Shown here piece after piece: positions 1-64,000 of a stretch of 64,000 nucleotides of DNA. The position numbers were made by a program, and so were the translations under genes. The DNA lies in the NCBI GenBank assembly GCA_004519485.1, contig CP038128.1:186001-250000 (forward strand), written 5' to 3'. Numbering within the stretch: the stretch's first letter is position 1; each line of letters opens with the position of its first letter. The notes below the pieces were generated by a model. It searched no databases. It had not been told where the DNA came from and saw only the letters and a program-made list of their open reading frames with translations. Origin of the DNA: Nannochloropsis oceanica (Eukaryota; Sar; Eustigmatophyceae; Eustigmatales; Monodopsidaceae).

Positions 1-2862
1 GAGGGAGCATGCCGGCGCCGATCGTCGCCACCAGGACCTCCACAAAAGGAGACCGACGGCGAGGGTGGCTTGTGGACCCAGCCCCGTCCTCCCTGACACC
101 CTCCTGCTCCTTCGCCTTGAGGGCTTTGAGGCGGTTGGCTTCCATGATGGCCAGGACGCGCTCAATGCCAATGCTGACCCCCACGCAGGGGGTCTCGGTC
201 CCACTAACGGAAAACATGCCCACTGGGGGAGGGAGGGAGGGAGGGAGGGAAAGATGAATTGATTAGTGGGTGAGGGTAGGGAGGCAAAGGTGAGTGGGAA
301 GGAGGAGAGCTTGATTTGATTAATGAAAGGGGGAGGGGGGGGGGAAAGGGGGAGGGAGGGAGAGAGGGAGGGAGGGAGGGCTTACCGAGGTTGTCGTAGC
401 GCCCACCGGCAGCAATAGAACCGACGATGGATTCCTTGTCTGTGAGGACTGCCTCGTAGATCACGCCTGAAGGAGAGAGGGAGGGAGGGAGGGAGGGAGG
501 GAGGGAGGGATGCGTGACGTTGCTTTAATGAAGTAGCAGGCGCAAGAGAATGAGGGGAGGGAGGGAGGAGGGAGGGAGGGAGGGAGGGAGGGAGGGAGGG
601 AGGGAGGGAGGGAGAAATCAAGAAGGAAACACCTACCGGTGTAGTAATCCAGGCCCCGGGCCAGGGATAGATCGAACGAGATGGCGTGTAGGCTGCCCAT
701 CGCCTCCAAATACCCGAACAGCGTCTCCATCTCCGCCAGTGCTGCCACGGCGACTGCATGTCCTTGGAAGACGTCTTGGGCGAGCAACAGCGCGTGCAGC
801 TCTTTAGGCGCGCCCTTGAAGGTGACGAAGGTGCCTATTCGATCAGCGACGGCGGGGTGCAGGCCTGTGGAGAGGGAGGGAGGGAGGATGGTGAGTGGAT
901 GCCACGGGCATCAATAGGACAAGTCACCGTCATCCTTCCCTCTCTCCCTCGGTCCCTTCCTCCCTCCCTCCCTAGGTCGCTCCCTCCCATGGTCCCTCCC
1001 TCCTCACCCTTCTCCTCCGTCATCTCCTTCTTGACCGTCTCCCAGCTCTCCTTGTCCAGCTTATCCACGGCCGAGCAAATCGTTCGGAACTTCTCCGCGG
1101 GCACTCCACAGATCTCAAAGACACTGGAGGAGGAGGGAGGGAGGGAGGGACGAAAAGGAGGAGAGAGAAGGGGGTGAAAATGGGGCTGTCTACCTTTCGC
1201 CACTGAATGCTCACAGCTGTTCCTCCCCCCTCCCTCCCCCCCTCCCTCCCCCCCTCCATTACCTATCCAAAATCTTGCGATGATTAATCTTGATGCAAAA
1301 GCCCCCGATGGGCAATGCGCTCAAAATCTCAACAGCGACGGTCAGAACCTCCGCATCGGGAACCATGGGAGGATAGGTACCTGGGAAGGGAGGGAGGGAG
1401 GGAGGGAAGACCACGTGTAAAGTGATGCTCAAGGAGCAAGGGGGAGGGGGAGGGAAGGAGGGAGAGAGGGAGGGAAGGAGGACGTACCGGCTATGTCGAA
1501 ATCACATTGATAAAACTCGCGGAAGCGACCGCGGGCCATGGCCGGATTGTCCCGGCGGTAGACCTGGTAGGGAGGGAGGGAAGGAGGGAGGGAAGGAGGG
1601 AAAAGGTGAGTCGAGAGGAGGAGGCATGGAAGCAAGGAGGGAGGGAGGGACCGACGGAAGGAGGGGATGGAGGGATGGGAGCGCGGCTTGCCTTGGCGAT
1701 GTGGTAGCGCTTGATGTTGCCCGGGTTGTACATGGCCAAATACCGCGCAAAGGGCACCGTCAGGTCGTACCGGAGGGAGAGAAGCTCGCCGCCTGAGGAG
1801 AAGGAGTGAAAGCAAGGGAGGAGGGGAGGAATGGAGAAAGAAAGGAAGGAAGGGAGGGAGGGAGGGAGGGAAGAAAGGGAAGCACGGGGAGATCGGATGA
1901 GAGGTGTATGTTGTAATCATGTGGATGGACGGCCTTTCTCATTTGTTGAAACGCGATGTGAAAGAGACCCAAAATTGAGCACTTCTTCTAAATATATATT
2001 AGGATTCAATTGATAGAGGATATCTCACTGATCCTACCTTGATCCGCCAGGTCGTAGATGAGCTTGCTGTCCTCCCCGTACTTCCCCGTCAAGGTCTCCT
2101 TCAATTCAAACACAGGGGTATCGATCTCGCGCGCCCCGTGCAACTTAAACACTCGCCGGATGCGACTAAACGCCTCCTCCCGCACTAGCATGCTCTCCTC
2201 CCCGAAGTCCCTCACGCCCTTGGCGATCTTCGGCTTCCGCAACTGCCCCCCACTGCTCAACCTCTCCAGCAAGGCCCGCACGAACGGGCCTCCCCCCCTC
2301 CCTCCCTCCCTCCCTCCCTCCCCTTCCCCTCCATCGCCCAACAGAGGATCAAGGCATTGAACGAGTAGGCCAACGTCCATGGACAGCCCTCCCTCTTTCC
2401 CCCTCCCCCTCCCTCCCTGCTCGAGGGCAAGATACTGCTGTCGTCGGAGCAACCACTGCTTGAACTCTCGAGCCCCCACGCCTAGTCCAATCCCCCCCTC
2501 CCTCCCTCCCTCCCCCCCTCCCTCCCCCCCTCCTTTCGCAGCCGCTTTCGCTGCTGCTTTTGCGGCTGCTTTGTCTGCCTTTGCTTTTCGAGCCGCTTCA
2601 ATCTTGGCTCGCTTCACTGGGTCCTGCTCCTCGATCGGTGCTTCCCCTCCTTCCCTCCCTCCCCCTCTCCCTCCCTCCTTGGCAGCAGCAGCAGCAGAGC
2701 GTTGGGCAGCCTTTTCTTTTTTGGCGGCGGCGGCGGCGGCGGCTTGATACTCGTGGTGGAGGAGGAGGGAGAGGGAGGAGGAGAGCTCAGTAGCTAGGGT
2801 GGCCGTTAGGGAGGGGAGGGTGGGAGGGGAAGAGGAGAGGGAGAGGGAGGCGAGGGAGGAGG

Positions 2863-2898
<36 letters not shown>

Positions 2899-5137
2899 GA
2901 GGAGGAGGAGGAGGAGAGGAGTTGGAGGCGGGCGCGGCTGGCTTGTTGGAGGATGGCCAGGGCGTTCTAGAGGGAGGGAGGGAGGGAGGGGAGGGAGGGA
3001 GGGAGGGATGAGGACGACCAGGTGCACAAAATATCATGGAGAGGCGCAGAGTCAAAATCGAAAAGAGGGAGGGAAGGAGGGAAGGGGAGGAAGGAATTGT
3101 GCCGTTGATATGACTCGTATGCCTCCCGGGGGCAAAGGGACCTACGTCCGCTTCATCCCTCCAGTCGCCCGGGGACGAGCAGAGGGAACGGAGGAGGCAG
3201 CCTTAAGGACAACGGCTCCCCACGGCCAGGAGCACTCGGGAGAAGGACGGATTGAGAATCACGAATGGATCATTGATTGAATTAATCGAGTTAATACGAT
3301 CCAATGACCCACCCAATAAAACCAATCCAAAGGAACGGGAGGGCTGGGATGACAGAGAGTGCCTGACCCCCTCGCGGGAACATCAATGGGCCAAGGCAGG
3401 GAGTGCAGGAAAGAAGGGCTTAAGGCACGCAAACGGGATAACCCCGTGCATGCCACCCCTCCCTCCCTCCCTCCCTCCTTCGCCCCCACCCCCCACCTCC
3501 CCGGCCGTGTGACGGGCCTGCCTCCCCCTCCCCCCTCTCCCCATGCCTGTCCGTGGCTATATATCTACCAAGGTGTCTGGACCCTGCGTGCATTAATACC
3601 CCACCGCCCCCTTGAAAGGGGGAGAATGGGTGCATGCAGGGCAATTTGTGTCCTTGGAACTCTCCCTCCCTCCCTCCCTCCCTCCCTCCCTCCCTCCTGT
3701 TACCCTCAAAGACGGCGAGTCGCTGCTGTCATTCGAAGAACGACGAAAAACCCTCCTTTCCTTCCTTCCTCCCTTCCTCCCTTCCTCCTTACCCGCAAAT
3801 TATCCGACACCGCTGCCACTTGCGCCGGGTGGTACGACCCGAGCATCCCTCCCTCCCTCCCTCCCTCCTTCCCTCCATTGGGCACGGCAGACTCGGCGCT
3901 ATTTAGCTCCAGCTCTAAGGCCTTGACGCTCCCTTCGATGATGTCTCGACAGGGACCGTGGACCTGGGCGAGAGGGGGAGGGAGGGAGAGAGGGAGGGAG
4001 GGATGGGTGGCCGAGAACGAGGAAGGGGGAAGGAATGCATGGGAGGAAAGGAGGGAGAGAGGGAGGGCATGACCCTCATATTGGTACTCTCTTGGATTGT
4101 GAAATTCGTCATCCGGGAATAAAAAAGGAGGAGGAGGGAGGAGAAGGAAAAAGGGACATCGCCCTCCCTCCCTCCCTCCCTCCCTCCCTCCCTCCCGGGC
4201 TCTGATTAGATCAAGTTTTATTTGAGCTTTCGAAAAAGCTTACTAATCCTTGGGAACCCTCCCATCTCCCTCCCTTCTATCCCTCTGCTCTCTCCCCTCC
4301 CTCCCTCCCTCCCTCCCTCCCTCCCTCCCTCCCTTTCTCCCAACCCACCTGGGGAATACATCGCACAGCCTCGGGGTCCATCCCGCCTCCCTCCTCCCCT
4401 CCTCCCCTTCTTCCTCCTCCTCCTCCTTTTCCGCCCACAGCTGGCTTGACCAGCATCGACCCTTCTAATAACAGCCGGAGGTTCGCCGCTGACGTCACCT
4501 GTCCCCGGTGTGGCCTATGCGTGTCGAAATGAAGGGCTTGGAACGGCTCCACGCAAGCATGCAGGACCTCACACGTCGTCGCTGCAATGAGATCCGCCTC
4601 AGACAACAGATTGGTCAGGGCATAAGCACGTAAGCCTGCAGGCCCCGTGTGTGCGAATGTTCCCGTGCGTAGCGCTTGCACCTCGGAGAGGGTGAGGGGG
4701 AGGGAGGAGGGGGGAAGGTGGTGGTGGAGGACGGAGAGAAGATTGTCGGCTTCGTGGGATTTGTGGAAGGCAGGGAGAGAGGAGGAGGGGTCGTTTAAGA
4801 GGGAAGCAAGGATTTCCAATGTTTCCCGACTAACGGTGGCCCGGCCTTGGACTAGGGAGGCGAGTCGGGCAACGATAACAGCGCGGGTTTCGGGGATGGT
4901 GAGAAGCTCTCCATCTCCGTCTGAAGGTAATGGTGGTAAAATAGGAGGGGCCGGTGCAGCATTAGGGGAAAGTGCAGGAAGCGCATCCAATGCCGGCTCT
5001 TCCAGCTCGAGGTGAGCAGTGCCCGTGGCTACCGCCGCTAGATCTCCGAGGGTGAAGCGACGTGACGGCCCCAGGTGCAGCACAGGCTTACGCGGCTCGG
5101 TGGACGAGTCGTTGCCGCCATTGTTGCCGTCCGCCAT
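1..5137 (-). CDS. Histidyl-tRNA synthetase with N-terminal ammonia-lyase-like domain, 3' end beyond the window
   Basis: Charges tRNA-His with histidine. Exons fixed by in-phase splice sites are 5137-4349, one starting at 3963, one ending at 2038, then 1792-1692, 1563-1488, 1380-1263, 1123-1008, 864-637, 466-386 and 222 to the window edge. Class II HisRS hallmarks are clear: VRDFGEESM and [21 protein letters not shown] (motif 2), ARGLDYYTG and AAGGRYDNL (histidine-binding loops), and [10 protein letters not shown] (motif 3). The anticodon-binding domain is off the left edge. Exon 1 plus the exon at 3963 resemble histidine/phenylalanine ammonia-lyases ([21 protein letters not shown]-like end, then VHGPCRDI and LELNSA) but lack the Ala-Ser-Gly cofactor loop. 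A Pro/Ala/Lys-rich linker separates this part from the synthetase. The start is taken at the ATG at 5137; an in-frame ATG at 5248 is less likely. Small exons between 2.9 and 3.9 kb are not resolved. Long HisRSs with N-terminal extensions are known in plants (from memory). The HisRS call is firm; exon joins near 3 kb are not. Confidence 0.88.
223..385 (-). repeat. Intronic (CCCT)n/(AGGG)n tract, one of a series in the HisRS gene
   Basis: This HisRS intron is mostly CCCT-type tetranucleotide on the sense strand, so its polypyrimidine tract is built from the repeat. The same composition fills the introns at 467-636, 865-1007, 1124-1262, 1381-1487, 1564-1691 and 1793-2037. The repeat stays almost entirely outside coding exons. 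Where it seems to be translated, it gives spurious Pro-Ser-Leu-Pro-Pro or Gly-Arg-Glu-Gly strings. The G-rich strand could form G-quadruplexes. Confidence 0.9.
3655..4345. repeat. Clusters of (CCCT)n repeats between HisRS exons
   Basis: Runs of CCCT units lie near 3661-3697, 4162-4195 and 4295-4335, in the intron separating HisRS exon 1 from the exon at 3963 and in the next intron. They are uninterrupted and highly regular, so they are expected to vary in length between strains. Confidence 0.85.
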
Positions 5138-5800
5138 GCGACTCGAGCACGCTGTAGAGATGTATGTGCGTATTATATATGATTGTTCGTTCATATGGGA
5201 GTGTTGTGTGGTTGAATTATGAGGGCGTCGTGCGTGTCGTTCAAGCATGGATGGTGTTGAGGAAGGAAGGAGAGGGATGCTACTGATTGAGATGGGCAGC
5301 TTTTGCTATCCCTAAAGGGCCTAATCCCGCACAGACTGGTCAGATGGATAGAGAATACTGGCAGTAAAGAACATGTAACATAACTGTGGCGGTGCGTCGT
5401 GGCAGTGGAGTAAGCTTCCAAACCCATCCCAGAAAGCAACTCTTGACCTCGACCTCCCCCCCTCCTAATTTAATTTCTTCACATGGCTTCGCAACTGCCC
5501 CCAGTGACTTGGTTAACACTCCAGAGAGACGTATATTTGTACAATACCATCACATATAATTGAGAAAGTTACAAAGAAGGAAGAGAAGGGCGACGGGGCG
5601 AAAGAATATTTTTTTCTTTAAAGTAAATCTTTAGAAGTCTTCCAGCACGGCATCACTGGGGAGTCGCGTGGAAGAGGGAGAATCAATTCTCCTCCAAAGT
5701 GGCGTGGAGGACCGTGGATAGAGGGAGGGAAAGACAAGACACTTCCTCCCCCCTCACTGTAGGCGACAGAGGATGGAAGGGCGCGAAGCACGTTAGCTCA
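5138..5800. other. Upstream region of HisRS, no gene seen
   Basis: Contains the presumed 5' leader and promoter of the minus-strand HisRS gene, and the tail of the broken reading frame to its right. It has A/T-richer stretches around 5540-5640. No conserved coding segment was found on either strand. Confidence 0.5.
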
Positions 5801-5801
5801 A

Positions 5802-6957
5802 TCAACAGAAACATGAGAAGCCACAGTTGGCCACCGCCCCTGCATTGCCGCCCAAAACTCTCCTATCGACGCCATAAACATATAATTCACCTGCCGTAGC
5901 TTTTGTTCGAAGGCCTATAGTCTCTACCTGTATTGTTGTTCTCTCCATCTTATTTTTTTTATCGCGACGTGTCTCATCCAGCTTTCTATTCATCGCATTC
6001 ATAATTTGTTTCAGCCGCTTGCGAGCGTCCTTTCTGTTCCTTTCCTCTTCAAGCGAATCCTCCACCTTCTGAGAAATGGTGTTCAGACACCCAATCTGCA
6101 AGAGCTGACTGAAAATATAGAATTTGGAAAGCTGACCTCGCTTTTGAAGATATGAACAGTCCACCGCCCACATCATCGCCGTCACATCCTTTTGCAGGCT
6201 GCGAGGAAGGAACAGCGATCCTTCCATCATCTCGCATGCCATCTCGCCGTGCCTGCGTCTGAAAAGTGTGCCCAGAGGCACCCACCAATCTTCCGATCTG
6301 TGTCATCATAATACATAGGGAAGGGAGGTGGAGAACCCGCCGCAATTGATGCTTTGGAAGGGCCCGGCAGCTTCTCCCATAATCCCATGAAGTCAATGTG
6401 ATCAATATTGTACTTTTCAATGGTGGACGTAATCCACTCGCCATCTATTCGGCCGATCTGACTGTACTCGTAGGATTCGGGGTAGTTGATGTTACAATGA
6501 TCCTTCAGCTTCCGCATCACCTTTCCAAAACGTTTCCCCTTGTGCTGGGGCATGTCGGTGTACACCCACTCCATCCCAAAATCTTGCACGAGCTTCGGCC
6601 CCGTCATCCTCAGGAGAGGTGTGAGGGACTCGACGCGATCCTCTTCGCCATAATGTGTTGCCTCTTGGATCGCCTGCTTGGCATGGGCTCGAATTTACGT
6701 GGCACACTCGCTGGCCTCATTACCCTTGCGCCCCTCCGGGTGGAGGTTCCCCTTCACCACGAAATCGAGATTAAACCTTTCCACCAGAGTCTCACCAGGT
6801 CTCTCCGGATGTTCAATCACAGATTATCCCTTATAGAGCAGCCGGCTGGTGAAAAGAAGGGCTGCTGGGTCCAAGCTGCCGATTGAGCAGTCGGGTTGGT
6901 CTCCCTGCAAATCTACCCCAGAGGGGCGGGGGCCGGTAGCAGAGGCGGAAGCAGCCA
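5802..6957 (-). pseudogene. Broken, unrecognised reading frame
   Basis: The minus strand reads like protein over about 1.1 kb from an ATG at 6957. Segments look like ordinary globular coding sequence, for example HCNINYPESYEYSQIGRIDG near 6460 and a charged C-terminal helix rich in Lys/Arg/Glu near 6000 (EERNRKDARKRLKQ). The frame is interrupted several times, and no intron boundaries explain the breaks convincingly. No family was recognised. It may be a decayed host gene, a decayed mobile-element gene, or a real gene with unusual splicing. The low content of CCCT repeats here differs from neighbouring genes. Confidence 0.35.
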
Positions 6958-8525
6958 TAGCTTGTTCCACGTAGAGAGCTTTGGGCTATGCGTGTGTGCG
7001 GCGCAGGGGCAAAAAAGAGATAAGGTCAAGAATTTGAAAACCCGGGCTAAGGATGGATGACAGGAAAACATGGCAAATTTAATTCCATGCTGTACGAGGG
7101 TTGGTAAAGCTTGAGCTTCTTCTACAAAATGACTGGGTCTGTACTTGCACGTATGTGATATAGGTCTATGTTGTTTGCATTTGATATTAAAGGGCTGAAA
7201 CGATGATTCTGGGCAATCTGAATCAATTGAAGGCGGGAAAAGATGGAGAAAGTGATGGAAAGTGATGAACAAGATAACCCGGCCGTGATCAGTACCTTCA
7301 GCGAGATAGTTAGGACTTACGTGGATGTGGATGTAGTAAAAGTGATCATACCGAATGACCCATTGGTCATCTGTTGAGCATGGCCCATATCACCGGCTTA
7401 AGGGGGGTAGGATTTCCCGGGATTTCCAGCGAGTTTCGTCCAAAATTATTCTTCGACCCAAATCCCAGAAGATACGCACTCGATATAAACTCGCAGATAT
7501 ACCCCAGACACCCCACCCCGCCTTGTATGCTTGTTCAAACTCGACGGTAAATCTTTTGTTTTCCAATATATTTTTTTCCTGACTCTTGTTATTGTCACTC
7601 AAATGCGAAATAAGAGCGTGTGCGCATCTTTGATGCAGGAACCCTACAGCGGGTGGCTGGACCAAGCGATGAAGGAGGGTGACGAGCACCCTAACGCTAA
7701 CCCGACGATTTTTTTGGCGAAAAAGCATGAAGATAGCATGCTGCCCGGCATTTTTGTAGAAGCAGAAGCTCAACGTGAGAAAAAATGTCACCATTGCTGG
7801 ATTCGCACGGCTCCTGACCATGGCGGAAAGGCCGCGAGAATGTGACCTACGTCTCACGAGCACGTTGCCGAATGGGGATGGCAGTGCTCTCGCAATGAAT
7901 GAAATTGAACGGTATTGTTGAAAGTAACGCTTTTTGTGGCTTGCGCCTTCATCGTTTGTTTTTGTTATGTAGCAGACCTGCCCCAGCGCTTATGTTCCCC
8001 GTCTCTCGCTCATCTCCCTGGATCTATTCGTTTTAAGTGGGTAAACGATTTCAAATATCGAAGTAATCGATTCCACACACGCCAAGATTACTTGTAAAAC
8101 TCATTCCACGCGCTGAGAGCCCAATTTTCCTCTCCAACAGACAACCCAAATCTTTGGGTAGTTGAGGGTCCCATTCCTCCCGGAACCTCCGGACGGTAGG
8201 GTTGATGAGACACAAAATCGATATGCATACCCCCTACGTGGGTCATCCCTCCCACTCTTTTGCTTTTCCTACCTCTCCCCGCATTGTTGCCCTCCTCGGT
8301 ATGGCCTTTTACTCTTGGCGCTCGAACAGTAGCGGCTTCCAAAAGCATACAGCACACTCGATACATCGGAGCACGGCTACAGGATGTCCTGCTATTGGGT
8401 CGATCGACGAAAAAATTACCTCTTTTCTACATCTCCCCTCCCTCTACCACATCTCCCTACTGTCCGTCCTTTTCTTTTTCTCTCCCTCATACACATACAT
8501 GTCGGCATACAACGGACTTTTCTTT
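6958..8525. other. Intergenic region with no supported gene
   Basis: A 104-codon plus-strand frame at 7531-7845 has no recognisable domain and a biased, ordinary composition. It could be an exon but has no support. The rest contains A/T-rich stretches and stop codons in all frames. The last part, before 8526, is the 3' flank of the minus-strand MinE gene. Confidence 0.4.
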
Positions 8526-9411
8526 TTACCGCTTGGCAGCCGTCATGTTGCTAGCGGCCCCTGCCAAGGCAATCTGCATCTCGAACACATCGACACCCCC
8601 GTCTTGCTTCACTGTGGGTGGGTTTGGGGGTGGGGAGACGGGTAGAATTAGAGATGAGAGATAAGAGATGAGAGATGAGTGGGTACTGCTAGTAGGGTGG
8701 ACGAGGGAAAACAGGGAGGTGCAGCTAGAAAGTCCATTACACGACGATGCCGTCAAATAGCCATGACCGACATACAGCAAAGCAACACGAAAAAGCAAAT
8801 TCGCAAGAGAAAGCAGGTCTGGATGGTACGCCTGCACGAAAACGCTGCTCCCTCAGTTCAACTCTCGTCGCTGGGCTCTCCCACAAAGTGCCTCCTTCCG
8901 CTCACACACACACGCACCTTTTATGGAGACAGCTTGCTCAGGTGTGATCTTGACATATTTCTGTACGCACGCTAGGACATCAGCCTGTTTTTTTTGTGAG
9001 ATGACATGTGAATGCAGCTATAACCATCCTGCGACACCTTATGACGATAACGTTGATGCGGCAGCCTGCACGTACCTGAAGCTGCTGAATATCTACGTCT
9101 GCCAGACGTTGATGGGCAAGAATGATAGACAGGCGCTCCTTGGCCATGTTGCTGTGTGGTTGAGTGGGTTTAGAGGGTGCATATGCGAGGATGCGATGCT
9201 CGGACTGGCATGGCCGCCTCATTTCTCTTTCCCTCTCCTCCTGTCCTCTCTATTCTCTTGCTTCTTCCACTTACCGCGGCGAGGTCATGCTAGTGGACAA
9301 GCCAAAGCCCTCGAAGGCCCGGGCAAACCGCAGGGCCAAGTCTCTCATGGTGAATAGGTCCTCTTCTGTAAGGTGTAGTTCGTCGTGTGAGACCAGATAC
9401 AGAATGCTCAT
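8526..9411 (-). CDS. minE: MinE, division-site topological specificity factor
   Basis: Four exons (9411-9275, 9151-9076, 8984-8918, 8611-8526) join in phase through GT-AG introns to give 121 residues. MinE stimulates the MinD ATPase and drives the oscillation that keeps the FtsZ ring at mid-organelle. The anti-MinCD helix matches MAKERLSIILAHQR. It is followed by DVLACVQKYVKITPEQAVSI and DGGVDVFEMQIALAG, the MinE dimerisation region. Length is slightly above the bacterial 80-90 because of an N-terminal extension of about 45 residues. This extension has no obvious signal peptide, so an upstream presequence exon may be missing. Plastid and mitochondrial Min proteins are both known in stramenopiles, so the compartment is open. 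The gene is divergent from SDHB. The family call is secure; the start is not. Confidence 0.85.
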
Positions 9412-9919
9412 TCTTCGCTGCGCGAAGCAAGAGTTGGCGATGACCCAGCCGCCTTTGAATGACCGCCCCGCCCCCTGTGCGCTTTGACTTTTCTGAAGCC
9501 TTAACGCATGTTATCGTGCGGCGAGGCTAAGATGTAATGCCTGCCTGCGAGGACACACGGTATTTTCATGCCATTGTGAGGCAATGCCATCATCGTCATC
9601 ATCAGTTTCTGGGCAAGCCTACTCCTTCTCTTAACGTCCTTTCTTCCTCAACTCCCACGTCAGTTCTTCTTGCATGTTCCTTTAGACTCATGCACCCACT
9701 CGCATCATAACGCGAGATACAAATACCAGCATTTCCACTGCAAGTACAACGATGAAGCGGCGGATGGCATTCTCTCGTGGATGCCTCAGCATCTCATGCC
9801 TCTGCGTAATCGAGGACGCGGCACCCTCGCTCCTGGTTGCGGTAGTTTGGGCCCTCAACTCAAGCACAACATTCACACGACAATACTCCCTCCCCTGACT
9901 CACCACAGAAAAGAGCAGC
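9412..9919. promoter_or_regulatory. Shared upstream spacer of MinE (-) and SDHB (+)
   Basis: The 508 bp between the two start codons must carry both promoters unless MinE has an upstream exon here. A short in-frame stretch upstream of the MinE ATG ends at a stop. No specific transcription-factor site was identified. Confidence 0.45.
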
Positions 9920-11564
9920 ATGCTGCGCCTTCGTCAACAGGCTGGGCGTCGGCTGGTGGCCGCGGCAACGGGGAGTACGGCCACGCGTGCAGTTTCGTCC
10001 TCGGCCGCAACCCCGGCCCCGCAGCAAGACCTCAAGCTCAAGGCCAGCCCAAAGGGGGTACGTTGAAGTGGAGGGAGGGAGAGAGGGAGGGAGGGAGGAA
10101 GGTTTGGAAGGAGAGAGGAACACTCAAGGATGAAAGCACGAGGGAGGGGGAAGTTGTGGGGATGTCTCTGGTGTGGCTCACAAGGGCCTTCGTGGTGCAC
10201 GTCTAGAAAGGAGAGATTGTAGAGCAGAGAGAGAACAGTCGCGACATATTGTCTGATATCGCTCCATTCCACGCACACACACACACGCTCATACACATGC
10301 AGAACATCAAGTTCTTCAAGGTCTACCGCTGGGACCCGGAGCAGAACCAAAAGCCCTACCTATCTACCTATCCAGTCGACCTCGATGAGTAAGTGGAGAT
10401 GCCCCATGCCACCTCCCTCACTCCCTCCCTCCCTCACTCCCTAGCTTGATCCACCATTCCCTCCCTCCTTCCCTTCCTATTCTCATGCAAGATGTCTGGT
10501 GCCAATCCGCTCGTTGGGTCCTTGAACCCTTTCAAAGGCATCTTCACATCTCACCCCTCCCTCCCTCCCTTTCTCCCTCCCTCCCTTTCTCCCTCCCTTT
10601 CTCCCTCCCTTCCTCCCTCCCTCAGCTGTGGACCCATGGTCCTGGATGCACTCTTCAAAATCAAGAACGAGCAAGACCCTTCGCTTACCTTCCGCCGATC
10701 CTGCCGAGAGGGCATCTGTGGGTCATGCGCGATGAATATTGACGGCACCAACACGTTGGCCTGCCTATCGTACATTAACAAGGGACCGGAGCCATGTAAG
10801 ATTTACCCCTTGCCGCACATGTATGTCCTCAAGGACCTGGTACCGGACATGACGAATTTCTATGCGCAGTACAAGGTGAGCGCGAGGAAGGGAGGGAGGG
10901 AGGGTGGGATGCTTGGCCGACTGGTTTACTCCACCCGCGGGAGCGCTCATTCTTACCCTCATTTCCTTCCTCTGTCCCTCCCTCAGAGCATCGAGCCATG
11001 GCTCAAGGTGAAGGCCCCTGAGTCCAAGGACCCCAACAAGGAGCACCTGCAGAGCAAGGAAGACAGAAAGAAGCTCGACGGCATGTACGAGTGCATCCTC
11101 TGCGCGTGCTGCTCCACCGCCTGCCCGTCGTACTGGTGGGCAGCCGACAAGTACCTGGGACCCGCGGTGTTGATGCAGGCCTATCGCTGGATCGAGGACT
11201 CGCGCGACGAATTCACTCGGGAGCGCCTGGAGGCCTTGGATGACTCGTTCAAGGTACTTTCAGCCTCCTCCCCTCCTCTCTTTCCCGCCCATTCCTCTTT
11301 ACGTCTAGCGTCATCTCCTCTTGTCCTCTCTCCTTTTCCTCCTTTTCTCCGCCTGTATCATCAAACCTCCGATTCCTATCCTCCGTTCCATAAATCTCAC
11401 CTTTACTCATTCTGCCCTAACTCTCCCTCCCTCCCTCCCTCCCTTCCTCCCTCCAGCTCTATCGGTGCCACACTATCATGAACTGCACCAAGGTGTGTCC
11501 TAAGCATCTGAATCCCGGCCGGGCCATCGCCCACATTAAGAAGCGATTGGCGGCAGTGCACTAG
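9920..11564 (+). CDS. SDHB: Succinate dehydrogenase iron-sulfur subunit, mitochondrial
   Basis: Five exons (9920-10057, 10303-10388, 10626-10875, 10987-11253, 11457-11564) join in phase to 282 residues. The protein passes electrons from the flavin subunit to ubiquinone in complex II of the inner mitochondrial membrane. All three cluster motifs are complete: [10 protein letters not shown] with a later Cys for the 2Fe-2S centre, [16 protein letters not shown] for the 4Fe-4S centre, and [18 protein letters not shown] for the 3Fe-4S centre. The first ~40 residues, rich in Arg, Ala and Ser with no acidic residues early on, fit a mitochondrial presequence. All introns are GT-AG. Each intron carries GGGA or CCCT repeats, and CCCTCAG-type acceptors are typical of this genome. 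Confidence 0.97.
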
Positions 11565-12936
11565 AGGGGGGCAGACAAGGTGGGAGGAAAAAGGATTATA
11601 TCATAATATGAAAAAAGAGTCGTAATACTATGAAAAAAAGGGAAGTTGGGAAGGACCAGAGAGGGAGGTATGACAAAAGTTTTGTGCAGCGACACGGATG
11701 TTGTTGCTTGAGCGAGGATTAGAGAGGGAGGATGAGAGAGAGCAGGGGGACTGCGCGGGAGTAGAAGCACATGCCCTCCATGCCCTCGAATGAGATGATC
11801 GAAGGGGGAAAGTGAGGAAGGATCGATAACGACGAAGATGACGATCACGAACTACTATGACGGACATGACCTCGGGGAGCCCACGGGCCCACAAGCGCAA
11901 GGAAGGGACTCCTTTCAGAGGCAATTAACATATTGTTTCTCATCTATCCGTGATAGACTCAGTTTTGGAGAGTGTACATCGTTGATCGTGTTTCGGTGTT
12001 CATCAACTGCTTTCTTTGTTTCTTTCTTTCCGTCCCTCTCCTTCCATCGCAGGGACAGAGCGGAGACACACATAACAAATTATTACTATGAAGTCAAAGA
12101 CACCGCCTGCCTCTTTTCTTTGGCCGTTTTGTTCGCCCCTCCCTCCCTCCCTCCTTGACTCACTTCTGTAATTTAATCGTCGACTCAAGAGCGACGCCAA
12201 AATCAAACATAACTTTTTCCATTTGCTTCTTCTTTTATTTGCAGAAACGTCACGGCCACGCGGACGTACGCACCTCGACGCTCCCCCTTGTGATCGCAAG
12301 TGCCACTACAGCTATGCTGCCACAGCTGTCTCTACAGCGGCTGCTCCTCTTCTTCTGCTGCTTCTCTTCTCGTGAAAAAAGACCTCGTTCTGTCTTACCC
12401 TCACTTTTCTTACGGTTCTCTGACTTCTTGTCGTCCTTCTCCTCTCCTCCATTTTTTATTTTCTCTCTCCCTCTCTCTCAAACCATTTCGCTATCTCTTT
12501 CTCTCTCTATCTTTTGTCTTCGTCATTGTCATCACTACGTCTTGCTCGTTCTTTGAATCCTTCTCCTTGTCTTTGGTCGATTATTCGCTCATTCCTTAAT
12601 TCAAGTTTAAATTTAAAGTGCGTACATCCTGCTATGTTACCTACTTGTCTGCCTCCCTTCCCTTATCCCTCCCCACCCACCCCCCTTCACTGGGATATCT
12701 TCGCAGTTGCTTTGTTGCTTTAATTCTTGGCTCTTGCTACTACTATAAGCGTAGACTGCTGCTGCTGCTGCTGCTGCTGCTGTTGACCGTGCGGACGAGG
12801 TCCGCATAGGGACCGAGAAGAGGGCTTCGTTTTCCAAACGGGTAGGAGAGAAAACTAAAAAGAACAAGCCACGCCACGTTCAAACCGCGCACGTCTGCCG
12901 CTCCCTGCTTCCGTGTTTCCCCCCTTCTTCCTCCCC

Positions 12937-12969
<33 letters not shown>

Positions 12970-13247
12970 CACGCTACTCTTCATTCCCCCTCCTATCTCA
13001 TCACCGCCCCCCCCCCCCACCCCACCAATCCATCCACCACCCGCACCAAGATAATAAGAAAAAATAGAATATGAAGAAATAAAATCAGTCATCCGGTATG
13101 TCCTTGTTGCTGCACACCAAAATGTCGGTGTGGGCATTTTCCTGCAGGAAAAAACAAGAAAGGGAAGGAGGAAGGAAGAAGCGACAGAGAAGGAAGCACA
13201 ACCATCACGCACAGATCTATCTACAAAAAACCGTTTCTCATCTCGAT
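11565..13247. other. Intergenic region between convergent SDHB and GPI
   Basis: Both flanking genes end here. The region holds pyrimidine-rich DNA, a (CTG)n run at about 12756-12782, a (CT)n run near 12942-12968 and a poly-C run near 13009. No coding exon with a recognisable domain was found. Confidence 0.5.
12756..12782. repeat. (CTG)n microsatellite
   Basis: Nine uninterrupted CTG units in the SDHB/GPI intergenic region, outside any supported coding sequence. Confidence 0.9.
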
Positions 13248-15515
13248 CTAATGGTGCTGTTTCCCCTCCTTCTCCTGCTCGACCGCAACCTTCTCCTCCT
13301 TCCCTCCCCCACTCCCTCCCCCTGCCCAGTACCGTTGCAGAATCCTTGCCGTTGCCGGGACGAGTGCATGCAAGTTTGCAGCTTTCCCCGACCGAGCCAA
13401 TTTCATCTCATCCCTCACATGCGTCGCGAGCTGCTTCCCTAGCTCCACCCCCCATTGGTCGAAGGAATTGACGTGCCACACAAAACCTTGCACCGCCGTC
13501 CTGTGCTCATACAACGCCAAGAGTTGACCCATGGAGTAAGCATTCAAGCGAGGAAGTAGGAGAGAGAGGGAGGGTCGGTTCCCCTTGAAAGTCCGATGGG
13601 GAACATGCTGAGGCAAAACACCATCAGCCAGGAGCTCCGCGCTTGTCTTACCAATGGCCAAGGCATCGGGCTGCGCGAAAAAGTTGCACATCAACTCGTC
13701 GTGCGACGACAGCTCCTCCCCCACCACATGCAATGCCTTCTGGCTCTCCGCAAAGCCAATGAAGTCCACAGGGACTACTTGGCCCATGTGCAGCAACTGG
13801 AAGAACGAATGCTGGCCATTGGTGCCCGGCTCTCCAAAGTCAATCTCGCCAATTTCGTAATTGATCTCTTCTCCATCCACCGTCACATGCTTCCCATTAC
13901 TCTCCATGTCCACCTGCTGGATGTGCGCGGGGAATTTCATCATGGCTTCCGCATAGGGTATGATCGTCCGGCACTTGTATCCAAGGAAACTCATGTTCCA
14001 GACGCCCAACAACCCCATCAGCACCGGCAGATTCCTCTCAAACGGCGCCGTCAAAAAATGCCGATCCATGCTCCGGGCACCTGCCAGAAATTTCTCAAAC
14101 ACCTCATATCCGAACTTCAACGAAATTGGCAAGGCCCCGGGAGACGCACACACGCTATACCTCCCCCCAACCCAATCCCAAAACTCAAATAGCCTGTGGC
14201 TAGGGATCCCGAATTCCTCCACCAAATGCGTCGCCGACGCCGAGGCACACGCCGCCATATGCTTCGCGCAAACCTCTGGGTCTTTTCCCATGCCATCCCA
14301 CAGCCACTGACGCATCGTCCGCGCATTCAACATGGTCTCGGCGGTCACGAACGACTTGCTCACTACTATTACCAGGGTCTCCTCCGGGTCCAGCTTCTCC
14401 TGCGCCCGTGCCACGTCTACAGGATCGACGTTCGAGAGGAACCTCAATCGGAAATCACGGCATGAACTGGAGCCCTCCTCCTCCGTCTTGAACACCTCGT
14501 GGATACACGCCGGGCCCAAATAACTCCCTCCAATGCCGACTGCAACGATATTTCGGATTTTCTTCCCCGTCGCCCCGCGTATGGTCCCTGCCCTCACCCC
14601 CTCCGAAAAGGCCTTTACCTTGTCCAAGACTCCATGCACTTGCGCCACCACATCCACCCCATCAAGCACAATGCTCTCCTCCCTCCCCGCCCGTGTCGCC
14701 ATATGCAACGCCGCCCTCCCTTCCGTATGGTTGATCTTATCCCCGCGGGCCATTGCGGCTATTTTCTCTGCCACTTGCGCGCGTTTGGCCAAGTCAATTA
14801 GTAGGGCACGTGTTTCCACCGTCATTTGCTGCCGCGAATAGTCGAAATACATCCCATCATACTCCGCACACAACGCCTCCGAACGCACCGGATCTTGAAT
14901 CAGATGCCGTAGATGCAAGGCCTTAATCTCCGTGGCGTGCTTCACCAGCCGCTGCCACTCCACAGTCTGCGATGGAAGCTTGAATGAGGGCTGGGCACCT
15001 TGGGCATGCGCGCCAGGGGTAAGGACTGAAGAGGAGGCGGCCGCAACAGGCATTGGGTGGAGAGCACCGAAGGGAGAGGAGGCCGAGGCGCTGGCGGCGG
15101 AGGCAAGCTTGGAGGGAGGGATGCTGGCAGCAATGTGCGGTATGCGCAAGGAAGAGGAGGAGGAAGTTGGTGGCCGGGAGGAGGAGGGGGAGGGTGGGGG
15201 GATGTGGTGGAGAGGCTCCTCACGGAAGCCTTGGATGGGATGGTGGCCTCGATGCGGCTTTCTTGGGGGCTTGCGGTGATTTACGGACATGGCCATCCTC
15301 CGACTACTACTGCTACTACTACTACTACTGCTGCTGCCGGTGCTGGTGCTACTACTTCTACTGAAGCTTGGATTGGTGTCGCTACTTGGACTGTTGCTGC
15401 AGGGACTGCCGTGCCGAGATCCCGCGCAAGTCCACGAAGCGGCCATCAGGCCGGGGGTAAACGCGCTGGAGTGTGGGGTCGAGGAAGATGAAACCAGATG
15501 AGAAGTGAAACCCAT
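13248..15515 (-). CDS. GPI: Glucose-6-phosphate isomerase
   Basis: An intronless frame of 755 codons. It interconverts glucose-6-phosphate and fructose-6-phosphate in glycolysis and gluconeogenesis. The catalytic domain covers roughly residues 190-730 and matches the family throughout: VAVGIGGSYLGP, the VVSKSFVTAETM phosphate-binding loop, FEFWDWVGGRYSVCA, QVDMESNGKHV, GTNGQHSFFQLLHMG and the second signature FDQWGVELGKQLA. About 190 N-terminal residues are Ser/Pro/His-rich and unlike the family, so this may be an organelle presequence, or translation may begin at a later Met (for example MPVAAASSS at about residue 155). No clear signal peptide was seen, so location is undecided. The next gene upstream on the same strand also uses glucose-6-phosphate. 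Confidence 0.96.
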   Translation of the reverse strand: MGFTSHLVSSSSTPHSSAFTPGLMAASWTCAGSRHGSPCSNSPSSDTNPSFSRSSSTSTGSSSSSSSSSSSRRMAMSVNHRKPPRKPHRGHHPIQGFREEPLHHIPPPSPSSSRPPTSSSSSLRIPHIAASIPPSKLASAASASASSPFGALHPMPVAAASSSVLTPGAHAQGAQPSFKLPSQTVEWQRLVKHATEIKALHLRHLIQDPVRSEALCAEYDGMYFDYSRQQMTVETRALLIDLAKRAQVAEKIAAMARGDKINHTEGRAALHMATRAGREESIVLDGVDVVAQVHGVLDKVKAFSEGVRAGTIRGATGKKIRNIVAVGIGGSYLGPACIHEVFKTEEEGSSSCRDFRLRFLSNVDPVDVARAQEKLDPEETLVIVVSKSFVTAETMLNARTMRQWLWDGMGKDPEVCAKHMAACASASATHLVEEFGIPSHRLFEFWDWVGGRYSVCASPGALPISLKFGYEVFEKFLAGARSMDRHFLTAPFERNLPVLMGLLGVWNMSFLGYKCRTIIPYAEAMMKFPAHIQQVDMESNGKHVTVDGEEINYEIGEIDFGEPGTNGQHSFFQLLHMGQVVPVDFIGFAESQKALHVVGEELSSHDELMCNFFAQPDALAIGKTSAELLADGVLPQHVPHRTFKGNRPSLSLLLPRLNAYSMGQLLALYEHRTAVQGFVWHVNSFDQWGVELGKQLATHVRDEMKLARSGKAANLHALVPATARILQRYWAGGGSGGGKEEKVAVEQEKEGKQHH

Positions 15516-16529
15516 GGGGTGTATTTCTTCCTTGTGTGCTCATCATTGTGATCAACAAATTTCGATGCTGATCTCAAGAAGGAATCTGGGTTGAGGAGGG
15601 GTTGCATTTAGGTGACACGTCCTGATCTTTCCCCCTGACTTACGTGCTGTGTGGTGGGACTGCCTGGCCCGGTATCCCCCTGTGTGCAGTCACGGTGGTG
15701 GCACCCACGCATAACATGACGGTCGAGAAAGTGGACAACCCTCGATGGAGCCATGAGGGTCGCCGCCTGCTCCGCTGTCCCATGGCAGGGGCCTGGCCGG
15801 CGGCTTTGAAGCTTTTGGCGCGGCGGTTGCTGCGAGCGGGTGTTGCCTGTGCGTGTGTCTACGTCCCAGAAATGTATCAGTAGACCATCATTAGGTACGC
15901 TGAAAACATGGCATGCAAACCACGGGAAGAGAAAATGTTACCAAAACTAAAGGAGAGCTTGCGAGGCAGGCGCTTTTAGCTCATTCCAGCAAGTTGGCTC
16001 GGTGCTCGCGCTCGCTGTCGAGAGGTGCGTCTGAGTCTTTTCTGAGTATGTTTTTTGATTCATCGCGGGCAAGCCAGCGGACTGTGCCGATTTTGTTGCA
16101 CGTTTTCGGACTTGTCGTCATGTATGTGGTGGTCATATGATTTAGTTACTGCGGATGGTGTCCGCATGTGCAGCTTGACACCGGGACACTGCTTCAACAT
16201 CATCAACCTTATTTGACGATTTTGCACATGGCTTCTCGATCGATGGCTAGGACGGTATACCTCGGGTATCGAGGTCAGAACAAAAAGGATGACATACAAG
16301 GCAGAAAATCAAAAACAAAACGCCAATTCACCTGATTTCAAGTTCAATTAATTTTCTGATCGTTTTTTGCCTGCCTCGAATCGCTGTCCGAACCTGTTCT
16401 AATTTCGAAACTGTCGACGTTCTCTGCTGCCCTCTCCACTCCGCTCCTTCAGCCAATCCCCTGCATTTCCCCTCCTTCTTCCTCCCTCTCCCTCTTTTCC
16501 CCGCTCTTCTTCCATGCTTCTCCTTTGTC
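15516..16529. other. Spacer between GPI and the INO1-pfkB gene
   Basis: Includes the GPI upstream region and the 3' flank of the INO1-pfkB gene, both on the minus strand. No coding segment or RNA gene was recognised. Confidence 0.5.
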
Positions 16530-19241
16530 TCACTGTACCTTGAGTGCCTCCCCCAAGAGCTCGGCATATGACGCCTTGGTCGGACTGGCCCGCCGCAAGG
16601 AATCCACCCGCTCCCGGGCAGTGAGCAAAGCAAATGAAGTTGCCTGCTTCAAGCTCAGAGACTTGGTCTTACAGAGCATGGCTGCCACAAATCCTCCGAT
16701 AAACGCATCGCCCGCCCCATTCGTATTCACCTCAGCGCCGGCCTGCAATGGATAAGGAGGCAACAGAGCCTCCTGCCCCGCCCATTTTGTGGCTTGCCAC
16801 GCCAACGCCTCGGATGCCTGTAACCGTTTCTCGTTACTCGTCACCTTCACATAGGCTCCACACTCCCCGAGGGTCAGGGTCACGATGGCCAGCCCTTGCG
16901 CCAACAAAGCGTCGGCCGCCTGCTGGAGGGAGGAGCGGGAGGTGGCCGCGTCGCTGATTTGGATGCCGCTATCGTTGCCACTTAGGAGTAAGTTAGCCTC
17001 TTCTTCATTGAGGTGTAGGACATCCGTCCATGGCAATGCCTCAGTCAAGATGCTCGGATCGTTGTTGCTCGTCGTCACGCCATTCAAATCCATGCTCAGC
17101 AATAATGACCGCCGCGTTGCTGAAGCTCGTGGTTTGACTGCTGCTGCTGCTCCCCCCCCTCCCCCTCCTTCTCCTTCTCCACCGTTCTCTTTCGCATTCA
17201 GCACCCCCGCGGCCTCCTTCAAAAAGTCCCGCAACGATGTACCCTGAAACTGCTTCATCAAATGGGGATATCCAAAATGCAACGCCGACACCCCCTGCAG
17301 CCCCCCGTCCTCCCGTCCCTCTCTCAATGCCTCCAGGGCCTCCGCGGGGGTAAAAGAATCATTGATGTGCAAATTGGCAAAGCAACCCCTCGCACCCGTC
17401 GTCGCCAAAATCGGCAAAACCGCCAAACTGGTGGACTGACCGTCATCACGCAACACCAACGATGTGTCCACCCCCGCCTCCTCCATGTGCCTCAACAACT
17501 CTTCGCCGTGCACATCATTCCCCACCTTCGTCAACACCTTCACAACCGACCGCCGCTTTCCCCTCCCACCTTTCCTTCCTTCCAATCCGTACATCATCTC
17601 TGCCACAGCCAACGAAGACTGCGGAGCCGAGCCCCCGGGGCAAAACGCTTGCTTCTGGAACGTCTTGATCGTTCCAAACGCCTCCCCCTCCCCCGAAGCT
17701 CCCAACAGCATCAGATCAAGACAACTCAAGCCCACGCACAACAATCCTCCTATCCACGGTTCATCATCCCCCCCTTCCATCCCTCCTCCTTCCTCCTGCG
17801 CCTGCAATGCCTTGGCCTTTGCAGCCGTAGTCGACTGCCGGGCCAGCAACATCCGCAAGGCGGGCGGCATGGCAGCACACCGCGTGCCTTCCAACACTTT
17901 CTCGAGCATATCCATCTGGTGGAAAAAACCAGGGTCCGCCCCCTTCGCTGCCCCCTCAGGGACCTTGAATAAATAAGCCGTGGCAAGAGCGGCTTGCTCG
18001 GGGGAGAGGTTTTTGCGGGCAAAGTAGTCGCACCAGACAGCTACGTCCAGCATGAGGGGGACGCATAGAATCGAGTCCATACACCGCGTGTAGGTCAGCA
18101 TGGTGTGTGGAGAGCCCAGAAACCCTAGGCTGGTGTATTCAACGATATCTCTTTTCTCGTCGCCGATGAATGGGGTGTACATCACGCGGACCTGGTGATC
18201 CACCGCATGTTCTTCCCAGCCGTCGAAGATATCGGATTTCACCCGCATTTTGGCATCCAAGGTCTTTTTGCTGGTTAAATTCAGCATGTCATTATTTCCT
18301 AAATGATTCGAAGAAGCAATCACCGTGGGCGTGAGACCTAACGCACGAATGTATTCCACCGCCGCCGTTTTGAACTTGGTCTGTCCAGCTTTGAAATCCG
18401 TTCCGAGAATGTAACATCTTCTCCCCTCCTTCCCTCCCTGCGCCTGCACCTGGTGAGCTGCTAGCTCGGCCAGGCCCGGACACAAAGTGTTTTGCGAGCC
18501 ACCGTTAACAAAGGAACAGCCCTCCAAGCAGGCGGCGACGGCGTAGAGGAGGGAAGGAGAAACTTCGGGATCGTTGACCTCGATAGCATTGAGCAAGGAG
18601 GCAGCCGAGGGGAAATCACGGAGAGTAGGACGCTCGACACTCGCTGACCATATGACTGTTATGTGCCCATGGGCAGGGATTTTATGCGTGGATCGAAAGC
18701 GTTGAATATCCGCGCGGAGGAGGGCGAGGGATTGGGCGTGTGTGGTGCTCGCGTGGTCGATAACGTGGGAGGCGGTGGCGTGTTGCGACTCTCCAATGAA
18801 AGAAGGGTCCCAGACCCCTTTTAAGATTTCCATTTTATTCAATGGCTCTCGGACTTGTCGCACCAAATCATAATCCAAGACATGGCTGGCGTACAATGCA
18901 TCCCCCAGCGGGGTTGGACGAATGTCCCACCCACCGATAGCGGCCTGGTTGGCGTCTGCCAGGGCGTAGGTCTCTTTGTACCCTCCCTTACCGCCTTTTA
19001 TGGGCAGTTGCGTAATGCATCCCAGGTAATTCGCCTTGATTTTCCCCGTGGGCCCTTCCCATTCAAGCCCTAGCTGATTTGCGCGGAGGCCGGCCAGCAT
19101 GGTCACGCCATTATTGCCTCCAAGCCCGACGATGAGGATTCCCAAGGCCGCCGGCCCTGTCATACTCGTGCCGCTGTTCGTGCTGTTGCTGTTGCCTGTA
19201 AGGCCAACTCTTTTGAGGCTGTCTTCCAGCTTGTTGAACAT
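16530..19241 (-). CDS. Fusion of inositol-3-phosphate synthase (INO1) with a pfkB-family kinase
   Basis: One uninterrupted frame of 903 residues. Residues ~25-470 are 1D-myo-inositol-3-phosphate synthase, which makes inositol 3-phosphate from glucose-6-phosphate with NAD. Markers are [14 protein letters not shown] (NAD loop), [46 protein letters not shown] and [17 protein letters not shown]. After a linker of about 50 residues, residues ~525-903 are a PfkB sugar kinase: [19 protein letters not shown] (signature-1 region), [33 protein letters not shown] and [14 protein letters not shown], whose GAGD holds the catalytic Asp. A plausible kinase substrate is free myo-inositol, by analogy with plant inositol 3-kinase, also a PfkB protein; this is inference. 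There is no intron and no frame break at the junction, so the fusion is not a joining error within this sequence. No clear targeting peptide. The start could also be Met27. Confidence 0.93.
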
Positions 19242-19593
19242 GCCTTGGTTTTGGTGGAGGTAGTAGTGGATCTCGCTATACGTTCCTCTGTTTTGTCCCT
19301 GTTGGATGACGCAGACAAAGCTTACAAAGTTTATAGATGGTCACAAACAGTCCCACAACCTCTGTTTAATGGGTCTACGGCATCTAATTAATATACCTTT
19401 GGGTGTAATTGGCACTTTTTTTCATGCTTGCTGCCCCTCGCAAGTTTTTGATCGCTCGTTATCGCTCCCTCCTGATGACTTCTGCACTGAAGTTCAAAGT
19501 CTAACCTCTCCACACGCCCCCTCAACACACACAACCACACAATGCAGGGTCGACGCAACAACCATACAACACAGGGTCGACGTTGAAAATGCC

Positions 19594-20292
19594 ATGCTTC
19601 CTAGCACACGTTCTCGCAAGGCCTCCGCCCGTCAGAGAGAGGAACTGGAGGCTGCGAGGGAGGAGGAGGAGAAGGGTAATCTTGATCTGACGGGTCAGAC
19701 GGGTCCGAGCGGAGGCCTTGTATCAGGACCAGCAGCAGCAGCAGCAGCAGGCAGCGGTGAAGCTTGTGATGGAGGTCGTAAAGGAGATCGTGGAGGTGCG
19801 CGTGCGGGAGCCTGTGGAGGAGCCAGTGGAGGAGGGGAGGAGGCGGCGGCTAGCCATAACGTCATTCGGCAGAATATTACCTCATATGAGGAGATTTTAC
19901 CACCTCCCTTCGCCGCTACGCCTGGCCATCCTGCTGTAGCTCTTGCACCTGGTGCTCCTGGACCTGGTGCTGCCGGTGATCCCAGTGCTCCTGCTCTAAC
20001 CGGGAGCCGAGGAGGCGGTGGGGGAGGCCGCGGTGGCCGTGCTGGACGGCGTGGGTGCCTTACTGGAGGTGTCGCACTAGCAGCGATACGAGCCCCGCCT
20101 CCAGCAGCAGAAGAGGATAAATATGCGGCCTGGGAGAAGAGGATGCTGCGGGAGACTGCAGCGGCTGAGAGAAAGAATGTAATTGCGGCCGAGAACATTG
20201 CGGCTGTCCCCGCAGAAATATCAAATTTAGAGGCGGAGATTAGGGAGTTGAAGGAGATGATGCAGAACCTTGGTAAGTCGGGGGAGGATTGA
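19594..20292 (+). CDS. Hypothetical low-complexity protein
   Basis: A 232-codon frame starting at an ATG, with Ala/Gly/Pro-rich middle sections and a charged C-terminal segment predicted to be helical (AERKNVIAAENIAAV, EISNLEAEIRELKEMM). It could be extended upstream to an ATG at 19306, but that part looks non-coding. No family was recognised. A GTAAGT donor-like sequence sits just before the stop (about 20274), so the true gene may splice onward. It may equally be a remnant of a repeated element. Confidence 0.3.
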   Translation: MLPSTRSRKASARQREELEAAREEEEKGNLDLTGQTGPSGGLVSGPAAAAAAGSGEACDGGRKGDRGGARAGACGGASGGGEEAAASHNVIRQNITSYEEILPPPFAATPGHPAVALAPGAPGPGAAGDPSAPALTGSRGGGGGGRGGRAGRRGCLTGGVALAAIRAPPPAAEEDKYAAWEKRMLRETAAAERKNVIAAENIAAVPAEISNLEAEIRELKEMMQNLGKSGED

Positions 20293-20540
20293 ACGGGAGG
20301 GAGGGAGGGGGGGAGCTGAGTCCTTTTCTCCATTGGCCCCATTGTGCTGCCGCCTCCTGCTGGAGATGAGAAATGATATAAAAATTGAGACATCTTTCTT
20401 CCCTCAACGTCAGACAGGCGGCAACCAACAATAGCGTGCGTCAGTACCTGCACCCTCCGCCACCTAAGTCCTCCTCCTCCTCCGCTTCTAGCCACACGCC
20501 CCGCACGAAGGCCGTCCTCCAACGCATCCTTGTCCAGAAC

Positions 20541-20622
20541 ATGATGGCCAGCGACGAGATCGGCTTGTTGATGGGCGCACCTGGCTTTAGGAGGGTGGGA
20601 AGGGAGAACGATGATAGTCAGA

Positions 20623-20677
<55 letters not shown>

Positions 20678-20915
20678 GGAGGAGGAGTTGCGCAGGCGGC
20701 GGCGGACTGGGGGTAGAGGGAAGGAGGAAAAGGAGGACAGTGGAGAGGAAGACGACGATGACGAGGAGGATGATGAAGAATTAGTAAGATTGTTTATGTT
20801 GTACAGAAAATATAGAAAGCAGCGCTGGGCTAAGCGCAGAAGGGAGGAGGAGGAGGAGGAGGGGAATTGGGGGGGGGATGAGGGCGAGGAGGACGGGATG
20901 GGAGGCGGTGCTTAA
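20541..20915 (+). CDS. Hypothetical acidic/basic low-complexity protein
   Basis: A 124-codon frame containing a long Asp run encoded by a (GAT)n array, then alternating Glu- and Arg-rich stretches and a short conserved-looking segment (ELVRLFMLYRKYRKQRW). No domain was recognised. It may belong with the frames on either side as exons of a single gene or a degenerate element. Confidence 0.25.
20625..20676. repeat. (GAT)n microsatellite encoding poly-Asp
   Basis: About seventeen consecutive GAT units inside the hypothetical frame at 20541-20915. A trinucleotide array tolerates length change without a frame shift. Confidence 0.9.
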
Positions 20916-20939
20916 GGAAGCAGAGGGAGGAGGAGAATT

Positions 20940-22002
20940 GTGGCTGTTGATGTCGTGAATGAGTATGTGAAGGGAGTCGAGGAGAAGAATAGGCGACAGC
21001 GTTTGCGGAAGAAGGGGAGGGATGAGGAGAGGAAGCGGCAGCAACAGCCTCGGGAGGAGCTGCTCTTGAAGCAAGCGCTTACACTGCTTGTACCGCCCGG
21101 CCCGCCGGAGATCACGTTGAGCACTAGCGTCACCTCCGTCACTGACGTCTACCGCGAGTGGTTCAGTCGTTCAGCCGTCGGGGACGGGAAGCCGCTGCAG
21201 TATTATTTCCTCCTTGCGCCTCCAGGCGGGAAGGGTCCGTCCTCGCACTATATCCAAAACAGGCACATTGACAACGGATATGGCAGGACTTAGAAATTCT
21301 GGGTCCGGCACCGTCGTCCTATCTTTTTGGCCATTGCCTACGAGGTAAGCCACAGGGGGAGGTTGAGACGGCTGCTGGTCCCTCCCTCCCTCCCTCCCTC
21401 CCTCCCTCCCTCCCTCCCTCCCTCCCACTCTCCCACTCTCCCTCTCTCCCTCATATCTCCCTTTTTCCCTCCCTCCCCCACCAAGGAGAGCGACAACTGA
21501 GTAGCATGGAAATGCTCCTTGAAACGCCACTAGCTTTGTTTTTGAGATGGGCAATCACTCCCCCCTCCCTCCCTCCCTCCCTCCCTCCCTCCCTCCCTCC
21601 CTCCCACCTTCCCTCCCTCATTCCTCCCCCCAGGCGGGCATGCTCGTCAAAGTGGGCAACACCAATTATCACAACCTGGAAGAAGAGGCCCTCAAGGCGC
21701 TCTTGGCGATGAGGAGTGTGGGCTCTCAGAGGGGCGAGGGTCTTGAACAGGGTAAGGCAACGGATCCGGACGTCGTCACCATGGCCATAATCGACGCCAC
21801 CAGGACCGTTCAGAACTACGCCACCGTGAAGCTGGGGGGGGCTCCCTTCAATAGCTTGGCTGTGTATACCTACATAAAGTTCGAGATAGAGCACGTCAGG
21901 AAAGAAGGGACTATGGGGAAGGGGGTCTTTGGGAGTATTGTGAGCATGTATGAGATGATGGTTCCTACCCGTGGGGTAGAGGAGGGAGGCGGGCAGGTGT
22001 GA
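20940..22002 (+). CDS. Hypothetical protein, probably multi-exon
   Basis: The clearest coding segment is 21634-22002, entered from a CCCCAG acceptor and ending at TGA. It contains MLVKVGNTNYHNLEEEALKA, DVVTMAIIDATRTVQNYATV and FGSIVSMYEMMVP, which have normal globular composition. Upstream pieces that may belong are a frame at 20940-21293 (charged N-terminus, then DVYREWFSRSA) and a stretch around 21300-21340 ending at a GTAAG donor, separated by long (CCCT)n tracts. The exon structure could not be settled. The family is unknown. Confidence 0.35.
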
Positions 22003-24275
<2,273 letters not shown>

Positions 24276-24988
24276 GTGAAAGTGGGAGGGGATGAAAAGA
24301 AGAGCTCCCACGCCTTTTCTGGCCCCCAGAGCAACGACGACAAGATGGCATGAGGAGCAAAGGACACAACAACAGAAAACCATGTTTACAAATCCGACTT
24401 TTAAAACCAGGGAGTGAGAGGGCTGTGGAGGGAGGGTGAGGGAAGGAGGGAGGGAGTTGATGGCTCCCCTCTGCGCAGGTGTTGTCTCGCCGGGAGGGCA
24501 GCAACTGGAAGAAGGAAGAACAAACGTCACCCCTTTTGAAGGCGCACACGAGACGGGATTTAGCATTGTAATCGTTCATGACGGTATCAGTGGTGCTGGC
24601 TGCCATTTCTTGTTCTTTTGGTCAGTTTTTACTCTTGTTTTCTATTACTCAAGAAGCCTGTCTCCATACCCCTCCCGGACCTACTTACTCGCCTGCCTGA
24701 TGAGTTGCCCGTCTGATACTCCCTCTTCAAGCCGCACTCAAACGCCACTCCATTCTCTCTTAAATGCCATTCCACCCGCTCTTCAACGCTTTTAGTCCTT
24801 TCCTCTATTCCTCCGCTTTGTCTCTGTGTGGTTATACTGCCCCTCTACCCACCCCCCCTTCCCTCCCACCCTCATCTGCACCCTGGCCCACGCGCAATAC
24901 TTGAACAATCTATAAAACACTAAAACATAATCATCTATCAAAAAAACATTCACAAAACTTCGTTGGGAGGAAGGGGGGAGAGGGCTCC
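24276..24988. other. 3' flank shared by convergent genes
   Basis: Lies between the 3' ends of ubiquitin-S27a (+) and the unrecognised 759-residue gene (-). No coding segment with a recognisable domain. Confidence 0.5.
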
Positions 24989-25789
24989 TCACCGCCTCTT
25001 GATAGTCATGATCTCCGCCCCCATCGGCTTCTCGAACACCGGCATCAGGTCCCATCCCCTTTTGCCTTTTTTCCCACTCATCCCCTCCTTGACCCTCCTC
25101 ACTGCCACCTCCACTCTCCTCCCTACCCTTGGGATGCCCTCCACTGTCACGAACTCCAGCCCCAATAACGCCACATCCACCGCCCTCAATGTTACTCTTA
25201 AAAGCAACGACGGCAGCTCCCTTCCAACCCCTCCCTCCCTCCCTCCCTCCTCCTCATCCACATCTTCAACACAGGCCTCAATCACGTCTTCATCATCCAA
25301 GGCCTGAACACCTGTCATGGTCGCCGCCACTGCCCGCAATGCAGCTTCATTCCTTCCTCTCCTCCTCCCTCCTCTCCCTCTCTCCCGTCCTCCTCCTCCT
25401 GTTCCTGCCACGCCTGCCCTCGCCATCCTTGATACCTGCATCGTCAACACCCTCTCCCCTCCCCCCTCTCCTTCCTCACCCCCTTCGTCGCCCGTCCATC
25501 CCTGCGACGGAACGACCACGGTGCTACTCCTACTGCTACTACAACTGCCTCTGCGCAAGACTGTCGTTGCTGTACGTCTCGTCGGCTCCAGCGACTCGAC
25601 AAGCGGCCATAGCATGTTCTTACCCTGCTGCTGCTCCTCGTCCTCGTCCCCGTCCCCCTCCTCTTCCGCCGAAGAAGAAGAGAAGGGAATTGCTGACATG
25701 GAAGAGAGAGAAGAGTAGGAAGGAGGGGAAAAGGAGGGAGGACATTCTTTCTCAGGCGCCTGTCTGAATTTGAATCCTTCCCACCATCC

Positions 25790-25821
<32 letters not shown>

Positions 25822-26381
25822 TGTTCTCTCCTCCCTTACTCCGCTTCTTCGTCTTTGCCACCCCACGTACAAGCAAGCGCTGCTGCACCCGGTGTTGTTG
25901 CTGCTGTCGTAGCTGTTTGTCCCACGCGCCCTTTCCTAGGAGGGGAGCGGCCACGCTGGAGGCGACAGCAAGGCTGGAGCGGATGAGTCGACGAGAGGGT
26001 TGTCGAATGGCAGCATCTTGATTCATGCGATGCGCAGAATCAATGGCGCGTAAAGCGGAAGAAGGGAGGGAGGGGATGACGGCCAGGGCCTTCAAGGAGT
26101 GAGAGAGGGGGAGGACCAGTTGTTTGGGCAGGCGAGGCAGGAAGGGGGAGAGGGAGGTAAGGAGGGAGGGAGGAAGGAAGGGGAGGAGGAGACGACCGTC
26201 TTGGGCGGCCCCCTTGTTGAACATGTCAAGGAGAAGGGCGTCAGGGTCACCGGCGGAGGAGAACGAGGAAAGGATGTAGGTGGAGGTACCACCTGAGGCA
26301 AGGCCGGACCAGTCGTAAGGGTAGAGGCCCATCTGGACCAGCTCGACTTTCTCGACAAGGGTAAGGGGGGAGGCGCCTGTG

Positions 26382-26419
<38 letters not shown>

Positions 26420-27268
26420 AGGAGTGGTGAGTGCTGCAGTTATGGTGGTGGTGAGGTTGAGGCCAAGGGCGAATTCCACATTTTGAGTGAGTTCAGAGAA
26501 TGGCGAGGGAGATGAAGGAGAAGTGACGGATGTGGTCGAGGAAGGAGAAGCGGCGGCGACGGCTGCGGTGGAAGAGGAGGAGGAGGAGGGTGCGGCAGGA
26601 AGAAGAGGACGGGCTAACGCCTGAGCGAGCTCCGAGGCGACGACAATACCCACACTGACCAATAGTTTGCTGTCCGCCATGGCCTTGGACGCCGCATACG
26701 CCCCAAAGGTAGCCAGCTCCTCTTGCACTTTTGCGACAATTGAACGGGTGTCCTCTTGAGCGTTTTGGATCGCCCGAAGTGTCTTACTCGACAAATCCTT
26801 ATCCGCGCTCCGTCTTAGGCTATCGAGCAAGGTGTCACCAGAGAGCCCGACATTTCCCAAGAGCTCCTCAGCCCAGCCGCCGCTTGTTGCACCAGTGTCC
26901 CGAATTTCGAACCTCTGCTGCAAGTCCCCCCCGTCATTCCCTTCCTTTATCTCCCCTTCTTCGGTCTCGTCCTCCACGTCCTGCACGTGTGTTAGCACTT
27001 CCGTCATAAGCGGAGAGGCCCATAACCGCTGCTGTCTGGCCAATGATGACGGTAGTGGTATTGGTGGCCTGCATGTCTCTCCACTTCTCCAATCCCTTCG
27101 CTCCAGCATGGCCTCCCGTCTCCGTGCTCTGGCATGCGACCGGTAGGGCCAAGTGCACGAAGGCGACGCCGGCATTTGAAAGGAAAACACCATCACTGTC
27201 GCCACCATCATAATAGCCAGACACAGCTTATGGCAGGGGACGCCCCATAGCTGCTGTCGCTGGAGCAT
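24989..27268 (-). CDS. Unrecognised protein with N-terminal presequence
   Basis: An intronless 759-codon frame. The N-terminus has a basic start and a hydrophobic stretch (LCLAIMMVATVMVFSFQMPA, residues ~15-34) followed by Ser/Arg-rich residues, resembling the signal-plus-transit leader of plastid proteins in this lineage. The middle contains helical segments (KTLRAIQNAQEDTRSIVAKV, LLVSVGIVVASELAQAL) separated by Ser runs encoded by GCT/CTG-type repeats. The C-terminal half has Gln and Glu runs and Gly/Arg-rich stretches. A non-repetitive C-terminus includes LLRVTLRAVDVALLGLEFV and ends DLMPVFEKPMGAEIMTIKRR. No family was recognised. The long open frame and the leader support a real gene. Confidence 0.65.
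26382..26416. repeat. (CTG)n array encoding poly-Ser on the minus strand
   Basis: Trinucleotide repeat inside the 759-residue gene. It reads as a Ser run in the coding frame. A second array at about 25794-25820 reads as a Gln run. Confidence 0.85.
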
Positions 27269-27810
27269 ATCCTTCAGGTCTTGTTCCTGCTCCCTCCACG
27301 TCGCCGCGCAGTTGCCTGGCCTGGCTGGCTCTTGGCTACCACTCGCTACGCGGAGACTTGGAACCTTAAATGCATGAGAATTATCTATGTGCCTGTGTTT
27401 ATATCAATGTAGAATAAGTCGAGTAAAAGGTCTTGGTCACATGCAGGCAAGTGCATGGATAGGGCTCAATAAGCATATGCATGTTGCGCGAAGAGACCGT
27501 TTTGGGAGTACGGTCCGGACTAAGAAAACCGCGATGGTCCTACAAGTCCATCTTACGTGTATTTCGATCAAACCATCACCAAGACGGAATAGAGAAATTT
27601 TGATCTGAAGCATGAAGAGGTCATACGTCGTACTGGGCGCTTGGCTTGTGGCATACACTCACCTACCCACCCACTAACTCCGTCCATGGCACCCCCAGGA
27701 ATGAGTTGGGCGGGGAGAGGGAGGACGAAGAGAAGGAGGAAGGGGAGGAAGAGGAGGAGGAGGAAGAAGAAGGGGATGGCACGGAGGAGGATGAAGACTG
27801 CGCAACCTCC

Positions 27811-27882
27811 CTGTCATCGTTGAGTGTCTCAAGCGCCGACTTCTCCCTGTCATCGTTGAGTGTCTCATGCGCCGACTCGCGC
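27811..27882. repeat. 36-bp tandem duplication
   Basis: Two adjacent 36-bp copies, 27811-27846 and 27847-27882, both starting CTGTCATCGTTGAGTGTCTC and differing at a few positions near the end. The unit is a multiple of three, so any overlapping frame is preserved. Confidence 0.9.
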
Positions 27883-28479
27883 CGCGTAAATAAGCGGAAT
27901 AATCCGGGGAAGACACAAAGGGCGATGACGGATGTGTTGATGATGAATCGAGAGAAAAAATGACGGTAAAGGAAAGCCGAGCCCTTCGATGTCATTTTGA
28001 ATTTAATGACGAGTGAGCTGGAAAGGGAGGAGGATAGAAAGACACAAGAGAAGTCCCAGAAATATGAGAGAAAGAGAAAAGAGGAAAGGGAGAAGGAGTA
28101 TAGGAAAAAAAAAGAGGAGAGGGAGGAGGAGTAAAAGAAAAAAAAGAGGAATTGGAGGAGGAGGATAGGAAAAAGAAGAGGAATGGGAAAATGAGGGTAG
28201 GAGGAGAAAAAGAGAAATGGAAGAACAAAGAGCAATTGACGAAGCTCCAGAAGTTCATGCTGGACAACAATGCGACTGTGGCCGCGCTCCCACCTCTCAT
28301 AAAGAGGCGGTGGGAGAAGCTGAACAGTGTCGGTGACGACGAGGAGTAGGATCGATAGAGGCATAAAACGAAAGAAGAAAAACACATGTGTCACGTTGCA
28401 TGCATGGTGCGAATTATTTCTTTTGTTTCATCTTCTTGTTCCTCTGGTGTCCGCAATAAAAAGACATTCATTTGCTGCA

Positions 28480-28497
28480 GGGGGGGGGGGGGGGGGG
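28480..28497. repeat. Homopolymer run of 18 G
   Basis: Eighteen consecutive G residues in non-coding DNA. Length is uncertain because such runs are error-prone in sequencing. Confidence 0.8.
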
Positions 28498-29001
28498 AGG
28501 ATCGTGTGGATGCCGTTCTTCCGAAAAATCTCAAGCGTCGGCGGGCAGCACTCAAAGTATTGCGAGATTTGGTCCCCTCTCCGCACGCACGTCCAAACGT
28601 TGCTCAAGAAACAACCGACGAGGTACCACTTGAAGCCGTGGCCTTTATAATAGCCTGTAGTGGTGGGGGGTGGCAATCGGGGTGGAAATGTGGTAATCGG
28701 TACTCCCCCTAGTGCTGCTGCTGTCAAGGCGATGGCTTCTGATAAACCCACCCCAACGCGATAGTTAGCTCTTATAAAACACAGGGACGAAGCAATCCCA
28801 CGAACGTAAATGAAATGCTATGACAGAAAGATCTCATGCGATGACATTGGTAGTAACAGTTTGTCTTATCTGCTTTCCTTTTCCCCTCCCTTCTTATGCC
28901 GCCTCTTACAGAACCGAGCCACATCTTAGTCTTGATCTAATTTATACTACATTGCCTCTCACCCCCTCGGTCACTTCTTCCATCCATCCCTGTCCCCTAG
29001 A

Positions 29002-30231
29002 TCACCACACAAAAAAGCTTGGTCGGGCAGCGAGAAGAACTGCGGGGAGGAGGGTGCTCAATAGGTGGTTTGTACCGGCGACGATGCCGTATTTAGGCGA
29101 CGCGGAAAAAGCCAGGTAGAGGAATGCGGCCTGCGCAAAGGAGAAATTGAGAGAAAGAGGGGGCGTTTTGTGAGCATAATTGGACGATGATGACAGCCTT
29201 TCTCAGTCTTTCTGGCTACAAGAACGAGATACTGGCGGCAAATAGGGCAAACATTGATGTACGTACGAGGTAGAGAGCATTGCAGACAAAGAGAGCGTAG
29301 GATAGGGACTCCATCGTGGTGGAAGAGTACAGCGTCGCTTGCCAAGCCTCTTTATCCTTTTTGCTCAGGTTTCCACTGGGCATCAAATCTCTATATTCAT
29401 GCGGGGAAAAGAGGGAGATGTAGACAGAGTTAAGATCAACTACCCATCGCATGGAACAATCCTAATTTATCCTGCAGGCTGTGAAAACAATCCCGTGCTC
29501 ATCCCCCCCCTTCAATGTACTTTTCTTTAGTGTACGCACCGTTGCTTGATAAGCTTTTCCTCCTTTAGATTGGCCACTTGTACGTATGTGTAGTATAAGA
29601 GCAGGCCGGCAATCACGGAGACGCCGACGAATTGAGGAGCGTACTGAAAGAGGGAGGATCGGGGTTCAGAGGGAAGAGATAAGCAAAGCCACATGTAAGA
29701 ATATGCGTAACTACATGCCAGAATGCTTTAAATGACCACTTTGGCAATTACTTGCGTCCAAGCGTCCAAGCGTCCAAGCACCCACACAAAACGAAACCAT
29801 CTATGCCCTCACTCAATTTCGCATCCTTCACCTCTCACCTGCCCTAAGGACAATTCAAACATGATACTGCTGTAAAAAGTGACGACAGGCAAGGACGGCA
29901 TAAAAAGAGCCACCAGCGCCAAGTTGAGTTCTGTGCGTATTTATGTGCGTATGTGCGTGTATAGTTGTTGTTAATACAAAATTATCGTGTTGGGTAGCGA
30001 GATGGTATCGCAGGATCCAACAGCGTCCGTCGTGTCTACAGACAAACAAGCCCATTTGGCCATCTCTAGACCCACATGTACACATATCAAGAACTAACTT
30101 TGCGGTGGGGTGATGAGAATGCTGTGGACGGCGTCGACTTTAGCCTCCTTCAGGACAGCTTCCCATTCCTGGTTGTCCACTTGTTGCCGCTTCTTGGGCT
30201 GCTGCTGGTGCTTGCTGCCATGCTTTCCCAT
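29002..30231 (-). CDS. Translocon-associated protein gamma subunit-like ER membrane protein
   Basis: Five exons (30231-30099, 29930-29839, 29643-29540, 29390-29267, 29130-29002) join in phase with GT-AG introns to 193 residues, close to the ~185 of TRAP-gamma (SSR3). This subunit anchors the TRAP complex beside the Sec61 translocon in the ER membrane. There are four hydrophobic segments: LALVALFMPSLPVVTFYSSI, FVGVSVIAGLLLYYTYV, LSYALFVCNALYLAAFLYLA and HLLSTLLPAVLLAA. They lie in two pairs around a charged cytosolic loop (NLKEEKLIKQRDLMPSGN, LSKKDKEAWQ). The KKDKE loop followed by a Thr/Ser-rich start of the third helix resembles TRAP-gamma. The gene structure is well supported by phases; the family call rests on topology and this loop and is less certain. 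Confidence 0.72.
29755..29785. repeat. Short tandem repeat inside an intron
   Basis: Three to four copies of an 8-nt unit (CGTCCAAG) in the intron between exons 2 and 3 of the TRAP-gamma-like gene. Confidence 0.75.
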
Positions 30232-30813
30232 CCTTGCTGACGGTGCTGGATTTTGCTAGCTCTTCTTTTCGTGATGGTGCTGTGGATGAGGTGTGCGATG
30301 GAAAGGCTTGAGGGTTACTGGCAATGCGGATGCAAGAGCGTGACGAGGGAAAACGGTCAGGCGGGCGTTGGGAGGTAACCTCCCGATGTTAGGACGCGAA
30401 AGCAAAAGCCACAGACATCATTACGCCTTGTGATTGCCAAGGGAGCTTTCCCTACACCTAGTACAGCCCTTTATTCCTTTATCTTACTGATGGTTCACAT
30501 GAGCTCTTGCCTTCTCGCACACACAGTCACTTCCATGGGGGTGTATTTTGCACCTGCCCTCCTCTCCCACTGTCACTTTTCTAGCTTCCTGTACAAGTAC
30601 ATTATGATATCTACATCCCTTTTCAACCTTCCTTCTCCCATTATGAAGATTCCGCCTTCTGCTTCTCTGTAAACTGAACAGCTATTCCCCATCGCACCCC
30701 GAGAGGCTCCAAGTTTCATTATCGTCGTCGTCGTCGTCGTCGTCGTCCTCCTCCTCCTTTTTTTCCACCTTACGAACCCCCTCACCGGCCCCACCCTTCT
30801 TCCCACACCAATA
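30232..30813. other. Spacer with a (TCG)n array
   Basis: Upstream region of the TRAP-gamma-like gene and 3' flank of the isovaleryl-CoA dehydrogenase gene. It contains about eight TCG units at 30722-30746. No gene seen. Confidence 0.5.
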
Positions 30814-32241
30814 TTATAGCAGCCGCTCATGGTGCCTTTTCAAGTCCCGCACCATATTTTTATGATGCGCCTCACTCGTACCGCCCCCGATCTCCAGCAA
30901 CTTCGCATCCCTCCACAACCTCTCCACTTGATACTCCCCAACATACCCATACCCCCCCAAAACTTGAATCGCCCGATCTGCTACCTCCTTTCCCATCTTC
31001 GCACAGTACAGTTTTACTCCATCCGCATCAAGCCCATTCCCCGAGGATGCTAAGTCCAGGTGATTTGCTACAAAATAAAGGTACGTCCTTCCAGCCATAT
31101 ACTCCGCATAGCTCTCCGCCACATGTTTCTGCACCTGACCAAACTCATTCAACGACTGTCCAAAAGCTTTCCTCTCCTTGGCGTATCGATTCATCACCTC
31201 TACACATCTCCTGGCCAAGCCAACCGACATGGCTGCAAGTCCCACCCGCTCAATCTCCAAATTCCTCATCATGCAAATCGCCGCCCCATGCTCCTTTCCC
31301 ACCAAATTTTCTACAGGAACCCTACATTCATCAAAAACCAGCTCTGCAGTCATCGAAGCGCGCATGCCCAGCTTGTCCTCCAGCTTCTGCCCCAACCCAA
31401 ACCCCTCCGTCCCCTTCTCCACCACAAACATACTCAGGTCCTTAGGTCCTTTCCCCGTCCTCGCATAAACCAGATACACATCCCCCGTTGTCTCCCCGTC
31501 TAACGTCCCATTCGTAATCCACATTTTGGCACCATTCAACGTGTAGAATGACCCATCCTGCGACTTAACCGCCGTTGTATTCATCCCTAGCACATCAGTC
31601 CCCGCTCCCGGCTCACTCATACACATGCCTCCCACCACCTCCCCCGAACACGCCTTCGGAAGGTACTTAAGCTTCTGAGCAGACGTCCCATTCTGCGCCA
31701 GATTATTTACAAACAACAAGGAATGGGCAAGGTAAGCCAGGCAGAATGCTGGGTCCGCAGCCGAGATCTCCTCATGCACAATGGCCACCGCCGCAGCATC
31801 CATGCCTGACCCGCCATACTCCACGGAGACCGTCAACCCCAGCAGACCTAGTTCACCCAGCTTCCTAAACAAAGTCAAATTGAATTCTTCCCGTCGATTG
31901 AATGCCAAGGCTTGGGGGTCCACTTCCTTTTCGACAAAGGCCCGAATCATGCCCCGAAGCTGGCTATGTTCCTCTGTGGGATTAAAGGGGTCGAAGGCGG
32001 TCATTGTCGAGTAGGATGAGGACCCCGCAGGCTCGGAGGAAAAGGGACGGAGAGGCTGGAAGAGTGTGGTGAGCGTGTGCGTGGGCGTGGAGAGGAAAAG
32101 TCGTCGTCGTAGGAGGGCGGTGGTCGCGTAGGAGGTGGAGTCGGAGAGTGCAGCTGTACGGTTTATTGCAGCAGCAGCCTTGAATGGGGGATGGACGAGG
32201 CTGGTGGCAGCGCGACGACCGAGGTTGACGAGGGCCTGCAT
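30814..32241 (-). CDS. IVD: Isovaleryl-CoA dehydrogenase, mitochondrial
   Basis: An intronless 475-residue acyl-CoA dehydrogenase. It oxidises isovaleryl-CoA to 3-methylcrotonyl-CoA in leucine breakdown, passing electrons to ETF. Both family signatures are present: GGMCMSEPGAGTDVLGM (about residue 205) and QVLGGYGYVGEYQVERLWRDAK near the C-terminus. The usual catalytic Glu in the YEGT loop is Gly here (LLEIGGGTSE). Instead a Glu is kept in the upstream helix (NLEIERVGLA), the position used by isovaleryl-CoA dehydrogenases, and this supports the substrate assignment. The first ~75 residues are rich in Arg, Ala, Ser and Thr with few acids, fitting a mitochondrial presequence. A short- or branched-chain relative cannot be fully excluded. 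Confidence 0.92.
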   Translation of the reverse strand: MQALVNLGRRAATSLVHPPFKAAAAINRTAALSDSTSYATTALLRRRLFLSTPTHTLTTLFQPLRPFSSEPAGSSSYSTMTAFDPFNPTEEHSQLRGMIRAFVEKEVDPQALAFNRREEFNLTLFRKLGELGLLGLTVSVEYGGSGMDAAAVAIVHEEISAADPAFCLAYLAHSLLFVNNLAQNGTSAQKLKYLPKACSGEVVGGMCMSEPGAGTDVLGMNTTAVKSQDGSFYTLNGAKMWITNGTLDGETTGDVYLVYARTGKGPKDLSMFVVEKGTEGFGLGQKLEDKLGMRASMTAELVFDECRVPVENLVGKEHGAAICMMRNLEIERVGLAAMSVGLARRCVEVMNRYAKERKAFGQSLNEFGQVQKHVAESYAEYMAGRTYLYFVANHLDLASSGNGLDADGVKLYCAKMGKEVADRAIQVLGGYGYVGEYQVERLWRDAKLLEIGGGTSEAHHKNMVRDLKRHHERLL

Positions 32242-33149
32242 GGTTGTTCTGTGGGGCGTACGTGTATGTGTGTGGTGCGTGCTTAAGCGTGCGGGGTGGG
32301 CATGAATTGTTCCGCCTGAATCGGGTGTTCGGTCGGCAAGTTGGGGAAATGAAAGACCTATAGTTCATTCTGATGATTGTGAGATTACATTCTAGGCACT
32401 GCAAGCGCAAGGGAAGCGACATACAACCGGCGGGACGATGCGACACGCCACCTACCTTGCACGCAATGTGTGTCACTCGCAATCAAAAAGAACGAGACCC
32501 CCCGAATAACAGCAGCTGCCCCAGAGATTAGTCGTCCAAGTCCTCGTTGTTTCGTGCCCTCTGGCTCTGCAATTGAAAGTTTCTCGACCTTTACCACAAC
32601 ATTCACCACATCAATGTCTCTCATCTCGTGAGGCCAACGGGGAGGGATGTTTCCATGCAATTTCAAAGGGTAGCCGTGTGGCGCGGCTTTTACAACCCAT
32701 AGGAGACCTGTTTTTTTGCTTCTCTCCCTCTTCAACCAACCTGAACACCATAGCTGGCACATCGCCTGGTCTCATTCGACCCCACGGCGCTCACCCACAG
32801 CCCTTTTCCCTTCCCACCTCTTGACAGGCTTAAGAAGCAGATCCCAAGTTGGTACTTGTTCTTCTTTTTTGTACCCGTCCTGCGACGAAGTGCGCCCAAC
32901 ACTTGACCAGTCAGAACCCCGGCTTTTCTGATCTTCGGAAAGACGACCATGCCACACTACTACGCACCACCACACGTCTCGCGCCTCCTTTGGTAGCTGA
33001 CACACGTCAACAACGCGCCGAAGCAGGAGCAGCAGGAGCCCGCAGGAGCTATAGAAGGTCCACCAACCTAGGACGTTGAATTTGCCAGCCGCAACTCAAC
33101 AACACCTCAAGCCATCCTTCCAACCAAGTCCATAGTGCACTCTTTGCTG
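32242..33149. promoter_or_regulatory. Divergent spacer between IVD (-) and protein kinase (+)
   Basis: About 0.9 kb between start codons. Open frames within it lack domains. It should hold both promoters, but no defined site was recognised. Confidence 0.4.
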
Positions 33150-36100
33150 ATGACCAGGTTCCCGAGCAACGCCATAAGAGGAGCTGCCCTAGCGTGCGAC
33201 CAGGTCCCTGACGCTGGCCTCGACACCCATACTAACACCACCAATAGCGCCAGCAGCAGGAACAGCGACAAGCTCGAGCCCGTCTCAGAACCTCCATCTT
33301 CCCCTGGAGGCACATCCTCTTCTTCCTCCGGCGAAGCGGTCTCTGTTCCCTGCAGCCCTTCTTCTTCTATCTCCTCTTCCACCTCGCTCTTACCTTTCTC
33401 GTCAGGCGGGGGCATTTCCTCGTCCTCCGACACGTCGCACCAAGAAACAGAAGGCCCTCTGCAAGGCCTTTCGGCGGAAACAGCTGCTATCGAGTGCAAC
33501 ATTAACCCTAACACAATAACCACGAACCAAACTGGTGGTAACACATCAATAGCTTCAACGCCTGCAGTGCCCCCCCCACCTGCTGGTGCTGCTCCTGCTG
33601 GTAATGGTAATGGCGGCACTATCCCTACCTCCCTCACCACCACCACTAGCACCACCCCCATCGCCCAACATGCCCCCGACGACCACGGCGCACGGGAACG
33701 TGAGGAGCTGACGGGTGGCAAGATGCCTCGTCGGTTGAGAAGATTGTATGGTCGCCTACCGAAATTCAGTCCATTCTTGGGCACCTTCCAGCATGCACCC
33801 AGTGCGGGGAATCGATCCCGAGCCAGCTTTTTTGAGAATTTGTTGCTGACGGAGGAGGAGCATGAGAGGAGAAAGAGGATTAAGACCAATCCATATACAG
33901 GGACTTTCCATTTTTTACCGGGAAGGTACTCGAGTCTCCATGGGTTGCAGCGGTTCCGGGATAGGCACCAACAGGAAGCCGGGGGGGGGTTAATGACCGC
34001 AAGCTTTGACGAGTTGGACCGGCTGGCGGCATTGGGGAGGGCAGTCAGCCAGAAGGCGACGGAGGCAGACAATCCGATGTTTGCGGCTGTGTTTATGAAT
34101 GGGGCCTTTGCGTTGAACCCCGTGCAGTTCCAGCAGTCGCAGCGTCGGTCCCTTTATCCTCATAAGACCAAGAGTGGGCTGGCTTGGTATGCGGAACTGA
34201 CGATGACGAACGGCCTGCCAAGGCAGAGATACGGGGGGGCAGTGGATACTTCAAGAAAATTTGGTAAGAGGGGAAGCTTGGACGACTGTTGCTTGATGGG
34301 CATGCGCACCACGCTGGTTAAGCCGAGTTTGTACCGGCAGATTCTGTACAAGTGGAACGGGTTTCGGGTGCATTTTGTACGGAGGATGAAGGGGAGGGCG
34401 GGAGGGAGGGAAGGGGGATGGGCGGCGGTGAGACGTAGGATGAGTGTCGGGGGGTTTGGGGGAGGGGACGGGGTAGGGGGAGGGATGGTAAGGCGGGCGA
34501 GCAGTACATGGAGGAGGGACAGCTCCACGACGCTTGCGGGGCTGATGGCGGGAGGGCGGGAGGGCGGACATACTCACCACCATGGCCAGCAGCAGCAACA
34601 GCAGCAACAGCAGGGGTTGCAGGCACATGGGAGGCAGCAATCGTCTTTAGGGATGTCTATGTCGCACTCGAGCAGCGGGTATATTATGGGGAGGACGCAG
34701 TCGACGGGGCACATGCAGCTTCCGTCGCTGGTCCTGGAGGAGGGAGGTGCGGGGGGAGCACCAGGCAGTGCATTAGGAGGAGGAGGAGGAGGATACAGAA
34801 GCTTGCATTCGAAGGTGGGAGGGACGGAGGATTATTCGATGGGACATGAATACTACCATCCGCTTTCTCCGAGCGGGAACAACCCGGCGTTGCCTCCGTC
34901 ACCGTTGCAGCAGCAGCAGCATCAGCTGCAGCAGTTGTCGAAGAGAAGTATGTCTATGGCGATGGTGGCGGGGCAGCTAACGAGAGGGGGGGGGGGGAAA
35001 GGAGGGGAGGGAAGGCCGCCGAAGCCTCCGGGAGGGGTGGCGAGGAAGGGAGGGAGGGAGGGGGAGGAGGGGGGGGGGGAAGGGAGGAGGAAGGTGGGAG
35101 ACGACTATGACGTTGATCAAAAAGTGATTCTGGGCGAAGGGAGCTACGCGGCTGTCTATGGAGCGGTGCATCGGGAGAGTGGGAAGAAAGTGGCTGTCAA
35201 GGCGATCAAGCGGCGGTACTTGTTTTCGGAGGACGAGAAGGCGAGTGTGGGGAACGAGATTGACAACATGCGTCGTATCCCAAAGCACCGAAACGTCATC
35301 CGTATGATGGAGACGTTCGAAACGGTCGAGCACGTATACCTGGTCCTGGAACGATCCACGCATGGGAACCTCGAGCAGATGCTGCAACTGAGGCGAAAAC
35401 TCACGGAGCTCGAGACAATGTGGGTGGTTAAGCAGCTTTTGGATGCCGTTGATTTGCTCCATCGCGCGGGGGTGTTGCACTGTGACTTGAAGCCCCAAAA
35501 TTTGTTGTTTTCGGACCTGGACGATGGGATTGCCTTGGCCATGAAGGGACAGCAGAAGGAGCCGCAGGACCGCCAGCCACGGAGGCTGTGGATGTACACA
35601 TCGCCATTAGGAATGATTTTGAAGGTGCGTTTTGGGGGGCATCGCGGGTTTTCGGTTTCCTTTTTCTTGATTAAATCGCTTTCTCGCCCCCTCTCCTTCC
35701 TTGCTTTGTGTGTGAACGTGACTGTCAGTGTGCATCCGCTTCAACCGATGGGTTATGCATGTATTCATTTCCTTCTTTTTCTTCCTGTCTCCTCTGTATC
35801 GTTCCCTCCTTCCCCCTTCCCTCAGGTCTGCGATTTCGGTCTCTCCCGCAAAGTTCCAGACGTGCGATTCTTCAAACACACTGGGGACATTTACCGCGTC
35901 CCATTTTCCCGGATCTGTGGCACGGGGGGGTTTATTCCCCCGGAAATCATAAAAAAACAAGCATTTGGGAAACCCGCGGACCTGTGGTCCATTGGGGTGA
36001 TTTGCTATCGCATGCTCTCGGGGTCTCTGCCTTTTATTCCCCCGACCAAATGCCTGGAGCAGCCGGTGGGGTTCAAGGGGAAGGTCTGGGATGGCATCAG

Positions 36101-36470
36101 CAAAGATGCGCAGGATTTTATCGCGCGGTTGTTGGCGCCCGACCAGAACAAGCGCGCTACGGCACGCGAGGCCTTGGGACATAAGTGGCTGCAGACAGTA
36201 CCAGAATGGGGCTTCACCCCGGGGTTGCCGTCCTCGCCCTCTCCCTCCCTGTCGTCATCGACCAAATCGAACCCGGCGTCCACGACGGAGCGGCAGGGGG
36301 AGGGAGGCGGAGGTAAAGAGGGAGGAGGAGGGGGCGTGTCCCCGCCGACGGTGGGAGAGGCAGGAGGGCAGAGAGGAGGCGAGAAGTCTACGGCAGCAGC
36401 AGTTGCTGGGACTGCCAAGGCTGCCAAAGAGGCGGCCGTGATGGCGGAATTTAGTGAGAGCCGCCGGTGA
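33150..36470 (+). CDS. Ser/Thr protein kinase, CAMK-like, with long disordered N-terminus
   Basis: Two exons, 33150-35624 and 35826-36470, give 1039 residues. The intron between them is 201 nt, a multiple of three, with no in-frame stop. The kinase domain spans roughly residues 650-960: LGEGSYAAVYGAV (Gly loop), VAVKAIK (ATP Lys), NEIDNM (helix C Glu), VLHCDLKPQNLLF (catalytic loop, HCD instead of HRD), VCDFGLSR (DFG) and GTGGFIPPEII (APE variant), then DLWSIGVICYRMLSG. All catalytic residues are present, so it should be active. The N-terminal ~600 residues hold a Ser/Thr/Gly-rich region, a conserved-looking basic segment (ASFFENLLLTEEEHERRKRI, NPYTGTFHFLPGRYSSL) and a Gln run. The C-terminus is Gly/Ser-rich. 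Start taken at the first ATG (33150). Substrate and trigger are unknown, and no EF hands are present. Confidence 0.9.
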   Translation: MTRFPSNAIRGAALACDQVPDAGLDTHTNTTNSASSRNSDKLEPVSEPPSSPGGTSSSSSGEAVSVPCSPSSSISSSTSLLPFSSGGGISSSSDTSHQETEGPLQGLSAETAAIECNINPNTITTNQTGGNTSIASTPAVPPPPAGAAPAGNGNGGTIPTSLTTTTSTTPIAQHAPDDHGAREREELTGGKMPRRLRRLYGRLPKFSPFLGTFQHAPSAGNRSRASFFENLLLTEEEHERRKRIKTNPYTGTFHFLPGRYSSLHGLQRFRDRHQQEAGGGLMTASFDELDRLAALGRAVSQKATEADNPMFAAVFMNGAFALNPVQFQQSQRRSLYPHKTKSGLAWYAELTMTNGLPRQRYGGAVDTSRKFGKRGSLDDCCLMGMRTTLVKPSLYRQILYKWNGFRVHFVRRMKGRAGGREGGWAAVRRRMSVGGFGGGDGVGGGMVRRASSTWRRDSSTTLAGLMAGGREGGHTHHHGQQQQQQQQQGLQAHGRQQSSLGMSMSHSSSGYIMGRTQSTGHMQLPSLVLEEGGAGGAPGSALGGGGGGYRSLHSKVGGTEDYSMGHEYYHPLSPSGNNPALPPSPLQQQQHQLQQLSKRSMSMAMVAGQLTRGGGGKGGEGRPPKPPGGVARKGGREGEEGGGEGRRKVGDDYDVDQKVILGEGSYAAVYGAVHRESGKKVAVKAIKRRYLFSEDEKASVGNEIDNMRRIPKHRNVIRMMETFETVEHVYLVLERSTHGNLEQMLQLRRKLTELETMWVVKQLLDAVDLLHRAGVLHCDLKPQNLLFSDLDDGIALAMKGQQKEPQDRQPRRLWMYTSPLGMILKVRFGGHRGFSVSFFLIKSLSRPLSFLALCVNVTVSVHPLQPMGYACIHFLLFLPVSSVSFPPSPFPQVCDFGLSRKVPDVRFFKHTGDIYRVPFSRICGTGGFIPPEIIKKQAFGKPADLWSIGVICYRMLSGSLPFIPPTKCLEQPVGFKGKVWDGISKDAQDFIARLLAPDQNKRATAREALGHKWLQTVPEWGFTPGLPSSPSPSLSSSTKSNPASTTERQGEGGGGKEGGGGGVSPPTVGEAGGQRGGEKSTAAAVAGTAKAAKEAAVMAEFSESRR

Positions 36471-37907
36471 GGGAGGGGTGGGAGGAAGAGACGGCAAAAG
36501 TGAGGGAAGGGGGGAGGATAGATGTTGATCGAGGCGCTTTAAATACCCAGTGGCACACCAACGATAACTTCTTGGAGTTCAGGATTTTCGGATTTAATGC
36601 TGAAGATAAGAAAGACGGAAGGAGCCGAGAGGAGGATCTTCGAAGGTCTTTACGCTGTAGCAGTGATAGACAGAGGGGCACACCTCTACCAGACCGTGCA
36701 AGGAATAGGAGAAAAAGGAAGAAGAGGAGAAAAAGATGAAGACGAAGAAGAAAAGGAAAAATCGTGATAATTATGTGATGAGTAATAAGATGGGAACGAG
36801 ACAACGATCGAAAAAAGTAAGGAAGAGGAGATGCTCTGGGGCACACACACCCAACGGGGATGGGTCGCAGCAAGCTCGGTGAGAACATGAGAGTGGAGCA
36901 GGCCAGTCGAAATCGGACAACGAAATGTGGATATTACATAATAGGAACAAATGCGAGGCCGTTAGAAGGAGAAAACCAAATTCAACCACAAAAGTTAAAT
37001 CCCCTTGCTTTTGGATTTTCAAGCGATTAAGATAAAGGAAAATCAAAGAAAATAAGGAAATGAGAAAGAAGAATTTGATGTGAAAAAAACCTGAAATACG
37101 TGCCTATGACACAATGAGGCGTGGTCCATCATTTCCTTCTTTTTCTGCCTCTCGGTGTGTGCCATATTTCTTCTCATCTTGTGCACCATCTCCCTTACGA
37201 GCTCCCGTTCTTTCCTCTATCGCGCTCTCTCCCTCTTGCGCGCCCTGTCCTACTCGCTTATATCCTAGTATCCACCTACAACGTTCTTATTCTCCCGTTT
37301 TGTCTAATTGTAATTCACGTCCTTCCAATACAAGCCATTTTTCAATTCTTTCGCTCTTGTTCTCTCTTTGTGATTCTTATTGTCTTGGTTCACTCTCATT
37401 TTCTTTCGAAATTTTGAATTTCCGTTGAGTCGTCGCATGGCCTGGTCCCGGGGAAAACGAGACGCGGGCAAGCGTACAACACACGCAAGCGCACACATAA
37501 ATCCTAGTAGTTCATGTCATCTCTACCTACCTCTTCTCTCTTTATGTATATATGTGTACTTCTTTCAACCTATCCTTCTCCTTTCCCATTCCTTTCCTCG
37601 CTTCTGGTACAGGATACGCGAGAGAGTCCTTACACATTTTTTTTCATCCTCGTCGTCATCATCCCTCTCGTCAAGGCCGCGCACACATCAATAACATCAC
37701 CCCTGTCATAAGTACTTCCAACCCATGTGTGCCTCACGCCAATTTCCGGTTCGATTCAAACAGCAGCAACAAGCTGCAGGGTGCTCCCTCCCTTTCTCCG
37801 TCACTCTTCTTATGCCACACCCAAACAAAGAAACAAACATGTCAAATCATCCCCCTCAAATCCTTTCCCCTCTTCCCTCCTTTCCCCCCTTCCCCCTCAT
37901 CCTCCCC
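36471..37907. other. 3' region between convergent kinase and GAPDH genes
   Basis: Non-coding DNA of 1.4 kb, purine-rich on the left (36480-36880) and pyrimidine-rich on the right (37110-37900). No coding exon recognised. Confidence 0.5.
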
Positions 37908-39524
37908 TTAATGGCCCTGGGGATGCGCCGCCTCCGGCAGGTTGATAACAAAGCTCTTCACCTTGCTCATACTCTCGATCGAGTACTTAATCCCCTGTGC
38001 TCCAATCCCCGAATCCTTGAAACCCGTAAACGGGAAGTGGTCGGGTCCACGGGCCGGGGGGCCATTAATCTGCACCGTTCCTGCCGCCAACTCATTCGCC
38101 ACCAGAATGGCACGGTTGATGTCTTGCGTAAAGACACAGCCCTGCAAGCCCATGCTGGACTTGTTCGCCAGTGCAACTGCGTCCGTGGCATCGGCGACGC
38201 GGACGAAGGGCAGGACGGGCCCGAACGGCTCCTCCCAGTGGATCTTCATGTCCTCCTTGACGTGGTCGATGATGAGGGGGTGAATCAGATTGCCCACGCG
38301 GGTGTAAGGGGTGGTGAGGACCGCCCCCTTCTTCTCCGCATCCTTCACCAAGCTCTCGATGTAATCGGCTGACTTGCGGTTGATGACGGCTGTGATGTCC
38401 ACATTGTCCTCCGGGTGTCCCACCGTGAGCTTGGCCATCTTCGCCAGGACCTTCTCGAGCAACGCATCGGCAATCTCAGCGGTGGCGAAGACAATTTTGA
38501 CAGCCGTGCACCTCTGTCCGGAATAGGAGAACCCACCCTTTACAATGGCAGAGGAAGCCAGATCGAGGTCGGCATCAGGGAGGACGATGCAGGCGTCCTT
38601 GCCGCCGAGTTCCATCTGCAACGGCACCATGCCTGCCTTCTTCGACACATCAATCCCAGTGGAACCCCCCGTGAAGGAAATCAGGTTGGCTCCGGGATGT
38701 TGCACCAGGTAATCCCCAATCTCCGATCCCTTGCCCGTCACCACATTGACAAGGCCGGGGGGGGCACCTGCGATCTTGAAGGCCGCGCCGAGGTGGAGGG
38801 TGGAGACGGCGCCTTGCGTGGGGGTCTTGACGACGACGGCGTTACCGGCAATAAGGGCAGGGCCGATCTTCGAGCCACAGAGATTAATGGGGTAGTTGAA
38901 GGGGGGAATGCAAAGGACGACGCCGACGGGTACACGTTCGACGATGGCAAGCTTGTTTCGTTTTTGCCCCACCCACGCATCGGACGCAAGCACCTCGCCA
39001 TTAATACGCAGACCCTCCTCAGCCGCATAGTCAAGCAGCTCCGCGGTACGCACCACCTCATCACGGGCGGCCTTGCGGTTCTTTCCCACCTCTCGGAGGA
39101 CAGGAGTGGCGATTAGGGAGGCGTATTGACGGAGGACCGTGGCAGCTTTGTGGAGGAGCTCGGCGCGCTTCCAAAGGGGGGTCTTGGCCCATACGCGTTG
39201 CGCAGCATGGGCAGAAGTGTAGGCTTCGTCGATCTCCTCGCGAGTGCAGGCTTGGACTTCATAGCAGACAGTCTCATCGTAGGGGGTGAGGTTTTGGATG
39301 GTGCGGCCGGAGGTGGAGACACGCCATTCGCCGTTGACGAGGAATTTGTAGACGATACCGTCGTGCATCTCCTTGAGAGAGTCGGGCTCGGAATCGGCGC
39401 CCATGGCGTGGTTGACCTCGGACTTGACCGTGTCGGCGAGGGCCTTATCCGGGAGGCTGGCCTTGATGGCTTCTTGGACCTTGAGCAGGAGCTCGGCCTG
39501 ATTCTTCGAAGGGACGGCGGCCAT
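37908..39524 (-). CDS. GAPN: NADP-dependent non-phosphorylating glyceraldehyde-3-phosphate dehydrogenase
   Basis: An intronless 538-residue member of the aldehyde dehydrogenase superfamily. It oxidises glyceraldehyde-3-phosphate directly to 3-phosphoglycerate, making NADPH without ATP. Markers are IPPFNYPINLCGSKIGPALI and VVVKTPTQGAV (cofactor site), ISFTGGSTGID, MELGGKDACIV (general-base Glu), SYSGQRCTAVKIV (nucleophile Cys) and WEEPFGPVLPFVRV. GPPARGPDHFPFTGFKDSGI near the C-terminus is the variant typical of GAPN rather than other aldehyde dehydrogenases. About 40 extra N-terminal residues precede the core. No clear organelle signal, so probably cytosolic. The ATG at 39524 is the first good start in the open frame. 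Confidence 0.94.
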   Translation of the reverse strand: MAAVPSKNQAELLLKVQEAIKASLPDKALADTVKSEVNHAMGADSEPDSLKEMHDGIVYKFLVNGEWRVSTSGRTIQNLTPYDETVCYEVQACTREEIDEAYTSAHAAQRVWAKTPLWKRAELLHKAATVLRQYASLIATPVLREVGKNRKAARDEVVRTAELLDYAAEEGLRINGEVLASDAWVGQKRNKLAIVERVPVGVVLCIPPFNYPINLCGSKIGPALIAGNAVVVKTPTQGAVSTLHLGAAFKIAGAPPGLVNVVTGKGSEIGDYLVQHPGANLISFTGGSTGIDVSKKAGMVPLQMELGGKDACIVLPDADLDLASSAIVKGGFSYSGQRCTAVKIVFATAEIADALLEKVLAKMAKLTVGHPEDNVDITAVINRKSADYIESLVKDAEKKGAVLTTPYTRVGNLIHPLIIDHVKEDMKIHWEEPFGPVLPFVRVADATDAVALANKSSMGLQGCVFTQDINRAILVANELAAGTVQINGPPARGPDHFPFTGFKDSGIGAQGIKYSIESMSKVKSFVINLPEAAHPQGH

Positions 39525-42269
39525 GGTGCTGCCGGGCGTAAAGAAGGATGGCGGTGACGACGACTTGGAAGTGCTAGTGCTGTGTTTTGAAGTGGAGGGA
39601 GGAGGATGGGTGGAAGGTGAGTCGGTGATGGTGTGATGCAATGTGTGGTGTGGCGTACAATGTCCGGAAGAATGCGGAACCCGCGGGCAGAAAGGGAAAA
39701 ATACACACGCCTGCCACAACTTTCTATAAGAGAGAAAAGAGACTGAGAAGCATGACTCTGACTTGCTTCAAGGCAAGATATGAAGGGGGGAAATGATAAA
39801 GCCCCGCCTCTCGAACACGTGCGAACACGCACACACACATTAGACGAGAGCCCACCTGCTGGGCAAGCCGAGGCTGAGAAAAGACAGCAGAAGCAGGGTG
39901 CTCACACGCATGCACGCTGCCAACAACAAATGCTATGGGGAAGGGTGCAGCGTGCTGGAAGGAAAGCGCTGGGTCGTCCCTGTGGTGATGTGTGTGTCTC
40001 TGCCAGCACGCCCACACACATCACACACACATACAAAGGGGAAAAGGGGGAAGGAGGAGGGGAAATGAGTCGCGGTGAGGCGAGCAACTATCGATAGAGA
40101 GGTGGAGAGATGCTCTGTGCTGCGAATGTGTGCTGTGAGCCGGAACGCCCGCTACATCCGTGCCACCTGTGCCGGAATAGAAGCGCTTGAAAGCCCCCCA
40201 TCTGCCCCCACCGAACGCAAGGCGTTTGCAGAGGCCAGGATCATGTGTCAAGGACTTTGCCTGTGAAATAAGGCGGAGAGAGACGGGGTATTGTGGTGGT
40301 GTGGTGGTCTCACTCGTTGTTGCAGGAACAAGAGGTTTGCATTTCTATTCCGTCTGGGGAGAAGATCAGCAGAGCAGCCACGCACACATTGATGCACCTG
40401 CGAAGGGGCTTCGACAAGGTCGACGACGTGGAGACAGCTGGTGATGGAGGTCGAAAAAGACGCCGCGCCCACTTAGAACATTGCGCACACAACTGTGATA
40501 ATGCCGACAAAAACAAGGACAAAAGGCAACCCATTCCACTTGCATGCGACTGCCTTTGGATCGAGCAGAAGGACGGATCAAGAAGCCCGAAAAGAAAACG
40601 TGGCAGCAGGCGTTCTTAGAAAGTCGTGACGTGGACATTGTTTTGTTCCCTTCTTCTTTCTGCACTGGTTCCCCCGATTTGTCTTGCTGCTTATGATGCT
40701 TGCGGGCGGAAAAGATATACGGAAAAGCTTGAACCACTCTTTGATTCATGGTTGTTGCACGCTTGTCTCGAAAAGGACTGGTAAATAAATGCACACTCGA
40801 CACGCGCATGATTTTTTACACGATGTCCAATACCGAAGGCCCTGCTTCAGAGAAGTCACTCACCCCAGCGTCTATCACTTCTTTTCTCCTCATTGACATG
40901 CACCTACTGTGAACCACGCCACCTTATACTAAGCATTGTGTAAAAAAAAACCTTTGCGGGACCTCTTTGTAGGACTTACCTGCAGACGGTGGGGGAGTTG
41001 AGGGAGTAATGAAGTGCCAAATCGAAAATTATGATCAGTGGGCACGAGGACAAGATTTGTAATCGTGCGAAGCGCAGCGTTGTCTAATGCTGTCGTAGGC
41101 TTTCAAATCGTCCAGGCAGTGTACGTATAGAGCGTCGGAAATATGATAAGCGGGCAGTCTCAGTGCCCGAAAGGCCGCATGAAAGTACATTCTTACCCAA
41201 TGCGAGCATTATAATTGACAGCATAATAAGATGATGTATATTTAAGGAATTAAGAAATTAATAGGAAATGGGTACAACATTCAAGTGGATTGTATGACTT
41301 TGAATGGGCATTCCTCGACCGAATTTGGCGCTGTAAGCGGGCATTACCGTACAAAATTGCAACCAACTTGATGATAGGAAATATCTTACAATTATAAAGT
41401 GTGAGTTCCCCCAAACAAGATTGCGACTGCAAGCATGCCCGAGTGGTTAAGGGGATTGACTTAAGCTCAATTGTGTCTCACATCCTGGGTTCGAAACGTG
41501 GAACGGAACGATGGCCCGCTGCGAGCAGGCTGGTCTACACGTGACCTGCCCCCAGTGCTTGCAAATGCGAACTTTTTTAGATATGGAACCAGTCCATGCG
41601 CGAAGCAGTTCTTCATGTAGTGTTGAAGTTATACATTAGAGCTTTCCTGCACTGGATTGAGGGATTGTGAAGGAGCGCCTTACGCGGTGGTCCCAGAAAA
41701 GGTAAAGCGGCCCATCGAGGTGGCTTGGTACTTTGTGACTCAGAACAAGCGTTCAGGCAAGGATGAGTGTCTTCATAGGACCCTGTAGAGGACGAATTGT
41801 TAAATTAAAATTCGTTTTACTCTCAGTCTTCCAAGTAATTGGCTGTCAAGGCAGAGACGAGACATGGAGGCAGGCTGGCCCATGGAGGAATTCACGGAGG
41901 TTACATTGTCCACTTACAAAGTGCCGAGTCGTGCGACCGACTACTCAGATATCTTTTGTCTTGACATTCTCCTACTGTAACACCCGTGAGACTGCAATCA
42001 GTGCAACAACTGCGGGAAATACGGTATCAAGGGGTGAGAGGTTGCAAAAAAAATGCGCGAAGGCAAGTAGTAGCAGATACATGCAATCAAAGCACACTAC
42101 GCATGTCTTGCGAAACAGCCGAGAATCAAACACAACCTCAAGGCTAATACGTGTGCTGCTGATTTAAGTCTTCTCATTCTCTTACGATATTCTTGCCTCT
42201 TTCGTATCCTTTACGTTCCCCCCTTGTCCTGCACATCATCATCAACTGCCACCTCCAGTGCAACTCACC
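39525..42269. other. Long spacer between GAPN (-) and prolyl-tRNA synthetase (+)
   Basis: Over 2.7 kb without a supportable protein gene. It contains (AC)n-like runs near 39828 and 40010, a TGACGT element at about 40627 (the motif bound by aureochrome-type bZIPs), A/T-rich DNA from 40900 to 41400, and a tRNA-Leu-like sequence at 41429. Short frames such as 40293-40619 are basic and unrecognised. Confidence 0.45.
41429..41509 (+). tRNA. tRNA-Leu(UAA)-like sequence, probably a pseudogene or SINE head
   Basis: The stretch has a good D arm (CCC-GAGTGGTTAA-GGG), a perfect five-pair anticodon stem around CTTAAGC giving anticodon UAA, a variable arm (TGTG-TCT-CACA) as in class II tRNAs, and a B-box-like GGGTTCGAAAC. 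The T stem is weak, with one mismatch and two wobbles. The acceptor stem does not pair at the expected place. A perfect complement to the first seven bases occurs only about 50 nt further on, at 41556-41562. It is therefore more likely a decayed tRNA or a tRNA-derived repeat than a working tRNA. Confidence 0.5.
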
Positions 42270-44402
42270 ATGTCCCCACTTCCCCTCCCACTTACAGAGA
42301 CCTACCCACGCATGCCGCCTCCGCCTATCCTGGGTGGCTTTCGTCTCCTTATTGCCACCAGCGGCATGCTTCTCCTCCTGACTCGACGCCTGTCCTTGAC
42401 GGCCGCATTTGTCCCGAAACGCTGCCCCTCGACTCTCAACCGCATCCACTCCTCCCGCTCCCAATCCTCTTCCCACTCCTCCTCTTCCTCTTTCAGGTCT
42501 TCTTCCTCCTTGTTTTCCCCCCATAGAAGAAGAAGTACCGGTGCTTACCATTTGTTGAGCAGCACCACTTCTTCGGGCCCCGCGGTGGAGAGTCTTCGAG
42601 CCGCGATTGGTGCTAAGGGCGATGAGATCCGTGCGTTAAAAGGCAGCGGAGCCGACAAAGCAGCTCTTCAGCCGCTGATTACCGAATTGTTGGGGCTTAA
42701 GAAGCAGTATGAAGAGGAGACAGGCGAACCGTTTGACCCGCCCAAGGCCGGAGGTAGTGATGGAGGAGGAAAAAAGAAGAAGGCGAGTGGCGGCAGCAGC
42801 AGCAGCAAAAAGAAAGTCAAGCCCAAGAACAACAACGGAGAAGACGACGACGGCATCATGATGCAATACGCAGATCGGGCCTCTCTTGTTATCACCCCAC
42901 GAGATGAAAACTACTCGCAGTGGTACCTGGACGTGATTGCCGCGGCTGATCTCGTTGATCAAAGCCCCGTGAAAGGCTGCATGGTAATCAAACCCTATGG
43001 CATGGCCTTGTGGGATGCTTTGAGGGAAGAACTCGACAAGCGAATCAAGGCCACAGGAGCTCAAAATGCGTATTTCCCCCTTTTCATCCCTCGTTCTTTC
43101 CTGAGTAAGGAGGCTGAGCACGTGGATGGCTTCGCGAAGGAATGTGCTGTGGTCACACACCATCGCTTGTGCGCGGATCCCTCAGGTGCCCCTGGATTGA
43201 TCCCGGACCCGACTGCCAAACTGGAAGAGCCGTTGGTGGTGAGACCGACGTCGGAAACCGTTATTTGGAATATGTTTAGCAAGTGGATTGGCTCCCACCG
43301 GGACTTGCCGTTGAAAATCAACCAATGGGCGAATGTCGTCAGGTGGGAGATGCGGACGAGGCCATTTCTGCGGAGTGCCGAGTTTTTGTGGCAGGAGGGG
43401 CATACGGCCCATGCGACACGGGAGGAGGCTTTGGTGTGCGCTAAGGAACAGCTTGACTTGTACGCAAGCGTATGCGAGGACATGTTGGCTTTGCCTGTGA
43501 TCAAGGGGATAAAAAGCGAGACCGAGAGGTTCGCCGGGGCCGATGAAACCTTTACGATCGAGGCGTTGATGCAAAATGGATGGGCTTTACAAAGCGGGAC
43601 TAGCCATTTTTTGGGGCAGAATTTTGCACGGGCATTCGACGTGTTTTTTCAGACGAAGGAGGGAGGGAGGGAGATGGTGTGGGCGACGAGTTGGGGTGTG
43701 AGCACGCGGTTGATTGGTGCATTGGTGATGACGCACAGTGACGACAAGGGCCTAGTACTGCCCCCGTCGGTGGCGCCGGTGCAGGTGGTAGTTGTGCCGA
43801 TTGTGAAGGGGGCGGGAAGCGAGGAGGACGACCGTACGACGGCGTTTGTGAATACGGTGGTGTCGGCGATGCGGACACAGGGGATAAGGGTCCTTGTGGA
43901 CGACCGGCCGAACATGAGACCAGGAGCCAAATTTTTCGATTGGGAGAGGAAGGGCGTGCCATTGCGACTGGAGATAGGACCGAGGGACGCCGCGGCGGGG
44001 GCGGTGACTTTGGCGAGGAGAATGGGGGGGGAGAAGGAAACGGTGCCAGCGGGGAATAACTTCGGGCATGTGATCCAAAAGGAGCTGGAGGGTTGCCAGG
44101 CATCGTTGCTGAGCAAAGCTGAAGAAAGGGTGTCTTCGCGTACGTTTCGAGTAGACACGTATGAGGAGATGAAGGCAAGGTTGCGGGAGGGAGGGAGGGA
44201 GGAGATTGGGTTCTTCTTGGCTCACTGGAAGGATGATAAGGAGAATGAGGCGAAGATAAAGGAGGACTGTCGGGCCACCATCAGGTGCTACCCACTTGAT
44301 CTGAATGGGGAGGGATCGATGGGGGCGAGGGTGGGGGAGAGAAAGTGTTTTTATTCGGGCGAACCAGCGACGCATATTGCCTTGTTTGCACGGGCGTTTT
44401 AG
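42270..44402 (+). CDS. Prolyl-tRNA synthetase (eukaryote/archaeal type) with plastid-type leader and WHEP domain
   Basis: Charges tRNA-Pro with proline. An intronless 710-codon frame. The N-terminus has a hydrophobic signal (FRLLIATSGMLLLL) followed by LSLTAAFVPKR. The AAF junction matches the Phe-dependent plastid import motif of stramenopiles. Residues ~105-160 form a WHEP RNA-binding helix pair (SLRAAIGAKGDEIRALKG, then ELLGLKKQYEEETG), followed by a Lys-rich linker. The class II core follows with YSQWYLDVIAAADLVDQSPV, RPTSETVIWNMFSKWI, VVRWEMRTRPFLRSAEFLWQ (motif 2) and SWGVSTRLIGALVMTHSDD (motif 3). The C-terminal region, with NFGHVIQKELEGC and a final hydrophobic tail, is that of the archaeal/eukaryotic form rather than the bacterial form. 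The start could be the ATG at 42270 or at 42312; dual targeting is possible. Confidence 0.94.
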   Translation: MSPLPLPLTETYPRMPPPPILGGFRLLIATSGMLLLLTRRLSLTAAFVPKRCPSTLNRIHSSRSQSSSHSSSSSFRSSSSLFSPHRRRSTGAYHLLSSTTSSGPAVESLRAAIGAKGDEIRALKGSGADKAALQPLITELLGLKKQYEEETGEPFDPPKAGGSDGGGKKKKASGGSSSSKKKVKPKNNNGEDDDGIMMQYADRASLVITPRDENYSQWYLDVIAAADLVDQSPVKGCMVIKPYGMALWDALREELDKRIKATGAQNAYFPLFIPRSFLSKEAEHVDGFAKECAVVTHHRLCADPSGAPGLIPDPTAKLEEPLVVRPTSETVIWNMFSKWIGSHRDLPLKINQWANVVRWEMRTRPFLRSAEFLWQEGHTAHATREEALVCAKEQLDLYASVCEDMLALPVIKGIKSETERFAGADETFTIEALMQNGWALQSGTSHFLGQNFARAFDVFFQTKEGGREMVWATSWGVSTRLIGALVMTHSDDKGLVLPPSVAPVQVVVVPIVKGAGSEEDDRTTAFVNTVVSAMRTQGIRVLVDDRPNMRPGAKFFDWERKGVPLRLEIGPRDAAAGAVTLARRMGGEKETVPAGNNFGHVIQKELEGCQASLLSKAEERVSSRTFRVDTYEEMKARLREGGREEIGFFLAHWKDDKENEAKIKEDCRATIRCYPLDLNGEGSMGARVGERKCFYSGEPATHIALFARAF

Positions 44403-44823
44403 AGGAAGGGAGGGATCGGGCGAGGGAGGGAGGGAGGGGTGATGTGTGTCGAGCATTGACAAGGCTTAGGGCAATCATGGATGGGGAGAATGAAAGGAAA
44501 CGACGTCAAAAAGAAAAAACGCACAGCAACGACTGATGCTGATCTAAACCAAACGAGTTCATATTTACTTCAGGCTAATTGCTCTGATTTCTTTGGGTCA
44601 GAGAGGAGATGGCGGCAGTATCTAGCGAAGCGATTCGGGATCATTACCAAGGGAGCGGATCTCTACAAAGCACGCCGCCGACCCCGGAGATGACGCCGCT
44701 ACCCGGGGTAATGAGTGAGTTCCAAACCACCTCGTTAAATCCGCTGCCATCTCCTCTTTAATCCTAAGAAATCAAAGCAATCGTTGGTCCCGGCTTCTCC
44801 GGCAGGACCGCCTATAAATTTCA
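44403..44823. other. Convergent 3' spacer containing a terminal-inverted-repeat element
   Basis: Lies between the stop codons of the prolyl-tRNA synthetase (+) and the phosphotriesterase-like gene (-). About half of it is taken up by the element at 44578-44782. Confidence 0.6.
44578..44782. mobile_element. MITE-like element with ~40-bp terminal inverted repeats
   Basis: The left end, from ATTGCTCTGATTTCTT on, is repeated inverted at the right end (reverse complement begins ATTGCTTTGATTTCTT). The match continues over about 45 bp through GAGGAGATGGC to near GCGAAG/ACGAGG, with scattered mismatches and a short gap. The interior is about 110 bp, has no coding capacity, and holds a smaller G/C-rich hairpin around 44684-44708. 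No convincing target-site duplication was seen. It may be a non-autonomous DNA transposon relic or a large transcribed hairpin between two convergent genes. Confidence 0.6.
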
Positions 44824-46182
44824 TTATGTTTGGATCGGAGTCCACCCGGTATCTCCATGCTTGCTCAGACACTTACTCCTACAGTACACATACGAAAACT
44901 TGGTAAAATACATGTTCTCCTGCATCTCAAACTCCTTGTGACACCACGAGCATGTCCCCATTTCTACCTCCTTCTCTTGCTTTGGCGGCGGGGTCCACCA
45001 TGCCAGTAGATCCCGCAGATTGGCTCCATTCATTCTCTCTACATCACAACGACTGACTTCCAAGCGCTCAAAACGAGGGGAAACATTTAAGAAAAGATGA
45101 GTGTAACCGAAGCCGCCATATTTTTGTAACTTTATGCGGCAGTCGATGGAGTGAGAGAGATGCAATTGGGAAGAAAATCCTTTCCTGCAGAGCCTCGAGA
45201 GGAGACACGCCCCTTCCTCATCGGAAGGGGAGTCAACGGTTTTGAAGCCCAAGGTGGATTCAGCACATTTTTGAACAGGGGGGGAGAGAGGGTAGAAGGC
45301 GTTGCCATGAAAAGAGAAGGATACGTGGACACCATCAGTAAGGAGGGCATTATAGGCGTCTTCAAGATCTAGACGGCAAGGGCACCGACAGAAGACAATC
45401 CGCGTCTTGTCCGCACCGTATTTTATAAGAGTAGAAAATACAGCATGTATTCTCTTTCCATCGAAAGGTGCTCGACCGAAAGCGTCTTGTGTGGTGATGA
45501 AGATGGGGGCACCGCTGCTTTCCCTTGAGGCATAAGCAAGGGATTGAAGGAGAAGGTCCTCTCTCCCCTCCCTCTCTTTCTCAGGCCATATTTTGTTCAG
45601 CCCATTGAGATCCACCAGTCCGATGAACCCCGCACCGATCCGCTCACTTGTCGAGAGCAAAGCAGGGTTTTCCACTGCCTCCTCCTTTTCTGTTACTGCG
45701 TCCGTCTCCCTCGTGGCTGCGGGAGGAACAAGAGGGATACCAAATCTGAGCGTGTGAACTAAGTCTTTGCTCACGCGCTCAGGTTTGGCATCGAGTGAGA
45801 TGGGACCAGGAAGTGCGCCAGTGACAATCAGTAAATTCTTGGGCTCGAGCTTTCGAGCCAAGCTGCGCAAGGGGGTATAGTCGCGCGAGGTGGCAGTGGC
45901 AGTGTGCAAAATTAGCATGGTACTGTTTTGAGCGGTGAGGCCTGGCACCGCTAGTGCCGCCTCAAGTTCACGCTGCATCTCGTCCGCCGAGGGTAGGCGC
46001 AGATTCCATATATACTGATCGGGATGGCAGCGGACTTGACCTAAATTGGAGAGGGTCAGCTCCTCTTGCTTCAACGGTGTGGCGGAGGCAGAGGCGACGG
46101 GTGCGTCGATTACGAGGTCATTGGTACCCAGGGACAAGAGGGCGGCAGGGGGATCCAACGAGCTTGTCACCGCCCTGATCAT
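44824..46182 (-). CDS. Phosphotriesterase-fold protein without metal ligands, with C-terminal zinc finger
   Basis: An intronless 452-residue protein. Its backbone follows the phosphotriesterase-related amidohydrolases: SNLGQVRCHPDQYI (51-55 at the usual HxH site), ERIGAGFIGLVDLNG, GAPIFITTQDAF, DKTRIVFCRCPC, and the C-terminal HSIDCRIKLQKYGGFGYTHL close to the family's ICCKIRLKKYGGHGY pattern. The metal-binding residues are gone at each place I can align: HxH is HPD, the bridging Glu/Lys is Leu189, the strand-5 His is Thr, the strand-6 His is Arg266, and the LSHD Asp is Ser. Residues 411-438 form C-x2-C-x19-C-x3-C (CSWC ... YCRSKC), an FLZ-like zinc finger. It is probably a non-catalytic binding protein. 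The start is the first ATG; upstream in-frame sequence lacks one. Divergent from the MEKHLA gene. Confidence 0.78.
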   Translation of the reverse strand: MIRAVTSSLDPPAALLSLGTNDLVIDAPVASASATPLKQEELTLSNLGQVRCHPDQYIWNLRLPSADEMQRELEAALAVPGLTAQNSTMLILHTATATSRDYTPLRSLARKLEPKNLLIVTGALPGPISLDAKPERVSKDLVHTLRFGIPLVPPAATRETDAVTEKEEAVENPALLSTSERIGAGFIGLVDLNGLNKIWPEKEREGREDLLLQSLAYASRESSGAPIFITTQDAFGRAPFDGKRIHAVFSTLIKYGADKTRIVFCRCPCRLDLEDAYNALLTDGVHVSFSFHGNAFYPLSPPVQKCAESTLGFKTVDSPSDEEGACLLSRLCRKGFSSQLHLSHSIDCRIKLQKYGGFGYTHLFLNVSPRFERLEVSRCDVERMNGANLRDLLAWWTPPPKQEKEVEMGTCSWCHKEFEMQENMYFTKFSYVYCRSKCLSKHGDTGWTPIQT

Positions 46183-46518
46183 GGTGCTGTGTCCGATAGA
46201 AGCATTGATGGAGTGCGTGAGTGCTGGCTGCGCAAGCAAAAGGGGGCATAGAAGGCGTTGCGGCGGTGAAAAGTCGCTTCTTTTTTGGTCGTGTGCGAGG
46301 GGCCACACAAAACGCAAATTACCAACTTAATACCACAAGGCTCACACTGGGTTGTCAAATCCATTAAAGACACTCAAGTGATGTATAGACATTCAACTAC
46401 ACGTGTGTAGAGAGTGTACTAATGATATTCTTGGGAGCTTACCCCCCTACACATCCTCACACCTCACGGCCGCAAGCACCGTTACCATTTCTAATTGTCC
46501 TCAAATTTCCCATTAGGT
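46183..46518. promoter_or_regulatory. Short bidirectional promoter region
   Basis: Only 336 bp separate the start codons of the phosphotriesterase-like gene (-) and the MEKHLA gene (+), so the two must share promoter DNA. No defined motif was recognised. Confidence 0.5.
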
Positions 46519-47341
46519 ATGGTCAGCCGAACAGACCGAGTCGTGAGGACCCTGCTGCTGGTGCTGCTACTTCTTCTGCCGGTTACTACCTTTGCAGCAA
46601 TGCTCGCCGTAGCCTCCGCCACTACCGGTGGCGACGCAGTTGCCTATGTCCGCGTCACAACTTCCTTGTACCAGCAACGTCGTTTATCACTCGCCGCCCC
46701 CTTTTCGCATTCACGATCATGGATCACCTTCAAGGTATGGTAGACTCATCCTCCTCCTCTTTCAACGAGAAGCTCATCGACTTCCCCTCGGATCCAACGT
46801 TCACAAGCGTGGCGGTGCCACCAGCAACAATACAGAGGCCTTATTGTTACCTACCCCTGCGTTTGCTGCCGCCGAGGATATTTGGAACACGCCCCAGGGC
46901 TTGGCATGGACACAACTTTTGCTCGATTCGTTCGAAAAATGCACAGGCTCTGCTCTTCTTCAGGATAGAGAAGAACTCGACCCAATGGAGCAAGCCCGTG
47001 CCCTCTTCCTTTCATCTCGCGTTGTCGTCTCACATCAGACACAGGAGGATCCTGTGCTGTGCTATGGTAACGCCAAGGCTTTGGCGCTATGGGAAATGGA
47101 CCTGTTAAATTTGACCTCGTCTCCGTCACGGTTGACGGCCGAGCCTGTTGCCAGAGAGGAAAGGCAGCGGCTCCTCGACACGGTCAAGGCCAAAGGATTC
47201 ATTGACGATTATCATGGGGTGCGGATATCTTCAACAGGCAAAAGATTTGAAATCTTACAGGCGGTCGTATGGGAGATTTATGACTTAGATGGTGTGAGAA
47301 GAGGACAGGCCGCCACTTTCAGTGATTGGAATGAATTGTGA
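46519..47341 (+). CDS. MEKHLA-domain protein with secretory/plastid leader
   Basis: Two exons, 46519-46734 and 46808-47341, joined through a 73-nt GT-AG intron, give 249 residues. The N-terminus is a strong signal peptide (VVRTLLLVLLLLLPVTTFAA). Residues ~90-249 match the MEKHLA domain, a PAS-related fold: WTQLLLDSFEKCTG, SRVVVSHQTQEDPVLCYGN, AKALALWEM, PSRLTAEPVAREERQRLL, DDYHGVRISSTGKRFEI and GQAATFSDWNEL. In plants this domain occurs at the end of HD-ZIP III proteins; in bacteria and algae it stands alone. The function of the stand-alone form is not established. The TTFAA junction may allow plastid import. The splice join is inferred from phase. Confidence 0.8.
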
Positions 47342-47687
47342 GAAGTGGAATTAGAGCTGGAAATCAGGGAAGGAAACCATAAAGTAATAATCGTGAACAT
47401 ATTATGTTTTTTGTAATGTCGTTTTAATGAAGGTTTTTTTTTTTACTCAGGCTGGCTTTTGTCTTCATTTACTTTCCTTTTTTGTGCAGGGGGTTGGGTG
47501 GGGAGGTTATGGGTATGTCGCTCCCTCCGGCCGAAAAAAACCTCAAGACTACTTGCACTCGTTTACACACGAAACAAACTCACTCTAAATTCTCTTCCGC
47601 ATTTGACCCGAAAATCTTGTTCAAACTTTGCAGGGAAGGTCAACAGTTGCCGTATCGAGCATTAGTACGGTATCATCCGATAGACGA
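47342..47687. other. Spacer upstream of the Urb2-like gene
   Basis: About 350 bp between two plus-strand genes, A/T-rich at 47395-47450. A CTTTGCAG sequence just before 47636 could be an acceptor for an upstream leader exon of the next gene. Confidence 0.4.
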
Positions 47688-48273
47688 ATGGCCCAAACGT
47701 CAACCTGCCAGGCCTTGGATGCTGTCCGCACGCTGGCCACAGGACTCCGCAACAGTGGTAGCAACAGGCCGGCAGCCTTCACAATCGAGTGCTTGGATGC
47801 AGCAGAGGCATTGATCCAGGTGACTAGTCCCCAAGGGGATGAACACGCCGCCCGCCTGGTCCTGCAATGGGCAGTGGCAGTATTGAGGGGGAGAGGAGGT
47901 CAGCAGCAGCAGCAGCAGCAGCGGCAGCAGCGGCAACAAGAACAAACCCCAAAGCAACGAGAACAAGTACCAGCCTTGGCAGATGCGGCCAAGGAAGAGC
48001 GGGTGTGGCTAGTGTGTCGCTCGGCCGTGCTTGTAACATCGTCATCCTCCCTGGCCGCCACCCTTCCCCTAACCTCGGCCCTAGGCCTGCTACATGCTGT
48101 CGCTGCCACCGTCTTTTATCCCTCCACTTCTACTCGCACAGCCACGGCTGCCGTCTTTTCATTCATTGCGTTAACGTCAAGAGGACTTCCTCAAGTACCC
48201 GCGGAAAAAGTGCTGGACCTGGTAGCAGAAGTGGTCGAGCAGCTCTATCGACACCATTACAATCACCATTTTC

Positions 48274-48308
<35 letters not shown>

Positions 48309-51300
48309 AAGTTAACACCATGCAACGAGTTGGGCGCTGCCGCATTACACTTCCTAGTTAACGTTCAATCACAGCAAGGGAATCAACGCAAGGCATTCAG
48401 TGTTCTAACGTCTCGCATTGTGCAGCCCTTACTGGCCCTACATCAGCAGCTACAGACACAGCCAAAAACATCGGAAGGAGGTAGAGGGGTAGTGACGTTA
48501 CGACGGGCCATTGACGCGGTGTTGGGAGAGCTTTTGTTCCATCGAGAGCACGTAGAGGGACTTCGTGCTCTACTGGCGCCTGGGGGAAAAAAGAGTGGTG
48601 GCAGCAGCAGCAGCAGTGGTGGTGACGGGAGCGGGAGGAAAAAGCGACAACGTGTGGTAGCAGCAGCAACGGCAGCAGCGACAAAGCATACATCAGCAGT
48701 TGAAAAGATAGATGGTCAAGAAGGAGAAAGGACACGCGCATCACCACCACTACCATGTGTTGCGGGACAGCAAGAAAACAAGTGGGCATCCTACCAGGGA
48801 CAGCTCCTCCTTTCCCTCGACAGCTGGCTCAATGACGAAAAGGACAAGCACACTAGGAAAGACGTGGCACTTTCCCTGGGGCATTTGTATCGTTTATTTG
48901 TCAGACGCCTGGCTGCGGTAGCAGTGATGTCGATGAAGGATGATCTTCGCGTGACAAAGCAAGGACTGCAGCAGTCGCAGCAGCAGGAAGAGGGCGGCGA
49001 TGGACAAGAAGATCATGGAGCCACTGCAGCAGCAGCAGCCGGACAGAAAAGGAGGGACATAGAGATGGCCGCTGCTGCTGCGTCCTCCTCTTCCCTCGTC
49101 TCTCGTCCTGCCTTTGCTTTAGGCGTCAAGTTGTGGTCTCTTTTGTGGAACGACTCCTGCAAGGAGGAGGGGCATCAGGAGGCACAAGAGGAGGAGGAGC
49201 AGCACACATCAGCAGCGGCAACGCGGACGCACCGTCTTGTGGCGGGACGGAGGGTGTTGGAGGCGATGCTGCAGCTGAATGTGTACCATTATGATTCCGA
49301 TCAGTCGTCGGCTGGTCAATACAGGGCCGTCGAAGCAATTTTTTTAGAGCTACTCAACAGTGAAGACACCAGGGAGGGATGGAACGAAGAAGAGAGAGAC
49401 ACGGAGGTGACGGACATGGAAGGAGAGGAGGTCCGATGCTTGGCGACGCTCCTTCGGATTGACCACCGTGTCGCGGACACGTGTTTGTCACAGCTCTTGG
49501 CACTGCTGACCCAGCGATTTGCGGTGGTGAGCAAGCAGCCATCATTCAAGGAGGAATGGACAGAGGAAAAAAGGAATGAGCAGCAGCGACAGCAGGTGGT
49601 TGCGTCGGCGAACAATGCCCTGCGACAGGCCTGTGCGCGGACCGTGGCCGAGGTGATAGAGACCTATTCGCGACTCCGACAGAATGACGTCCTGTTTCAA
49701 GCGCTTTTATCCTTAGAAGTAGAAGTAGATGGAAATGCCGCTGTTACTGCGCTGGCGGGGCACCCGGAGGTGATTGCTGCTGTAGGACGAGCCGTGCGTG
49801 AATGTCCGCCGCCCCAGTTGGTACCGCTGTGGGATCTGCTAGCGCCTACTTCTGTATTCTCCAACTCCAGAAAAGAGGAGGGAGATATGAAGTTAGAGGA
49901 AAAGGAGACGAAAATCGTCACGCATACTGCCTTGGGGCACCTGGGGATCCGCTCCAAGCTGTTTGGGCTCTTTGTGGACAACGTCCGAGTCTCGCCATTA
50001 AATGCGCTGGAGCTCGGAAGACGTACCAGTGCCACCATGGCCCAGATGACGCAGGTGGCGCTTAAGCAGCTGCAGGAGGGGGTGACCGCGACGGTTGGGA
50101 AGGGAGGAAAGACGAGGAAGAAGGACAAAAAGGGAAGGCAGGAGAAGCATACAGCAGGGACGGAAGGAGAAACTGGTGCTGGTGCTGGTGCTGGTCCTGA
50201 TCCCGCTGCTGTGGGCGTGGCGCTAGACCTGTATGCCCGCCTCTTGGAAGTACAAGCCATGTGTAGTTTTTGGTTAGACAACAGTAATAGTAGCAGCAGC
50301 AGTAGCATTGGCGACAGCAGCAGCAGCATCTCAGCATTGGAGTTTCCGTCCGGTGCATCGTTTTTGCAGACGATCATATCCCATGCTTCACGCTTGTCGA
50401 GTTGCAAGGGAACGCTGGACAAGGTCGTGGTCGGTCGTCTTCGGCAGCTGCTGTTGGAGAGAGGACTGCGTGGGGTGAGTGCTACGCCTGAGGGCATGGC
50501 GGACACGGAAGCAGAGCCGCTGGAGTTGGTGGCATTCCTTTTCCAAGGTCACGAAAAAGACGATGACACGACAAGCGATGGTCACGATGCCGACGGAGGA
50601 GCACGAGAGCAGTATCACCGTCGTCTAAACCTATCTCTTCTAGGCGCCAGCTTGCCGCTGTGGGCGTCGCACTGCAAGACGGAACACTTGGACTTGCTGT
50701 GGTCCGCGGTCTTTTTCGATACATTGACCGTTGTCCGCAGCAAGAAGCCGAACATCAACCGGCCTTCCATTCGTCTTTTGACCGATGCCGCATTTTATGA
50801 GATTACTCCATTGGCTTACCGATGTGTCCCCTCCTGGGCCCGTCTGATTCTGGATTGTCTAGTAGATATGAGTGGTCGAGCCTTGGAGGCGGTGGAGGGA
50901 TATGTGGAGGGAGGAGATGTAAAGTCATTATTCTGCGCCACGGAACAGGTCTTGTCTCTGCCAACGCGGGCGGTAAGAACGCAGGGTAAAATCAAACACA
51001 AACAAGGCCAAGCCGCTGCCGCTGCTGCTTCCAAAGGGTCGTCATCCTCCTCTGTCTTTCAGTTGACGGCGAAAAGTGTGGGCAAGACTAACGAATTAGA
51101 AGAAGACAGAATGGCCCGAGCTACGCACTGCTGTCGGCTATTAAACAGCATGCCGCCTGGATACCTTCCTACCGAACACGAACCTCTGCGCTTCCTCCTT
51201 TCCATCTTGCTCTCTCGCGTAGTGACGTGCAACCGAGCACATGCATCCGCGCAGACCTTGCACTTGACTTTATCTGCCTCCTCTCTTCTCGCCCTCCAAC

Positions 51301-53108
51301 GTGCGCCAGACGCCATCGTCCCCCTTCTTGCGACATCCACGTCTCTTATTGACAAATGGCTGGTTAAGCTTGTCTTGCCTGCGCGTGTCGCCGACTCGAC
51401 GTATTCCTCCTCCCCTTTCTCCGAATCCAAATACATTGGGCTTCAGCTTCTAGGATGCTACGTTGACCATCTTGTCAAGGACAAAGGGGCTGAGGCTGGC
51501 ATGACGGAAGAACAGCAGCAGCACTGTGTGGCACAGCTCCTCCAGGCTTTGATGAAGCAAGGACTGCTTGCAACCTTGGAGGGTGACACTGCCACGACAG
51601 GTAAAGATGAGGAGGAGGACATGCGTCATGCCTTGCGCGCAATTCGTGTGCTGGTGGCACCGTATCTTGGGAGCGACGGTCTGTCGGCGGGTGGACGAGA
51701 AACACTTGTTGAAGTTGTCGTGAAGCAGCTAGGCCCGGCAGTGATGCGCCGTCTCTCCTCGTCGTTGTCTTCTGAAGCTCTACGGGCATCCGCAGCGCTG
51801 CTCGAGCTGATAGGTAGAAAGGGATATGAGAGCAAGGAGAATGAAGGAACAAACATGCAACGAATGGCCTCGTTCCATTTACCGCATAACGCGGTGTCGC
51901 AAGTGCTGGCCAAGGCGACGACTAGTGCGAGAGGGCAGGAGAAGAGGGACACGGCGGACGGAGTGATGGAATTCCTAGCGGCGTACCTGCAGTGGGCTGA
52001 AAGGATGGAGGAGGAAGCGGAAGAGGAAGGAATAATCTTGGAGGAGATGGTGCAGCTGGCGGTGCTATCATCGTCGTCTGTCTCTCTCCAGTCGAGTGCC
52101 GACGAGGAGGATCAGCACGCCGCCTGCGTGGCCGCAGCTATCGGCAACGCACGGGGAGGGGTAAATGTGCAGCTGCAGGCCCTTTATCGACTCATCCACC
52201 TCCTAGATGCAGTGAAAGTACCCTCACCCTCCTCCCACCCCGAAAATAATGAATCGAAGACCAGGAGAGCGGCCGAGACGTTAGCGCGGGCCGGTCGTTT
52301 GTTCGAGGTGTTGGTGGAGCAGGGCGGGATGGGGGAGGGGCCTGGAGCGGAAGCTGTTCGTCAGGTCGCTCAAACTTTCCTCGGGCGCATGACGCAGCTC
52401 CTGTCCGAACTTTTTGCTCGTGTGCTGTCGTCAAGGACGATTGATAATAGTGATATTGGTGCAGAAACGTTGGCGGGCATATTGCGGGGACTGAGTGTCT
52501 TGCGCCTGTACGTGCGGAAGCGCTGGCTTTTCCTTTCGGGCGGTGGCATGCGTGTAGAAGACTTGGGCCGATTGTATGTAGCTGTCGCCTCTCTACCTCT
52601 GGCATTGCAGGGAATGAAGGGTGAGGAACAGGTGGATGGGGAGCAAGTATCGCAGAGGGAGGAGGTTTTTGGGGTCGCCTGCGGCCTCCTCTCAGCGTTG
52701 CTCAAGCACCATTCCCGCCTCGTCTACCAGTGCGCCCCGCCATTCTTCCTCCTGACGCGCGCCTTGCTTCGTGCCCTGCTTTCGGAGAATTCTAATGGCA
52801 TGTCAGTTGGCTGGGGGCCAACGGCAGTCAAGGCTTGGACACGATTGGCCGAGCACTTGGCGGGGCACGCGACGCCTTTGCGACGGCATCTGATGCTGCT
52901 GCTCGTGGACTATCTACACGTGTGCCCTCACTTGCGACAGGAGCTTAAAGGGGAGCTGCAGCCTGCTGCATTTGCGTTGATGGACGCGCTCTCGTCCTTT
53001 GAGGTGCAGCACATGCATGCTGCCCTTCTGGACGCGGCGGGCCAGGCTTTGCTCAAGAAGCTCCACAGCGATTATCAACAACGCTACAAGTACCGGGGCA
53101 AGGTCTAA
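47688..53108 (+). CDS. Urb2/Npa2-like ribosome biogenesis factor
   Basis: A single uninterrupted frame of 1806 residues. The C-terminal ~200 residues match the Urb2/Npa2 domain: LVYQCAPPFFLLTRALLRAL, LLVDYLHVCPHLRQELK, QPAAFALMDALSSFEVQHMH and DYQQRYKYRGKV at the very end. Yeast Urb2 is a nucleolar protein needed for early 60S pre-rRNA processing, and human URB2 plays a matching role. The rest is an all-helical repeat-like protein with many LxxLL-type helices, interrupted by Gln runs (CAG near 47904 and CAA near 48276-48308), Ser runs and Ala runs that are probably disordered loops. Length is somewhat above yeast Urb2 (about 1170) and nearer animal URB2 (about 1500). Start set at the first ATG, 47688. 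Confidence 0.8.
48273..48308. repeat. (CAA)n array encoding poly-Gln
   Basis: About twelve CAA units inside the Urb2-like gene, read as Gln in frame. Confidence 0.85.
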
Positions 53109-53976
53109 AGAGGAGCCATGGTAGGACAGACAGAGAAGATAAATCATTTGATTATTTAGAGACTAAAATGCCTTACTTACCTACCGTGTTGTTGTTGTTG
53201 TTGTTGCTTGCTTTTGTGTTGCTTTGCTGCGCTACGTCACGAAGCTGATTGAGCAAGACTTACGAGTGCGTCGCTCTGCGCTGTCCTTCCGTCCCAAATC
53301 TGTGCGACTGTCTTCCATCCATCAAAATTATGTCCCCATCGTTGGACTGGATGGTCTTCATGTATCACCACTCAATGTCCAGAGCTACTGGAAAAAGGCA
53401 AAGCCCCCTAGGAAAGCCTGCACTTGCGAAAGTAAGGACACCTTCCAAGTGCCTGCTTCAATCCACGAGAAGAAACTCTGACGCTGACGCGGAACACCGA
53501 TCGTTGCTTTTCTCATCGGCCACGCCGCCTTTTTTCTTTGTGATCATAATTCCTACTCCTTCGAAAAGGGACATGGCATGCCGAGGTTTCAAGAAAGAGT
53601 GGTTCATCGTGTGCAACGTTACCTCTCACCTTTGCTACTACGACCACGTCATCATCGGTCCTCCTCTATCCCGCGCAAAAGAGCCCGAGCCAGCACCTCA
53701 AACACACTTACGTTGCTGAAGAGTGCTTTTGATCGAATCGGGGACATGCGTGGGCAGCAAAAAACGTCGCCTCACACACTCCCAAATGACCGCCCCAGTC
53801 ACTCACTCGCTTCCCATCCCCTCCATCCCTCGTCCATTCACAGCACACAACAACTACGCATACCCCTGTCTTTGTTTTTCCCCCTGCTCGAAGATCGTTG
53901 ACGATCCAAGCAGGGGCAAGCACGCACGCGTCGCCTACGTCCTACTACCATTGGAACTCATCCGCGGCGTCAGTAA
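53109..53976. promoter_or_regulatory. Upstream region of aureochrome
   Basis: About 0.87 kb with no coding domain, including a (GTT)n run near 53187-53205. It should contain the aureochrome promoter. No TGACGT element was noticed here, although one lies in the first intron of the gene. Confidence 0.4.
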
Positions 53977-55767
53977 ATGTCACCCACGACCATGCAGTCG
54001 CAGTCAACAGTCACGCCTGCCATCTCTGGGCCCGAGCCCACAAGCTGGGGCATTTTTTCCCGCAGTAATAGCAACGTTAATTTGGCTGGAGAAGCAGGCG
54101 GGAGCGACCCGGCTCTCCTTGTGAAGCAAGAGGACACGTTGGCACCTGGGCCCACCTGGACTGCCCCTCTCTACGCCTCGGCCAATGGCAACAATTATGT
54201 GTCAGGGGACATGGTCGACCTCAATGAGATCTTCGCCGGTACGTACGTACGAGAGTGGGATGACGGGCTCGGTTTTGCGGAGGTGAGCAAGGGAGGGGGC
54301 AGAGGTGTCACGTCCCTCCCTCGCTTCAATGCCGTCACAAGGACGTCAGCGTGCCATTTCATTGTAGGGAAAATGAAAGGAAAAATCGAAGCATTTCAAA
54401 TCAGTTCCCACTTTCCCCTTCCTCTCATCCATACTTCCCTCCTTTTTCACACAGGCGATTTCCTTCTGCCTGGCGTGGGCGTTTCCTGCAGTGACGAAGA
54501 GATGTTTGGGGCCGAGGACATGTTTCCCGAAGAAAATGACAATGACGGCTCCACCGCCACAGGAAGAGAAGTGCACGGCAAGGGTAAAGGACAGAAGATA
54601 GTATTCAGGCAAACAGTTGCAGCAGCAGCAGCTGAGGAGAAGGGAGATGGTCAAGCAGCGGCAACGGTCCGGCAGGCCGCCACTAGGACGAGGAGTGGGA
54701 TCACGACACGCTTAGGAGGAGGGAGGGGGGAGGGTCAAATCAAGGCCGCGGCGATGTTGCCCTCCGCCGCTCCAGCTCGTGCCACAGCTTCGCACTCTCG
54801 TCGTACCAAGCCTCTGACAAAGAAGCAGCAGCAGCAGCAGGCAGCGGCGGCAGAGGAGGAGGAGGAGGAAGAAGAAGAAGAGTACGAGACGGGAAGCGAA
54901 GACGAGGAAGGGGGGGATGGGTCGGGAAGGGGGAGACGGAAGAAAGCAAAGCTGACATTGAAGCCCTTGACGGAGGCCCAGCGCGTGGAACGAAGGGAGC
55001 GGAACCGAGAGCACGCCAAGCGGTCCCGTATGCGCAAGAAGTTCATGCTTGAATCCTTGCAAGCCCAAATGCTTGCCTTGCGGAAGGAAAACCTCCGCCT
55101 CCGCCAGCTGGTGTCCACCAAAATCCCCGAAAAAGCCGACCACATTCTCCGGGGCTGCTCCTCAATCAAGACCCAAGCCATGCTCTCCTCAGTCGAGCTC
55201 GGGCACCATCGTGCACTTGCCGACAACGACGGGAAACTCATCTCAGCCCTGCAATTTGCGCAGCAGAATTTCACTGTATCCGACCCCTCCCTGCCTGATA
55301 ATCGTAAGTCCTCTCTCCCTCCCTTCCTCGCTACATTTCTTTCCTCCCTCCTTCCCCCACCACCCAGAACCATGCACTCACATTTCTATCTCTCCTTCCC
55401 TCCCTCCCTCCTTCTCTCCCGAACAGCTATCGTCTACGCCTCCCAGGGTTTCCTCGACCTGACCGGGTACTCATCAGATCAGGTCGTGGGCCGCAACTGC
55501 CGCTTCCTGCAAGGGCCAGGCACTGACCCTGCAGCCGTAGATATTATCAGGAGAGGGGTGGCGTTGGGGGAGGACACGAGCGTGTGTCTGTTGAACTACA
55601 GGGCGGATGGCACGCCGTTTTGGAACCAATTCTTCGTTGCGGCGTTGAGGGATTCGGAGGGGAATATCGTCAATCACGTGGGAGTGCAGTGTAAGGTGGA
55701 GGAGGCGCCCATGGAGGAGGAACTGAAGGAGAGGGTCAAGACGATTAATTTTGATGAAGAGGAATGA
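53977..55767 (+). CDS. Aureochrome, blue-light receptor transcription factor (bZIP-LOV)
   Basis: Three exons, 53977-54238, 54455-55303 and 55427-55767, join in phase to 483 residues. Both introns (216 and 123 nt) are multiples of three without stops, so the frame stays open through them. Residues ~258-310 are a bZIP: ERRERNREHAKRSRMRKKF (basic region with NxxxAxxSR) followed by heptad leucines in LESLQAQMLALRKENLRLRQL. Residues ~360-465 are a LOV domain: IVYASQGFLDLTGYSSDQVV, then GRNCRFLQGPGTD, whose Cys forms the flavin adduct, and GTPFWNQFFVAAL. Order bZIP then LOV defines aureochromes, nuclear factors that bind TGACGT sites and control light responses in stramenopiles. Gln, Ala and Glu runs lie before the bZIP. 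Confidence 0.96.
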   Translation: MSPTTMQSQSTVTPAISGPEPTSWGIFSRSNSNVNLAGEAGGSDPALLVKQEDTLAPGPTWTAPLYASANGNNYVSGDMVDLNEIFAGTYVREWDDGLGFAEVSKGGGRGVTSLPRFNAVTRTSACHFIVGKMKGKIEAFQISSHFPLPLIHTSLLFHTGDFLLPGVGVSCSDEEMFGAEDMFPEENDNDGSTATGREVHGKGKGQKIVFRQTVAAAAAEEKGDGQAAATVRQAATRTRSGITTRLGGGRGEGQIKAAAMLPSAAPARATASHSRRTKPLTKKQQQQQAAAAEEEEEEEEEEYETGSEDEEGGDGSGRGRRKKAKLTLKPLTEAQRVERRERNREHAKRSRMRKKFMLESLQAQMLALRKENLRLRQLVSTKIPEKADHILRGCSSIKTQAMLSSVELGHHRALADNDGKLISALQFAQQNFTVSDPSLPDNRKSSLPPFLATFLSSLLPPPPRTMHSHFYLSFPPSLLLSRTAIVYASQGFLDLTGYSSDQVVGRNCRFLQGPGTDPAAVDIIRRGVALGEDTSVCLLNYRADGTPFWNQFFVAALRDSEGNIVNHVGVQCKVEEAPMEEELKERVKTINFDEEE

Positions 55768-56755
55768 GAGGAAGGATAAAGAGGGGAAGAGGAGGAGGAG
55801 GAGAAGAAGATGTAAAGTGTTTTTTACCATGTGTTTTTTTTCCTTGTGTAATAGAATGAGATGGGAAATTGGGCTGTGGTCTTTACCAGCGCACCTCAAG
55901 TGCGTGACAAAGAACGACAAAAAAAACCAGCAGCAGCAGCAATAGCAGCGGCAGCAACACAACTTCCCCCAAAACAGGCGCAAGACGCAAGAAGACTACG
56001 TATCCCTAAAGCGGAAAATGAGGCGTCAGATAAAACGCAACCGCAAGCATGCGCGAAGTGTATGCGGAAAAACAAGTCGGAGAGAAATAGTACGTGTGTT
56101 GGAAAAATGAAGCGGCAGAGTAGTGGGGAGAAAGAGAAACGCCGTATCAAGACAAGAATTAGCTGGGTGGCATTGTGTCATTCATTCACACGAAGACATG
56201 TCAGGAAGAAAGCCCGGGCACGCATCAGCCAGAGACAAAAAATCGACATGAGAAGGAGTTGAGAGCTAGGCTGCCCCAATCTACGGTGCGGCACGGATCT
56301 AATGATAAAAAAGAGGAATAAGGAAAGAAAAAAATCCAATACGTTTAGACATATTTTGTTTTAGTTAGTTCGGAGGGTGGGGGAGCCCGCACAACGACGC
56401 GGAAAAGCACCCCACCAGCATTGTTGGACATTTGCTCATCCAGCGATTTCGCAAGGTCCTCCTTGACCACCAGAAAGATAGCTTTATCGAAGCCGGGGTC
56501 CAGCTTGGCCGCAGTGGCGTGCACGCGACACAATGTCTTCTTGCTCCAGCGTCGTGAAACCGACCCCCTGCTGCGCCCTCACCTGCTGCGGCGCTAGGGC
56601 CTTGACCGCCTACACCCAAGTCAGGAACAGATTAATCCACTTTCGTGTGACACTCCCCTCCACCGCGCTGTTTTCGTCCCTGGCAGGCGGCTCAAGATAA
56701 GGCCGTTGAACCGATGCTGGTATACTGCTGCTGCCGCTGCTCGTGCTTCTCGTGC

Positions 56756-56786
<31 letters not shown>

Positions 56787-57259
56787 ACCTAATACGGTAC
56801 ATCAGCACTGAACATGCCCTCCACCTTCCTGTTTTAAACATTATAGGAGCGGGGTTCGCGGTCAGCGTAACGTGTCAGATCATTGAGAAAAAGCAGTTTG
56901 ATCACCAGCATGACCTGCGAAAAGGGATGGAGCAGTGATCCGCCCGAGCTGCTCTTGGAAGTACCTCTATCGGTTTTTGAGGGCCTTTATTGCTATCTAG
57001 GACGCATTTCAATCCCGATTCTCAATTAATATGAAAGATCTGGATATGTTGAGTTTTTGAAAACAAATCATCCATCGCTTCTTGGCACCATAGACCCCAG
57101 AACCACCAGATCAATTTCAAGGACTTCATGGGAACATACGGAACATCGACTTGAAAGCGTTGCTTTCTCCGAAGTTCGCGTTTGACTTGTCAGGACTTAT
57201 CACACAAGCAACCAACTACAAATCTCTACTACAGAGCAATAACCCATGTTGACTCATTC
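55768..57259. other. Intergenic region with a possible gene fragment
   Basis: Contains purine-rich DNA after aureochrome, (CAG)n near 55929, a (GCT)n run at about 56758-56786, and a short minus-strand frame described separately. No complete gene seen. Confidence 0.45.
56345..56600 (-). pseudogene. Possible gene fragment
   Basis: A minus-strand frame ending at 56345 reads KLDPGFDKAIFLVVKEDLAK and GGVLFRVVVRAPPPSE, which looks like real coding sequence. A second frame just upstream reads VKALAPQQVRAQQGVGFTTL. The two do not connect by an obvious intron, and no start or further exons were found. The family is unknown. It may be a decayed gene end or an exon of a gene whose other exons I could not find. 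Confidence 0.25.
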
Positions 57260-59053
57260 ATGAGCGCTCCTACTACTTCTATTCCCATCGTGATGCCCCA
57301 CTTCACGAGCAGTGGCAGTAGCAGTGCTGGCAGTCGTCGGACCTTGTTCCTGGTCATGCTGATGCTGGTTGTCCTCGGTGTGCTGCTCTCCACCGCCCTC
57401 TTTGTCCTACGAACGAAGCAACAACAGCAGCAGAGACAAGATCAGCGGCAGCAATGGCAGCATCGGCAATACTGCGAGGACGTAAAGCCCCCCCTTTCAA
57501 GCGTGCCTGTCTTCTTCACAGCCGGGGTCACGGCGGAGACGCAACGTGCAGCTTACTCTACTTTGAAAGGGACTTTGGAACAATACCGGTCGGAATTAGG
57601 ATTGAGAATAAATGCACTGCATAACATGACTTATGTGCGGCTGCCGGGATGGCAGGAAGAGGAAGATGATGGGGAGGAGGAGGAGGAGGAAGAGGAGGAG
57701 GAGGAGGAAGAGGAGGAGGAGGAGGAGGAAAAGCATGCCGGCCTTCGGTCGAAGGCGAGAGCTAATTTGACAGCGAGTTTGCAAGCACGAATGTGGAAAG
57801 AATTCGAGAAAATTCCTGCGTGCTGGCAACAAAATGAGGACCTCTTAACCCTACTCCTACGTTTTCCTAAGCCGACCTCTGCCTTGTTACCCGCGGCCCA
57901 AGGAACGCCAAAGCAACGACCTAAACAACGACAAAAAGAGCAATCGACATCTGTAACACCTACTAGCAGCTCATATAACGATGCCATCCAAATCTTTACT
58001 CACCTCTATCGAGATTGGACGGATGACGGCCGTGAGCTCCGCCGCAAGACCTACATGCCCATCCTCCGAGCCGCTGCTCGTTTATTCCAACCATCCTCGC
58101 CAAGCATGGCACGGAATGATGGCATGGTGGATGCGATAGAGATAAAGTATATTTTGGTTCCAGGCGCAGGCCTAGGTCGTCTGGCGTTCGAGCTTGCTTT
58201 TGGTCAGCGGCCCTCGCAGCAGCTGCAGCCGTGCTTCCATGTCACGGCTATGGATATCAGCCCTGTCATGATCGCAGCGACGGCGGCTGTGTTAGATGTT
58301 GTATTTGCATCAAAGACGGAGGAGGGAGAGGAGGGGAGAGGAGGGAAAGAGGGCGCAAATTTCTTTTATCCCTTTTTGCATGATCCCCTTCTGAATCAGC
58401 GTTCGCATGCTCGTCGCTTCCACGCCGCGTCTTTCCCCGATACGGCAGCTGTGAATCAACTTCAGTCGCATCGAATGAAAGGAAAACAAAGACATCATGC
58501 CACGTCCTTCTTCTCCTCCTCCTCCTCCTCCTCCTCCACCTCCTCCTCCTCCTCCTCCTCCTCCTCGGCCTCCTTGCCCTCCTCTTCCCTCGCCCTCGAA
58601 CTCGGCAACTTCCTCCACCTCCCCCTCCACTCGTCCTCCTCGTGGTCCCAATCCCAACACGCAATAATCACCTGCTATTTCCTCGATACAGCCCCGAACC
58701 CTCTCTCCTACCTACGCACTATTCACTCCCTCCTCAAAGAGGGGGGGTATTGGATCAATCTCGGCCCTCTTAACTACCACACTACTCTCCCCAACGGCGC
58801 CGTGCAACTGACGGTGGAGGAAATAGAAATAGCAGCGGAAGGAATGGGTTTCCGGAAGATCAAGGAGGGCGAGGACGAGGACGGGGAGGAGGAGGAGGGA
58901 CAGCTGGAATGGTGTGCATATCGGCCAGAGCCTCCGAGGGTGGGAGGGAAGGAGGGGGAGGGAGAGGGAGGGAGGGAGGAAGGATCAGCATTTTTGCGTG
59001 TAGATGTGTACAAGCCGGTCATGAGTATATTTCAGAGGATAAAAACGAGGTAG
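57260..59053 (+). CDS. Carnosine N-methyltransferase-like protein (N2227 family), membrane-anchored
   Basis: An intronless 597-residue protein. After a short cytosolic stretch comes one hydrophobic segment (TLFLVMLMLVVLGVLLSTAL, residues ~28-50), a signal anchor. The remainder is the N2227/CARNMT1 methyltransferase: RDWTDDGRELRRKTYMPIL, KYILVPGAGLGRLAFELAFG (SAM-binding loop), VTAMDISPVMI, FFYPFLHDPLLNQRS, ITCYFLDTAPNPLSYLRTIH, EGGYWINLGPLNYH and LTVEEIEIAAEGMGFRKI. Animal and yeast relatives methylate carnosine or similar His-containing molecules and are soluble, so the membrane anchor is unusual. Long Glu and Ser runs and a Gln-rich neck are insertions. The natural substrate in algae is unknown. 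Start set at the ATG at 57260; no ATG exists further upstream in frame. Confidence 0.88.
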   Translation: MSAPTTSIPIVMPHFTSSGSSSAGSRRTLFLVMLMLVVLGVLLSTALFVLRTKQQQQQRQDQRQQWQHRQYCEDVKPPLSSVPVFFTAGVTAETQRAAYSTLKGTLEQYRSELGLRINALHNMTYVRLPGWQEEEDDGEEEEEEEEEEEEEEEEEEEKHAGLRSKARANLTASLQARMWKEFEKIPACWQQNEDLLTLLLRFPKPTSALLPAAQGTPKQRPKQRQKEQSTSVTPTSSSYNDAIQIFTHLYRDWTDDGRELRRKTYMPILRAAARLFQPSSPSMARNDGMVDAIEIKYILVPGAGLGRLAFELAFGQRPSQQLQPCFHVTAMDISPVMIAATAAVLDVVFASKTEEGEEGRGGKEGANFFYPFLHDPLLNQRSHARRFHAASFPDTAAVNQLQSHRMKGKQRHHATSFFSSSSSSSSTSSSSSSSSSASLPSSSLALELGNFLHLPLHSSSSWSQSQHAIITCYFLDTAPNPLSYLRTIHSLLKEGGYWINLGPLNYHTTLPNGAVQLTVEEIEIAAEGMGFRKIKEGEDEDGEEEEGQLEWCAYRPEPPRVGGKEGEGEGGREEGSAFLRVDVYKPVMSIFQRIKTR

Positions 59054-59520
59054 CGACTGCCTTACATGTGACAAGTAAATAGACAGTGAGACAGAAGGGG
59101 AAAATATAGAAGAAATGAAAGGTTCAAGTCACAAAGCCGAAAGTAAGAGCGACGATAATAAAATGTCTAACGAACTGTAAGGGATGCCTCGAACGAGTAA
59201 GTCGGTCAATGTCTCCCCAGAAGGGACAAGAAATATACACTTGATCCCCTCTTAGACGATTTTTTCATGTTTTCTTTTTCGTTCGTTTTTGTTTTACTCC
59301 CTGATTTATCATTAGTAGTTTAACTACGTGTGTGTATGTGTGACATATCACCTGAAAATAAAGCTATCTTCTTGTCTTTATGCTGCTTCACGAAAATATT
59401 TGTGTGAAACGCTGCAGTCGCTCACTGCATTAACAACACACATCCGACCTACCACAATCCCCCACCCTCCCCTCCCGCCCTCCCTCCCTCTCTCCCTCCC
59501 TCCCTCCCTCCTCCCTCCCT
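59054..59520. other. Convergent 3' spacer
   Basis: Between the methyltransferase-like gene (+) and the cyclophilin gene (-). It is A/T-rich in the middle, and a (CCCT)n tract lies next to the cyclophilin stop codon. No gene seen. Confidence 0.5.
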
Positions 59521-61109
59521 CTACTGCTTCTTCCCCGGCACCAAGTTCTCCGCCCCCTTCGCCACTTTAGCGCTCACGATGACATCACCCTCCTTCACGC
59601 CCGCCAGCAACTCGGCATTCTCAATCGTGTACCCGAGGCATGCATACCGCCCATCCAACAGATTCTTCCCTGCAGGCGTTAAGTCACTCTCAAACAACAA
59701 CCAAAACACCTGGCTGCTGGCCGAGTCCGCCACATACTCCTCCCTCGCCATCCCTATCGCTCCGTATGCCTGGAATGGCAATCTCGTTGCACTATAGCCC
59801 CTACCATCATCCTCAGTCGTCGTCCCATACATTGGTGCGTCATCCTGCGTCACAAATATCTCCAGCGGGATCTTCCGCACTTCCTTCTGCCCTGGCGGCA
59901 CATAGCCATGCACCTCCCCCTCAGGCTCCGGGTCACCGAATTGGACGACAAAACCATCGCTCCGCGTGATCGGTCTGTTGTTATAAAAGCCTTTCTGCAC
60001 CAGGTCCACGAAATTCCCGGCCGTGACAGGGGCGTTGAACCCGTCAATCACCATCTTGATATTGATGGCGTCATACAGCTTCCCTTTTATCTCAAACTTC
60101 TCCCCGGCCTCGGCCTTCTTCATCGTCATATCCACCTCTGCCCGGCCCTGCAGCTGAGGCAAGTACGCAAATTCCTCCGGAACCTTAACGGTGTATCCGG
60201 CCGGCACCATGAGCTCTTGCAGTTCCGTGATGGAGCGGGAGGCCGCGGCTTGCTGCTTGTAGGCCAGGTCGAGCTTTGCACGTTCCTGCTCCGAGCCCCG
60301 CCCGGCGTCTTCATTGAAAGTTGTCGCAATTTCGTCTAGTTTTGTGTCGATTTCCGAGAGGAGTTCAGTGGCGCGGGCTTTGCCGTCGGGCCGGACGGCT
60401 TTGAGAAGCTTTTCCTTTTTGGAGGACAGAATCGTCTTGGCCCGGCTGACGTCTTTTTTGCCTTCACTGAGGCGCTTGGAGCGGACGTTTTCTTTCACCC
60501 CTTCGATTGCTTCCTGAAGGTCTCGAGCTTCTTTGCTATTGATGGGTAGTCCGTAGCGGAGGAGTGATTCCGCGTCTTTGTTTACCCGGCTCCCGGCTGA
60601 GGTGGGGGCGTTCTGACGGCCAGCGGCTTGGACGGATCGCACGGTTTCAAGGCGAGGCATGAGGTTGGAGGAGGTAGAGCCCAAGAGGGCGGGATGAAAC
60701 GAGAAAGTGGACTGCCAGGTAGCAAAGGCGAGGGTGGCGGGCGCGAGGAGTTTCTTGGGGATTTTATGCCAACCGCTACTAGACGTCTTAGTGTCCTGTG
60801 GGAGGGAGGGAGGGAGAAAGAGAAGGACGGGTCGTTTCACGAGGCAGAAAAATTGTTAGATAATAGCCACCCAAAGGATCGGAATGGATGGGTGGACGCG
60901 TTGCTGGAGCCTTTCAGACGACGGCATTATCTCCTCGAGAGCTGCACCCTCACAAGAATCAAAAAGGGCGGGCATCGTACCTTTTCCGCTCGCATGGTCA
61001 TCAAGCCAACCGCCCCAGATCGCAAAGGCGCGGGAGGAAGCAAAAAGGCGTCTAAGGCGACGGGGCCCAGGGCCAAGGCCAAGACGGCGGAGGAGAGGAT
61101 AACTTTCAT
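59521..61109 (-). CDS. Thylakoid-lumen cyclophilin, TLP40/CYP38-like
   Basis: Two exons, 61109-60981 and 60795-59521, join in phase to 467 residues. The first exon is a signal peptide with an ASAFAP-like junction (LALALGPVALDAFLLPPAP), which directs import through the secondary plastid membranes. The start of exon 2 has a further hydrophobic stretch (LLAPATLAFATW) that could be the lumen transfer signal. A helical N-domain follows (ESLLRYGLPINSKEARDLQE, a four-helix bundle as in CYP38). The C-terminal cyclophilin domain has NIKMVIDGFNAPVTAGNFVD, LVQKGFYNNRPITRSDGFVV and GAIGMAREEYVADSASSQVF. CYP38/TLP40 helps photosystem II assembly and repair in plants. Several canonical isomerase residues are altered, as in CYP38, so it may act as a chaperone. 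Divergent from the alpha/beta hydrolase gene. Confidence 0.92.
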
Positions 61110-61603
61110 GGTGAATTGGGCTCGACGAAGTGGAAGATGCAGCACGTGGGCTTGAAGACGGTTGACAATCGAAGAAGGCCCTGTGCCGGTTATGTTTGGA
61201 TAGGAGGGTTTGCGGAGGGCGTGAGCACGATATGGAGAGTATGATCTGAGGGTGTTGGCCATGGCAGTGGCTGGTTGGGGTGGCACGGGGGCATGGTGGT
61301 GATGTAGCCGAACATGAGGGAAAGCCACCACAGACGCGTTTGGACACTTTTTGGCGCAATCGCATTTCTGAGCGAGGGTAGGCTGAAATGATGACCGCAG
61401 TGCCCTCAAGCACGCCACAAAACTAAACTGGGGGCAATAGGGCACAGCTAAATGTGCCTTTCCCTCTACCTCATAGAGCCATCTGCGTGGCTCACTCACG
61501 AACCCCAATCATTTGCGTTTCCCCTCACATTGCACAGAGCAACGTGGATTTCATGTTTTCACGCTGCCGCCGGGCGGGAGGCCGAGGGGCCACTCCAAGA
61601 AGC
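61110..61603. promoter_or_regulatory. Bidirectional spacer between two plastid-protein genes
   Basis: About 490 bp between the ATG of the lumenal cyclophilin (-) and that of the hydrolase (+). Both products carry plastid-type leaders, so coordinated control from this spacer is possible. The hydrolase frame is open upstream to 61454, without a better start. Confidence 0.45.
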
Positions 61604-63472
61604 ATGCGGTTGCTCGTCAGTTTGTGCCGGCTTGTACTGTTAGTGGTCAGTGCCGAGGCGTTCAGGGGGCTGATACGGCCATCGCCGTCCTCGTCATCCT
61701 CCTCCGCTCCCCGTGTTCTAGCCACGGCCACCGCGGCCCCTTCCTCCTCCTTCTCCCCTCGCCTACTCGCCGAGCACCTCTCATGGCCACCCGCGTCAAG
61801 AAACAGTCGGACGCGCATGCCAAGCATGGTCATGCCTAGCGTTGCAAAGGTTCTGACCGCTGTGCCTCGTTTCCTGGGCCGGAAATTGATGGATGGAGGC
61901 GACGCTATATACCTCAAGAAATGCCTCTTCCTCCCTCCAGGGAGCAGTAACGTTGCGGCTGCAATTACCAGCAGTACCAGCGCAATTGGCGGCACCAGCA
62001 CAAGAGATGACAGCAAGGAAAACGCTTCACAAGGACAAACATCGCCCTTCCCCCCTCCCCCCAACACTGACATGGTCCTAATTTTCTACCCTGGCATCGG
62101 ACTCGGTCCCTCCTCCTATCGCGACACCGCCCTGGCCATTCAAGACGCCCTTGCGTCAAATTACGACATTCAAGCCTATGTGGTCATCGCAAAGTTTATG
62201 AACAACCTGGGCTATCTTCCCCAAGAGCCCCAGCGCCGCCTCGCGTCCATTCTAGCCGAGCTGGGCGAAAGAGGCATCTCTCCTCGGGCCCCTGTTGCGG
62301 TTGTCGGTCATTCAGCCGGGGCGTTTCTGGCATATGACGCCGCGTTAACCCGTGCACAGGCCTTTGTTCATTTAGGCTCAACGCTAAATAGCCGAGGAGT
62401 ACTGCCGTGGACGCCACGAAGCGTGGTGGAGTACCCCAAGCCGATTTTGCAGTTGCTGGGGGAGATGGATGGATATATCAGGTTCACTGGTGGGGCGCTT
62501 GAGTATGCGGAGGTGGAGGGGTTGATGGCGAAGAAAGGATTCGAGGACGTGTTGCTTGAGAAGCCGGTTGTGGTGTTGCCTGGGGTGAGTCATGAGCAGT
62601 TTGGGGACGGGCAGCAGAGTAAAATGGCTCGTATGAGTGGGAGGAGGGATTTACCGCCTTATGTGTCATTGCAAGAGGCGCATCGAATGACGGGGAAGAT
62701 CGTGGGGGCGTTTCTGGCGTTGCATTTATTTCCTGAAAACGGGCAGGCGAGAGTAGGCGGAGCGAATACCGTGCGGTCGGCGTTTGAGGCGACAGGACGG
62801 ATGGTACGGCCATACTTGAATGAAATGACCGAGCAGGCGGAGGATGATTTTATCAGGTGGGCTCAAGCGGAGGTGGCGTCCGTGGAGGGAGTGGGAAGGA
62901 ATAGCGTGCGTGCCTGCGTGTTCCACACGGAGCAGGAGTTCGTGTATTCGAAGCCGACCTTGGACGGGGAGAGTGAGTATTTACAGGTGTGCGTGCGGAA
63001 GCAGCAGCAGACGAACACGATCAAGATCGGGTTCACGAAACAAATTTCCCCGGCGTTTGGACTGAAAATGAAGAGACAAGAAGCGGTGGTGCAGGTGTTG
63101 AGGCGGTACCCATCGAAAAAGGCCCCCACAGCCGCCGAATTGAATCGGAGGACGTTTCAAAAGGCGCTGGAGAGGGTGAGTGAGGAGGCGAGGAGGAGGT
63201 ACGATAGGTACGGGAGGAAGCTGGAGTTTATGGCAGACGATGAGATCACGGCAGAGAGGGGTGGGGGGCCTGCGTGGGTGGCGGCGCCATTGGAGGTGAA
63301 GCCACGGGTGGAGGATCCGATGAGGGTGACCGTGCGAGCCCCGGTGCTGTACACACCCATTGACACGCTGCCGAGGTTTGCAGGCATGTGTTATATGAAG
63401 CTCTTGACGCCCGCACAAGCCATTGAGTGGATCTGTCATGATGCTTTTATCCCTTGGGATAGGAAGGTTTGA
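61604..63472 (+). CDS. Plastid-targeted alpha/beta hydrolase
   Basis: An intronless 622-residue frame. Starting at the ATG at 61604, the leader is MRLLVSLCRLVLLVVSAEAF, a signal peptide ending in an A-F junction typical of plastid import here. The hydrolase domain, about residues 150-400, has MVLIFYPGIGLGPSSYRDTA (oxyanion region), VAVVGHSAGAFLAYDAA (nucleophile elbow, Ser), QLLGEMDGYIRF (candidate Asp) and VVLPGVSHEQFGDG (catalytic His), so the triad looks intact. The C-terminal ~220 residues, with FSVEGVG-type and YLQVCVRKQQQTNTIKIGF segments, were not recognised and may be a regulatory or lipid-binding part. The substrate is unknown; lipid or pigment esters are guesses. An upstream ATG at about 61553 would hide the signal peptide and is less likely. 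Confidence 0.85.
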   Translation: MRLLVSLCRLVLLVVSAEAFRGLIRPSPSSSSSSAPRVLATATAAPSSSFSPRLLAEHLSWPPASRNSRTRMPSMVMPSVAKVLTAVPRFLGRKLMDGGDAIYLKKCLFLPPGSSNVAAAITSSTSAIGGTSTRDDSKENASQGQTSPFPPPPNTDMVLIFYPGIGLGPSSYRDTALAIQDALASNYDIQAYVVIAKFMNNLGYLPQEPQRRLASILAELGERGISPRAPVAVVGHSAGAFLAYDAALTRAQAFVHLGSTLNSRGVLPWTPRSVVEYPKPILQLLGEMDGYIRFTGGALEYAEVEGLMAKKGFEDVLLEKPVVVLPGVSHEQFGDGQQSKMARMSGRRDLPPYVSLQEAHRMTGKIVGAFLALHLFPENGQARVGGANTVRSAFEATGRMVRPYLNEMTEQAEDDFIRWAQAEVASVEGVGRNSVRACVFHTEQEFVYSKPTLDGESEYLQVCVRKQQQTNTIKIGFTKQISPAFGLKMKRQEAVVQVLRRYPSKKAPTAAELNRRTFQKALERVSEEARRRYDRYGRKLEFMADDEITAERGGGPAWVAAPLEVKPRVEDPMRVTVRAPVLYTPIDTLPRFAGMCYMKLLTPAQAIEWICHDAFIPWDRKV

Positions 63473-64000
63473 TGTGTTTTTCGCTTGTTCGAGTTTTCAT
63501 CTTCCCCCCCCTACTTCCCTCCCCCCTTCCTGCCCTCCCTCCCTTTTCTCCTCCCAAATGAATGTGTAAATGTACCATAGACAAAGAACAACAAAGAGGC
63601 GACATGCAATTATCAATCAATCAACTAGTTAGGGACGATCGCACCCAATAAGATCCCATAAGAAGAAAGAAACAAAGGAGCGAAACAAAAGATGTGCTCG
63701 TCTTCTTCGAAATAAAATGTTTTCAAATACTCAAAAGTGGAGCCTCCAGGTATCAAAATCTCACGGTACATTTTAATTGATAATGTAAGCGACTGTATAT
63801 GCGTGCCCATTATTGGAGAAGGAAGAGGAGAATGAGAAGGAAGCGGAGGAGGAGGAGGAGGAGAAGGAGGAGGAGTAGGAGCTGCTGCAACATCAGCGGC
63901 AGGAGCAACAGCATCAGCGGCAGCAGCTTACCAAGCCCAGAACAGTATTACCCATATAATAATCAGACTTCCCCACAAATTATAGAGTTGGCGTAATACA
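63473..64000. other. 3' flank of the hydrolase gene
   Basis: Pyrimidine-rich, then A/T-rich DNA, ending in a (GGA)n-type purine stretch at 63815-63880. No gene seen before the window edge. Confidence 0.5.

Follow-up and report, generated by a model that had tools for sequence, protein, structure and literature searches.

A single unbroken frame in the Nannochloropsis oceanica window (the whole 64,000-nucleotide stretch that we analysed, C3:186001-250000 of a searched genome of 29.26 Mb in 32 contigs) joins an inositol-3-phosphate synthase (INO1) to a PfkB kinase. The fusion is real and occurs in several ochrophyte lineages, and its sequence suggests that it is probably a bifunctional enzyme of ochrophyte algae, combining the synthase with a kinase of a small polyhydroxylated compound from the same hexose phosphate/inositol pool. 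The frame runs from an ATG ending at 19241 to a stop at 16530-16532, and its 903-residue product carries the two INO1 Pfam domains followed by the kinase domain (Table 1), which bears out the single-exon fusion of the original prediction and places it on the minus strand. PF07994 aligns over profile positions 1-319 of 321 (E 2e-58; 198.8 bits, cut-off 25), PF01658 over positions 1-107 of 107 (E 2.5e-24; 86 bits, cut-off 27), and PF00294 in two stretches (the better one residues 732-878, E 4.3e-20; 72.7 bits, cut-off 25.8). The INO1 half would use NAD in making inositol 3-phosphate from glucose 6-phosphate, the PfkB half would phosphorylate a hydroxyl of its acceptor at the expense of ATP, and the fusion would hold the two activities close together in a fixed ratio.

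Table 1. Features of the INO1-PfkB fusion gene and its neighbour (positions in the window)
Feature	Position	Strand	Basis
INO1-PfkB fusion gene, one frame, 903 aa	16530..19241	-	frame and Pfam
INO1 half, PF07994, residues 33-449	17895..19145	-	Pfam
INO1 catalytic domain PF01658, residues 286-390	18072..18386	-	Pfam
K331 to K335, counterparts of yeast Ino1 K369 and K373	18237..18251	-	alignment; yeast list in excerpt of PMC8287684
K363, counterpart of yeast K412	18153..18155	-	alignment
K426, counterpart of yeast K489	17964..17966	-	placed via alignment with canonical copy
Linker, residues 451-496; conservation poor beyond close relatives	17754..17891	-	alignment
PfkB kinase half, residues 497-903; low-complexity insert at about 691-712	16533..17753	-	Pfam and alignment
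G536-G537, PfkB N-terminal Gly-Gly	17631..17636	-	alignment
HFGYPH, residues 655-660, family signature; Pro for His660 in six bacterial relatives	17262..17279	-	alignment
DLNG, residues 718-721, family signature; D-x-Q-x3-R there in inositol kinases	17079..17090	-	alignment; motif spacing from excerpt of PMC5931981
NTNGAGD, residues 839-845, PfkB anion hole and catalytic Asp845	16707..16727	-	alignment
Glucose-6-phosphate isomerase (PF00342), neighbour, 1.0 kb downstream of fusion	13248..15515	-	Pfam

The architecture, whose recurrence in stramenopiles the original prediction had raised, is shared widely: both halves were present in 91 of the 159 proteins that we fetched, with INO1 ahead of the kinase in all 91 (kinase E up to 0.01; 89 proteins at the stricter E of up to 0.001), and an INO1 region of the fused type was found in 133 of the 159. 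A search with the kinase half among proteins of about 497-1580 residues matched 34, 30 of which have an INO1 Pfam domain, while the INO1 half gave 220 matches, the figures from which rest on the 120 listed. These protein searches score just the candidates sharing most words, and most matches are nameless; the six species carrying the fusion that we looked up are all Ochrophyta, and the range beyond ochrophytes is not delimited by the searches. Named carriers include Ectocarpus siliculosus, Chrysoparadoxa australica, Phaeothamnion confervicola and Triparma laevis and, on the diatom side, Epithemia, Seminavis, Nitzschia, Fistulifera and Mayamaea; the fused proteins P0083 and P0140 bear in their names the taxids of Entomoneis paludosa and a Chaetoceros. 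The closest relative (P0001, 906 residues) has the same start and domain order, with 93% identity in the INO1 part and 82% in the kinase part (identical aligned residues number 394 of 419 in the INO1 half and 330 of 377 in the kinase half), and this similarity, together with the uniform order of the 91 two-half proteins, excludes a chance joining. Transcripts ending or beginning anew between the two domains would have counted against the original prediction; transcript-derived proteins span both domains in relatives (P0017, P0096 and P0106, source mmetsp; P0083 and P0140, MMETSP names), which is evidence from those relatives and not from N. oceanica.

Seven of the eight active-site residues listed for yeast Ino1 (S323, G324, Q325, T326, K369, K373, K412 and K489, in the available excerpt of PMC8287684) are kept in the fusion, the exception being S323, which is A285 here and Ala in 83 of 89 fused rows. 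The other seven are aligned and kept in 84-87 of the 89 rows and the four catalytic lysines in 85-87, the rows that depart at the lysines being fragments (P0004, P0006, P0040) or decayed copies (P0020, P0026). Judged from the alignments, the catalytic residues of both halves are intact. The INO1 domain had been called complete, which stands for its Pfam domains and listed residues but not for its ends: the N-terminus ahead of the NAD motif is about 30 residues shorter than in yeast Ino1 (the alignment starts at residue 28 of the query and 61 of yeast), and on reading both sequences the genome's canonical INO1 has a longer stretch beyond the K489 counterpart. The NCBIfam models gave no match to the INO1 half.

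That canonical copy has introns (matches at C3:1084213-1085127 and 1083740-1083916), and the fused INO1 is the second, divergent INO1 of the genome, 40% identical to it over residues 33-341 and 37% over 354-412. In a quick tree the fused type and its stand-alone relatives form a clade of their own (SH-aLRT 99), and the canonical copy groups with human, worm and yeast INO1; the depth of this tree is unsure, with the bacterial outgroup and P0021 on very long branches and a warning from the tool.

The PfkB assignment of the second half is confirmed by its motifs as well as by Pfam. All 91 fused rows have the Gly-Gly pair, 86 show both N and E of the NXXE motif (N745, E748) and 80 have the catalytic Asp of GAGD; the rows short of these counts are gapped at the site concerned. 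When a profile of 13 kinases was compared with solved structures, ribokinase (3RY7, 65 bits) and YdjH (3H49, 63 bits) came out on top, ahead of the best adenosine kinase (42 bits) and ketohexokinase (25 bits), and with a 33-row profile YdjH headed the kinases (92 vs 79 bits). A clean grouping with ribokinase or adenosine kinase, which the original prediction had set against an inositol kinase, was not seen: ribokinase ranks first by bits, yet the kinase half scores 60.5 bits with the ribokinase model TIGR02152, below its curated cut-off of 299.65, and NCBIfam gave sub-cut-off matches only, ribokinase first. An ORF elsewhere in the genome that we take, from reading its motif, to be adenosine-kinase-like stands apart in a rough tree, on a very long branch. 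Past the kinase GAGD, a segment in P0014, P0017, P0019 and P0030 resembles an HMG-box (PF00505), an odd DNA-binding-type module to find within a metabolic kinase; a scan of eight proteins put it at or barely over the cut-off in these four and under the cut-off in P0112 and P0020, and gave no report of it for P0018 and P0021.

Whether this kinase acts on inositol can be approached through known inositol kinases. The Thermococcus myo-inositol 3-kinase MI3K_TK contacts inositol via D12, G26, Q136, R140 and D219, and TM0415 has D139, Q141 and R145 in one stretch (both in the available excerpt of PMC5931981), residue numbers from which we read the motif spacing as D-x-Q-x3-R. Three of the five MI3K_TK contacts, taken as general to PfkB, likely have counterparts in the fusion. 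The Q and R of the motif are present in none of the 86 readable fused rows (of 91): the D718-L-N-G stretch has its Asp in 86 of the 91 rows, with Asn at +2 in all 86 and Arg at +6 in none, the equivalence of D718 with the motif Asp resting on motif order and not on structure. Stand-alone kinases likewise have Asn at +2 in 19 of 19 readable rows, with Arg at +6 in two. At the level of sequence, this absence speaks against the known mode of inositol binding but does not bear on inositol as a substrate in general. The inositol kinase 4XF7 was not among 56 solved-structure matches (E up to 1e-4) from a set in which its presence is unconfirmed. Across the PfkB loci of the genome (17 exon matches), D-x-Q-x3-R was found four times and never mid-domain in a PfkB reading, lying on the opposite strand in L004 and L006 and, in L008/L010, two hits on the same place, within a short frame before the first PfkB exon; no separate inositol kinase with this motif was found among these loci. 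With the motif missing and ribokinase and YdjH as best structure matches, the inositol 3-kinase assignment of the original prediction is not supported.

The most distant matches to the kinase half, the bacterial-type P0053-P0058, are 25-27% identical to it (profile-profile probability 99.8), a level at which the substrate may have changed. His660, N720, G721 and His743 are invariant in every readable ochrophyte row and differ in the bacterial relatives, which suggests that the pocket has probably changed; Arg618 is the same in every readable ochrophyte row and is shared by all six bacterial proteins. A search from P0057 matched 164 bacterial stretches, and 80 loci were kept, with Chloroflexi, Planctomycetes, Lachnospiraceae and other records among them, and none of the 80 showed an INO1 match; these loci (L021-L100) form a widespread, uncharacterised bacterial PfkB family with the signatures HFGYPP and WAG-E. 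The INO1 half gave a match, at 32%, in one of five bacterial genomes searched, and 134 pattern matches in viral contigs included no relative.

Neighbours of the bacterial kinases were examined at 18 loci, where 78 of the 115 listed neighbour ORFs were scanned with Pfam. The 88 families found include five class II fructose-bisphosphate aldolases, five URO-D, four D-lyxose isomerases, two FGGY kinases and two mannitol dehydrogenase C-terminal domains. Among ten hand-picked neighbours, four are aldolases directly downstream of the kinase, of class II, in L067 (Lachnospiraceae), L084 (Lachnoclostridium), L088 (Anaerotignum) and L095 (Anaerolineaceae), and another is a second PfkB kinase. We read the aldolases and isomerases as a possible sugar- or ketose-kinase setting; counting against this reading, most neighbour ORFs are neither, and the aldolase adjoins the kinase in just 4 of 18 loci. 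As acceptor of the fused kinase we tentatively propose a free hexose or ketose that, once phosphorylated, would supply glucose 6-phosphate; free inositol seems an unlikely acceptor and inositol 3-phosphate an improbable one, some other compound taking up the rest.

Both halves also occur apart. A kinase match was lacking in 44 INO1-type proteins, 17 of which we treated as true stand-alone forms; the named ones are from Discostella, Amphora and Cylindrotheca, presumably all diatoms, and a C-terminal motif is common to 16 of the 17 (P0076 is without it). The other 27 mostly (23) have IGGGR or VGGGR within their last 60 residues, early-kinase sequence of the kind that unspliced gene calls would leave at the end. 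Stand-alone kinases of the same subfamily were found in the ochrophytes Trieres chinensis and Phaeomonas parva, and in a quick tree the stand-alone kinases of diatoms and Phaeomonas fall next to the fused kinases of diatoms (SH-aLRT 94). An AU test placing all fused kinases in one clade gave a borderline p of 0.046, on a quick tree leaving out the long-branched P0021, for which reason we do not regard gene fission as demonstrated; nor is the order settled by the INO1 tree. The decayed P0020 and P0026 have lost catalytic stretches of the INO1 half and retain a kinase half, indicating that the two halves can be separated.

Downstream of the fusion, on the same strand, the first large ORF met is a glucose-6-phosphate isomerase (E 9.8e-181). 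It may be a chance neighbour; as speculation, a fructokinase half, this isomerase and the INO1 half would make up a path from fructose to inositol. Elsewhere in the window, a minus-strand ORF at 44824-46317 combines a weak phosphotriesterase match (E 2.1e-6) with a C-terminal VATC treble clef domain. Two other PfkB-like loci of the genome appear, on reading their sequences, to be joined to further modules in one frame: a PfkB-like kinase precedes what we take to be a SIS sugar-isomerase-like region (L013, G000:C13:299966-301050), and a presumed pseudouridine glycosidase-like region precedes a PfkB kinase-like one (L015/L020, G000:C1:9582-10748).

Other explanations of the fusion have to be weighed against a synthase joined to a kinase of the same pool. 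The kinase could be a myo-inositol 3-kinase, so that both halves would yield inositol 3-phosphate, de novo and by salvage. We think this unlikely: fusing two parallel routes to one product would be unusual, and the missing Q and R and the absence of 4XF7 noted above stand against it, although known inositol kinases belong to the same ribokinase/PfkB family (excerpt of PMC5931981), the genome's PfkB loci offered no separate kinase with the motif, and matches to the MIOX and inositol monophosphatase families suggest that the cell both makes and uses free inositol. Of the two-entry module of the original prediction, the synthase entry has its domain in the fusion and the inositol-kinase entry is unsupported; the canonical INO1 of the genome would be a further entry to inositol phosphate. 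The role in phytate supply raised there stays conjectural: families of late steps (IPK1, IPMK) are encoded, and nothing ties them to the fusion gene. That the kinase acts on the INO1 product, turning inositol 3-phosphate into inositol bisphosphate by an activity not known for PfkB, is less probable still. Fusions usually join consecutive steps, the late-step families IPK1 and IPMK are matched in the genome where ITPK (PF05770) gave no match in a search without a positive control, and His660, His743 and Arg618 could meet a phosphate; however, we know of no PfkB enzyme with Ins(3)P kinase activity, such a contact is conjectural, and Arg618 is common to the bacterial relatives.

Comparably doubtful is an INO1 half reduced to a structural or regulatory remnant beside a kinase that alone works. 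The Ala at the S323 position, the canonical INO1, the decay in P0020 and P0026 and the HMG-box-like insert of some diatom copies agree with a remnant, whereas the four lysines persist outside the fragments and the two decayed rows, and a comparison of five relatives shows higher conservation for the INO1 half than for the kinase half. Mis-assembly, or two adjoining genes read as one, can practically be dismissed: the DNA-level view is of one genome and no point in favour of an artefact was found, while the frame is unbroken and the same protein appears in transcript sets and in genomes sequenced independently of this one.

Among the major primary producers of the sea are diatoms and brown algae, whose inositol and phosphate-store chemistry is, to our knowledge, little described. 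The retention of the fusion across ochrophyte lineages suggests a PfkB kinase working together with inositol phosphate synthesis, and the label 'inositol-3-phosphate synthase', which some sources use for fused proteins, hides half of the protein. Were the kinase to act on inositol 3-phosphate, one protein would lead from glucose 6-phosphate to inositol bisphosphate and provide ochrophytes with a lipid-independent entry to higher inositol phosphates or phytate synthesis. Searches of the open-licence PMC literature aimed at the INO1-PfkB fusion found no description of it, and the available portions of two papers treating brown-algal INO1 expression (PMC4108028, PMC6742357) mention no kinase domain; the fusion is apparently an undescribed two-enzyme protein spread through the clade.

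Compared with known INO1/MIPS enzymes (yeast 1JKF, solved 9M53), the fusion shares both Pfam domains, the NAD glycine motif, the four catalytic lysines and counterparts of yeast D320, D356 and D438, and differs in its separate divergent clade, the Ala for S323, the shorter N-terminus and the attached kinase. With the PfkB sugar kinases (ribokinase 3RY7, E. coli YdjH 3H49) it has the GG, NXXE and GAGD motifs in common, but it has its own signatures HFGYPH and DLNG, and at the position after GG, usually Asn in PfkB kinases, 80 of the 91 fused rows have Met or Gln and 11 have Asn. The bacterial family of P0053-P0058 has the FGYP signature and the same Arg and Asn (R618, N627), but is stand-alone and without DLNG. 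MI3K_TK and TM0415 are of the same kinase family and have the D-x-Q-x3-R missing from the fused kinase (excerpt of PMC5931981). The TPI-GAPDH fusion, as described in the available excerpt of PMC3527533, likewise unites two metabolic enzymes in stramenopiles, although the enzymes are other than INO1 and PfkB.
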